DNA of 64,000 nucleotides, taken from Tubulanus polymorphus (lineage: Eukaryota > Nemertea > Palaeonemertea > Tubulaniformes > Tubulanidae). Location: positions 8,484,850-8,548,849 of the forward strand of contig NC_134029.1 in the NCBI RefSeq assembly GCF_964204645.1. Direction: 5' to 3'. This document shows, in pieces, positions 1-64,000 of the stretch. A program made the position numbers and the translations under genes. Each line of letters begins with the position of its first letter. Positions within the stretch are counted from its first letter, which is position 1. The notes under the pieces are model-generated. The model saw nothing but the letters and a program-made list of their open reading frames with translations. It was not told where the DNA came from and did not search any database.

Positions 1-182
1 ATATCAGGGCTAGACCATAGTTTATTGATCCTTAGTATTAGCCTATATAATTTATATCATATCATTCATTGTCAACAATATTAGGCAATATATGAGTTAT
101 TTTTCAAGGTAGATCTTATGTGACCTGAATAAGGCTTTAGCGATTTGTTTACAGTGGAACAAAAATGACAATAGTGTTAAGG

Positions 183-290
183 GTGATGAACGCAGTGTCA
201 TAAGTGCGATGAACTCAGTGTCATACGCGTGATAAACTAAGTGGTAAGCATGATGAACTATCTCAGTGATAAGCATGAAATGAATGAAAA
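183..290. repeat. short minisatellite, about 23-bp unit
   Basis: About four degenerate head-to-tail units of the form gatgaactcagtgtcataag are visible. Later units lose the final bases and grade into AT-rich sequence. No gene overlaps. Confidence 0.7.
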
Positions 291-1112
291 TATGCCAAAC
301 TAGAATTTCCTGCATGCACAAAAGGCATTAAACAGATACCTCCCCCACATCGCCAAACAAAGTGATATTCAAAGATGAATTTTGTCAAGACTAGACAGAG
401 AGAAATCCGAGATAAGCCGTACGATTTTCCTCGCTGAAAATCTAGAAAGGGATTTATTGAACAATTTCGCCGATTACGTCCAACCGCCAAGCATGCCATC
501 TCGTGAGATTTGCCTGTACTAACGCCGGTCTTCATTTCGGAAATGTATCTTAAGAGGTTTAGTTAGGTTTCTATAGCGCGGATAAATTGCCGCGATGCTA
601 CGCAGGCCAATCTTCGTGATCGATTAATAATACGGGCCGCGGCTATCGTCGTCCAATTAATAAGTTTCGTTGTCAGGTCCATCGGGAAGTGATATGTTAC
701 CTGTGTACGGCGCAACGCGCGCGCCGAATACTAACTACCTTTCGACGTGATGTACCAACGACGGGCATATTTCAATCTTCAGCCCTTTCGAGAGGAAACT
801 TTGGCAAACACACACGCGCGCATTAGGCTCGGCGGCCGTTTCGTCGCAATTGCGCGCTGAACGTTGACGGATAATAAATGCGTCCGGCGGCGACTCGGAC
901 ACGGGGACATTTCTCTCACGAAATTTTCTGCGACGCCGTAAATATGTTGGAATAATTCATGAACCATGACCATCTGCTGGAGTAGTTTGCCTATTTCAGC
1001 GTATAGTTTCCTTTCTTAGACAAAGTTGTACAAGCGTGTAATGACATAAAATCCCTCATTACCGATCAATAACCAATAAATATAATCATAACACCGACGA
1101 TATACCAGCATG

Positions 1113-1126
1113 CCACCAGATGGCAC
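1113..1126 (+). promoter_or_regulatory. CTCF-type core motif
   Basis: CCACCAGATGGCAC matches the CTCF core consensus CCASYAGRKGGCRS at all 14 positions. The consensus is established for bilaterian CTCF; binding in this organism is inferred. It lies in sequence I cannot assign to a repeat. Confidence 0.45.
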
Positions 1127-1404
1127 CACTAGTGTACCTCTTAATTTCATTTCAATCACCTATTTAGCTTTCTAGGCTCACAAATCGTCAAATATTGCAG
1201 CTTTTTTGTAAAATTTTAGCTACCCCTGAACGCCCCTCAGCACGAACCTTAATTTTGACACGAGCTTTGACAAAATATCAGTTTGTCTATTCTAGTCACT
1301 ATTTAGTGTATTCTTTATTGATAAATTGAACAAGATGTTAATAACACCCGCAGGTACCCCTTGTTGTTTTCAATGCTAGTTCTGCTTATCTTAGATTTGA
1401 CATA

Positions 1405-1642
1405 AGCCGCGATCACATGGAGACGATTTGGCCCGGGCCAAATTGGCACCGATCAGGCTCGGGCCAAATTTGGCCTGTGCCTAATTAGAGAGCGCGTTCA
1501 CACGCAAACCATTCACTCAATACTCAACAATGCTCAAACAAAGCGAAGTGGATCATTTCAGGTGCCAGTTGCAATTCAAACGCAATCATTTGTCTGGTGC
1601 TAAAATTAGGCCCGGGCCAAAAATGCTCATGTGATCGCAGCT
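1405..1642. mobile_element. MITE, AGCCRCGATCACA family
   Basis: A 238-bp non-coding element. Its left end AGCCGCGATCACATG and right end CATGTGATCGCAGCT are inverted repeats. The interior has GGCCCGGGCCAAATTTGGC-like palindromic stretches and the family signature CCTAATTAGAGAGCGCGTTCACACG. At least ten other full or partial copies lie in this window. Flanking duplication is unclear (ATA on both sides in this copy). The superfamily is unassigned. Confidence 0.8.
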
Positions 1643-1797
1643 ATAGATTCTATTAATGTCCAGTTATGAGTTTATATCATTTGTTACTTCTGTTCCTGGT
1701 CATTCCCCGCTACGAACAATCGTCACGTTGAGATAATTGCTCGTAATTCCACCTGATGATGGCCGTGAGTTAACAGCCTAAAAGCTGTGGTTTCATC

Positions 1798-2094
1798 TTA
1801 ACCCTTTCAGTGCTGGCTAATTAATACCCTATAGTGCTGAAGATAATTTGAAAATTCTTAAAAATTCCACCCGTGTGTTGAATAACAGGAATAGCACTAT
1901 AGCGCGTCTACACCCTGGTGCGGTATATCGTTAGTTACTAATATTTCACTATGTTTGACAGGTGCTGCCATCTTTCAAGAGAGATAATTAGTAATTACTA
2001 ATTAAATCATTACACCGCAGTGCGGTGTACTAGCAAAATCCATCACTGATTCGTACACCGCACTGCGGTGTAGACGCACAACTGAAAGGGTTAA
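1798..2094. mobile_element. piggyBac-type MITE, copy A
   Basis: A 297-bp element flanked by TTAA on both sides, with terminal inverted repeats TTAACCCTTTCAGT and ACTGAAAGGGTTAA. TTAA target duplication with CCCT-type ends is the hallmark of piggyBac elements. There is no coding capacity. The interior contains two 19-bp palindromes TACACCGCASTGCGGTGTA (2011-2029 and 2054-2072), a degenerate third one near 1903, and a conserved block GACAGGTGCTGCCATCTTTC. Confidence 0.85.
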
Positions 2095-2775
2095 TGAATT
2101 TCATCGTTTGAAATTTGCATTGCACGTCTCTTCATTCAATCCGTAACGGTTGTCTTTATGAATGCGTTAATCTACAATAGGCCTAGCTCTTAATATAGGG
2201 ATATCTTGACGAAGCGACATACAGGTACATTCAAAGACCGGGGTATTGTCAAGCGACGTTGGAAATATTTTTTCAAAAGGCACGCCGGATAATATTCTCA
2301 AGACATCGAGTCCGAACTTCAAGCATTACCTTTATAATTGATACTGTCATTATGCTCAAGGTGTCGATAAGGGATACTGTTTATATGAGACCGAAATTAT
2401 CGAATATCAATCGCGCTAGAAGCTCATTGGGGGCAAAAACCTCACAAGGACATTACCCCGATGCCTCTAAGGACGTTCAGTCTCGTTACTGGATACTAGG
2501 TGCGCTTTGATTATCATCTTACAACTGGAGATTGATCTCGTTTTTTGAACATCGCGAACGCGCGGCGCCAGATAACATCAACGGCACGCCTTGTGTCGAA
2601 TTGAGAAAAACATTTCATCGAGAAACGCGATTCATGATCAAGCGACGAAATGATCATTGATCAATGAAAGTCATATCGACAGCGACGGGCAATAACATCA
2701 AACGGACATATCGCGAATTATGTATCTCAACGATATGATGGCGGCATGAATCAGCGTGGCTACTTATATTTGACT
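2095..2775. other. unique gene-free stretch
   Basis: Moderately CpG-rich unique sequence without repeats I can recognise and without a supportable exon. The longest open frame (2259-2510, +) shows no family resemblance or splice context. Confidence 0.5.
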
Positions 2776-3010
2776 TGCTTTTTTCCTGACTTTTCCCCGA
2801 CATGCACGTTGTTTTCCCTGACTCGTGCTGCTAAGAATCTAATCAATTAACACAGTCAATCAAATATGTAAGACATAAACGGAAACTGTTCGATTTAGCA
2901 ATCTCAACAAATCCCTGACTTTATTTCCAAATTTCCTGACGATTCCCAGACTTTTTTTAAAGAAAAGAAAATTCCCCGACTTTTCCCCGATTTCCAAGAA
3001 AGTGGTGAAT
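2776..3010. mobile_element. degenerate TTCCCTGA-rich element (hAT-like MITE family)
   Basis: Recurrent phrases such as ttttccctgactcg, aatttcctgacgattcc and ttccccgacttttcccc identify a decayed copy of the family that is best preserved at 22787-23126. Terminal repeats are not intact here. Confidence 0.6.
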
Positions 3011-3059
3011 GGATTCATTGCAGAACTGTGGCAGCAGCTTCTTCGAGTCATTCAACCGT

Positions 3060-3784
3060 CGGCCAGACAATGACCACACGCAGAGCAGAACGAGTCTCTG
3101 ACACCAACGAGCGCGACACCGTCTCGAGCGCCCAGCGACGAGGTGAAGATAGTCGATTTGATTGACAGGCCGATGTTATTGATTTAAATCAAGCGTGGCC
3201 GAAAGCAAATGACTGGTAAAAGGCCGAGGGAATGTTTGCGTCGGCTGTACGGATCGGCGCGGTGTCGTTTTGCGGGATGATAAGAAAATGACTTCATAGG
3301 CCATCCGTATTATCCCTCGGTACATCGAGAGAGCCCGCGACGACTAATCCGATCATTTTTTTTCTCGAGATGACATTTCGCGACGTTCTGATTATCGTAA
3401 TGGCGGACGGGCCACTCGAACCCGAGCGGCTGATCTCGCGTCGATTGCGACCGAAAAAAGAAGAAGAAATTAAACGTATATACGGGTCTAAATAAACGAA
3501 ACAGGTTTCTTTGGACCGTAACGAAATTATCGTCGCCGAATGGTGCAATCAGCCCCGGTGACCCGGATTCAGCCCGGTTACAATTTCACCGGCGAAATTG
3601 CCACTGCTTCAATGTTGTCTGTGAAGTGCCTCTCCTTATCGGCAGGGAAACTTTCGGACAAGTTTTTGCACTATATGAATGAAAAGATGCCATGGCAAGA
3701 ATGCATAGTCGCATGCGAGGTACCAGTGAATTCAGAGAATGACTAATAGCCAATGTGGTATTACAACCTCAGAACAATCATCAC
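3060..3784. other. unique CpG-rich gene-free stretch
   Basis: CpG-rich, apparently single-copy sequence between two repeats. No exon, domain or RNA gene is recognisable. It resembles the other CpG-bearing islands scattered through the first 41 kb. Confidence 0.5.
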
Positions 3785-4066
3785 TTAACCCTTCAAGTGC
3801 TGACTAATTAATACCTATAAGTACTGGAGATAATTCAACATTTGAAAAAATAATTCTGCCCCAGTGTGTCGAATAACAGGCATACTGCTATAATGCGTTT
3901 ATACTTCAGCGCAGTGTAGCATTAGTTAGTGACATCTACCTGTGTTCGACAGGTGCTGCCATCTTTCATTAGAGATAAAAACTTATTACACCATCATGCG
4001 GTGTACTAGCAAAGTCCATCACCGATTTATACACCACACTGCGATATAGATGCACTGAAAGGTCTA
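3785..4066. mobile_element. piggyBac-type MITE, copy B (3' end eroded)
   Basis: Begins with TTAACCCTTCAAGTGCTGAC and ends in gcactgaaaggtcta, so the right TTAA is lost. The interior keeps gacaggtgctgccatctttca and both palindromes in mutated form (e.g. acaccacactgcgatata). Confidence 0.8.
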
Positions 4067-5750
4067 GAAAAAAATTATTTTTTAATATTGGTTGGATCTA
4101 GCAATCTGGATATGGGATGAAGATGGAGGTTCATACCAGCTGCTAGGGAACTACTGAGGATCTACCAAATATCTTTAACCCATAAGCTAAGGTTAATGTA
4201 ACTCATAATCTATGACATTAGTTAGTGAGTTAATCCTTCTATAATTGTGAAAGTTCGAGTAACCATGGATGTATAAACTAGATACTCTAGTTTATACGTA
4301 CATAGAGTAACTAAGGTAGTGCGCCCATAATGGGGCTACTGCTCAACCAAAACTCAGTCCACAGATCCAGCCGACATCATTAGGCTGAAGCGTTCGCACT
4401 AAACTACGTTTCATCGAATTCAACGTCGCGATCAATAATTCAAGAACGGAGAAAAACATGCGTAAAACGCCGGCAAAAACAACGATCCTTAACCGGTGAT
4501 ACAGTTGTGTAAAGCACCCTCAATCACCGACTTACAGCCGCAGCGTAACTCGGCACAAAAAATAAACCCCTCTTCGTCGAGACTGGAGAGACCTTAAACC
4601 GCCCGTTGATTGGTAATCGAGAGAATTGTTAAACAGCATTAGAGCCGGCAACACTCTTATCACCGGTAAAAACTGTAAACAGCACAAATTGCAAGGCCGA
4701 GTGTTTGGAGAGCCCAGATGAACCGGCTTTAATGAGGACAAACTACAAGGCCACTACTACAGCTAGTAGGCCAACATTAGGCAAATACAAATGCCGCGAT
4801 AGCATGAGCATTTTTGGCCCCAACAACATTTTCGAAAAATTTCAGTTATTCAAAGTGACCCATCATAGAATGGACTGAAACGATTTCTCTTTTCATCATA
4901 TCGTACGTAGGTTTTCACTTCATTGGTATCAGCAAGTCACTCGTCTTTGGAAACCAACTGATTCAGCTTGTTTGTAAAGGCATAATCTAGGTTATGGACT
5001 ACGGTCTGCTGTTACAGTTGCCCCGGGTGGCTGTGGCAAGAGTGATGACACGATGACAGACTGGCGCCAAATTCCGTTTGCTTAATCCTATGACACGTCA
5101 TTGGCCAGTCAATTGCTCCGTCCCAAAAAGCGCCACTCAATCGGCAACAACCTTCGGATTAGACGCTACAAATGATATATCGCGCGATCGATGAATTCAA
5201 GCAGCGGCTTTCGCGAGCGATTTTTCAAACTACGCAAATATCAAACCCCTGAGGACATGATTATAGCAAAACGAATGGCCTCGGATTCGACCATTTCTCG
5301 ATCCCTTACGTCGTTTACGTACAGCGCACGCGATGAGTCAGCGATTTTTTGCGCCGGCATCGGAATGTAATTATAGAAGTTGTTGCCATCTGATGTGATT
5401 AACGCGAGTCTCCGAATCCCGAATGAGCCTTCTTCGTTGTCGAAGAGTACAAAAAAAAATAGCGTTGCGTAAGCATTCAGAGGTTTCACGCAATGACTCA
5501 GGTCACTAACTGTCGCCTACGCCGGGACAAACGAACGGTCTCCGCATGTGAAATGGCTGAAACATGATCGCTTATAATTAGCCCCGGGGTCATTTTGTGA
5601 ATAGACGTGTTTCTTTTCTTAGATGAATAATCGGTTTCGTATACGACAGTTCGTCAAGGCTCTGCGGTGCTGGGCTATGCACGCAGAAGACTCGAAGAAA
5701 TAAATTCATTTTTTACAAAAGTTCTCGAAAAGATTGTTAACTAATAGAAT
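4067..5750. other. gene-free stretch
   Basis: Apparently unique sequence. I see no exon, RNA gene or recognisable repeat in it. Confidence 0.45.
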
Positions 5751-5751
5751 A

Positions 5752-5932
5752 TGGGCGAGTGGTTGGAGCTTTCGACTCTCGGAAGCCTGGTAGTGGGTTT
5801 GAATCCCGTACATTACTGTAGTGTCCTCGGGCAGGCGAGACACTTATCCTCATTGTATCCCTCCACCCAGGGGAAAATGGATACCTGGCCTGATAGATGA
5901 CTCCTGAGCACCTAGTAGCTGCTTGGATGTTA
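5752..5932 (+). mobile_element. tRNA-derived SINE, 5' portion
   Basis: A tRNA-like head has an A-box-like gggcgagtggttggagc and a B-box-like gggtttgaatccc at tRNA-like spacing. It is followed by a central domain with ctcgggcaggcgagacac and ccctccacccagggg. Such heads carry an internal RNA polymerase III promoter. The central phrase recurs in altered form just after the element at 5933-6559, so the SINE appears split by that insertion. Confidence 0.7.
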
Positions 5933-6559
5933 AGGCAGGCTTATGTCGACAAGCAACATGACGCCTACTGACTCCTACCGACGCAACTGAGAGCAACCGC
6001 GATCACAGCCCAGCTTAGAAGCTATTTCTTTAAAATCTTTATCTTTTTGATTCTGTTTTGAATACAATGTGCTAGCGACATCATATAAAGATGGCCGCTC
6101 ACACCATAATTCTACCAATTTCGTTTCTCAAGTTTCTAGATCTTCGGTCCAGTCCTCTGCCATGCTGAAGGTTTGGTTTACGTTTTGAACTACTTGAATT
6201 TGAAAGTTTATGACTAATTACGAATGATGCTAACTAGCGGTCATAATTTGTACTATGTATATTTGGTCTCTAATTGGCTGGAACCCCTGCGCTCAGTTCC
6301 GTCGTGTCGCAGATGAACTTATGTCGGTTGTGATCGAAAGCAACTGTCCGCCTACGATAGGCCGCAGTAGAACATGGGCAACTAGCCAGATACGGCTTGC
6401 GACGAGTCGGTAGGCGTCGGGTTGCCGTCGCAAGCCGGCTTATGTCGAACCGATAGAGCAGCAACTCGTGGCCTCTCGTAGGTCGCCAGTTGCCGCTAAT
6501 CAGCGATAAACCCAGTTGAGTCAGTAGGCGTCGCGTTGCTTGTCGACATAAGCCTGCCT
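5933..6559. mobile_element. 627-bp inverted-repeat element inserted in a SINE
   Basis: The ends are inverted repeats: AGGCAGGCTTATGTCGAC at the left and GTCGACATAAGCCTGCCT at the right. The imperfect match continues about 20 bp further inward (gacgcctactgactc). Both sides carry the trinucleotide TTA, a candidate target duplication of the TWA type used by PIF/Harbinger elements. The interior repeats related phrases (gcttatgtcgaac, gtcgcaagcc). No transposase is encoded, so it is non-autonomous. Confidence 0.7.
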
Positions 6560-6660
6560 TTACTTCTCCCCAGGGAGAGATGACTGATACATGGAATAGT
6601 TAGGGGAAATAAAACCAAATTGGAGTGCATCTGAACTATCTCCTGTTAGGATACATGCGC
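6560..6660 (+). mobile_element. probable SINE remnant after the insertion
   Basis: The phrase cttctccccagggagagatgactgatacatgg resembles the central domain of the SINE at 5752-5932. This supports interruption of one SINE locus or two tandem SINEs by the element between them. Confidence 0.45.
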
Positions 6661-8480
6661 TATATAAATGACAATTATCATTATCATTATTATATTTTTG
6701 CCTGCCAGCTCAAACTCATTTAGTACAAAGTCACTTAAGTCATCATCAGATAAGTCACATTATTACCTATTTCTTTTTTCAGTCCTAATTGGTAGAATCC
6801 ACATAGCTGTGACACTCATTTCTATGAGGACTTATCCACATGATGACTTATACCAATAAATGAGTTAAATGAATTGGAAAATACACAAATTTGGACTTAA
6901 AAAATAGAGACTTATTCAATGCGATGACTTATCTGATTATGATTTAATGTAGTTTTACTGTTTTTCTGAACAAGTTCACTACATGGAAGTTATCATTCCG
7001 ATAAATCATCAATGCGCTAGTTATTTCAACCGCACAAGATAAGTCTCAGTTCCTTAATCGCTGATCAACTTTTATCGAGCGACAAAAACCAAAAATATTA
7101 AGAAAGACTCGACCGTCTTATGATTATTCCTTCAATATGATTCTTATATCAGTTTTAAGGTAATGGCCCCGCAACGCGATAGCTGCAAGGACTTCCTGAC
7201 TCGTCTAGTTATTACCAACAAGATACACATATCAATTTTCTATTTGGTCTTGATGAAAATGAAAAAAAGATTAAATCAATAAGGAACCGAGGCCTGAAGT
7301 CTTTTTTCACGCCACGATTTCTAACGCAACTTCCATATCGAGTTCGATTCGAAGTTCATTGATTTTTCATATTTGTGTTTAACTTCAAACGATGGTAGTT
7401 TTTAATTCGGGATTATATCAAGGCTCACGGCTTTTTGACGTGCGAGCTGATGAATTCTCGAGTAACCGAATTCCCCCGGCGCGAGGTAGGGCATCGCACC
7501 TTCGCCGTTCGGTCTCTTGCGACGACGACGGCGCCGCCGCCGCGCGCGATACGAATCGACCTGACAAGAATCCGACACATCTCGAAATCATCGATCCGTG
7601 AAAATTAAGAAAATGACATCCCGCGACATCTCGCAGCGTCCAATTTCAGATAGGATCGTCGCGAGCGACGGAGCAACGACGAACGCCGTAAAAGACGACG
7701 ACGTTTTTCTGACTTTCGTTATAAATATTTGACGTCTATATAAACCGCGTTCGTGTTGTCTTGATCTGAAATTAATTCAAACGAACCACGACGACGCGAT
7801 CGAACTGCATCGGTAATGATCGTCGTTGTCGGCTAAAAATGGCATTTACGAAAATCGATGGATGCACGATGAAACATTCGAAAAACATTCAATTCTGTTT
7901 TCGTCTAATGGCTATAATCAAATTAAAGCCCGACGTACTCGAGTCGTAATTCGGTCATGACAAACGCGCACTCGCGAAACGAGATTAATCGCGGTGACTA
8001 CTTTTCACCATATTCACAAATCCCCAATTTTTTTCCTGCGATTATACAGTACACAAATTCATTAATTTCACTTTGATCTGCGTACTGATAAAGAAACACG
8101 TGGTCAATAGCATTATCCGATTCCCCCTCCCCCGAGTTTTCCCTGAATTTTCTGATTCCTGGCTGGCAAAAAGGCAACTACTCGAAACCTCAAATGACCC
8201 AAATGCAGCACTAGATGTCCTTTCAGAGACTGTGCGCAATCAATTGTTTAATGCAAGAAAAACCTCGAAACAAGAAACAGATTGTGTTTGAACGAAATAA
8301 AAACGCCAGCGGGACCAACCTACTAGCGATGAGAAAAGAAGTACTAATCGTATCACACGGCAGTGATTTTCATCGGTTGTTCATGTGATTTGTATGGTTT
8401 CACTGATCGGCTATTGCATATTCGTGTTTCTTATTCTACAACGCACAGCATTTGAAACATTGTTGTTTTTTATGCAAACC
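6661..8480. other. gene-free stretch with a CpG-rich island
   Basis: Positions 6661-7300 are AT-rich and look empty. Positions 7330-7950 form a CpG-rich island with tctatataaaccgcg, a good TATA-box arrangement, at about 7735-7750, which could be a promoter or enhancer. No coding exon could be attached to it. Open frames nearby have no recognisable domain. Confidence 0.45.
7736..7745 (+). promoter_or_regulatory. candidate TATA box
   Basis: The sequence ctatataaac lies in a CpG-rich single-copy island and is followed about 80 bp later by catcg/GTAATG, which could be a splice donor. That pattern would fit a promoter with a short non-coding first exon on the + strand. It is weak evidence without transcript data. 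Confidence 0.2.
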
Positions 8481-9112
8481 TGACATTTCTGTTTTTGGGG
8501 AAACATTTAACGAACTTTCAGGATTTCGAACCCGTTCCTGAGTTATGAGGTCATCTTCAAGGTCATGTTGCTGAAAAACATTTGAGCCTAGTACGGGAGT
8601 GCTAGGTAGTGCACTAAGCCCATTCTTTGCACTGCACAACTAGCAGAGATGTAAGTGCCAAAAACCCAAATAATGAATTGCCCATGAGCAAAGTGCTTTA
8701 CCTTGAATACTGGAGCTCGTTTGGCAAGGGCATTGGATTTAACTGCAAAAATATTGACCTCAACTTATACGCTGAGCGAAACAATAGTTCGTTAACAAAA
8801 GTAGACCAAAAAAAAACCTGATAATGGTGAAACGCCAAAGAATCAAAGCCCGATGGCAACTCGTACTGGAACGAGAGTGCCTCATTCAATTGCATCGATT
8901 GGAAACCTCGCATATATGATGCGAGTTAAAAAACCGGAAATCCATTTAAAAACGGAAAATTCATATCTCTGAACTAGACTCCCACACTACCACTGTACCC
9001 AAGTTTCATCAGGATCGAGACCCACTTTAAACAAAGCTAAGCAGATGAAAGACGAACACACACACACGGACATTATGAGAATAAGGGTCTCACAAAAGCT
9101 GGAGAACCGATA
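8480..9112. repeat. interspersed repeat, copy 1, carrying an insertion
   Basis: The flanks 8519-8641 and 8969-9112 align with 26812-27060. Shared phrases are gagttatgaggtcatcttcaaggtcat, tttgcactgcacaa, accaagtttcatca and ataagggt. The middle block 8642-8968 is absent from the second copy and is bordered by CTAG on both sides, indicating a later insertion of about 325 bp. No coding content. Confidence 0.7.
8642..8968. mobile_element. insertion within the interspersed repeat
   Basis: This block is present only in one of two copies of the host repeat and is flanked by CTAG (aaCTAGcagag and gaaCTAGactcc). It contains no coding sequence I can recognise. The source element is unknown. Confidence 0.5.
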
Positions 9113-11021
9113 AACCTTTTAAGGTAAGACCAGCGTTTAATGCACTATAGTAGCCGCTGAATTTTTCCACATCGCCACGTTTCGGATTCTTTATACGCCA
9201 CTAACGGGACAGGTGAGGCCCTATTGATCGGGGCTGAATTAGCAAAAAGCTCTCGACATGAGAAACTTGTCATCGCCGGCTCTTGAGTGATAGCCATTTA
9301 CGCTCATCACCGTAACGTGATCAGCGGCGCTAGACAAACGGTCACTCGTCGCAGCAGGCGCACTCGTCGTCGTAAATAGATTGTCAGTGATTGTCCGGTG
9401 TCTCCAAATGATGTATGATATTCGGGTATGAATTTGATTACCATTCGGTCGCTCATCATAGGGGAACGGAGGGAAGCTCGCGCGCCGGAGGCAAATTGGA
9501 TCCGCTTCGTCGTTGGCACAACTCCTAATGCAAAGACGCATACATATTACCAGGGCTTACAGGGGCAATAAAATGATCTTGTAACAACTGTGGATATTGG
9601 ATATATATATATATATATATCTTGAGATATTTTCTTAGTTTAGGAGGACATTTTATCGTGATCCAATTCTCAATTGAACTACAGTAGTTTACATGATATT
9701 TTTGCGGGGTCAAATTCGTATTCGTTTTCAATCAAATGTTGATTCGTAGATGATTAAACGTTGCTGGCGATTGCTGCTGGTTTAGTTTCCGCAATCGTGT
9801 CTGATAATCTGTTATACCCGAAATCACCCCGTCGAATGAAAAGAAAGATATTTTTCACGATCGATTTGAAGCCGTTATCTACTATAATCGCAATGCTAGA
9901 CAGTACCTAACCCCTAGACCGTATCTCCATTTTAGTAGATGGGATCATTCATTTATAACGTACGCATAAAATTTGAATTTTTCAACCCCCCTTCCCCTCT
10001 GTACGCAAAATCGGCCATTTCTTCATATACATAAGCATTACAGTACACAACTGCACTGACCCCTCCACAAATGCGTACGTAATAAATGAATGACTCCGAT
10101 GGTCATTAAACCAGCCCAAACAGGAATCGATGTTGGTAGTGTTTCATTGAGCTACTACTTTATTTCCAGCATACTCCAATGCGTACAGTAATAGCGAAAT
10201 CGGCAAGTTGTTGATGTACCATACTGAAAAACCGGTCATTTTTTATTAGGAACTAGACTATTGCCGCATAGAGCACTTTTCCATTAGCATATTTTTAAGC
10301 CGGCACTCTCTATGCACTCCATTGAGTTACATGCCACATCGCGCCATACCGTAGTAGGATGTTACTGTGTAGCGGACCGGTTTTTTGTTGCATCGCCACC
10401 TTCTTGAGATAAACGCGAATTTCGGAGGTTTTTTCGCCAACGATGGTGTAAGTTTTCGCGTCGACAACTGCACTGGCAAGTGACTACGCGTAATTGAATT
10501 TACCATTCTGCAATGCGTGGACATAAACTCAATAATAAGCAACTACGAAATACTATCCTCCTTTGCAACGCCGATAGTTTTTGGTGCCGGTCTGGAGCGA
10601 AGTTCAGAAAGGACTTGTGACAAAAAATCTTTATCTCGGATGATTCTCAATTCAGCTGATCAAAGCGAAGCCGATGACCTTCACTCAAAATGGATACGCA
10701 GAATGTTTAGTGGGTAGAAGTTAAGGAATGACTTATGAATTTCATTAAACCTAACTCAGGTCGCCCATACGATCTGGCGATGAATTGTAGGGTCACAAGG
10801 CTTTAGTCGTGGTAAGACGATACCAATGAAACTTGGATGAAAGTTGTTACGGGCCCAATGACTTGTACCTCGAATTTAACTCACAATGATGAACTAATGG
10901 GGAAACACGTAAACCTACAGTGGCGCTCATATTATTCCATTTCTGGCATACAAGGAAGGTTTTTGTAGTAACGCAGTCTTTCGTGTTGAATTTCTCAATG
11001 AAAATCGAATCAACTTTTCTC
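9113..11021. other. gene-free stretch
   Basis: Mostly unique sequence with one TA microsatellite (about 9599-9620). No exon, RNA gene or recognisable transposon is visible. Confidence 0.5.
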
Positions 11022-11264
11022 TTAACACTTTCAAAGCTGGCTAATTGATACCTTGATAATTTTTCCACCCAAGTACATTGAATATGGCATGATGCAGTGC
11101 TTATTATTCACTGATATTTACCCATGTTTGACAGGTGCTGCCATCTTTCATTAGAGATGGAAACTAATGATCAATTTCATGAATACAACGCTGTGCGGCG
11201 TACCAGCTGAGTCCATCACCAATCTACACACCGCACAGCAGTGTAGACACATTGAAAGGATTAA
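11022..11264. mobile_element. piggyBac-type MITE, copy C
   Basis: Flanked by TTAA on both sides (ttaacactttcaaagctggc at the left, cattgaaaggattaa at the right). At 243 bp it is shortened relative to the 297-bp copies by internal loss near its left third. The block gacaggtgctgccatctttca and the palindromic segments (cgctgtgcggcg, acaccgcacagcagtgta) remain. Confidence 0.82.
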
Positions 11265-12329
11265 GTAAATACACAACACCAATAAGAAAATTAATCTTCA
11301 TCACCAAAATATATGCCCACTACAATGCCCTCTGTGGGTTCGATACCCCTTTCATAACACTTACGGTATCTTGATACCAGGGGTTTAAAGTAAAATCACT
11401 AAAAATGTATATTTCTGGCTCAGTACGGTGGGTGAAAGGGCTAGACAACTGATGATCGGTTTCAAGTCACTTCCGCTGAAATTCTTTCGTGAATAAAACA
11501 GTGTGCGTATAGCTGATGCGATGTTTTTGTCGGAGGAGGGTTAGCGAATAACGTCGCGTCAATTGTCAAAGAAATTGAGAGGAGTGTCGCAGTCACACAC
11601 CGAGCCACCGGAATTTCTCATCAATCATCCGTCTCAAATTTGGACGTATATCATTTTACTGCGAAAGTCTTTTTCCGTTGATGCAAAATATATCATAGTG
11701 GCATAGAATACGAGCAATATCTGAACAGTTGTAGAACAACGTCGGGTCATATGATAGGAGGTGAAATTTGCTTAATATCACATCGTAATAAATAGAAAGT
11801 TCAGGATTTTTTGGAAAATATAAATTGTAGTTCTCAAATATGTAAATTTTCAATTAATATGCAATTTATCAAAAAAATGTTTGTATCCAGGCTAGAAAAT
11901 AATAACTTGTTTGTCCTAATCGGCAAGGTGATTTCATAAATCGGGTCTGTTATGGTTAGCTCGATCATTTGAATAAAAGTTGCGTATAGGGTAGATAGGC
12001 GGCTGGTCGGGTCAAGCTCAGCGGAAATGAGAAACAAGGCATACATTTTTTATTAGGCTTATACTTGTGTAAATAAATTTGAGAAAATAGATTCATTCAA
12101 CTCATTCATTCTTGGAAAAACGCGGGCTGTGTGGTCTCCTATTCATTTAGTGTATCCTTTAGGAACCCACCAAACTGGGGACGAAACAAGGAGCTCAAGA
12201 GTTTGAAATCAGAGTCGAAATGCATAAAAGACAAAAAGTCAAATCCATGAATTTTTTTGTCTTAATAGAAATATATGAATATATAATTGGAAATTCCGGT
12301 TCATGTCAGGATGATTTAATTTTTTATCA
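11265..12329. other. gene-free stretch
   Basis: AT-rich sequence without a supportable gene. The open frames 11656-11853 and 11834-12046 (minus) are low-complexity and show no family resemblance. Confidence 0.5.
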
Positions 12330-14571
12330 GTTATTATCATTTATTTTTCCATTTGGAATTATAATAATGGAGAATATAATAACGGAGAATAATAATCGTA
12401 CAAAGTAATACAAATACAAAAATTCAAGATGGAGGGAAACATGAAGAAACCTGTTAAGGTTTATATGATATTCATGCCACCCTCGAACACCCAATCACAC
12501 TCTCTTTCACACTACATTCACACTGAAAATATTTAAGTGCCAGATGGCAGAGACTGGCAAGGTTATCGAAACATTAATTGAGAAGATACTGTTTGAGAGC
12601 ACGTTTAAAAACTGGAGGGGATACTGATCCAATGATCTTCAGTGAGTAAGGTAAGTTATTCCAAGTTAAAGGGGCTGATACTTTTAATGAAAATTTCTTT
12701 CGATTGGTTCTAAATTGTTCTACTTTGAATGCATGACGGTTTCGAGTATGATGATGGTGAAAGTCGGAATTTAATGAAAAATAATCTGAAAACGAGTTAG
12801 GCAGTAGTGAATTCTTATATTTAAATATGAAAAAGCACAATTGAAATTTCGTCATTGCTCGAAAAGTAAGGATACCTAAGTTTTTGAAGATGGGGGCTGT
12901 ATGGTCAAAGAAGGTAACCTTCGATATTACCCTGATCGCACGCTTTTGAAGTAGGATTATTGGCCTGATTCTCGATTCGTAGTTATTGCCCCAGATAAAA
13001 TTGCAGTATTGGAGATACGGGTAAACAAAACTATAGTATAAGGTTTTCATCACTAAAACTGGTAATCGTCTTTTAACTCTATTCAAAACACCAATACTAC
13101 GAGAGATCTTTTTACAGACAAATGATATGTGGTCAGACCACGTCAGTTTACTATCAATATATAAACCAAGAAATTTTGTGGAATGAACTTGCTTTATTGG
13201 GACATTTCCAATTTTTATGGCACTAGGGGTACCCTTGAAATTTCCGAAAATCATAAAATAACATTTTTCAAGGTTAAGAGACAATTTATTAACTTGAAAC
13301 CACATTCAAAGTTTGATGAGTTCATTGTTTATCAGTTGGAATATCTTCTTATGATCTTTTGAATAAGCGAAGCATGTTGTGTCATCTGCAAAAAGGGTGA
13401 AGTCAAGAATTTTTGAAGCATTGACACAATCATTTATGAATAATAGATATAAAAGAGGACCGAGAATAGAACCTTGGGGAACTCCGATAGTTATACCCCT
13501 TCTTGACGAGTTAATACCATTAAAACAAACAATTTGACCACGATCAGACAGGTAACTTTCGAACCATTTGAGAGGTAAACCCCGAATACCATAGTGATCT
13601 AATTTACCGAGCAGAATTGTGTGGTTGACCGTGTCGAATGCCTTCTTTAGGTCTAAAAAATGCCTATGGCTGAATATTTTTTATCAAGGTATGATGTTAG
13701 GGTGTCTGTTACTTTGGCAAGAGCAAGTGCTGTGGAATGATTTGATCGAAAACCGAATTGATTTGAAGAAATAACGTTATGTTTATTGAGAAAGGAGGAT
13801 AATCTGTTAAAGACCAGCTTTTCTAAAATCTTTGAAAATACCGGAAGAATAGAGATTGGACGATAATTATTGAAATTTTCAGAATCTCCTGATTTAAATA
13901 ACGGGTAAACTTTGGCTTGTTTCATGTCAAACGGAACAATACCATTATAGAAGCTACAATTAAATATATGCGATAAAGGAGCATTTATTAGATCTATTGT
14001 GTCTTTAAGTAAAGATGTACTAATACCATCCAACCCTGCACTTTTTTTCGGATACAAATTTCTAACTATAGATTCAATTTCACAAGGATTAGTAGGAAAC
14101 ATAAAGAAATTTACGTTAGTACGATTTTTCAGATTATATGTGTAGTTGTGACCAGGGAAATCAGGTATAGTCTCAGAAATTTGTGAGCCTATTTTAGAAA
14201 AGAAATCGTTAAACCCACACGCTATGCGATAGTCGCCTTTGAATTCCTGGTTATTTTGTTTGAGAACACTAGGTAAAATAGGAGAAGATGATTTACAAAG
14301 TATCTGGTTAATAAGTTTCCATTTAAGTTTCATATCAGTACCTATATCGGTAAACTTTTGAGAATAATAATCAGATTCAGCTTTTCTTAAGATTTTAGTA
14401 AGAATGTTTTTATAAGAATTGTAACTATTCTTGACATCCACGGATGTAGAACGAATTGATTTCTTATAAAGTCGGTTTTTGTGCTTAATGGAGTTAAATA
14501 TCGCTGGAGTAATCCACGGCTTCTCAAGGCGTTGTCTATCATTTAGTTGGGTCGGGAGACTTAAATCTCAA
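12330..14571 (-). pseudogene. non-LTR retrotransposon (LINE), 5'-truncated and broken
   Basis: Read on the minus strand from about 14571 down to the stop at 12574, with a probable 3' UTR to about 12330. The translation shows the linker before the reverse transcriptase (KPWITPAIFNSIKHKNRLYK), then RT blocks including KSAGLDGIS, NYRPISILPVFSKILEK, NQFGFRSNHST and the catalytic LFADDTTCF at about 13378-13400. The thumb (VNKLSLNLEKC) and the typical C-terminal tail WNNLPYSLK follow. The organisation fits the CR1/L2/Jockey side of LINEs. It lacks the N-terminal endonuclease. A single-base deletion in a T run near 13660 and an in-frame TGA near 13306 break the frame, so it is inactive. Confidence 0.9.
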
Positions 14572-14589
14572 GACTTTCTTGACTATATG

Positions 14590-14844
14590 TTAACCTTTAA
14601 ATGCTGGATATAATATGAATATGATTTTGAAAAATTCCAACTTGGTGCGTTGCCTAAAGGGCATACTGCTATAGCACGTCTACACTGGTGTAACGTAAGT
14701 TACAAATATTTCAACATGTTAGACAGGTGCTGCCATCTTTCAGTAGAGACAACGACTAATAACACTGATACACCATGATGCAGTGTACTAGCGAAGTTCA
14801 TCAGCTATTTTTAGTGCAGTGTAGACGCCGCGCTGAAAGTCAAC
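14590..14844. mobile_element. piggyBac-type MITE, copy D
   Basis: Starts TTAACCTTTAAATGCTGGA about 20 bp beyond the truncated LINE. It contains gacaggtgctgccatctttca and a damaged palindrome (acaccatgatgcagtgta). The right end is eroded (cgctgaaagtcaa). Confidence 0.78.
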
Positions 14845-15440
14845 TGAGTTCACTCAGTACAGAGCAACACGGTCCAGGTAAAGAATTGCTATAGATCAAC
14901 GCGTTATATGAGTTGAAATTATACCCTAAATGCCTAAACGAGTTCATTTTCGTTCATAAGCCGCTCACATTTGACTTACAACTCACAACTCGCGCTACGT
15001 GCTACGGAGCAGTAAGCGTTTCTGATTCATTCATTTCGTGCTGTTGCTCCGACTGAAAACCCCACGTGGACACTTAAGACCGCCGGTTTACGATGACGAA
15101 TTTGTAAAATCGATACGCTCGTGAATAGTTCGTCTCATTTAGAACGCTCGTCGTCGTCGAACATGAATGAGATCCGGATGAGTGATAGCCTCATCCTTCA
15201 TCGCGCGCCCGACAACTTAAAACCAACATCGCCATAAAAACCCAAATTACTGGTACACATCTCTCCTTATAGACGACTCGCAGACGGTATCGGAGAATAT
15301 CCGACTCGTACTCGCTCGTTCCTCGATGACGAACACGTTTCTTAGGAAAAATAGGAAATACTCAAAATTCATTTGAAGCCTAGTTTCATGTATAATGAAA
15401 CAAATACAATGAGGGCAGTTCAGGAACCTGTAGCAATTTC
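14845..15440. other. unique gene-free stretch, CpG-rich
   Basis: CpG-rich single-copy sequence at about 14940-15350. No exon or repeat recognised. Confidence 0.5.
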
Positions 15441-15560
15441 AGGGTGCTAAAATTTGGCTCGGACCTGGTGCGACGTTTTTGGTCGAGCGAAATGTGGTCC
15501 CGGCCGAACAGATAAGGTCTCATTTGGCTCCCGTGTGAGCAGTCGTTCAGTTGTTCCGGG
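15441..15560. mobile_element. fragment of the AGCCRCGATCACA MITE family
   Basis: Contains aaaatttggctcggacctgg, ggtctcatttggctcc and gtgtgagcagt, phrases of the family's inner region. The terminal repeats are missing. Confidence 0.5.
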
Positions 15561-15727
15561 TCGCGAAACATGATGCAATCCTGACAACTATACCCGCCAT
15601 TACGAGTTCCTTGTCACTGGTTGTAAGTGTGTTGAAACAATGACCAACACCCAAACCTTTGTTCGCATTACTTCTCTAGACAGAGCGAACTTCGGTTATC
15701 GGAGTTAGTTGACCATGGTTGAACTAA

Positions 15728-16034
15728 AGCCGCACTCACACCGGCGTTTTTGGCTCTGGCCAAATTTGGGCCGGGACAACTGTTGCACATGGGTACCAAA
15801 TGGGCCCGAGCCCGTTTGGCCCGGGCCAAATTTTTGCGCGAGACAAATGATTGCGTTTGAATTGCAACTGGTTCCGGAAGTGACTCACTTCGCTTTGTTT
15901 TAAACATTGTTTAGTATCGAGTGAGTAGTTTTAACGTATGAGCCCGCTCTCTAATTAGGCACGGGCCAAATTTGGCTCGGGCCTGATCAGCGCCAATTTG
16001 GCCGGGGCCAAATCATCTACGTATGTGATCGTGG
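15728..16034. mobile_element. MITE, AGCCRCGATCACA family
   Basis: About 307 bp from AGCCGCACTCACACCGG to tgtgatcgtgg. The interior has ggcccgggccaaattt, ctctaattaggcacgggcc and the caaagcgaagtgagtca phrase in reverse orientation. Open frames inside it are chance products of the GC-rich palindromic sequence. Confidence 0.75.
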
Positions 16035-18213
16035 AAGTGGAATGTCAGTTAGTCAGAATTACGAGCGATTATGAGATAATTGCTCGTAGGTCAGAACTAT
16101 AGTCCAGAAATTGGTCGACCATATGTTTGATCTACCTACGTAGATTACCAGCGGCAAGAAGATAAGTTGTCCGGATCAGAGTCACTAAAAACTAGAATAC
16201 AGGGAGGAGTTTATCATACATACAGTGATAAAGATCTTTTTTTAACCCGGGCGAGTAACGAACGCTAGATGGATGTATCGGCTAATATGACGGCTCATCT
16301 ACTAATATTTTGTACCAAACTGTCAATGACGGAACTAATGATCGCGTGGCTTTTATGAAATTATGATGCATCACTGCGAAGAAGCCGTCGGCCATTACCG
16401 CTCGCGACCGATACTATATATACGGTACCGGCGTGTCATTTATCTCGAGCGGCTCGCGACCGCAAATGAAATTTCCAGCGAATTCGCGCGCAGACAACAA
16501 GATAAATGGTCGGATGATCGGCGCGCGACACGGTTGAGTCGCGTTCGAAATGAATTTCAAACCAATTATACACGACTTGTATAACGAATGACCTCGACGC
16601 GACCGATACGGATGAGTTTAAAACGACGACCTGCAGCCCGGCGCGACCTATTTTTCCACCAGATGGCGCCATCGAAGTTTACTTGGTTGCTAAATCTGTA
16701 ATTTCCGTGTTGTCCCTGTCATATCTGTAATGGGTTTGAGTGTAAATAAAATAGATAAATAAACAAATAATGGGGTACCGGCAATTCCTAGATGGTGCCA
16801 CGAAACCCTGGGTCTTTTGTAGTGAAAATCAGTTCATTTCCAGTGAAATTTGAACTCGATTTTTTCAGGCTTCCAAAATTGTGAAAACAAGTCATCGAAT
16901 AGATGTAAGATTCGCTTTCTAGCCCAGTGTATGGCATGGATTTCACTGAAAATTGATTTACTAATCAGAAATGTTGACATGAATTTAATTGAACCAGCAA
17001 TGCTGATAGATAGCAACACAAAGCAACTTTAATCCTTTAAATCAAAAGTTAAATTTTTGATTAGTTTTCAATTTTCTAAAGATGTCATCGTTATTAGATA
17101 TTCATAAAACGATGCCCCAAAATACAGTAATACAGTAGACTCCACTGATCACCAACCCGGACTTGGATTTTCAAAATGTGTCAGAAAAATCACAGTCAGT
17201 ATGAATTTCTGCTGCATGAATTTCACTCTCAAAATTGCCATTCGAAAATAAAAATTCCGTCGAAGTCACAGACAATTTTTACGTTTCATCGCAGAATACA
17301 CTTCATATCAGCAATTTTGAATACAAGCTTTTTACGACGCTAAATTTAGTGTTCTGGCATACATATTTAATGCACCGGCGAGCACAAACCTATTACCTCG
17401 AGGTCCCAACAGACGGCCGCGCTTCTATTAAACCTTCAGCCACACGGAATGCTTGTCCGTATCGAACAAAAATGAAAAATTTACCAAACGAAACTCTGAC
17501 AGCTAACAGCTTCGAAAATTGCCGCTGAAAAAGTGCAGGCATCATCACTAGTGACAACGATGATTAAGCATACGGCGAGCGCCATTTTAGGCAAATCCGA
17601 TCCATTGAAAAATACGTGTCGAATCAGCGCAGACGGATGCCTATGTGGACCTAGTGCTAGAGTTAAATTTGCAATGAATTAATGAATACATCTATTTTGA
17701 GTAAAAATAATTCTCTAAGTTTTCCACCACAGGACCTATAGCTGCAGGCATTGCGTTTCCTCAAAACAGGCACAGCTCCATTGATCGAATGGCAATTTGT
17801 TGGGTCTTCGCTACAATAGGCCTTTTTCCAATTCCATCATTTCGATAAATGTCGGTCCTCTTGACGCTTCACTGATACGTATAATGATATTCTTGACCAA
17901 AAGATCGTAATCGCGGCATTGTACAATAGCGTGCTCACCATCACCACCCACAATCCTGTGTTATGGAAACAGCTAAAGGGAATCATGTTGGATCAAACGG
18001 GGTGAATCCAAGCAGTATCGCCTCCATAGCCAGAGTTGATCATAAATTCCTCATAAAGAGAACGCACTCAAGGACTAGTCATATTGTAGGGCCATAACCT
18101 AGCATTTGAACGTTGGGGCCATAGGACCTTACACTTAACATGAAAAATCAATATATCGATCCTTCTTATCCACCATAACAAAAACTCCCGTTAGGTCTGT
18201 AACATGAACTGAA
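16035..18213. other. gene-free stretch
   Basis: Positions 16240-16700 are CpG-rich and single-copy, with a CTCF-type motif at 16656. The rest (16700-18213) is AT-rich, with a pogo-like end cagtagactccactg near 17133. No coding exon is supportable. Confidence 0.5.
16656..16669 (+). promoter_or_regulatory. CTCF-type core motif
   Basis: CCACCAGATGGCGC matches CCASYAGRKGGCRS at all 14 positions and is followed by C, giving a symmetrical GGCGCC. It sits at the edge of a CpG-rich single-copy island. Function is inferred from the motif only. Confidence 0.5.
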
Positions 18214-18295
18214 ATGAATGAATTGAAATTTATTTAGACACAAACGAAAATACAGAATAGAATACAAACACACACAAATATAAATCAGTCAAAAA
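18214..18295 (-). mobile_element. LINE-type 3' tail
   Basis: On the minus strand this reads as a T-rich 3' UTR ending in TAAATAAATTTCAATTCATTC, a tail style seen in short-tailed non-LTR elements. Coding sequence is not visible next to it on that strand. Confidence 0.35.
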
Positions 18296-18619
18296 TGTAC
18301 AAAAACGTGTCAAGCATTCAACCGAAGCCTAACCGGGCTGTACTCAAAGAGGGGATGAACCCTAAGAAAATTGAAACGAAAATTACAATGAGAGTATCGA
18401 TTATGATAAAGCTAACAAAATGCTTGTCAGTCTTAAGTGAAGGATTCTACAGAGGATATAACAAAAATATTCGCAAAAAGGGCATTTTCCAAGTTTCCTA
18501 CCTGCCCTGCTCCTGCTATGTATATGGCCCTGATTGGAGCTATTTTCAACGTATCATTTCTGCTTATCGAGACGTTTTCTACAAAATGCTCATACAAAAC
18601 TCTTTAAACACGATTCTTT

Positions 18620-19080
18620 TAGAGATATTATAATTTACATAACCAAAATTTGCGTTCTGTGAACCAAATTGCTATCGAAAGATTTAATACTGTAATAGAA
18701 TCACAATCTTTGAAAATTAAAGGACCCACTATTTGGAACAATCTAGATAAAATAACTCAAAATTCAAAATCATTAAACATCGTTAAACGAAAATACAAAA
18801 CTTACTTACTTTCAGCTTACTAGAAATAATGAACCTTTATGATTAAATTTCAATTTTGGATTCAAACTTATATTCAAACATGCACTATACGTATGAGAGA
18901 TTATGTGTGATTGTAGTATGGCTGATAAAACTTGGGTTCGGGAAGGGTTAGGCGGCCAGTTTCTTACAAGCCTCGGCTTTTTACTGTTCCCTCCTCTCCA
19001 TTTCTGTTATACATAATGTGAAATGAATCCACTTATTCATTTATTTATTCACTTACTTATTAATTCACTTAAACTGAAAT
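18620..19080 (+). pseudogene. LINE 3' fragment (C-terminal end plus 3' UTR)
   Basis: Frame-consistent sequence ending at TAG 18821-18823 reads NQNLRSVNQIAIERFN, then KIKGPTIWNNLDK and KRKYKTYLLSAY. This is the usual C-terminal tail of L2/CR1/Jockey-like ORF2 proteins (compare WNNLPYSLK in the LINE at 12574-14571). The following 3' UTR contains acaagcctcggctttttactg and ends in a run of related tetranucleotides (ttatttattcacttactt). Everything upstream of the tail is lost. Confidence 0.7.
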
Positions 19081-19155
19081 ATGTATCGATGTTTATTAGT
19101 GTATTACAAGTAACAATGATTTTACATTATATGTAACTGAAATTGTAAAGGAAAA

Positions 19156-19452
19156 TTAACCCTTTCAGTGCTGACTAATTAATACCCTATAGTGCTGGAG
19201 ATAATTTTAAAATTTTCAAAAATTCCACCCTAGTATTTTGAATAACAGGAATACCGCAATTGTGCGTCTACACCACAGCACGATGTATCGTTAGTTACTA
19301 GTATTTCACTATGTTTGACAGGTGCTGCCATCTTTCAATAGAGATAATTATTAATTACTAATTACATCAATACACCGCAGTGCGGTGTACTCGCAAAATC
19401 CATCACCGATTCATACATCGCACTGCGGTGTAAACGCACTGAAAAGGGTTAA
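19156..19452. mobile_element. piggyBac-type MITE, copy E
   Basis: 297 bp, the same length as copy A, flanked by TTAA on both sides (TTAACCCTTTCAGTGCTG at the left, GCACTGAAAAGGGTTAA at the right). It keeps the palindrome TACACCGCAGTGCGGTGTA exactly and a one-base variant of its partner. With copy A it defines the family consensus. Confidence 0.85.
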
Positions 19453-20023
19453 GATGATATGATATAGGACTATATATGTACAGTGTTAGTTCCCCGATAT
19501 GTTATCTTCGCACACATAAATGCGCAATTTTTCATTTTTCCGTTTATCGCATCGACGGCTCGATTTTTTTTCCTTCCGTAATCCGGTCATGAAATTCGGC
19601 GATGTCCGAATATAATAATAACTATATATATATATATATATATATACATATATACGTGGTTTACTTTGGCGCCGCACGTTCTCCGGGGACTGACGCGAAA
19701 ATCGTTCGGCGTCCATAAAACCCAACGACGGAAGACAATGCACGAAGAATAGAAATCAACATCTCACCGACGGAACAATGAGCAACGCGCAGCATCGCCT
19801 GACTATCGGCAATACCGATTAATTATAGTTCACGGCCAACCGGGGACGGACTTCAACTCATAACTATTGATGACTCCAACGCGTGAAGTAATTACAGGCA
19901 ACTTGACCAAAATAATGATTGCCCAGTCTCGACGATGGTCCTTGTTATGTTAATGTCGACATTAACCTATCGGCCAGTACTCGTCCGGAGTGGTATCAAC
20001 AATGTTGCTATGTATTCATTGCT

Positions 20024-20065
<42 letters not shown>

Positions 20066-20092
20066 ATCCGTATAACCCAGGACCAAAAGGCA
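19453..20092. other. gene-free stretch with microsatellites
   Basis: Contains TA microsatellites at about 19623-19647 and 20026-20063. Open frames crossing them are artefacts of the dinucleotide runs. No exon seen. Confidence 0.6.
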
Positions 20093-20225
20093 TTAACCCT
20101 TTCACCGCTGAAAATATACCGCATTATTCGTCACCGCAGTACATCGCTCGTTACTAAATTCGCATTTTCGACGGGTGCTGCAATCTTTCAGTAGAGATTT
20201 AAATTAATAAACAATTGATACAGCC
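20093..20225. mobile_element. piggyBac-type MITE, copy F (left half only)
   Basis: Begins TTAACCCTTTCACCGCTGA and keeps gacgggtgctgcaatctttca. It breaks off after an inverted repeat CAGCCAGATCTGGCTG that stands where the family normally has TACACCGCAGTGCGGTGTA. The right terminal repeat is absent. Confidence 0.65.
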
Positions 20226-20829
20226 AGATCTGGCTGGTATCTACCTTTGTCCTAATTTTCACCACAATTTGTAGTTTAATTGAAAATGTGCTGTTCCGAT
20301 TTTATGAGTATTTTAACGATTTCGGCAGCAACCATTCTCAAATAGTAATTAGTGGTAATCAGGTCCGTACAGTGGGAGTTCACGCGATCTAATGTAAATT
20401 GTACACCACATAAAGCTAAGTACACGCGATGTAAGTTTAGGGTTTTATTTCCTCGAAACGAATGAACCCTAATGCAATCAGTTTATCAAAAAATAAAAAT
20501 CTCCGAACAACTACGTCTACTGAAAACATCATTTGTTCAGTAGCGATTCGAGCACTCGATCATATCAACTGTTCCAACATTTTTCCCCGCTGTCCGTCGA
20601 TCCCGCGACATCGTCGCAGAATGCCGAGACTAAATGACAGATAAAATCTGGATAGAGTCCGTCGCAATTGACCACGTCAAGCCGACATCGATCGGGTCGA
20701 TCAATCTAAGATTCGTTTTGACGAAGCGACGAAAGCCGTCCTATAGCCGAACGTACGCGGGCGCCGACGAAACAGTCGAGACGACGTTATCATACACATA
20801 CACGCGCATAGCCGACGATAGTCAGTTAT

Positions 20830-20860
<31 letters not shown>

Positions 20861-21010
20861 AGAACAAATTGCGTACAAGTTTGTTTTCTCCCGGGACGGA
20901 TGACAAACGATCGCAAACACCGGTGATAGATGACAATATTATGACGTCCCGGATGAGGAGAAACTCATATTTTCTCTCTAAAAGCAGATTTGATATCGTG
21001 TAATCTTATC

Positions 21011-21053
<43 letters not shown>

Positions 21054-22637
21054 CCACCGGCTGTATGTCAGATAGCGTTAGTCAGTATTCAACGCGAGAG
21101 GTAGAATGTGTCTCCGCCATGACCTTCAAGCTGTAATACGCGCAAGGTCACATATTCGGCGGAATCTTTCCAATCACGCCTGTTTCTTCGATCCTATAAA
21201 TCCATCAGCAGACAGGCGTTACCTCGATTCAAGGTTTTCTAAATGAGAAAAACAAATGATGCCTACGCTAAGCGCAAACCGTTCGGTTATTGTATGAATT
21301 AACCGTTATTTGATTTGGTGCCCCTCCCATAATAGGTTCTAGAGAGGCGGCCACCGCTTTCATTCTTACATACACTCCGCTGAAAATCAGCCACCTTTTA
21401 TGAAATATCTTCTGCCCCTACCAGAGTGGATGTCGATATTCTATCAATGTTGATAATTTTCTATGAAATATATTAAGCTAATGTGAGCCTAATTTTCTGT
21501 ATTTTTTCGAGGATCGAAGGAATGCCTTGCTATTTCGGCAGCCGTAATGTCATACACTAAGCAATGAATGCAGCCCCTTTAAAATTCAAGCATATGGAGA
21601 AAACTCTCCCCATCCGAAAGGTGAAATGCTGAAAAGCCCCTTTTCCCCTAAATCTTCAAGTTTGTAGGGGCGGGCAAAGCATTAGTGGGAACCAACACTT
21701 CATGCCTGCCTGAAGCATTTGCAAGGCAAGATCTGCGCTTTATCAAATTAAGTGCCGGATCCACTAGAAAAGGCCTGTTTGGCCCAGGCCCAATGTTAAC
21801 ATCAGTCAAATTATTGAAAACATTCAAAATATTCCATCGCGATAAAACATCTATCCACCGTAATAGCGTGTTTGTTTTCGGCGTAATTCATTGTTTTCGG
21901 AATGAATCGCTGAATTTACGATCGATGCCGAATAAAGATTCAAATCTAACGATAGATAGAAGAAGGCCGCTCCGAGTGACGGCTCGATGGTTTATGTAAA
22001 ATTCGGGAATGCCGAGTTATTACGCGGATATACGGGGCCTCGTCGTAAATGGAAAATTCTGAAAAACGGCTTCGCAATAAGCATCGGCCATAATTCAATT
22101 ACACGATGACGACGCGCGATGGGGTAGGGTTTGACGAGAGGAGGCTCGTTCTCGTTCTGCCGTCATCGGGAGCTAGGGTAGCGCGCGACGGAGGCATAAA
22201 AACAGATTTATTAGACGACGATGAGAACGAAGATAAAGCTCTCCGATATAAATAGTGTAACTGTGACCCGTGATCAACAAACGCGCGCTTGAAATCGCAT
22301 TCGACAGCACCCATTGACTGATCGACGCATTATATGTATCGACGGCCGATATCATTTTCGTTCGTTAAGATTCGAGTATAGTTAAATCATTGACTCAATT
22401 TAGCCTAGGTGGCTCAGATATTTTTTCTCAAAACATCCGAAAAAGAAATTCAGAAAAATTAATCCGCGGCACGAGATTTTTTTGAATAAACTACAACGCT
22501 GAAAGGAAAGTAATTCGTAAACAATAGTTTGTCAATAGAAGGTAAAATTTGACGACGCGTTCTTCTTATTCTCTGAAAATTTAATCCAACGATCCTCTCG
22601 TATACGCGACCCAAATGAATCAAAACTGTCAAGTTAA
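20226..22637. other. gene-free stretch with microsatellites
   Basis: Single-copy CpG-rich islands at about 20460-20960 and 21830-22370, a GA run (about 20831-20860) and a TA run (about 21013-21051). A short phrase ggcctgtttggcccaggcc near 21770 echoes the AGCCRCGATCACA family. No supportable exon. Confidence 0.5.
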
Positions 22638-23153
22638 AGCCCTGATCACGCGAGTATTTTTCAGCCTGACCAAAAACGTCCGACCAGGCCTGAGCCAAAT
22701 TTTTGCATGGGTCAAATTTATTGCGTGTGAATCGCAACTGGTTCCGTAAGTGAAAACATTTGACTCGGGCCTGATCTGTGCCAATTCAGGGTGGCCACTT
22801 TTATCCGATTTTGTTTTTCCCCAAATTTTCCCTGAACATTTACTAAAATTCCGTAACCAAAGTTGTCTCAACTACGGTACATTTCATTTCAAATTTTTAG
22901 ACAGCAATGAAAAGGACACGCATTTTTGAACAGCACAAAATCACCTTTATGCACGGGCAAATACGTTTCGCCTGGTTTTTTTATGATGTAGTGTGCATAA
23001 AAACAGTTTTCCATGATTTTGACCTTGTTCATAAAATTTCCTGACTATTCCATGACTTTTTAGGTGAAAATAAAATTCCCTGATTTTTCCCTGATATCCG
23101 TGAATTCCATATGAGTGGCCACTCTGGCAAATCGTCTCTGTATGATCATCGCT
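22638..23153. mobile_element. MITE, AGCCRCGATCACA family, split by another MITE
   Basis: The left part begins AGCCCTGATCACGCGAG and runs to gatctgtgccaatt at 22786. The right part resumes at 23127 with gcaaatcgtctctgtatgatcatcgct. Together they reproduce the family's inner and right-hand sequence, so the 340 bp between are an insertion. Confidence 0.72.
22787..23126. mobile_element. TTCCCTGA-rich MITE with hAT-like ends
   Basis: 340 bp. The left end CAGGGTGGCCACTTT and right end AGTGGCCACTCTG form terminal inverted repeats beginning with CAGGG, as in many hAT elements. The interior is filled with phrases such as aaattttccctgaac and ttccctgatttttccctg. A clean 8-bp target duplication is not visible. 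The element lies inside another MITE, so it is the younger of the two. Confidence 0.72.
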
Positions 23154-23792
23154 TAAGAAATATGAATACAAAGAAAAGTATCAATGAAAGGCAATTTACA
23201 ATAGTGTAGATAAGGATAAAATGGGATTATCTTTTATTCAAATACATATACATATATACATTGCGATGAAAATTTAGTTCCTTCAAATCCCAGTGGCGGC
23301 AGCACCTCCTAGTGGTGTCCGCTAAGCTGGCGGGAATGACGACGGCAAAGAATTGAATGAACCGTCGGCGGGATAATACATCATTCGCGGCGACAGTTTG
23401 TGATAAAGACGTTTGCCTCGGCAATGATAGAGTGTTTTTCGACAAAACTGGTCCGGGCAGTCAGTTGGGACGACAACGCTGAATGATGGAGAATTTTAAT
23501 GAGATGTAATTTGTATCTGAAGTGCCAATAGTGGTTCACCGCGGCAGTGATAAATGCGCGCGCGCCCGCTTTTTCATGAGCGTCGGCGCGCCGAGACAGC
23601 TCGAAAGAATTTCCCCGCAAAAAAAAAGAAAAAATACGCGCACTACGTTACCAGAGATTTTCGTCACGTAGAAATATTCGATTTCACGAAGAAGTAATTC
23701 ATAACACGTTCATATTTCAAATCAGGGATTGATCGTGTTAAAAAGATGACAATTTAAAGTTAAAAATTTTCATTTTACGAAGTATTTTAAAC
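23154..23792. other. unique gene-free stretch
   Basis: CpG-rich single-copy sequence at about 23270-23640. It includes a 12-of-14 CTCF-like match on the minus strand at 23302-23315. No exon recognised. Confidence 0.5.
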
Positions 23793-23825
23793 CGCTGCGA
23801 TTAATTACACAGAGACGATTTGGCA

Positions 23826-24180
23826 TAACGAATAAAACCCAGTTACTTCTGTAAAAACAGTTTATTGCCTTACAGTTTCGCCATCAGAGGAACAAAAAAT
23901 ACAATAATACAATAATTTTATACATGTATTGTATTTATTATTGTATTTTTTGTACCTCTGGGGCCAGTTGCACAGTCGTGACTTAAGTCCAAAAGTGGTC
24001 TTAAATCTTAAGACCGGTCTTAAGTTGTTAGAATGGCTATAGAACTAAGTTGGTCTTAAACTGGTCTTAAATCTAAGTCATGACTATGCAACCGGCCCCT
24101 GGTGATGAGGTTTAGTATGAACTTCGAAACTGTAAGGCAATAAACTGTTTTTACAGAAGTAACTGTGGGTTCTTTCGTTA
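23826..24180. mobile_element. 355-bp element with about 50-bp terminal inverted repeats
   Basis: The inverted repeats share AGTTACTTCTGTAAAAACAG and TTTATTGCCTTACAGTTTCG and extend outward to TAACGAA/TTCGTTA. The interior is AT-rich (aaaaaatacaataatac) with a second, nested element at 23961-24098. One end of a related element occurs alone at about 30885-30970. No coding capacity. Confidence 0.75.
23961..24098. mobile_element. 138-bp nested MITE with GGGCCAGTTGC ends
   Basis: Ends GGGCCAGTTGCACAGTC and GACTATGCAACCGGCCC are inverted repeats. The repeat continues inward as gacttaagtcc and tggtcttaa. It is flanked by CTG on both sides, a candidate 3-bp target duplication, which would fit a PIF/Harbinger-type element. 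Related copies lie at 54104-54231 and, in part, at 36236-36320. Confidence 0.72.
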
Positions 24181-24436
24181 ACTCTACACTGAGATTTACA
24201 TCAGTTCACTGCAGTCACGATTTGGTATGGCTTCAAGTGGCCTGGATCAGACCAGTCAAATTTGGACCGTGCCTAATTAGAGAGTGCGTTCATACGTAAA
24301 CCACTCACTCCATACTAAACAATGCACAAACAAAGCGAAGTGAGTCATTTCCAGAACCAGTTACAATTCATAAACAATCATAGCCGCATTTTATACTCAT
24401 GTTCATATATTTGAGAAAATAAATTAAATTCAAATT

Positions 24437-24660
24437 CACGCAGAGACAATTTGGCTCGGACCAAATTGGCACTGATCAGACCCTAGCCAAATTTGGCCTG
24501 TGCCTAATTAGAGAACGCGTTCACACGTAAACCACTCATTTGATACTAAACAATACTGTGACCAAGCAAGTGGTTCACTACTTCCTGAACCAAAGCTTTC
24601 AAGTGTAATGATTCTACCCACTGACTGTATTGGTCAGGCCAAATTTCGCATCCATTAAGC
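24437..24660. mobile_element. MITE, AGCCRCGATCACA family (ends eroded)
   Basis: Contains gcagagacaatttggctcgg, ttggcactgatcagac and cctaattagagaacgcg, the family's left-hand region, next to the copy ending near 24395. Terminal repeats are mutated. Confidence 0.6.
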
Positions 24661-25403
24661 CGGCCATGCGAAATCTATAATCGCAGAATCGGTACACAAC
24701 AACCGACGCGCGTCTACTCCAAAAGAACTTCCGAAGCTAGTAAAAATGATGAAAACTTGAAATTTGACATTATCGTGCGGAATGCCAACAACGAACGAGG
24801 GGGGCAACGTGCGAAAAATCCTCGAACAGAACGAGCTATTCGCAACGTGTAATATACATTGCGAAATCACTCGGAGGACTCGTTGACACCTTTTGATTTC
24901 AGTTTTTCCGAGGCATTCATTCATTCATACACGTTCGATTATACACTCACGTTTCACTAACAGAAGACACCGTTTTAAACATGCACACTAGATAAATCAA
25001 AGTTAGACAAAACAGTTACGAGGAAATACACTCCAACGGAAAAAGAAAACCGGCGCGATATTCATTCATTTTAACTTTTTTCTTTTGCTCGAACTTTTAG
25101 AGTTGAATCTTTCCTTGTCTCATTTACCGCGTTGGATCGCTAATCACACTTCGGCAAATCTAAAATGTAATTAGCTAAGAGCTAAGAGCATGTTTCAGGG
25201 GTTTGATTTTTCGCCGATATCGATCTCCAGCACCTATACGCCCCTCAGTTAAGTTGCACATTGCATCATGCAGGTACACCCAGGAAAGGTGCTTTTAAAC
25301 AAATGGGTTGCTCATGAAAGTATCAAAATACCCTCACATTACTACAAGCACTGGTATAGGTTTCAAACCATAATGAAAAACATGCATCAGACACAGGTAA
25401 CAA
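24661..25403. other. gene-free stretch
   Basis: Unique sequence. No exon, RNA gene or repeat recognised. Confidence 0.45.
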
Positions 25404-25697
25404 AGCCACGATCGCACAGAGACGATTTGGCCTGGGTCAGACCGAGTCAAATTTGGCCACTGCCTAGTTAGATAGCACGTTCACACTTAAATCACTCACT
25501 TGATACTAAACAATGCATAAAAAAACTGAAGTGAGTCACTAGCAGAACCAGTAGCAATTCACACAATGATTTGACCCATGTCAAAATGTTGCTAGGGTTT
25601 GGTCGGGCCCATTGTCACGGGCCCATTTGAGACTCATGTAAACAGTTGTTCCACGCCAAATCTGGCCTGGATCAAAAATACTTTGGTGATCGCGGCT
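25404..25697. mobile_element. MITE, AGCCRCGATCACA family
   Basis: 294 bp from AGCCACGATCGCACAGAG to ggtgatcgcggct. It contains tttggcctgggtcagacc and the cttgatactaaacaatgca phrase shared with sister copies. Confidence 0.75.
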
Positions 25698-26589
25698 AAG
25701 GGTGATCCAACATGGACATTTATCGCCATGCCAAATCAAAAAAGAACACCCAGAGTCATGCTCTCATGTTCGCGCTTTGATTCGGATATTCTCATAGCCA
25801 CTCCAATGTTCATGAAAACCATCGAACTGAAGATGCTGTAATATTCCTGTTTCAATTATCCGTGAACATGTTGCAAAAAAGATTCAAATTTGTGATAACT
25901 TATGTAGACGTATGGTTTCAAATAAGCAGCAGAATCATGAGAGCCACGAAACATAAATTTCATTTCATACGAGACAATATCTCAAAATAAAAAAAAATGC
26001 TTTCTTATTTCCGATGAAAAACAAATCGAAACGGCCTCAAAACGATGCACGCGGTCGCGACCTCGAGAGAGAAAACTTTCTCCAGAAGTCTGGTCACTTT
26101 GAAAATCTGCGCGTTTCCTAATTGATACCTCAGCGATCCCAGGGCCGCGGTTTAATGAGGTGGAAACCATCAAACATCTCAACTATCGACAGACATACAC
26201 ATTTTATTTACGTGACTAGATTGCCGGTTTTAATGTATCCCTCTGCGCTAGTCGTTCGTACTTTCCCGTCTCGGTAACTTGTGTCTAACTTTCTCTTGAA
26301 GATCCGACGTTTCATCTCACAGATCCAGACGCAGATAGCGCGTAGACTTTGGCCCGCGCTTAGCTTTTACCCGCTAAATTCTAGGCTTTTGCGAGAATCG
26401 AGATCTCTCTGAAATAACCAATGCTTTGTACGATGAAAACTAACAAAAAAAAATATATTCAAATGGACAAAACAATCTTCGACATTATACAGTAAGCCGC
26501 GCTTCATTCGAACAAACTGGGGCCGGCAAAATAGGTCCGAGGTAACCAAAAGTCCAAGTTAGTTTAGGATAGGTAACTACATTAGGTAG
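25698..26589. other. gene-free stretch
   Basis: Unique sequence without a supportable exon or recognisable repeat. Confidence 0.45.
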
Positions 26590-26700
26590 TCACAAAAATA
26601 ATTTCTGTCTCAACAAATTTCCCTGACTTCCCTGATCTTAAGCTTTTTACAAAATTCCCTAATTTTTCCCCCGACTTTTTTTTAGAGACAAGCCAACGGT
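26590..26700. mobile_element. TTCCCTGA-rich fragment
   Basis: The phrases aaatttccctgacttccctg and aatttttcccccgactt belong to the hAT-like TTCCCTGA family. A matching piece with ccctgacttttctctgattt and aagtggctgtcctg lies at about 27068-27116. Both may be ends of one element interrupted by the repeat at 26812-27060. Confidence 0.5.
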
Positions 26701-26811
26701 TCTTGGGCTTAGACTTGAACTCAGAACTTACCATGTGTTAGTTCCCATTGCATTTTAGATATGTTGTATCTACGGCCAATAGCTAAATTTTGTCAAGCCC
26801 ACTTTTAGAAT

Positions 26812-27060
26812 TTTAATCCCGTTCATCAGTTATGAGGTCATCTTCAAGGTCATAGTACTGAAAAACAGTTTTTATTGCCTAGTTCTGCCACTAGATGGCG
26901 CACCCGGCCCACTTTTGCACTGCACAATTAGACCCCCATACTAACATTGTAACCAAGTTTCATCAAGTTCAACCCATTATAAAAAAAGCTAAGACCCTGA
27001 AAGACAGACAAACAGATGGCACGGATATACAATAAGGGTTTCACGAAAGCCCCGATAAAA
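26812..27060. repeat. interspersed repeat, copy 2, with a CTCF-type motif
   Basis: Aligns with the two flanks of 8480-9112 without that copy's insertion. It contains ccactagatggcgc (26888-26901), which the other copy has lost. Non-coding. Confidence 0.68.
26888..26901 (+). promoter_or_regulatory. CTCF-type core motif in a repeat
   Basis: CCACTAGATGGCGC matches CCASYAGRKGGCRS at all 14 positions. The equivalent place in copy 1 of the host repeat reads gagtgctaggtagtgcac, a decayed version. Confidence 0.5.
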
Positions 27061-27116
27061 CCAAAAGAACATTCCCTGACTTTTCTCTGATTTCCAGATA
27101 AGTGGCTGTCCTGAGG

Positions 27117-27819
27117 GACATTGATGTAGATATTCCACGAACACGAGCTCCGCAAAACCTTGAAAACTCGATAAAACTTTTTGATTAGTAGAAGACTCTC
27201 GTCACCCGATCCCGAGATGATCTTGCGCCGGATGACCCGCGAATAAAACGGCGGTTCGCGCGAAAAAATTAGCACACCGGTCAGATCCTTTGTACGCTAT
27301 TAAATATGCATTAAACGTTTTACAGATATTATTAGACAGCGGTGCCGACACCTCCGACACGACTTTATAACATCGGGGCGCATTTCGATTGGAGAAGACA
27401 TGAATTTCTATATTGTTGTTGTTCTTAGCGACGGGTGCAGAAAGACTGAGTGATCCCGACGGTTGGCCGTGAACCGACGCTTAGTGGTCTGAAATCAGCC
27501 ATGAAAAAAGCTTGTTAATTGACTAATTACATGTAACACTCGCGGCATTGAGTTCAGTACTCTCATTAGCCAGTCAGTCAGTCAGTCGAGTGACGCTTGC
27601 AGTTGATACACTCAGCGCATGAATTAGCTAGCGACGACGACGATGATGATGACGATGAAAACGAACGACTAATTTATAGGTGAAGAGGAAAACTCTCCGC
27701 TAGCGCAATCATCATTAAGGTTAAAATAAAATGTCACAATACGTGATATTTATTACACCTGCAAACGTTGCGACCTCTAAATAAAGTGCGAGTACTAAAT
27801 ACATGGTTCCCAATGTTAT
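27117..27819. other. unique gene-free stretch, CpG-rich
   Basis: Single-copy sequence with an octamer-like atatgcatta near 27305 and a run of short gac/gat trinucleotides near 27630. No exon seen. Confidence 0.45.
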
Positions 27820-28110
27820 ATGAATTCAAAATTCCCAAGTTTTACCCAAGTATTTCATGGGTGATTTTTCAATTTTCCCAAATGGAAATGAACACATATC
27901 ATCATGCTACAGTCAACATTTCAGTAGTGACTGGTTGATAAAGGTGATTTTCAAGGGAAATCACTGAAGAAAGTTGCCCTTTGGCAAATGCAATGCGTGA
28001 AATGTAATGAATTACCCAAATATTTCCCTGATTTGAGGAAAATCTTTCAAATTCCCAAATATTTCCAAACCGGGAATTATTATTTCAAAATTCCCAAGTT
28101 TTTCCCAATT
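27820..28110. mobile_element. decayed TTCCCTGA/TTCCCAA-rich element
   Basis: Repeated phrases (ttcccaagttttacccaag, tatttccctgatttgagg, caaatatttccaaaccggg, tttttcccaatttccctg) mark a diverged copy of the hAT-like family. Ends are not intact. Confidence 0.5.
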
Positions 28111-28167
28111 TCCCTGTTCTGCGGGAACCATGTAAATACCAGTGACAATTTGGAAAATAGAAATATA

Positions 28168-28431
28168 AGCCGCGATCACACGAGCATTTTCCGCCTGACC
28201 AAAAACGCCAGGCCAGACCCGAGTCAAATTTTTAGCACACGTCAAATTACTACGAGTAAATTGTCGATGATTCTGAAAGTGAATCAGTTTACGTAGTCAC
28301 AGCATTGTTTAGTATTGAGTGAGCAGTTTACGTGCGAACGCGCTCTCTAATTAGGTGTGGGCCAAATTTGACTCTGGCCTGATCCGGGCTAAATTTGATC
28401 CTGGCCCAACGGTCTCCGCGCGATCGTAACT
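28168..28431. mobile_element. MITE, AGCCRCGATCACA family
   Basis: 264 bp from AGCCGCGATCACACGAG to cgcgatcgtaact, with gctctctaattaggtgtgggcc inside. AT-rich trinucleotides flank both sides (ATA and ATC). Confidence 0.78.
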
Positions 28432-29039
28432 ATCAACTGGCATGCGACGATGAGAACGAAGATGTCCACAGCTGGAATTAACACCGTCGAGAAAACTCAA
28501 CAACAGATTATGAAAAACAAATCTTCAATTATTAACAACCACCAGAAATGGATTGATTTACCTATTTACCTACAACATCAACGGAGTCAATGAGGGAATT
28601 AAACGCAATTCGAACGACGCTTTCGACCATGTGCGTTTTTGGTATTTTTGTAATAATAAACCAGCGCTATTCAAACATTCACCCGTCGGTCTATCGTCCC
28701 CCCCCGAAATTGCCGATCCAAACATTACAGCAGCTGAACGCCGTAATCTCCGCTATTACGGCATTCGCCGTTTTGCGTCACGGAGTTTATTACGTAAATG
28801 GTTCGGCGTAATTGAGGTTACCGCGCAGTGATGTATTAGTACAACCCGTTCAGCGGCGAGCCGTTCCATCCGTCTCGATCGCTCTCAACAAATAATAAAT
28901 GAACGAACAAATTGGATAAAGTTGATCTAATCTTCGCAACCGTCCAACTGTAATTCATATCGAGAGCACGGTTTGATATAGACGCGCGCGCTGATCTTAA
29001 TCTCCTATCAGTTCAGCGTGCTCTTATGAAAACTAAAGC
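28432..29039. other. unique gene-free stretch, CpG-rich
   Basis: Single-copy sequence with several ATTACG/CGTAAT motifs near 28740-28830. No splice-supported exon. Confidence 0.45.
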
Positions 29040-29195
29040 GCGACCGAAAGGAGATGATTTGGCACAGATCAGGCCCGAGTCAAATTTAGCCCGTACCTAA
29101 TTAGAGAGTGCGTTCATGTGTAAACCACTCACTCAATGCTTAAACAAAGCCAAGTGATTCACTTCCGCAACCAGATAAAACAATTGCATGACATG
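29040..29195. mobile_element. fragment of the AGCCRCGATCACA MITE family
   Basis: Contains ggagatgatttggcac, cctaattagagagtgcg and ccactcactcaatgc. The right half and terminal repeats are lost. Confidence 0.6.
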
Positions 29196-29269
29196 CACTA
29201 AAGATTTCTTTATTTCTTCATTCAAAAATATCTTCGCGGTTCTGTATATCAACTATTGGTCTCATAATA

Positions 29270-29560
29270 CAAGACGCTGCGTCTGCGAAGGCTGTGAAAA
29301 CAGTTGATAAACGTGGAAATTGGAGTTAAAGGGAAGTAAATGGAATCGGAGTTGACGGCATCGGAGCTGAAGAGTTCTGAAATCGACAGGCTGGAAAATG
29401 ATGGAATGGAAGTTGGCAGAATGGGAGTCGAGACGAAGCTGACGAGTGGAAATTGACACGGCGGAAAACGATGATGGAATGGAAGGTGATATAGAAGTCA
29501 ATGGAGTGGAAGATGACGGACTAGAGGTCGATAAGTGCGCGTACCGACGGAATGGAAGCC
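29270..29560. repeat. purine-rich imperfect tandem repeat
   Basis: The + strand is a chain of related gga/gac units (e.g. gatgatggaatggaagg, ggagtggaagatgacgg) with strong purine bias. Open frames on both strands here are products of the repetition, not a credible protein. Confidence 0.55.
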
Positions 29561-30284
29561 GACAGTCGTTAGGACAACGCCTGTTAAACGCGCGGACAAA
29601 CAACACCAAAACCGGACGCTCTAATTCCGCGTAAGTACCTCAACCGACGGCGACGCAACGCTGCAAAAAATTCTAAACCAATTACGTGCCGTGATATCGA
29701 GACGGACAGTTTTTCGACGAGATGCCCACGGGATTGCGGATCCGCAACGAACGAAGGTCGGCACCTTGTCAGTCCGCATAAGCGCCGTTATACATCATCA
29801 CATGACAATAACGCCACCGGATAAAATCCAAGCGGCTCGACGGCGATGGAATTTTCGTCGACGAACCCAGCCGCCAAAACGACCGTAATTACACGTGTAC
29901 GCCGCGTATTCAAGTCAAGTCGATTTCTACTTTGCTTGAGAGAACGTCGGGCGGCTTCACTCGGTCAGTTTCAGTAGTACGTTCCCGATATAGGTGTTAA
30001 TAGGACCAGGGCCAAGTTTCACGAATAAGTTTAAATCAAATTTTTGGCGTAATTGCCATTGGTTACTTCATGTTTCATGCCAACATAACATAATTTTCCA
30101 TGATTTGAACTTCAGTTGGTAGGCATGGAGATATATTGTTTAAGTGGATTTGATTTAACGAAATGGTGTCTCCTTTCCACCCCATTCAAAGGAGACTTTT
30201 TGGTAATCCTTCAATAGGCTACATTGCTAAAAATGGATTAAAAATCGATGTTTAAGTTCACAACTGCCCATCATTCTTCGCTGT
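29561..30284. other. unique gene-free stretch
   Basis: CpG-rich to about 29980, then AT-rich. A segment at about 30008-30170 resembles the inverted-repeat element at 59946-60082 (both contain attggttacttca). No exon seen. Confidence 0.4.
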
Positions 30285-30498
30285 GGGCGATTTGGCCCGG
30301 GCCAAATTGGCACAGATCAGGCTCGAGCCAAATTTGGCCCCGTGCCTAATTAGAGAACGTGCTCACATGCAAGCCACTTGATACTTAACAATGCTAAAAA
30401 AAGAAAATGACAAACAAAATTTGGGCTAAACAGGCACGGGCTCATTTGGCATCTGTGTGACATTGTTCCGGGCCAAAAACACTTGCGTGATCGTGGCT
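30285..30498. mobile_element. MITE, AGCCRCGATCACA family
   Basis: The interior phrases ggcgatttggcccgggcc, cctaattagagaacgtg and the right end gcgtgatcgtggct are intact. The left terminal repeat is eroded. Confidence 0.68.
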
Positions 30499-31772
30499 AA
30501 CATCAGAACTAGTAAAAACGACGAGCTGACAAGCGAAGTTGAAATAGACATTAGGCGATCGACTAACGTAATTCGCTATATAACAGGAAAGGCGTGCATC
30601 TTCTAACTCGCGCGATCGTACGCGCGCTCAGCATTCAGCATCCGGCTATCAATCCAGACCGGAGACTTCACAAAAACTTTTTTTAACAGTCCAGTCGACA
30701 GGCACGCGCCGCTGCCGTCATTATCGGTCGACTGGCGCTGTTAGGAACCCCGGATAAATCCAGGATATCACGACGCGCGGGTGCGATAATTGCTTGTTAA
30801 AATCGTCAACAAGAGAAGCTGTTTTTCTTGTCATCTGTCTCGTACAATGACGACGGCGAGGTACGGCGAATGTTTAAAAACCCACAGTAGATTTGTAGAA
30901 ACGGTTTATTTCCTAACAGTTTCGAAGTTAAAACTAAACCTCATCTTCAGAGGTACAAAAAAGGAAATTCTTTTCTTTTTTCTTCGTTTTTTTCCTCTCA
31001 TTTGTTTACAACCGTCTGCAGCATTCTGAAACAAGAAACACTTAGCTAAGAATCCGTCGATATGAAAAATGTTGGAATAATTATAACCGACAGTCGCTCG
31101 TCTACGGAAACCAACTTTACCGGTCACGGCTTGACCCCGCGCGGTTATCATCGCCGACGACAGGAACTTTCAATCGACACAACCCCGATTCAATGACTCG
31201 ATCGCTAGCGTGAAATCTACTCTAGCGTACGTAACGTAATAGATGAATAAAAAAAAAAAACAACTTGCAAGCGCGATTCATTCGACAAGCCGTATCTTTT
31301 TCACAAGCGAAGAGACAAAGACGATGACTACGATGATGATGATAGGGTATGCCAGCGCCGCCGTGGGACGCGCGCGCACCCCGTCATCAGTATGAATGAC
31401 CATTCGTCGGCCGCGTGTACGGGTAGTAATCCGACCGACGGACGATCGGATTGTTCACCGGAGCGAACGCCACGTTTCACATGATTCCGACAATTAATCA
31501 ACGAAGGCGCGAGGAGGCGAGAACCGAAACGAGAGTTCCATGACAATGATACGAGCACCGGCGTCGGGAATGCTCGCCGTCAACGGACGACGCTCTCGAG
31601 ATGGATCGACCGGTAAAAATCCACGGCCCGGAATCAACGTACGATCGATAACCCTACTGAGGTTCTATCGCAGCCATTCGCCGTAATCACGTCACTGGCT
31701 CCATATTGAGGGTCAACACACTGCAGTTTCATGACGGCTCCCTGAAATTTGTAAATGACCATATGCGAATGC
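30499..31772. other. unique gene-free stretch, CpG-rich
   Basis: Includes a TATA-like gctatataacagg near 30575. Positions 30885-30970 match one end of the inverted-repeat element at 23826-24180 (gtttatttcctaacagtttcg, cttcagaggtacaaaaa). The remainder is single-copy and CpG-rich (31080-31700). No exon supported. Confidence 0.45.
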
Positions 31773-31972
31773 ATGGCGACGAATTGGCCCACGCCAAATT
31801 GGCGGCATGGATCAAATTTGGCCCATGCCTAATTCAGGAGGGGTTCACATGTACACCACACTCGATACTAGATGCTTAGAAAAAAATGAGTCACTTCTGG
31901 AACCCTCTGGAACCTGTGTGAACGGTTGCCTAATTTGGTATGGGCCAAAAATGTGTGTGATTTCAGCTATAA
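31773..31972. mobile_element. MITE, AGCCRCGATCACA family (shortened)
   Basis: Contains gcgacgaattggcccacgcc, tttggcccatgcctaattc and the right end gtgtgatttcagct. Central parts are deleted. Confidence 0.6.
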
Positions 31973-33660
31973 CCTATCGTATGGCAAAATATCCAACACT
32001 AACCGGCAAACTAACTCACATCACAGGGCGGATTTTTTTCAGGGCAATTTCCTTCCACCCGTCTTGCAGTCATGTGCTCATTCAATGCGACTGCACCGTG
32101 TTGGTGGTCAAGCGCAATAAATGATTCACATGACAAACCTTCGTCGTTTGTAAATTCCCTGATCATCGTTTGTATTCTTCTGTATGGCGGCAAATTTCCA
32201 GCACTGGTTGGAGAACAAACTATGCTGTTGCACACACGGAACATCTACAGCCGAACGATATGGTTTGGTCACGGGAAGTTGGTGAATCGCCAAAAAGGAC
32301 TATACAATGTAACGTAAAAAGGGGTATGATAACTTCTGGGATTTTTTTTCTGTAGATAAATCGCCACCAATGCGAAAGTGGAATGTACAGTCTAATCAGT
32401 CTTAGATCTGATATCTTTACGGTAATTTTCACTAAAAAATGAGAACGACTTTGAAATTCAATTAAAAATACAGAGCGTCCCATTAATTACTATACATAAA
32501 GAACTACCTGTCCTTTTCAAACCGCTTGAGATAAATCGGCCGAATCTTCAGGAGAGAAATGGACTACAATGATACTGTTTTCAGCACCAAAAAATCCCAT
32601 GAGTTTAAAAAATATGCTGAATGGGAGAACCTTTCGATTTAATCACATGATTCAGTCTATTGTTGAAATTTCTCAGTACGTTGCCAGTTGTGGTAGTTTC
32701 ATTGAAAATGAACTATTCTGATTATTGAGAGCGATTCAATATATTTGGTTATCGTCGAACTCTCGAAATCAGTCAAAAACATTCGCAAATAGCAGTAGTC
32801 AGGCCCGAATTGCTTATTGCATTTGCTGACCAATAAGGCATCTTCACACACAAAATAAGCACGTGACTTGAAGACCGGATGAACGCGCCAACGTGGAAAA
32901 AAAACGATAGAGGTGTTTCACCTGGGGAATCTACGTAGACGAGTACGGTTTAAACGAATGATCCGACATCCCCGAATCGAACACTCTAACCACTCACCCA
33001 ACCCGCTTTGGACAAGATACTGATACGCGCGTCTACTGTTTCTTTTTTCTTCGATTCGTAGAACTTTTTTTTACGACCTGTCAGCGTTAGTAGATGAGAT
33101 CAGCAATCACCAGACACACACATTCAGCTTATTCACACAATCACGTCTGAAATCCATCAGAAAGCCATTACATTATGCGATTAAATTTGCTCGCGAAAAA
33201 CAGTCATCGGCCAGTGTCAAGACGTATCGCTCGGCAAAGACTTAACTATCGGCGACGCGTTATTGACAGATGACGAAACTTCAGACATCGGGCGTTTTTC
33301 TATTTCGTCGGGGCCGGCGTGCGATTTGTTTTAAAAAGATTTCAAGCCGAAGTCGTATTAATTCTCATCCGGTAAAAGTATCTCCGGAGCCGACCAGCCT
33401 CGAGTTGACTGGCGTGAATAACACTTTCGAGATCTAGCGGAAAACTGTTTAATCTGTGAGAGAGCGCGGAAGTTGAGCCGGTCCAGCATCTTGAAGCCTA
33501 GCTAAAGCCTAGCGTACATCGTTGGACTAGCAACTGATCAGATCCAGTTGCTACCGAATGCCAGGACCCAGGCACATTGAAATTCTAGTCAATTGCAATA
33601 GCTGCGTGGCGTGTACCAGTCTCTAGATCCACAGCCATACATCGACGGCAACTCGGATAT
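31973..33660. other. gene-free stretch
   Basis: Several overlapping short open frames occur at 31800-32480 but none shows domain, codon or splice support. Positions 32930-33480 are CpG-rich and single-copy, with the homeodomain/TALE-like site tgacagatgacg near 33267. I see nothing else. Confidence 0.45.
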
Positions 33661-34079
33661 CAGGGATGAGAACCAGGGATTACGAAAAAAAGCGGGACTT
33701 ATGATGAAAATTTCTCAATTACTGAAATTACAGCTAAACTGCAACATAGGCACGAAGCATTATGGGGGTTCCCCAGCATGATTTCCAAAACAGTCTGTAT
33801 CAATTCCAGATGGCAGCACGAACTGGTTATTCTTTCACAATAGTTTATATCGGCAATACCAGATGGCAGCCCATTACGATAATTTTAGGGCCGAGTGCCG
33901 TCAAGCATGCTAAAAATACTCAGTTTTGTGAGTTGAAACATAATGCCAGACACAGCGAACCTTCCAACCCCACCCCCTCAATTTCTTGACCGATCTGGAC
34001 AATGTGGAAAGCTCTTTTTTTTAAATTTCTCATCACAAAAAGCGGGACACCGCCAAAAAGCGGGAAATTCTCATCCCTG
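33661..34079. mobile_element. 419-bp element with CAGGGATGAGAA ends
   Basis: Left CAGGGATGAGAA and right TTCTCATCCCTG are perfect 12-bp inverted repeats of hAT style. The phrase aaaagcggga occurs near both ends. Two copies of ccagatggcagc (33806 and 33859) lie in the middle. No transposase. Confidence 0.65.
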
Positions 34080-34145
34080 GAGATGTAATCTAACATCCCA
34101 AGTCACATGGCATTTTGCTTTGTTTTATCTATTCTATCCGAGGAT

Positions 34146-34300
34146 ATCATCCTAACCGAGTACAACCAGTTCCTCTGAAGAAGAACATGGGAAACTGGCT
34201 GGTGCTGGAGAGTGGTAAGCTTGAGTACATTGACAAATACACATTGAAGCAACCGATTGTATCCAGCCAGTTCATACACCGAAAATTGCTTCGCAAGTAA
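34146..34300 (+). CDS. candidate terminal coding exon, function unknown
   Basis: A pyrimidine-rich tract and AG (ttttatctattctatccgag) precede an open frame that ends at TAA 34298-34300. The peptide begins YHPNRVQPVPLKKNMGNW and ends SSQFIHRKLLRK. Its balanced composition differs from the random-looking frames around it, so it could be the last exon of a gene or a retrocopied fragment. No upstream exon could be joined, because a hAT-like element lies directly before it, and no clear poly(A) signal follows. I do not recognise the family. Confidence 0.3.
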
Positions 34301-35364
34301 CTGACTCCAGTTATGCTAGTCTTAACATCATTCGGGATGGGGGGGGGCAAAGATCAGTCATATAAAATCAAACCTATTTTATTGACTTGATGGACCGAAT
34401 GGAAAATGACCGATATTTCTAACCCTTCGAACCACAGAACGCTTGTCTACGGACTGAAACATCTAATCTCCAAAGAACATGTTGATGTCTGCTATCATTG
34501 CCATCTATATGAAAAACTATGACCTAAATCGAATTTCCACACAATTGGCGAATCAAGCATTGATAGTTCGGCAACATCGCGAACATCGCGAAGTTGCAGC
34601 ATGTAATGCATTGACATTCCGAAAAACTGATGTCACTAAATGGCCATTATTATAACCTATCCCATGTAGACATACTAAATGACCCAGACCACGATCGTCT
34701 GTTAGGGGGGATAGACAGATAAAGTATGATTTGCTATCCATCATCAGCAGCAGCTTCTCGGTAATAACGATTGATAAAACAGTGTCCGGCATAAAGGCCG
34801 GCCAGGCATGATGCATAAAGGGCATTTCAACAGCATCAGCGGCGTTTACCAAGTATCGGATCGTCGATGATCGAATCAAAAGAACCGATACACCGGCGCC
34901 GCGTGTGTGTATCGGTAGCGCGCGTGTGCGATACACGGCGACGTGGCTACCGATCTACCATTGATTAACTCGTAATTACGTCCTCGCGCGAAAAAAGGAA
35001 AACCGACGATCGAATGCTCACTCAAGCGCGTCTTAATTAGGTTGTACATCGAAATTAGAGCGAGGTGGCCGCGATTCTCAAGGGTAGAATTACTACACCG
35101 CATGCATGCGCGCTGACCGTTCGTTCATCGAAAATACGCGAACCGTGTAGAACATCTTGTAATGAGTGTATTCGCACGCGCTGGACATAATCGCCATACA
35201 CTACCTGACCTGGCTAACTACCGATTATCACATCGGGGACAAAAAAAGTAAATTTTCAGGGACGCGATAAGGAAAAATTGGAACAATCTCTAGAGGGGAG
35301 TGGAAAATTTGTATCACGGACAGCAAAAGATTTCCTATAGCATCGAAAAAACCACCGTCAGAGA
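34301..35364. other. gene-free stretch
   Basis: CpG-rich single-copy sequence at about 34780-35170, AT-rich elsewhere. Open frames on the minus strand (34553-35103) lack support. Confidence 0.45.
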
Positions 35365-35620
35365 AGTCCATCTTCACCACAGTGCAGTGTATAGATCAAT
35401 GATGGACTTTGCAAGTACACCGCATCGTCGTATATCGATTCAGTCGATAATTAGGTATAATCTGTTGAAAGATGGCAGCACCTGTCAAACATGTTGATAT
35501 ATTAAAAATAAATGATACACTGCACGCTAGAGCAGTATGTCCGTTAATACAACGCACCGGGGTGGAATTTTTATAAAATCTTAATATCAATTCCAGCATT
35601 TTACAGTTACGATAAGTCAG
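35365..35620. mobile_element. piggyBac-type MITE, copy G (reverse orientation)
   Basis: Read on the minus strand it shows the family order: gtcagcacc-like left end, ccaccccggtgcg, gacaggtgctgccatctttca (35466-35487) and a mutated palindrome near 35380. The terminal TTAA sites are eroded on both sides. Confidence 0.7.
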
Positions 35621-36828
35621 CACCGAAAAAGTTACGATAAGTCAGCACCAAAATGCAAATTTGTACCGGGGTACGTTAATCCCACTGCTATCCTTCAGCA
35701 CAGCAGCACTGGTAGTGATGCAATCTATACGGTGAAGATTAACCAAGCAGGTTGCACATACTGGCCAGTGATAAAAAAATATCACTACATGCCATTACAA
35801 TGACTGCACATAGTAGGGCTACAGTAAAAACTGTAGATTATAAAGTTGCGACCCGAATAGCAGTCCCCAGTGAAGTTTTTTTTGTCCCTAATGATCCGGT
35901 AATGTGGTGGTATCCACCGGAATTTTTTGCCAATACACGTATCGATAAATGCAACATAACACATTTCATAACAATCCCACACAGACCACATATGCCATGG
36001 GCTCAGAATTTTTAGTTGTCACTTTGTAAACACTTCACTAACAGATTTTACATCATAGTCTTACTAGGTTTGTTCTATATCTTTCATCTTGTTTAGGTGG
36101 AGGATGGAACTACTGGAATTCAATATATTTTAGTGCCACCTAAGAGGTTTTTCGAATTTTATCTAAGGATGCTAAAATCGTTTAAAAATTGTTTACCCAG
36201 ACACCCGATTGTGTCGGGTTAATAGCCGGCCAAATGCCCAGTTGCGGCTTAAGTCCAGAAATGTTCTTATATCTTAAAGCTGTTCTTTGCATTAGAACCA
36301 ATTTAGGCTTAGTCCGGTCTTTATTTTGCGTGGTCAAAAATATAAAATAAACAATCTCTGCACATCAAATTTTCAATTTGATATCCAGCCCCCAAGTATC
36401 CCCCGTAAAATATTTTGCACTTTCAGTGCAAGTACTCATTAATTCCTTTGTTGCACAACTGGCACCTCGTATTTGTCGACGGGCCATCCTATCTTCTTTA
36501 ATCCTGGATTGAAAACTCTGATGATCTCATCAATTGACCGAAAACCCCTTTAACGAATATTTACACGGTTCTCGACACATATATAGCGATGATAAAGCCG
36601 GTTATATCGCTGCGGATAAATTCGGTATTCAAGTCGAATTGATGAAGGCTCTCTTAAAACATACAGATGGCTGTCCAGGGAGGAATCCTGTCAACTCGAC
36701 GCGCAATTAGAATGCATGCGAGGTGTATAACAAAGAGCAAAAAATTCAAATATAGCTGCAAAACAGCGATAACGGGTTTTCTGCCGTGTACGTATCCGAA
36801 ATGAAAGTAACAATAGATTATCGAAATA
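35621..36828. other. gene-free stretch
   Basis: Contains a partial copy (about 36236-36320) of the GGGCCAGTTGC MITE with gcccagttgcggcttaagtcc. Otherwise it is unique. No exon recognised. Confidence 0.45.
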
Positions 36829-36990
36829 CAGTCAATGCCGCTTAATCGGGATCGGCTTAATCCAAATTTTGGTCTATTCCGGACAGTATTTGCAGTCCAT
36901 TTCTTCAGCAATATACAAGAAAATGACTTTTAATCCAGATTTCCCGTATTCTGTTGGTCCCAATTGATCTGAATTAAGCGGGTTCTACTG
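36829..36990. mobile_element. pogo/Tigger-like MITE
   Basis: 162 bp flanked by TA on both sides. The right end CAGTAGAACCCGCTTAATTC (minus strand) and left end CAGTCAATGCCGCTTAATC are inverted repeats of the CAGTNNAACC type typical of pogo/Tigger elements. No transposase. A single end of a similar element occurs in HSD17B4 intron 20 (about 57468). Confidence 0.78.
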
Positions 36991-36992
36991 TA

Positions 36993-37403
36993 TTGCATTG
37001 TCGGGATTGGCACCTGATGAGGCGACTCGCACCATTACATTATCACGTGATCCTGAAAATAACTGGAAAAGAGGTTGCCGGAGATGACATAGGCAATGGA
37101 CCCTATTGTAGTACGTCGGCCGGATATCGTTTGGCGGCACTGTGGCAGATGCCATCTTGAATCTGCGTCGAATTATATCGGCGAATTATAACTTGATAAC
37201 TGATAACTTGCGCTATATGGGAAGCAAGATTATGCGAATGTGGAATACTCTTTAACCTGCCGACTACTCCTCAAAATGCTCTTACCACTTCACCATCAGG
37301 TCTGGCCAGCTCGTGCCACAAAAAAAGACCATTTCATGTACTATATCTAAATCAGGTCGGGTTCAGACATTCGAACGGGTTTTGGCTACGTAGTCTATTT
37401 CAG
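36993..37403. other. gene-free stretch
   Basis: Unique sequence. Nothing recognised apart from a possible splice donor at about 37308 (ccatcag/gtctgg) whose exon status is unknown. Confidence 0.4.
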
Positions 37404-37511
37404 GGAATTCTTGGTTATTTTGTTGATCAAAATGTTAATAAAGCTTGTTGTCGTATTGAAAAGGAGTTACAACGTGATAACATTGCCTGGAATAGATTAA
37501 ATGAAAAATAA
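37404..37511 (+). CDS. candidate terminal coding exon, function unknown
   Basis: A splice-acceptor-like tctatttcag at 37394-37403 precedes an open frame that ends at TAA 37509-37511. The peptide includes GYFVDQNVNKACCRIEKEL and ends DNIAWNRLNEK, a plausible helical C-terminus. An AATAAA overlaps the stop region. No upstream exons could be linked with confidence and I do not recognise the family. It may be chance. Confidence 0.25.
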   Translation, partial: GILGYFVDQNVNKACCRIEKELQRDNIAWNRLNEK

Positions 37512-39869
37512 ATCACACGACAATAATTGGTCGGCACAAAACCCTAATTAACAAATATCCAAATATAGCAAAATTGCATGAATCAATATGAACCTTGATA
37601 CCTTAGAAACCTATACGCCTATTGCTGATCATATGTGTGCACAAATACCCCGAAACCCATATCTAGCTTTCGCGTAATCTAATTTCAAAACCAAAATTCC
37701 TGCTAAATCCTCTACACCAACACTATTTATGCACATTGCCACAAACCACCTTAGTAATACAGCAAAATTCGGATAAGTTGTCAGCAGATGTCATCATATC
37801 AAACCTAATCATCAATATTTCTTATTTCTGAGTCACAATTTTGCAGTTCAATTTACTATGTGTAAGTCATTTGGATTATTCAACATATAATGATTATCCC
37901 AGCTCAGACAACTTGACCAAATCATAAAGTACATATTTTCCTGATTGTCAACTCTCTTCCCAGCATACCCAATGTTAGGTAGTACGTGAATAGGGAGTCC
38001 ATAGTGGGAAAACTGAGGCTAAAGTACATGTAATCACTTCTTGATATTCAGAGCACTTTTTAACCACTTTTGAAAAGCAAAGGTGACACTTTAATCATCT
38101 TAGACCGCCGATGTGCTAATCCACAACACAAATCATCGAAGCCATATGGCATTAATATAAGCATAAGACATAATTGCTGAAAAAATAACTTGGGATTATG
38201 AAAGCCCGAAGTAAGCCCTTCCCAAGGGCCTTACTAAATGAAAAATAAACACTCTTGAGGAGACTTGCCACAATCCCTACAGTTTATGTAATTTACGAAT
38301 AGCCCCCAGACCCAGGCCATTCAGAAAATGTCAATTTGGGAGGTCCTTTTAGTGTACCGGTAGGTAAGAGTCAGTGTCATATGTCTCAAACAGAATCAAA
38401 GCGTTTGGTACTCGCAGCTCCCATGGTCAAATATGAACATGTCAACTTTACTATCACAGCAGATTTCGAAACCGCCATCCGTGTTTTAGGTTTCAGGGTT
38501 TCAGTGCCTTAACATTTTTAGTACATCGCATTGGCAAGCACTGTATCCCTTTAAACTTTGTAACACACCCTGTATTGAAATTAATATCGATTATCCATTA
38601 TATTTCATGTATTGTGATATGGATATTTTCGAAAAAAACCCATCTATCTATATATCTTTTAGAGTGCTGTTTAAGCTACGCAGAACATTGGGCAATTATT
38701 TCCAGGAAAAAAATCTGGTACTACGTCACAAATTTTTCAATACAAAGCAAATATACTGCATGACAGTGCTGCCATCATTTAAGATCGTTCGGAACTAAAA
38801 CACTTACCGGCCGAATCAATTCCCAGCAATTCCTCAGACACACCGGAAATCCTTAGATCAATTATACATATAATTAAGTAATCTTTTTCGCGGTGAAATA
38901 ATAGGATTTTCCTCAGATTACGTTTACTGTAGTAATTGCCCCAGGTGTTGTATGCTATCATCAAAGCATTGATGAAAATCATAAAATCATTCAAAATAGC
39001 TGAACTACAGAAGAATTTGAATATAATTCCACCAACCGTAGACAATTTTTTAAGGAGAATTAAAAGCCTCCGAAAGGTGTGAATTTTGACTTTCAAAAAT
39101 TCCCATTACAAAAGTCTGTATGTATGACTCCTCTCGCCTCAGGTTATCACCGGCTCCTAAGAAATTTCGATCAATTTCATTCCAATTATGTAGTTCCGAA
39201 AATGCATCAAATTCTTTTGTTCCAAGAAGAGATTTATTCATTTTCTATACATATAATTTTACATGCCAGTACATTCTATGATTATGGTTGTACAAAAAAT
39301 CAAAAACATTTACACAGATTTTAGGATGATGAATCGCAGGATTCAATTATTCGCATAAATAAATAATATACGCGAGACTAACTCGCTTAAATGCATATTT
39401 GATATCCGTAGTTAAAAATATACACCAACAAAATTTCACATTCGACACTACACACATCTCGATAGGAAAATTGGACAAATCTTCAAAAACTAATGACAGT
39501 TTTTCTACTTATTTCAGGGCCGTAATGAAAACTTATTCCGATGAAAATAACTACGTTTCAATGGGAAGGAAAACTGATCTATGAATCTAACCAATTCTGA
39601 CCGACAATTGATTTAATATTGGGGCAGATATACATATATTCAGCTACATAGAATCAGGACTCATAAATCTCTATCAATTAAATCTACATTTACCTTCTGG
39701 TTTATTGCATACATCATAATTCATTAACCCCCTTATTAGAATGTGTAGTATTAAGCATAAAGAGCTTAGTGTCCCAATAATCTACATTGTCTATTAGTGA
39801 GGCGTATTAGATAGTATTCACGGTTACAAATTCATGTCAACATGTCGAATGATACAGTATCATTCAATG
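37512..39869. other. gene-free stretch
   Basis: AT-rich, apparently single-copy sequence. The short open frames (e.g. 38575-39096) are low-complexity and unsupported. Confidence 0.5.
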
Positions 39870-40245
39870 ACTCTATCCATGACTCCATACGACTCCGTTG
39901 GCTGAACCGTGTCAATGACTCCAAATGAACACTATCGATGACTCCAACTGAACAAGTCAATAACCCCAACTGAACACAAAATTAACACTATTAGAAACTC
40001 TGCATCCTGCGTCAATGACTCCAAATAAACAGTGTCAATCAATGAATCAAAATAAACTATCAATGACTCCAAATGGACAGTGTCAGAGATTCCAAATAAA
40101 CGCTAATGACTCCAAAGGAACAATGTCGGTGACTCCAAATGAACAGTGTCGATAATTCCAAATAAACGCTTATGTCTCCAAATGAACATTGTCAGTGATT
40201 CCAAATAAACTCCTATGACTCCAAATGAACAGTGTCGATGATTCA
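39870..40245. repeat. degenerate minisatellite with TGACTC units
   Basis: About a dozen units built on aatgactccaaatgaacagtg, with length variants (23-35 bp) and alternating diverged units (gattccaaataaacgct). Unit order suggests a higher-order two-part repeat in the right half. Confidence 0.75.
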
Positions 40246-40450
40246 AATGACGTTTTTTTTTCACACAGTCACATTAACCTTAATTATCTACTCTTTTTTA
40301 TACGTAATCCAGTCAGTCAGTTAATCCGAAATAATCCTACAGGTGACACCACTAAGTTTCTGATCCTGCAAGCGTGAATGAATATTTAAGCACTGAACAT
40401 CGAACTTAAACGTTGCATGCACTGAACATTTCTGCCTACCCTCTCATTCT

Positions 40451-40486
<36 letters not shown>

Positions 40487-41105
40487 ATCCCATGTTTCAT
40501 GTTCGTTCACGTTGACGAGGCCCTGAAAAATGTCACAGAACTATATAAGGCACAAGTTGATTAACGACGACTAAAACGTGGCGCGTTTCTCCGCGATATG
40601 CTAACAGTATGTACTGTTTCTCCTGTGTTTTGATGTTAATATTTTATTGCATGTCATTTCCTATGTAACTTGTATATTATATGGAGCAATAAAATTAAAG
40701 TTCAAGTTATCCATCATGAACTTCTCCTTAGAAGAAGCAGATCTCACATTTGAAGGGAGTTGTTTTCATGTGAACGAGAAGGGCATGTATCCTAGTAAGC
40801 GCTGTAGGCATCAAACAAAAATCAGCTGACAAGGTATGGTGATAAAGACGCAATTTCATGCAATCTGAGGGCATTTCGAAATCTGTTGGAAAATATTGAA
40901 TGTTTTTTTTTTAAATTTCATTGGCAGTCTTTGGAGAGGCACTCAATCAAAACAGGGGTCTGTCTGTCCATGAGAGATTCATCATGGACAGCAATGAGAA
41001 ATTCACCTATGAGAAATTCAAGATGGCCACCAAGAAAATTTATTTGTAGGCAGTGTGGCAGGTAGTAATGAAAAATTCAAAACCACCATTGCGGCCACAT
41101 TCCAC
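40246..41105. other. gene-free stretch downstream of MBD2/3
   Basis: Contains a TA microsatellite (about 40452-40479), a TATA-like ctatataaggcac near 40539 and AATAAA-type signals in both orientations (+ at about 40686; minus at about 40641 and 41039). The minus-strand ones could end MBD2/3 transcripts if a further exon exists. Confidence 0.4.
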
Positions 41106-41345
41106 CCGTTAAGAAATCCCCCGAGTTCACCCTGGTTTTTCCATGCGATTACACAAGATTCTCAGAGCATGAATCAGAGAAATCTCTCAGTTTAAAATGT
41201 TACCATTCATTCATTTTCCATTGAATCACATACACTGATGAAGAAGCATGTGGTCAATAACATTATCTGAATTTCCCAAGTTTTCGGTAAAATTTGCCGA
41301 ATTCCCAGGAGTTTTTCAGGGTTTCCTGGTCAGTGGCCACCCTGA
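41106..41345. mobile_element. TTCCCTGA-rich MITE with an intact right end
   Basis: Right end cagtggccaccctg (about 41331-41344) is the inverted form of the family's left terminus CAGGGTGGCCACTG. The interior has aatttcccaagttttcgg and gaattcccaggag. The left end is degraded. Confidence 0.6.
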
Positions 41346-41469
41346 CATTGGACAGTAGATGATCAGCATTTTCAATACGGGATAGACACTTCCCTCGTTC
41401 AAACTCATACCCCAAGTTTAACGAGAATCGATTGAGATTAGCACAATGCTTGGATTACAGCGGGAATAC

Positions 41470-44400
41470 TTACAGATTTCCAGCCCGTAGAGCTTGTATC
41501 AGACGTCGTCGAGCGTCAATTACTTTTTGTTCTTGCCGACGAACGTCGTCGTCGTTTATCATAACCGACTGAAAACCATCGAAGAGATTACGATATATAA
41601 ACAGCAACAAACCAACAAACCCGAGAACTACCCGTGAGAGAAAGGAATCACTCCTCAGGACCTCGTGACTTGGATACCCGACAGGGTCCCTACATAGATC
41701 GGTCATTCTTGAATGGAATTTCAAAGAAAATTTCAAATTTCGAGGAAGTGTCTGCATCACTTTCATATCCTTGTATATCATAGTACTCAAAGGACAATAA
41801 AGATATATAGAATTGAATTATCCCGATTACTGTAGACTCCTTCTAAATTGGTAATGTTTATCCCGGTATACCAATGGTTTTGTGAACAGATTTTCATCTT
41901 ACACACTTCCTAATTCGGTAACCTCCCAAGTGTGTAAAAAAAAAACTAGGGGTCCAGGGACACCATGCCCACTTGGGAAGTGGTTTCAAATGCTCAACAA
42001 TCTAACAATTTCAATATTCAACGTCCCCTGGTGCCCATTTACAAAAACCAATGACCTTAAAACTCACCACAATCATAGAACATGTCAGCAGCTACGATTT
42101 TGTAATTGATTGTGATAACAAAATATGCCTCGTTACCAATTTAATATGGAAATACTAAGTCATTCTACTATTCAACGCCTCCTGGTGACCATATTCAAAA
42201 CCCAATGACCTCGAAACTCGCCACAATCATAGAACATGTCATGAACTACAACTTTGCAATTGATCATGGTAACAAAATATGCCTAGGTACCAATATAATA
42301 AGGAAATACTAAGTCATTCTACTATTCAACGCCCCCTGGTGACCATATTTAAAACCCAATGACCTCGAGACTCACCACAATCATAGAACATGTCATGAAC
42401 TACAACTTTGCAATTGATCATGGTAACAAAATATGCCTAGGTACCAATATAATAAGGAAATACTAAGTTATTCTACTATTCAACGCTCCCTGGTGACCAC
42501 TTAAACTTATGTCCTTAAAACTCACAACAATCATAGATGATGTCATGAGCTACAACTTTCCAATTGATTGTGGTTACAAAATATTCATAGGTACGAATAT
42601 AATAAAGAAATGCTAAGATATTGTATTATTCAACGCCCCCTGGTGGCCATATACGAAATCCAATTACCTTGAAACTCACCACAATCATAGAACACGTTAT
42701 GAGCTACAACTTTCTAATTGATTGTGGTAGCAAAATACGCTTAGGTATCAATATAATGTGGAAAAACTTTTTCCCACTTACGAATGAGTACTGGTTACAC
42801 CAAGATGGCCGCCAATTGCGTCATAATTGGCTGATGAAAAATACCTGTCTCAGGTATAATACATCCCTTTCCAAAGAACACCCATCACAAATTGTAATGA
42901 GAAATGGCAAACCAGTAGGAAGCTACAGACTCAGAATTCGGGCCAAAATTAACATTTTTGGGCACTAAAAAGGTCATAGGACGGCCATCTTGAGTCCGAC
43001 CGACCCAATTTTTGTTATGTTGATGGGCCCTGGGGGGATTCACATATATCCGAAAGATCAAGGTAATTGATCAAAGCCTCTTCAAAATTTCCCTCAAAAA
43101 GTTCAAAAATGTGTAAAAAGTGCTGATTTTGGCGAACAACAATGGCTGCCAGTCGGCCATCTTGATTCTGACAGGGCCAGTTTTTCGGCTGAAGATGTGT
43201 CTAGGGTAGATACCTGTGTAACCCAAATATCAAGACGTTACCTTGAAGCGTCTTCAAAACTTCCCAAAATAACTGGATTCCGTCTACGGACGGACGACGG
43301 ACGAAAAGTGAACGCAATAGCCCGCTGGGACTAAAGTCCCAAGTGGGCTAAAAATCCTGGTCTCAATTGTACCGATTAAGGCATAGTCTACTGTACAACT
43401 GTAAACTCGACAAAAATTTCCTGCCCGGTATTCTCAGAGCCATCCCTATAGGATACGTGTGTTAAAGTGCGACAAGATAGAAAGCCCTGTAAGCACAGTG
43501 GGGCTCTGGCGGCGCTGAATCAAACTAATGGTCACTCAGACACCATGCCCACTCGTTAAAATTCTTTTCAATCTCAGATGACTTCAATATACGATACCAC
43601 TCAGTGACCAAATACGGATCCATTTAGGACGGAATTGAGGAGCGAGAAGGCTCAACAGATTTAAGCAGTACACACCTGTATCATCGGTTGATCGGCGTTG
43701 ATATGAACGCCGGGATTTTTCTGTAGTTGAACTTTCGAAGCTTCCTGTCCGAGAACCGGCGTGCTGTTATTGTGCAAGCACGCCGCTATACTCTGCAGCA
43801 AATTCTCGTCGGTTAAAGCCGGGCCGATGCCTTGAAAAAATGAAATAACGAATCATCATAGCATAATGATAATAGTCCAATTGGTTATTGCAATCTGTTC
43901 ATGCATCGGGGACAGAACGAACGAGGAGCCTAAGACCTCTGTAAGACCCTAGATATGTGAAGTGCCGGTTTATCTAAAGGTACTATTTTCCAAGTGGAGC
44001 ACAATTTTGTCTAAAACAATCTAAAAGCCAATCAAAGTCTTTGAAATTCAAACTGCTAAATGCTCGTTAACTTACTTTCCAATATCAAATATTTGAATGT
44101 AAAATATCTTGAAAAATACCTCTAATATTTCTGGGCAAGTTGAATGGTTTAAACTTTTCTTCATCTTTGTCACAGGATGTCAACCCTTGCAGACGTTTCT
44201 CCCAGAATAGCTGTTAATTCAATAAAAAGATACAGTTTATAACTTTTTTCGGTTAGTTGACTAAACTCAACCATTCACAGGGTGGCCAGTTTCTGCCAAT
44301 TTACAAATTCCCCGAGTTTCCCTCGATTTAAACATGTTATAAGACTGAGTAATTCCGAGGAATTTCTTGGTTAAAAATGTTACATTTTATTCATTTTGTG

Positions 44401-47400
44401 TGAATCATTTAGTGATAAAGAAATGCGTGGTCAATGTTATATCCAAATTCCCTGAATTTTCCAGGTTTCCTTTTAAAACAAAATTTGTCAAATTCCCGAA
44501 GATTTCCCTGATTTCTTTATAGATTTTCTAAGTTTTCCACATCAGTTGCAAACCTGCCATTTAAGCTGGCAAAAATCTATTTCAATAATCTTCTAAGAGT
44601 GCCATATATTCATACAGTGCTGCAATAATTACATCCCACTCGGCAGGGATTCGCACCTGATGGCATCGAGACTCACCGCGGTACGAAACCCAGCCACACT
44701 AGCCTGAGCGCACAGCTCAGATGATTGTCATTATTAGCCGATCAGATATCCCTATTCATCCTAGCGCATGTTTTTCCATTCATTAGGTTATCTGTGAAAT
44801 TTGCCTTAGCAATTTTATGACGGGCAATCCGATTGGTGCAGCAAGTTTTCTTAAGCAAACCTCTCGTCTCGAGCTAGTGTGGGAGGGTTTCATACGGAGT
44901 ACCCTGGCGAGGCCATCAGGTTCGAGGGAGGATGAGACACACGAGGTATTACGTACTTGTTTAGGTTGGTCTTGAACACCGTGTTTCAGATCGGTTTTAG
45001 TTTTACTGTGAGATCGAGTTCGTTTTACCGTCACTGGCTGTTTGAATATCGACGCCGTCTGACGAATCGGCAAAGCCAAAGCCGCGTCGTGTCTCATCCC
45101 TGTAGCAGAATTAATAATAATACTAATAATAACAGTCATTTGTCATCAGAATTAAGAGAATTAATGAAGTCTAAGTTTTGTGGGGAAATCAATGATAGAA
45201 AATACTGAAGAAAGGGGTTTACGGTATTGTTTTTTTTTATCAGCAATGTATTGTCAACCTATTACCCCCCCCTCCCTAATCTTTGGACCAAAGATCTTTT
45301 CAGTTTCTTTTATACAAATTTCAAAATCGAAGGTGTTTGATATTCGAACACAGGTCGTTAAAACTAATTGACAATGAACTTAATTTTTGTTAATCAGGAA
45401 TTCTAAATTTATGCTATGGAAACAATGGATGGTACGGCAGATAAATAACAGGCCTAATATTGACAATAGTTACTTTTTCGAAGAGGATTCTGGTTGATTT
45501 TGCCCGATCGGAAATCGAACGACGCCAAGTCGAACGAATCGCCGAGTACTCGCGCCATCATTGGTTTCGTCCTTATTTTTCGACCATCGGGACTGAAAAG
45601 GTATAAGATTTCGCACATTTGAAATATTGTACATGAAGTGAATCAGGTGAACATTTAGGCCTGCATTATTCATGGTTCCAACAGATCCAGTAAGAAATCC
45701 AACTTTCCTGATATTTCCCTGACCCTCAATCGAAAATTCCCTGATTGAATTAAGAATACCCAGTATGGGCTATTTCTCTCCAGAGATTCCTTGTGCGACT
45801 CATCAACAAATATACACAGTTGACCGCCGGGACTGACAATATCCATACGATACAAGCGAAATATGGAATCAGCATAGCATATATTGAAGAGACTTATTCG
45901 CACCGAATGAAATATATGACATAAGTAATTCTATGAGATATGCAATGACGATATAGGCTCAAGCGTAATCAACTCTACTCACAAATTCCCTCATTTTCAA
46001 GAAAAGTCAGAATTCGCTGATTTTCTATAGGTAGATTAGAAAATAAATCTGGAATTTTCTGATCGGTATGAACCCTGTAGGCTATTCGGGTAGGCCTACT
46101 GCTAACAACTTAACAACAACTCCGAAAGACCCTAAAAAATTTGATATAATTTAGATAATGGCATCAGGCCTATTCCAGTTAACTGCTAGTTTGCAAACAT
46201 CTATAGGCCCCCCTATATAGTTGTCTTTGGTCTAGAGGGTTCATAGGATTAGGTTTAGGGTCCATTTCAGAGGTAGGGAACGAGCCTCGGTGGTTAAGTG
46301 GAAATACAAGCTACACTAGCAACACACAGGCTAGTCAGTAACCTGTCTGTGGTTTAGTTTCACGATCGGATATTTTCACAAACCACAGTCAGGAATGGGA
46401 AGGTCATTTTTGTATAAAATCTTCGTCAGCCAATTTGACTGACGAGTAATTTGCCTGGCATTTCATTGTCTCTTAAGATATCCGTCTAATTTTTGTTGTA
46501 ATCGACGCACAACAGATTCGTAGTTTGTCTGATACCTATAACACCTCACCTGACGATCTTAATCCATGTGCAAATCGGCCGTAAAGTGAGAGTAAATTTC
46601 CGTAGAGTCAACAGCTGCCATTTTGAAAATTACTGGAGGTGCTGGCACCTGTGGACTGAGGCCAGGACAACAGCACAAACTAACAAAGCGAAACGACGAA
46701 ATTGAAAAATATTAAGAAATCAACACTTATTCACATTTTTCTTTTACCAGAATTTATTATTTAAATATTAATTAAGGAAAACACGAAGATTTGAAATATA
46801 GGTTGGAGAACCATCAAAAATAAAAATTGTCGTTTCGTCTTGGAAGTTTTATATAAATCCTTGTAGGTCCCCTTGTCTTATCATGCCACATGTGCAATAC
46901 AGAGAAATGGCGGCCAATGGCGAAATTTGTGGAGAAATTAATTAATTTCTCAAAATAATGTTGATTAATCACTCGAAACATGCATAAAATTGGATTATTT
47001 CGAAAGGTACCTGTGTAAGTTTGTGAAATAAGCCATTAATTGTGGACTGAAGTGGATAGAAAGTATATTTTTGAAGTGTTACTTTTTTCAACCGTGTTTT
47101 GGCCCTTGTCATCCCTAACGTTGGTATAAGCCCATCCGATTATAAAAGCTTACCACCAACGATTAGGTAACTAACTACATACAGGCAAGCCCGGGTGCAA
47201 ATTCTCCACATTTTCTTCAGTATGATGGGCAGAGTAGCTAGGTCAATAGCAAAATGGCGTTAACAGGAATAATGCCACATTGGCATTATATCACCTGCCT
47301 AGGCTAAGGCTAAACCTTGATTCCCTCACAAATGACTAGGGGAAGGGTGAACTACAGTACAGGATTTAAGATTGGATTGGGATTCAGAAAGAAGCAATCC

Positions 47401-47683
47401 TGACCCCAGGATTCGTTCATATTCGAGTTCCTCTGTAGTCCATAGAGCCAATAAATACCGTCGGCAGCCGCAAAATAATTGACTGACATGACACGGACTT
47501 GACGGCGAGAAGAAAGGAAGCACCGACCGGTGCGCTGGCGGCACGCTTGTTTTTGGGAGCTTACCTGTAGTAATACACATCGGTTTTTCCGGCAGATAAA
47601 CCGGATTTTCTGATAATTTCTTCCCTTTTCCAACCAGAAGGCAAGCCGGCGCAAACCGAAAACCTTCTTTCAACCACGCTCAT
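41470..47683 (-). CDS. MBD2/3: methyl-CpG-binding domain protein MBD2/3
   Basis: The NuRD-complex protein that links methylated DNA to histone deacetylation. Coding exons on the minus strand: 47683-47565, 45592-45474, 45099-44957, 44210-44120, 43830-43676 and 41568-41470, all with GT-AG borders and consistent phase, giving 241 codons. The MBD spans residues about 8-75 (GLPSGWKREEIIRKSGLSAG, then SFDFRSGK). The conserved middle RQTASIFKQPVT follows in exon 3, then LFWEKRLQGL, then GIGPALTDENLL and QKNPGVHINADQP. The C-terminal coiled coil DDDVRRQEQKVIDARRRL (about 214-232) is the p66/GATAD2-binding helix. K33 and Y37, the pair that separates methyl-binding MBD2 from MBD3, are of the MBD2 type. 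The final exon reads into TAA at 41472-41470, but an excellent donor GTAAGT overlaps it at 41473, so a further exon is possible. Confidence 0.93.
41946..43356. mobile_element. composite repeat element containing a tandem array
   Basis: Lies in MBD2/3 intron 5. The left edge has caccatgcccacttggg. The right edge has gactaaagtcccaagtgggc preceded by ggacggacgacggacg, so cccacttggg/cccaagtggg are inverted. The core is the 154-bp array at 41998-42765, followed by about 550 bp with the phrase ggccatcttgantcyga used twice. A second, solo left end lies at 43521-43620. This architecture (short ends, central tandem repeats) recalls Helitron-like pearl elements of molluscs, but I cannot place it. Confidence 0.5.
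41998..42765. repeat. five-unit tandem array, about 154 bp per unit, with CTCF-like cores
   Basis: Unit anchors at 42021, 42175, 42329, 42483 and 42633 (spacings 154, 154, 154, 150). Units 2 and 3 are nearly identical; 1, 4 and 5 are more diverged. Each unit carries, on the minus strand, a CACCAGGGGGCG-like core: unit 3 exact, unit 5 CCACCAGGGGGCGT (13 of 14 to the CTCF core), and units 1, 2 and 4 with one change each in the 12-mer. The rest of each unit is AT-rich (caatcatagaacatgtca, ttgcaattgat). Confidence 0.85.
43521..43620. mobile_element. solo left end of the composite repeat
   Basis: Aligns with 41943-42040: ctaatggtcactcagacaccatgcccact corresponds to ctaggggtccagggacaccatgcccact, and cttcaatatacgataccactcagtgacca to the first array unit. 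The CTCF-like core is destroyed. It lies 56 bp downstream of the exon 5 donor of MBD2/3. Confidence 0.55.
44278..44556. mobile_element. TTCCCTGA-rich MITE in MBD2/3 intron 3
   Basis: 279 bp. Left end CAGGGTGGCCAGTTTC, right end cagttgcaaacctg (mutated). The interior has aaattccccgagtttccctc and aagatttccctgatttc. The flanks show similar but shifted ccattca/ccattta. Confidence 0.65.
44635..44735 (-). mobile_element. tRNA-like SINE, copy 1
   Basis: On the minus strand the A-box-like gctagtgtggctgggttt is followed by a B-box-like caggtgcgaatccctgcc. The same order occurs at 48800-48890 (+) and, shortened, at 44866-44940 (+). It lies in MBD2/3 intron 3. Confidence 0.5.
44866..44940 (+). mobile_element. 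tRNA-like SINE, copy 2 (shortened)
   Basis: Contains gctagtgtgggagggtttca and ccatcaggttcgagggagg, matching the other two copies but missing a few bases around the B box. It ends about 17 bp from MBD2/3 exon 3 (44957). Confidence 0.45.
45690..46070. mobile_element. TTCCCTGA-rich fragments in MBD2/3 intron 1
   Basis: The phrases ctttcctgatatttccctg (about 45705) and caaattccctcattttcaag (about 45982) are dispersed remnants of the hAT-like family. The rest of this 1.97-kb intron (45593-47564) holds a weak tRNA-like segment near 46285 (ggtggttaagtgg) and otherwise nothing recognisable. Confidence 0.4.
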
Positions 47684-48034
47684 CTCCTTCGATGGAAAAA
47701 CACGATGTTTTGGGGCGAAATTATACGAAGAATTTCAATAGCCGAACAACAAAGATTTAGCGTAGTGAATTCTGCGCGTCGGAAATAGTCCGACAGATTT
47801 ATAACACCGATTATAGATCCAAAGAGAGATTTCATATCTAATTACACAATTTTATCTAAATAGCAATTTATAGATATGATTTTAGATATATTGCATTAGC
47901 TACTAATTATTTCGGATGATCGAATGAATATGAAATAGCGCTTAGTTTCTTTTTCTTTTAACAGGGGGCAGCGGCTGACGGTAACCCGGAAGTGATCCTC
48001 CTTGTCAGCTGAATTGAATAGATGAAATGTCCAA
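47684..48034. promoter_or_regulatory. bidirectional promoter region MBD2/3 - HSD17B4
   Basis: Only 351 bp separate the two start codons. A strong ETS/GABP-type site ACCCGGAAGTGA lies at 47984-47995, 40 bp before the HSD17B4 start. A splice-acceptor-like tctttttcttttaacag at about 47947-47963 suggests that the HSD17B4 transcript may instead begin upstream with a non-coding exon. No TATA box is evident for either gene, which fits housekeeping promoters. Confidence 0.6.
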
Positions 48035-58501
<10,467 letters not shown>

Positions 58502-58551
58502 ACAATCATTCCTTCTTGACAAATCAACCGACAATTGAGAAACTTTGTTAC

Positions 58552-58557
58552 AATAAA
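58552..58557 (+). terminator. HSD17B4: HSD17B4 poly(A) signal
   Basis: AATAAA 51 bp after the HSD17B4 stop codon. A second AATAAA on the same strand at about 58750 lies inside the SSR2 3' UTR region and would give an overlapping transcript. Confidence 0.65.
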
Positions 58558-58734
58558 CTTTCGGGACGTTATGAGTAATGAAATAATCTAAAATAGCATC
58601 TCCGGTGATTTAAACTTCTCATGTAGTATCCACAAGAATCCAAGAATAAGAACAAACCACCATAGTTTCCTTTGAACTAAAAACAGGTTGTCGAATAGAA
58701 TCAATAACAAAATATATATAATTTTTACAAAATT

Positions 58735-58744
58735 TTTATTTATT
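58735..58744 (-). terminator. SSR2: SSR2 poly(A) signals (two overlapping)
   Basis: TTTATTTATT on the + strand gives two overlapping AATAAA hexamers on the minus strand, about 60 bp after the SSR2 stop. The two genes thus converge with less than 200 bp between their likely poly(A) signals. Confidence 0.6.
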
Positions 58745-58799
58745 GTATCAATAAAATTAAGTTAAGTAAAATATACAAATGGGATTGCAATAGTTTTCT

Positions 58800-60956
58800 C
58801 TAGTTTTTCTTTGGTTTCAACTGTTCGTACTTGGATTTGCTGCCCCACCATAGAAGGAACGGAATTCCGAGGGATGGTAAAGTCATCACAGCGAATGCTC
58901 CCCAATCGAGCTGAAATGATCAGTGAATTTTGTCCTAATTAAGTTACTCAAATACATGATTTTTATTGTCAAGACGAAGGATACTTAATCAGGGTGACCA
59001 CTTTCCTCGCATTCACAAATGGTTTCCTAATTTGCCATGTGATTACCGGTTCACAAATAGCATTTTACAGTCAATAGCATTATCCAAATCCCCTGAGTTT
59101 TCAAGGTTTTTGGTAAAATTTTACACATTCAGACTCCCTAAGTTTCCCTGACTTTTATCTCGATTTTTCTTATACCCTCAGTTAATTAGCAAGGAGTCAA
59201 CTGTATTTCCCTCTGCAGATGGTGCTAAGGTCGTAAGTTCTTGAAGGCAGTTCCAGGGTCTTGTTACTTACACATTACAGTGGGTTTAAATCTAAGTTGA
59301 TAATCCGATTAGCTATGCAATAAGTTTACTTAAAACTGATCTAAACTCATTTTTAAGCCCCTAGTAACCAAGCGAAACATACCATGTGAGGTGAAAATCT
59401 CCTTTCGTATTCTTTGCTTGGAATGACTTCTCTGTGTCCTGGTGCACTAGTATGTCCAAACTAAAAATACAGATTTCAAATCATTTTCAAAAATGAGGCC
59501 TTTCTGAAATTGCTATCCCCTGCCAATGAAAGAAATACTTTTACAATTGATAATTTTGACTCAAAAATTTTCTTCGGATTAAGTAAAATTTGAATCATGA
59601 ATAATACTTCACATGGTTCCAGGTTAAATGGACCAAATGAAGTGAAAATCCGGAGTGCAGAATCTGAAGCAAGTTCTACTCTAGTTCCATTCCTATGATT
59701 GTGCAACCTCGCATTACTAAGACAAACTGAAAAATACACTTACAATTGTTTCTTTACTGTCTTCAGTGGATTGGTAATGAAGTTCCCCCGATGTAAAGTT
59801 GTAGACGCCGTAATTGGTCGGTTTCAAGATAACCACGTGGCTCACGTTGCTTCCTCTAAAGATTCACGAGTCAAGGAAACAAAACATTTTTAAGCATAAT
59901 TTTCAGATAAAAAGCTTTGCTTCTCAGAGATTCTGGGAATCTTTTTATGGTCAAGGTCCAGTTTCAGAAAAAAGTTCAGCTTAAGATTTCGGCTTACTAA
60001 CACTATTGGTTACTTCACATAGTCAATGAAGATAACAGATAAAACTTAATTGAATTTAAACTTTTCAAAGAAACTGAAACCAGATATGTGAAACATGGTT
60101 ATAAGGGCTGTTGCAAAAATAGCTTTTAGTTCAAGTAGTAATACAAATTTATGAGTTTGCTGCCAACAACCAATAAACAGTTTAAATCTACAGGTTCGGA
60201 TCAGTCTCTTTGTGCAGATGATAGATGTGAATTACATCTGTTGCAACACATGTAGTACATGGCCTATCATTCTTGAATTTCATTATTCTCAAATATTAAA
60301 ACAAGTTTTGGACATTTTGCTCGAATTAAAGGAGTTTCAAGCACCTTAAAAAGCATTCCAGTTAGGTAGGGACCCTCTAACCAGAGACATACAATTTTTA
60401 CAAATATCATGTAAGGATACGGTGCAATTCGTTCCCATTTTACGTTCAGCATTCCGATTACTCGATCAAAATCTTGCTCGGGGAATGATTCGTCGTTTAA
60501 CTTTACGTTGAACGCAGCACTGAAAAACAAAACACAAAATAAGATATCAAATATGCAGATAGACGATAGGCGAATTTTGTTTGTACACAGTCAGCCAATT
60601 ACTCTCCTAAGTAGGCCTAAATAAGATTTCTGCGGAACACCAAAGTAAAAAACTTTAGAAAATCATCCTCTTTCTACCAATTGGTTATATTTGGGGCGGC
60701 TCATTTCATAATAATATTTCGATTCGGGGGCCAGTCATGGCTTAGATTAAGACAAGATCAGTCTAGTGAGTAATTTGAAAACTTACCCTCCACCAACGTT
60801 GTAGATACTGTACTCCACAGTAAGTTCTTTACCCTCGACGATGTATGGGTTCAACACATTTTTCGAGGCTAACAACCTGGCAGTGGAATCATCGTTATCG
60901 GCAGTATTGGTTCCGAAAACAACGGCTAATACGAACAATGCAATCAAACCCCTCAT
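58800..60956 (-). CDS. SSR2: translocon-associated protein subunit beta (TRAP-beta, signal sequence receptor 2)
   Basis: A single-span ER membrane protein of the TRAP complex, which assists Sec61 in moving nascent proteins into the lumen. Coding exons on the minus strand: 60956-60787, 60519-60421, 59855-59744, 59460-59383 and 58910-58800, with GT-AG borders and matching phase, giving 189 residues (human 183). The N-terminus [15 protein letters not shown] is a signal peptide. The luminal domain contains ARLLASK, YNVGGG, FPEQDF and [13 protein letters not shown]-glycosylation sequons lie at N93 (NVS) and N109 (NFT). The FSPHM segment precedes a membrane span (about 158-176, [17 protein letters not shown]) and a basic cytosolic tail KPKKN. 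An acceptor cag directly before the ATG implies a 5' UTR intron. Part of a GGCCAGT-type repeat (60729-60780) lies about 6 bp from the exon 1 donor. Confidence 0.96.
58985..59175. mobile_element. TTCCCTGA-rich MITE in SSR2 intron 4
   Basis: Left end cagggtgaccactttcctc, with interior aatcccctgagttttcaagg and agtttccctgacttttatctc. The right end is eroded. Confidence 0.55.
59946..60082. mobile_element. short inverted-repeat element in SSR2 intron 2
   Basis: ggtccagtttcagaaaaaag at the left and ctttcaaagaaactgaaacc-like sequence at the right are inverted copies; the centre contains ctattggttacttcacat. A diverged relative may lie at about 30008-30170. Confidence 0.5.
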
Positions 60957-61576
60957 CTGAAAAATGAATTAAACATATATATGATAAATGTGGTAACCGG
61001 TGATGTCGGACATCAAAATACACCAAGTTTCCATGATTTTGAGAACCTTACTCCCAACCAAAATTGGAAACATGCAGCTGATCTATGTTCTTAAGTGAGT
61101 GACTGGTAGTTAAAGACTTAGTAAGTATACTACTAGAACTTAGAGTCAGCAATTACAATCAATGGTCAAATGATGATATCATTCACTGACGGTGACACTG
61201 CAACCACCACCAATCCAAGACTAAAATTAAAAACAAGGCCAAGGGTGACCTAACTAAACTGCTGTCTTACCCCAACCACTGCCTAAAAAAGGTCTGTCCA
61301 GAATAAGTGAACAGAAGTGCGGTGGTGCACGCACACGCAAGCGCACTGGACTGTGTGGAGAAACAGGTGGTTTGTCTTTGAAAAAAGTGGATGGATAGAT
61401 GATGGATTGCCTGGGAATTTTGGAGAGTCAAGCAAGCCAAGGTACTTGGTGCAGAAGGCATCTAATTCGTTCACTACTCATTTACAAAAAAGCATTGTAC
61501 GCAACGTATCGATTCATTCTCGACCAAATATGACGAAAATGGCCAAAAATAATTGAATTGACGGTGGACAGTTTAC

Positions 61577-61640
61577 CTTTTCAGTACACACAAACCAACA
61601 CAACCCGGAAGAGGAAGTAACGTGCCACGACACATGTAGG
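61577..61640 (-). promoter_or_regulatory. SSR2: probable SSR2 5' UTR exon and promoter
   Basis: On the minus strand a donor-like ctgaaaag/GTAAAC is at 61577/61576, preceded by an acttcctcttccgggttg block (61603-61620) with tandem ETS-type GGAA sites and a pyrimidine-rich start. This would splice to the acceptor directly before the start codon at 60956. The transcript start is not fixed by sequence. Confidence 0.5.
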
Positions 61641-62351
61641 CGGCAGTGCGGTATAAACAATTCCTCACGTGCCGCTATACGCGCTTGGTCTAAAAAATCT
61701 AAAACCACCGAGTATCAATTTTAAAAAGTTTTTCGACAATTCTTCTGGTAATGAATAGTAGAATATTGATGTTATTTTAATGGAAAATTTTATTTTCTTG
61801 TAAATAAAACTATATTGCATTGACTCTGGCAGGTGAGGATTTTGACAGCTGACGCAATTAGCGCAGCGCCCTCTGTTCAAACAAGTGTGTGCGGTAATGA
61901 TGCAAAATATTCCACTCTGCGAGCTATTGGCATTCCAAGTTTTCTACACGACATATAATTCGATGTTCGATTAACGTGTTGCAGTGAATAGTTATCAAAT
62001 ATCGTTCGTGAATTCTGCAAAATCTTCAATGTTTACTAATAATTTGACAGTTCCCAGGGCAGAACAACGTTAGCCAATCAGGATAGGCGATTTCAAACGG
62101 GCACTTGCGCTAACGGCCGGTCAGGTAGTGTCAGCCAATCAGGGTGCGCGCTTTCAAACGGGCACTTGCGCCAGAAACGAGCTTTGTTTACGTCAAGAGG
62201 GAGAAAGAAACATCAGAACAGAACTAATACTAGAATTTATCAGCCGAACATTTGCGGAGATCTCAGAAATGCTGCTTTAAGTAAGAAAAGAGTAAGAGAG
62301 GAAAGCTTCGAGAGAGGAGGAGGAAAATTCATTCGGGCAGAATAAGAGAGT
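61641..62351. promoter_or_regulatory. divergent intergenic region SSR2 - unknown gene
   Basis: About 700 bp between two divergent genes. It holds a duplicated block (62072-62173) with CCAAT boxes, an AG-rich segment (62280-62330) just before the start codon at 62352, and a partial CTCF-like cagagggcgc on the minus strand (about 61865-61874). Confidence 0.45.
62072..62173 (+). repeat. duplicated CCAAT-containing promoter block
   Basis: Two copies of an about 41-bp sequence, at 62072-62112 and 62133-62173, offset by 61 bp. Each reads agccaatcagg, then 5 variable bases, then tttcaaacgggcacttgcgc. The core is an NF-Y-type CCAAT box followed by TTTCAAA, whose reverse strand TTTGAAA resembles a cell-cycle homology region. 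Confidence 0.7.
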
Positions 62352-62498
62352 ATGGGACCGGTAGCTTTTGCGTTAGTGGAGAAAATGGGCGATTTCGACG
62401 ACCACTTTACTGTTACATCTGACAGCAGTATCCATCACCCAGTTAGCCTTGTTGTTGATATGATGAAAACCGATGAAGATAACTTCCAGGTAGCGGTG
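62352..62498 (+). CDS. first coding exon of an unrecognised gene (partial)
   Basis: ATG at 62352 opens a frame of 49 codons up to the donor GTGAGT at 62499. An alternative donor GTAGCG lies at 62490. The peptide starts MGPVAFALVEKMGDFDD and continues with an acidic, serine/threonine-containing stretch (FTVTSDSSIHHPVSLVVDMM). A second in-frame ATG (MGDFDDHF) lies at codon 12. No signal peptide or membrane segment is evident. The rest of the gene would lie downstream, partly beyond the window. I do not recognise the family. Placement right after a CCAAT-rich divergent promoter supports a real gene. Confidence 0.5.
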
Positions 62499-64000
62499 GT
62501 GAGTATATTTTGATATATGGCTGAAAATCCCAGAGATTTTCGAAGTTTCAAAAAGGCAGGGTCCACTCATGTCAGAGCCAACGCAAAACAGGAACTGAAG
62601 AAATGAAATTGATTACTTAGATGGGGAGGTACACTCGGTCATCCTTATTACCGAGATGGTATTTTAGAATTAGAGATCAGTTTCAGGCACTCGTAGTGGT
62701 GTAGAGGGTTCGAATACAGAATAGCTCATTTTTCAATTTAGCCTACAAAGAAATATCAGGCAAAAGTGTAGTCTGAATACCAGTTGTTGTTACCGGTTCC
62801 CTACAACGTCTGACGCTAAGTATCATAGAGAGGTTAACTCCCGTTAATTGCAATGCAACAACTGATTTTAGTGTAAAATCAAACCTTTGTACTAAAATAA
62901 ATAAATAAGTTACCTTGTTGACTTTTGAAAACGTGTTTTATCATAATATTTTTGATGATTTAAATCGTGAACCGGAGAATTTATCAATTTGATTTGAATT
63001 GAATTGATTGCACAAGATTTCCAAAATCGGCATTTGGTTGTAGCAATTAGAAATTGCTTCCAACGCGCCTGGGTACTAGACTAGCAAAAGTGAAACAAAT
63101 TGAGGCAGTCAAATCTACGAAAATGATACAAACGATAGAAACATTACATTAACTTACTGAATTTGTTGAGCATGAGCATCAAATTTCTAAATCTGCCTTT
63201 GGTTTAATGCCAGTCAAATTAAAAACAAACCAATGTAACCAATTATCCACGCTACACGTTAATGGCGTATCTGCAGGCCTGAGTTTAAGCGTAAAACGAT
63301 TTAGGCCTAGTTCGAATTGTTTTCGACATTTTAAAAGTGAAGTAACCTTAGCAATTACATCGCAGTTAGAGCTTGAAATCTATGGTCCGACTTGACACAG
63401 GTTTTAGTCTCAGCCCTCAAAATGGCTCAACGTTGGATATTGCACAAAATTTATGATCAAATCTCTGTCCAGATCGGATGGTAGTTTAATCAAGCCAGTT
63501 GGCCTGTAATTGACTTTGTTCCATATAAAAAGAAGGGCATTAGCACAGGCACAACAGTGTAAAATATTCTCCATAGAAGCCGAAAATAGGCATTGGCTTT
63601 AGTATAAACACGTTCTGTTTTTGGTTTTAAATTTAGCGTTTGATCTGCTATGTATAAATACATTCTGAGCGATCACCTGTTGAGAGAAAAATGAAATTGA
63701 CTTTTAAGTTTCTTTGTTATTGAAATAAGAACACTTTCAGGCTATTTCAAGATTTATATAACTTAACCCCCCAACCTAAGGACTGGTGTCCTTACGTAAT
63801 ATGTTTGATCACAGCTTGTGACACAAGATGTTCGTTTGGAACGATTTCGTAATCTATATCAGAACATCGTTTATTGTGAATAACTAACTGTTTGTGTTAC
63901 TGTTGTTAGGAGAGTAGATTCTCTCAGAACAACACACACTGGCATTGACTGCTGCTACAACTAGGATTGGGTCTAATTAGCATGATAATGGCAAATATCG
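62499..64000. other. probable first intron, no exon recognised
   Basis: AT-rich sequence without repeats I can name. The open frame 63207-63395 (+) has no upstream acceptor of note and no family resemblance. Further exons of the gene starting at 62352 are not identifiable here. Confidence 0.45.

Follow-up and report, generated by a model that had tools for sequence, protein, structure and literature searches.

An intron of an MBD2/3-like gene holds a tandem array of units that each carry a CTCF-like site, and it raises the question of whether such an array is a regulatory feature of the gene or has been carried there by a mobile element. The first-pass annotation of this DNA put forward both readings, phased CTCF sites on the one hand and the tandem core of a motif-carrying mobile element on the other. 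In mammals, the spread of CTCF sites by transposons is well documented; a DNA transposon bringing ready-made CTCF clusters, all in a fixed orientation, would add an independent case. What CTCF orientation does outside vertebrates is described as unsettled, and in echinoderms as different from that in vertebrates (PMC13317027).

The tandem array and its candidate CTCF sites

The window is the whole 64-kb stretch of DNA that was analysed. TRF reports a single array in it, 42015-42768 (period 154, 4.9 copies, 85% matches, score 1025). An array had been annotated at 41998-42765; the array is present, with its true start 17 bp later and its end at 42768. Its units start at 42015, 42169, 42323, 42477 and 42627, head-to-tail at a spacing of 154, 154, 154 and 150 bp, and a CTCF-type core lies on the minus strand in 5/5 units, which confirms the same-orientation tandem cores of the first-pass annotation. 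The core CACCAGGGGGCG is exact in units 3 and 5 and has one mismatch in each of units 1, 2 and 4. The features of the locus are collected in Table 1.

Sites were scored with reconstructed JASPAR MA0139.1 counts, the sole matrix used and that of the factor named at first pass. The site of the last unit, TGGCCACCAGGGGGCG, matches the 19-bp consensus of this matrix at 17/19 positions. Dinucleotide shuffles of the whole window (n=60) gave a mean maximum of 13.5 bits and a top maximum of 19.7, so that units 3 and 5 exceed whole-window chance. Unit 4 lies within this range and is therefore unremarkable alone in a 64-kb window; it is distinct only inside the array, where shuffles (n=1000) gave a 99th percentile of 13.1 bits and a top maximum of 15.2. 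The comparison of matrix scores with shuffled sequence that had been suggested for this array thus comes out in favour of the strong units outright, and of unit 4 within the array only. The chance per position is 1.1e-7 at 20.06 bits and 1.5e-9 at 25.13 bits. Three further single CTCF-type sites were found in the window at 1110, 16653 and 26885 (21.8-23.1 bits); each of them lies on the plus strand, opposite to the array.

Table 1. Coordinates of the features at the locus, in positions of the window
Feature	Position	Strand	Basis
Host intron of MBD2/3-like gene, splits MBD_C	41569..43675	-	Pfam MBD_C on both flanking-exon ORFs; GT/AG by eye
Non-autonomous Helentron (HINE), 1.4 kb	41946..43351	-	Ends set by nested copy in L030
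3' terminus CTAG	41946..41949	-	32/32 exact 16-mer ends in L001-L030, window copy included
3' subterminal inverted repeat CCCAAGTGGGC	41967..41977	-	Exact 11-bp inverse of 43338-43348
Central satellite-like array	42015..42768	-	4.9 units of 154 bp, TRF
CTCF-type candidate site, unit 1	42019..42037	-	15.5 bits (reconstructed matrix)
CTCF-type candidate site, unit 2	42173..42191	-	16.2 bits (reconstructed matrix)
CTCF-type candidate site, unit 3	42327..42345	-	20.1 bits (reconstructed matrix)
CTCF-type candidate site, unit 4	42481..42499	-	13.3 bits (reconstructed matrix)
CTCF-type candidate site, unit 5	42631..42649	-	25.1 bits (reconstructed matrix)
Unique part of element	42769..43285	-	Matched by 28 other loci
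GTCC-type microsatellite-like stretch adjoining 5' end	43286..43302	-	Read from sequence
5' hairpin enclosing GCCCACTTGGG	43319-43349	-	End folds at -21.3 kcal/mol (RNA parameters)
5' subterminal inverted repeat GCCCACTTGGG	43338..43348	-	3 nt from 5' terminus; exact 11-bp inverted match to 41967-41977

The array as the core of a probable Helentron

A genome search with the unit gave 130 matches, the best 40 of 1845 candidates being scored, and 30 loci (L001-L030) were fetched, of which L001 is the window's own copy. Homology to the focal copy starts at 41937-41947 in 29/29 other loci and reaches 43354-43357 in 24 of them, the remaining five ending short within the focal copy. These ends, common to copies dispersed over 29 loci, show that the annotation was right to offer the tandem core of a motif-carrying mobile element as its alternative. 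Read on the minus strand, the element consists of a T-run, GCCCACTTGGG in a hairpin, a GTCC-type stretch, the unique part, the array, CCCAAGTGGGC and CTAG. In 32/32 exact ends, CTAG is preceded on the plus strand by A, which is T on the element strand, and a putative 3' palindrome, GTCC-AG-GGAC, lies at 41952-41961 with arms of 4 bp only. One copy, in L030, is nested in a unit of another copy; it fits insertion into an A-run (a T-run on the element strand) with no clear target duplication, a 1-bp duplication being compatible with such a run. A search of phage records gave no match.

HINEs are non-autonomous Helentrons, and their features have been published (PMC4067079, PMC7492417). The element has 11-bp subTIRs, a 5' inverted repeat with a microsatellite, central repeats and TT insertion without target duplication; it is assigned to the HINEs because its subTIRs, 5' hairpin, GTCC stretch, central repeats, CTAG end and T-run insertion match the published features. 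Cg_HINE of the oyster Crassostrea gigas is described in much the same terms, with a subTIR, an inverted repeat and a GTCC-type microsatellite at one end, a subTIR near the other end, satellite-like central repeats and T-rich insertion without target duplication (PMC7492417). Its microsatellite is GTCY/GTCC, the same kind as the stretch adjoining the 5' end here; the two elements are likened by text description, and the word CTCF occurs 0 times in the main text of that report (PMC7492417). DINE-1 / HINE elements of Drosophila and mites are alike in subTIRs, optional tandem repeats and TT insertion. They also have a 3' palindrome, for which the candidate here is short, and the 3' subTIR here lies 21 nt from the terminus as against approximately 38-60 in the mite families (PMC4067079).

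The array is thus probably the central tandem repeat of a HINE, delivering approximately four to five candidate CTCF sites in the same orientation with each copy. Judging from its anatomy, the element would be copied by Helentron machinery and the tandem core would travel with it, each insertion thereby depositing its set of four to five sites in one orientation.

The unique part is matched over at least 450 bp by 26/28 loci, with a mean identity of 94.6% and 98.1% at best, which suggests that the window's copy is fairly young. This part also holds a degenerate duplication, 42982-43093 against 43154-43265 (approximately 172 bp apart, 67-71%), which is found in several loci and is perhaps an older central repeat.

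The MBD2/3-like locus and the spacing of the sites

Pfam searches of minus-strand ORFs identified MBD (E 3.6e-9) and, on two other ORFs, one half each of MBD_C (E 3.1e-14 and 6.3e-7). ORF 45454-45642, one of the four MBD2/3 ORFs searched in Pfam, gave no match, and an exon is therefore not claimed there. The HINE occupies approximately two thirds of the host intron. The intron also holds, at 43526-43640 and in the same orientation, what is left of the 3' end of an older HINE; it includes a single decayed unit at 43581-43614, which matches the unit at 62% and has lost the CTCF core.

A nucleosome covers 147 bp. The 154-bp period minus the 19-bp site leaves 135 bp between adjacent sites, which is less than one nucleosome, so CTCF bound at two adjacent sites would keep a nucleosome out instead of positioning it. 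The idea that neighbouring CTCF sites phase nucleosomes was rejected on account of this spacing. The spacing reported near strong mouse CTCF sites is approximately 180 bp (PMC6868436).

With its five sites on one strand, nearly evenly spaced within a gene intron, the array could be taken for a selected, locus-specific phased CTCF insulator of the MBD2/3 intron, but this is highly improbable: the unit is present thousands of times in the genome, units 1, 2 and 4 of the window copy score 13.3-16.2 bits, and both the room between occupied neighbours and the mouse spacing argue against it. The phased array proposed at first pass is accordingly weak, since the unit is dispersed, the gap is shorter than a nucleosome and the motif is not extra-conserved in older copies (see below). 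Because the array belongs to the repeated core of a common element, the copy in the MBD2/3-like intron is most probably a passenger of little consequence. The array is ordinary at this locus; it is the family that is potentially interesting.

Copies and CTCF-type sites across the genome

A 23-bp anchor, taken from a part of the unit other than the motif, has 7456 matches in the genome at up to 3 mismatches, against 0 for its control. Among 30 arrays, 23 have four units, five have 5, one has 6 and one has 3; since most arrays hold four units, the anchors would correspond to well over a thousand arrays. With motifs intact or decayed, arrays in such estimated numbers and at many places would be a natural experiment, and would allow CTCF clusters to be tested as barriers outside vertebrates.

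The perfect 12-mer core CACCAGGGGGCG occurs 4676 times in the genome and its reversed-pattern control 4 times. The core continues with TTGAATA, as in the element, in 3219/4676 cases (69%), which is a lower bound for the element's share of perfect cores because mutated contexts escape. The generic CTCF consensus CCASYAGRKGGCR was found 3901 times as against 35 for its control (approximately 110-fold), and 945/3901 stand in strict element context. An element match was found in 0/20 hand-picked CTCF-type loci, of which 19 lie within the first 6.2 Mb of contig C1, so a large set of CTCF-type sites exists apart from the element, and the element adds to it.

In the 30 fetched loci, the units (21,810 bp) contain 137 sites of at least 12 bits, and the remainder of 94,620 bp contains 4. 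Copies picked by the opposite element end have unit starts of at least 12 bits in 37/43 cases and of at least 20 bits in 23/43 (32/37 and 18/37 without L096, which overlaps L007). The commonest site form, TGGTCACCAGGGGGCGTTG, accounts for 85/137 sites; its T at matrix position 4 costs much of the score.

On contig C1, exact element copies, among the matches listed, start only at 6.3 Mb, and single CTCF-type sites are frequent earlier. This is a hint that the element is enriched mid-chromosome, perhaps in heterochromatin, and HINE copies may for this reason lie in closed chromatin. An apparent strand bias of unit copies on the same contig was rejected as an artefact, as exact reverse-strand anchors (C1:12210827, C1:16437885) are absent from the listed matches. 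A sister HINE family was sought from L007 and rejected: among the best 40 of 1403 candidates scored, the 39 others match L007 at 75-78%, and nine other loci (L097-L105) carry units of the window's own family, so the search gave no new core.

Conservation of the motif among unit types and in older copies

Unit types were defined as the consensus of the first, middle, penultimate and last unit in 29/30 arrays, the three-unit array being dropped. Among the four types 41/142 columns vary overall as against 1/19 in the matrix span (columns 5-23), and the fully invariant block is columns 1-19 (0/19 vary). The permutation P is 0.0076 for the pre-named motif window and 0.28 for any window, and 9/142 circular shifts do as well. 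The lone change within the motif gives the last unit the base that CTCF prefers. The pattern is a modest sign that the motif was conserved while the element was active. At the level of sequence the likeness to CTCF is more than passing, with two of the five units at 20 bits or more, the motif in the least variable block, and 69% of perfect cores in the element's context.

Older copies were sampled from 218 places mutated in a different part of the unit, of which 100 were listed and 40 hand-chosen; they supply 93 units of at least 100 letters with a mean divergence of 6.9% from the nearest type. The alignment has 259 rows, 237 of them with 100 letters, and 144 of these come from the 30 fetched loci. 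At non-CpG columns that are invariant among types, divergence in older copies is 4.3% in the motif and 3.7% elsewhere, so constraint on the motif at the level of the host is not supported. Without the restriction to type-invariant columns the figures are 4.1% and 6.5%, a difference that is not taken as constraint because differences between unit types and subfamilies contribute to the excess elsewhere. Among 21 units with 10-15% outside divergence (208/259 rows counted), the motif diverges by 3.0% and the core is perfect in 17/21. Retention of the motif in these diverged units was considered as host constraint and rejected, since the outside differences include unit-type and subfamily variants and type-invariant rates are approximately equal. 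The first-pass annotation had taken a motif no more conserved than its neighbours in other copies as evidence against functional CTCF sites; older copies behave in this way and the unit types do not.

These rates bear on a second reading of the same HINE, in which the founding satellite unit happened to carry the motif and passed it on, with no useful binding of host CTCF, and low variation among unit types reflects chance or homogenisation of units. It is a possible reading, though one we consider doubtful. The any-window P, the circular shifts, the older copies at comparable columns and the costly T of the commonest site form are all consistent with it, as is the use of a single matrix, because a match to one factor or another is to be expected in 1.4 kb. 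Chance is, however, very unlikely to produce scores of 20-25 bits (approximately 60 sites expected at 20.1 bits and 0.8 at 25.1 in the 268-Mb genome), and the sole change in the motif among unit types improves the match. Under the favoured reading of a HINE that delivers candidate CTCF sites, the motif may have been kept during the element's activity because binding helped, e.g. by accessibility for transposition, or may have been kept by way of the founding unit.

The conserved block could also serve the element's own Rep/helicase as an iteron-like site, or be bound by another zinc-finger protein, the likeness to CTCF then being secondary. The offset of the invariant block from the matrix span points in this direction, as do 58 matches to Helitron_like_N in the genome, several within long open frames. 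The genome-wide excess of the CTCF consensus over its control, and the lack of element matches at the 20 hand-picked loci, speak against it, and we judge it improbable. The degrees of confidence placed in these two readings and in the favoured one are not exclusive shares, since the HINE anatomy is common to all three.

The CTCF orthologue and known parallels

Fingers 3-7 of CTCF contact the core motif. A CTCF orthologue is encoded on C3, where exons give the best protein match to the human zinc fingers (62% and 52% identical to a reconstructed human query sequence). Eleven C2H2 fingers can be read, in three blocks. In fingers 3, 4 and 5, recognition-helix positions -1, 2, 3 and 6 are identical to those of this human sequence; each of fingers 2, 6, 7 and 8 departs from it in at least one of these positions, 6 and 7 being partly changed. 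Host CTCF would be expected to bind many of the candidate sites where chromatin is open.

The mouse SINE B2 is the nearest functional parallel, although B2 is a retrotransposon and the tandem cluster here lies in a rolling-circle DNA element. Both are mobile families that scatter CTCF motifs in one lineage; CTCF binding to B2 was shown by ChIP (PMC7520972), whereas the sites here are candidates from sequence. CTCF-like motifs have been described at boundaries or in open chromatin in squid and a small annelid (PMC9023564, PMC7854359). The literature searched gave no account of CTCF arrays in a Helentron or Helitron, from which absence in print does not follow, and PMC12407938 and PMC5498337 add nothing decisive. 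A larger claim would be that a rolling-circle transposon became a vehicle for CTCF clusters, with well over 1000 same-orientation arrays of four to five sites, most of the perfect cores of the genome, rewired loop barriers and boundaries in an invertebrate, and selection on binding at the level of the element; taken as a whole, this is unlikely.

Other repeats with CTCF-type sites

A further CTCF-bearing repeat was suspected at L052/L053 and rejected as a local duplication, as it has only 2 genome copies at up to 3 mismatches. A short tandem cluster of three CTCF-type sites at steps of approximately 35 bp, with no HINE match, lies at C1:83860-84270 (L039). Another repeat, seen at C1:166300-167400 (L111) and C11:10112500-10114700 (L110), carries CCACCAGATGGCG sites, which in many cases are paired back to back in inverted orientation, 57 bp apart. 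It occurs at 148 places at up to 2 mismatches, partly near contig ends and partly in local arrays; the CTCF sites of human subtelomeres offer a comparison. This repeat adjoins a 76-bp satellite with a GGGTTCGAACCC segment that is tRNA B-box-like.
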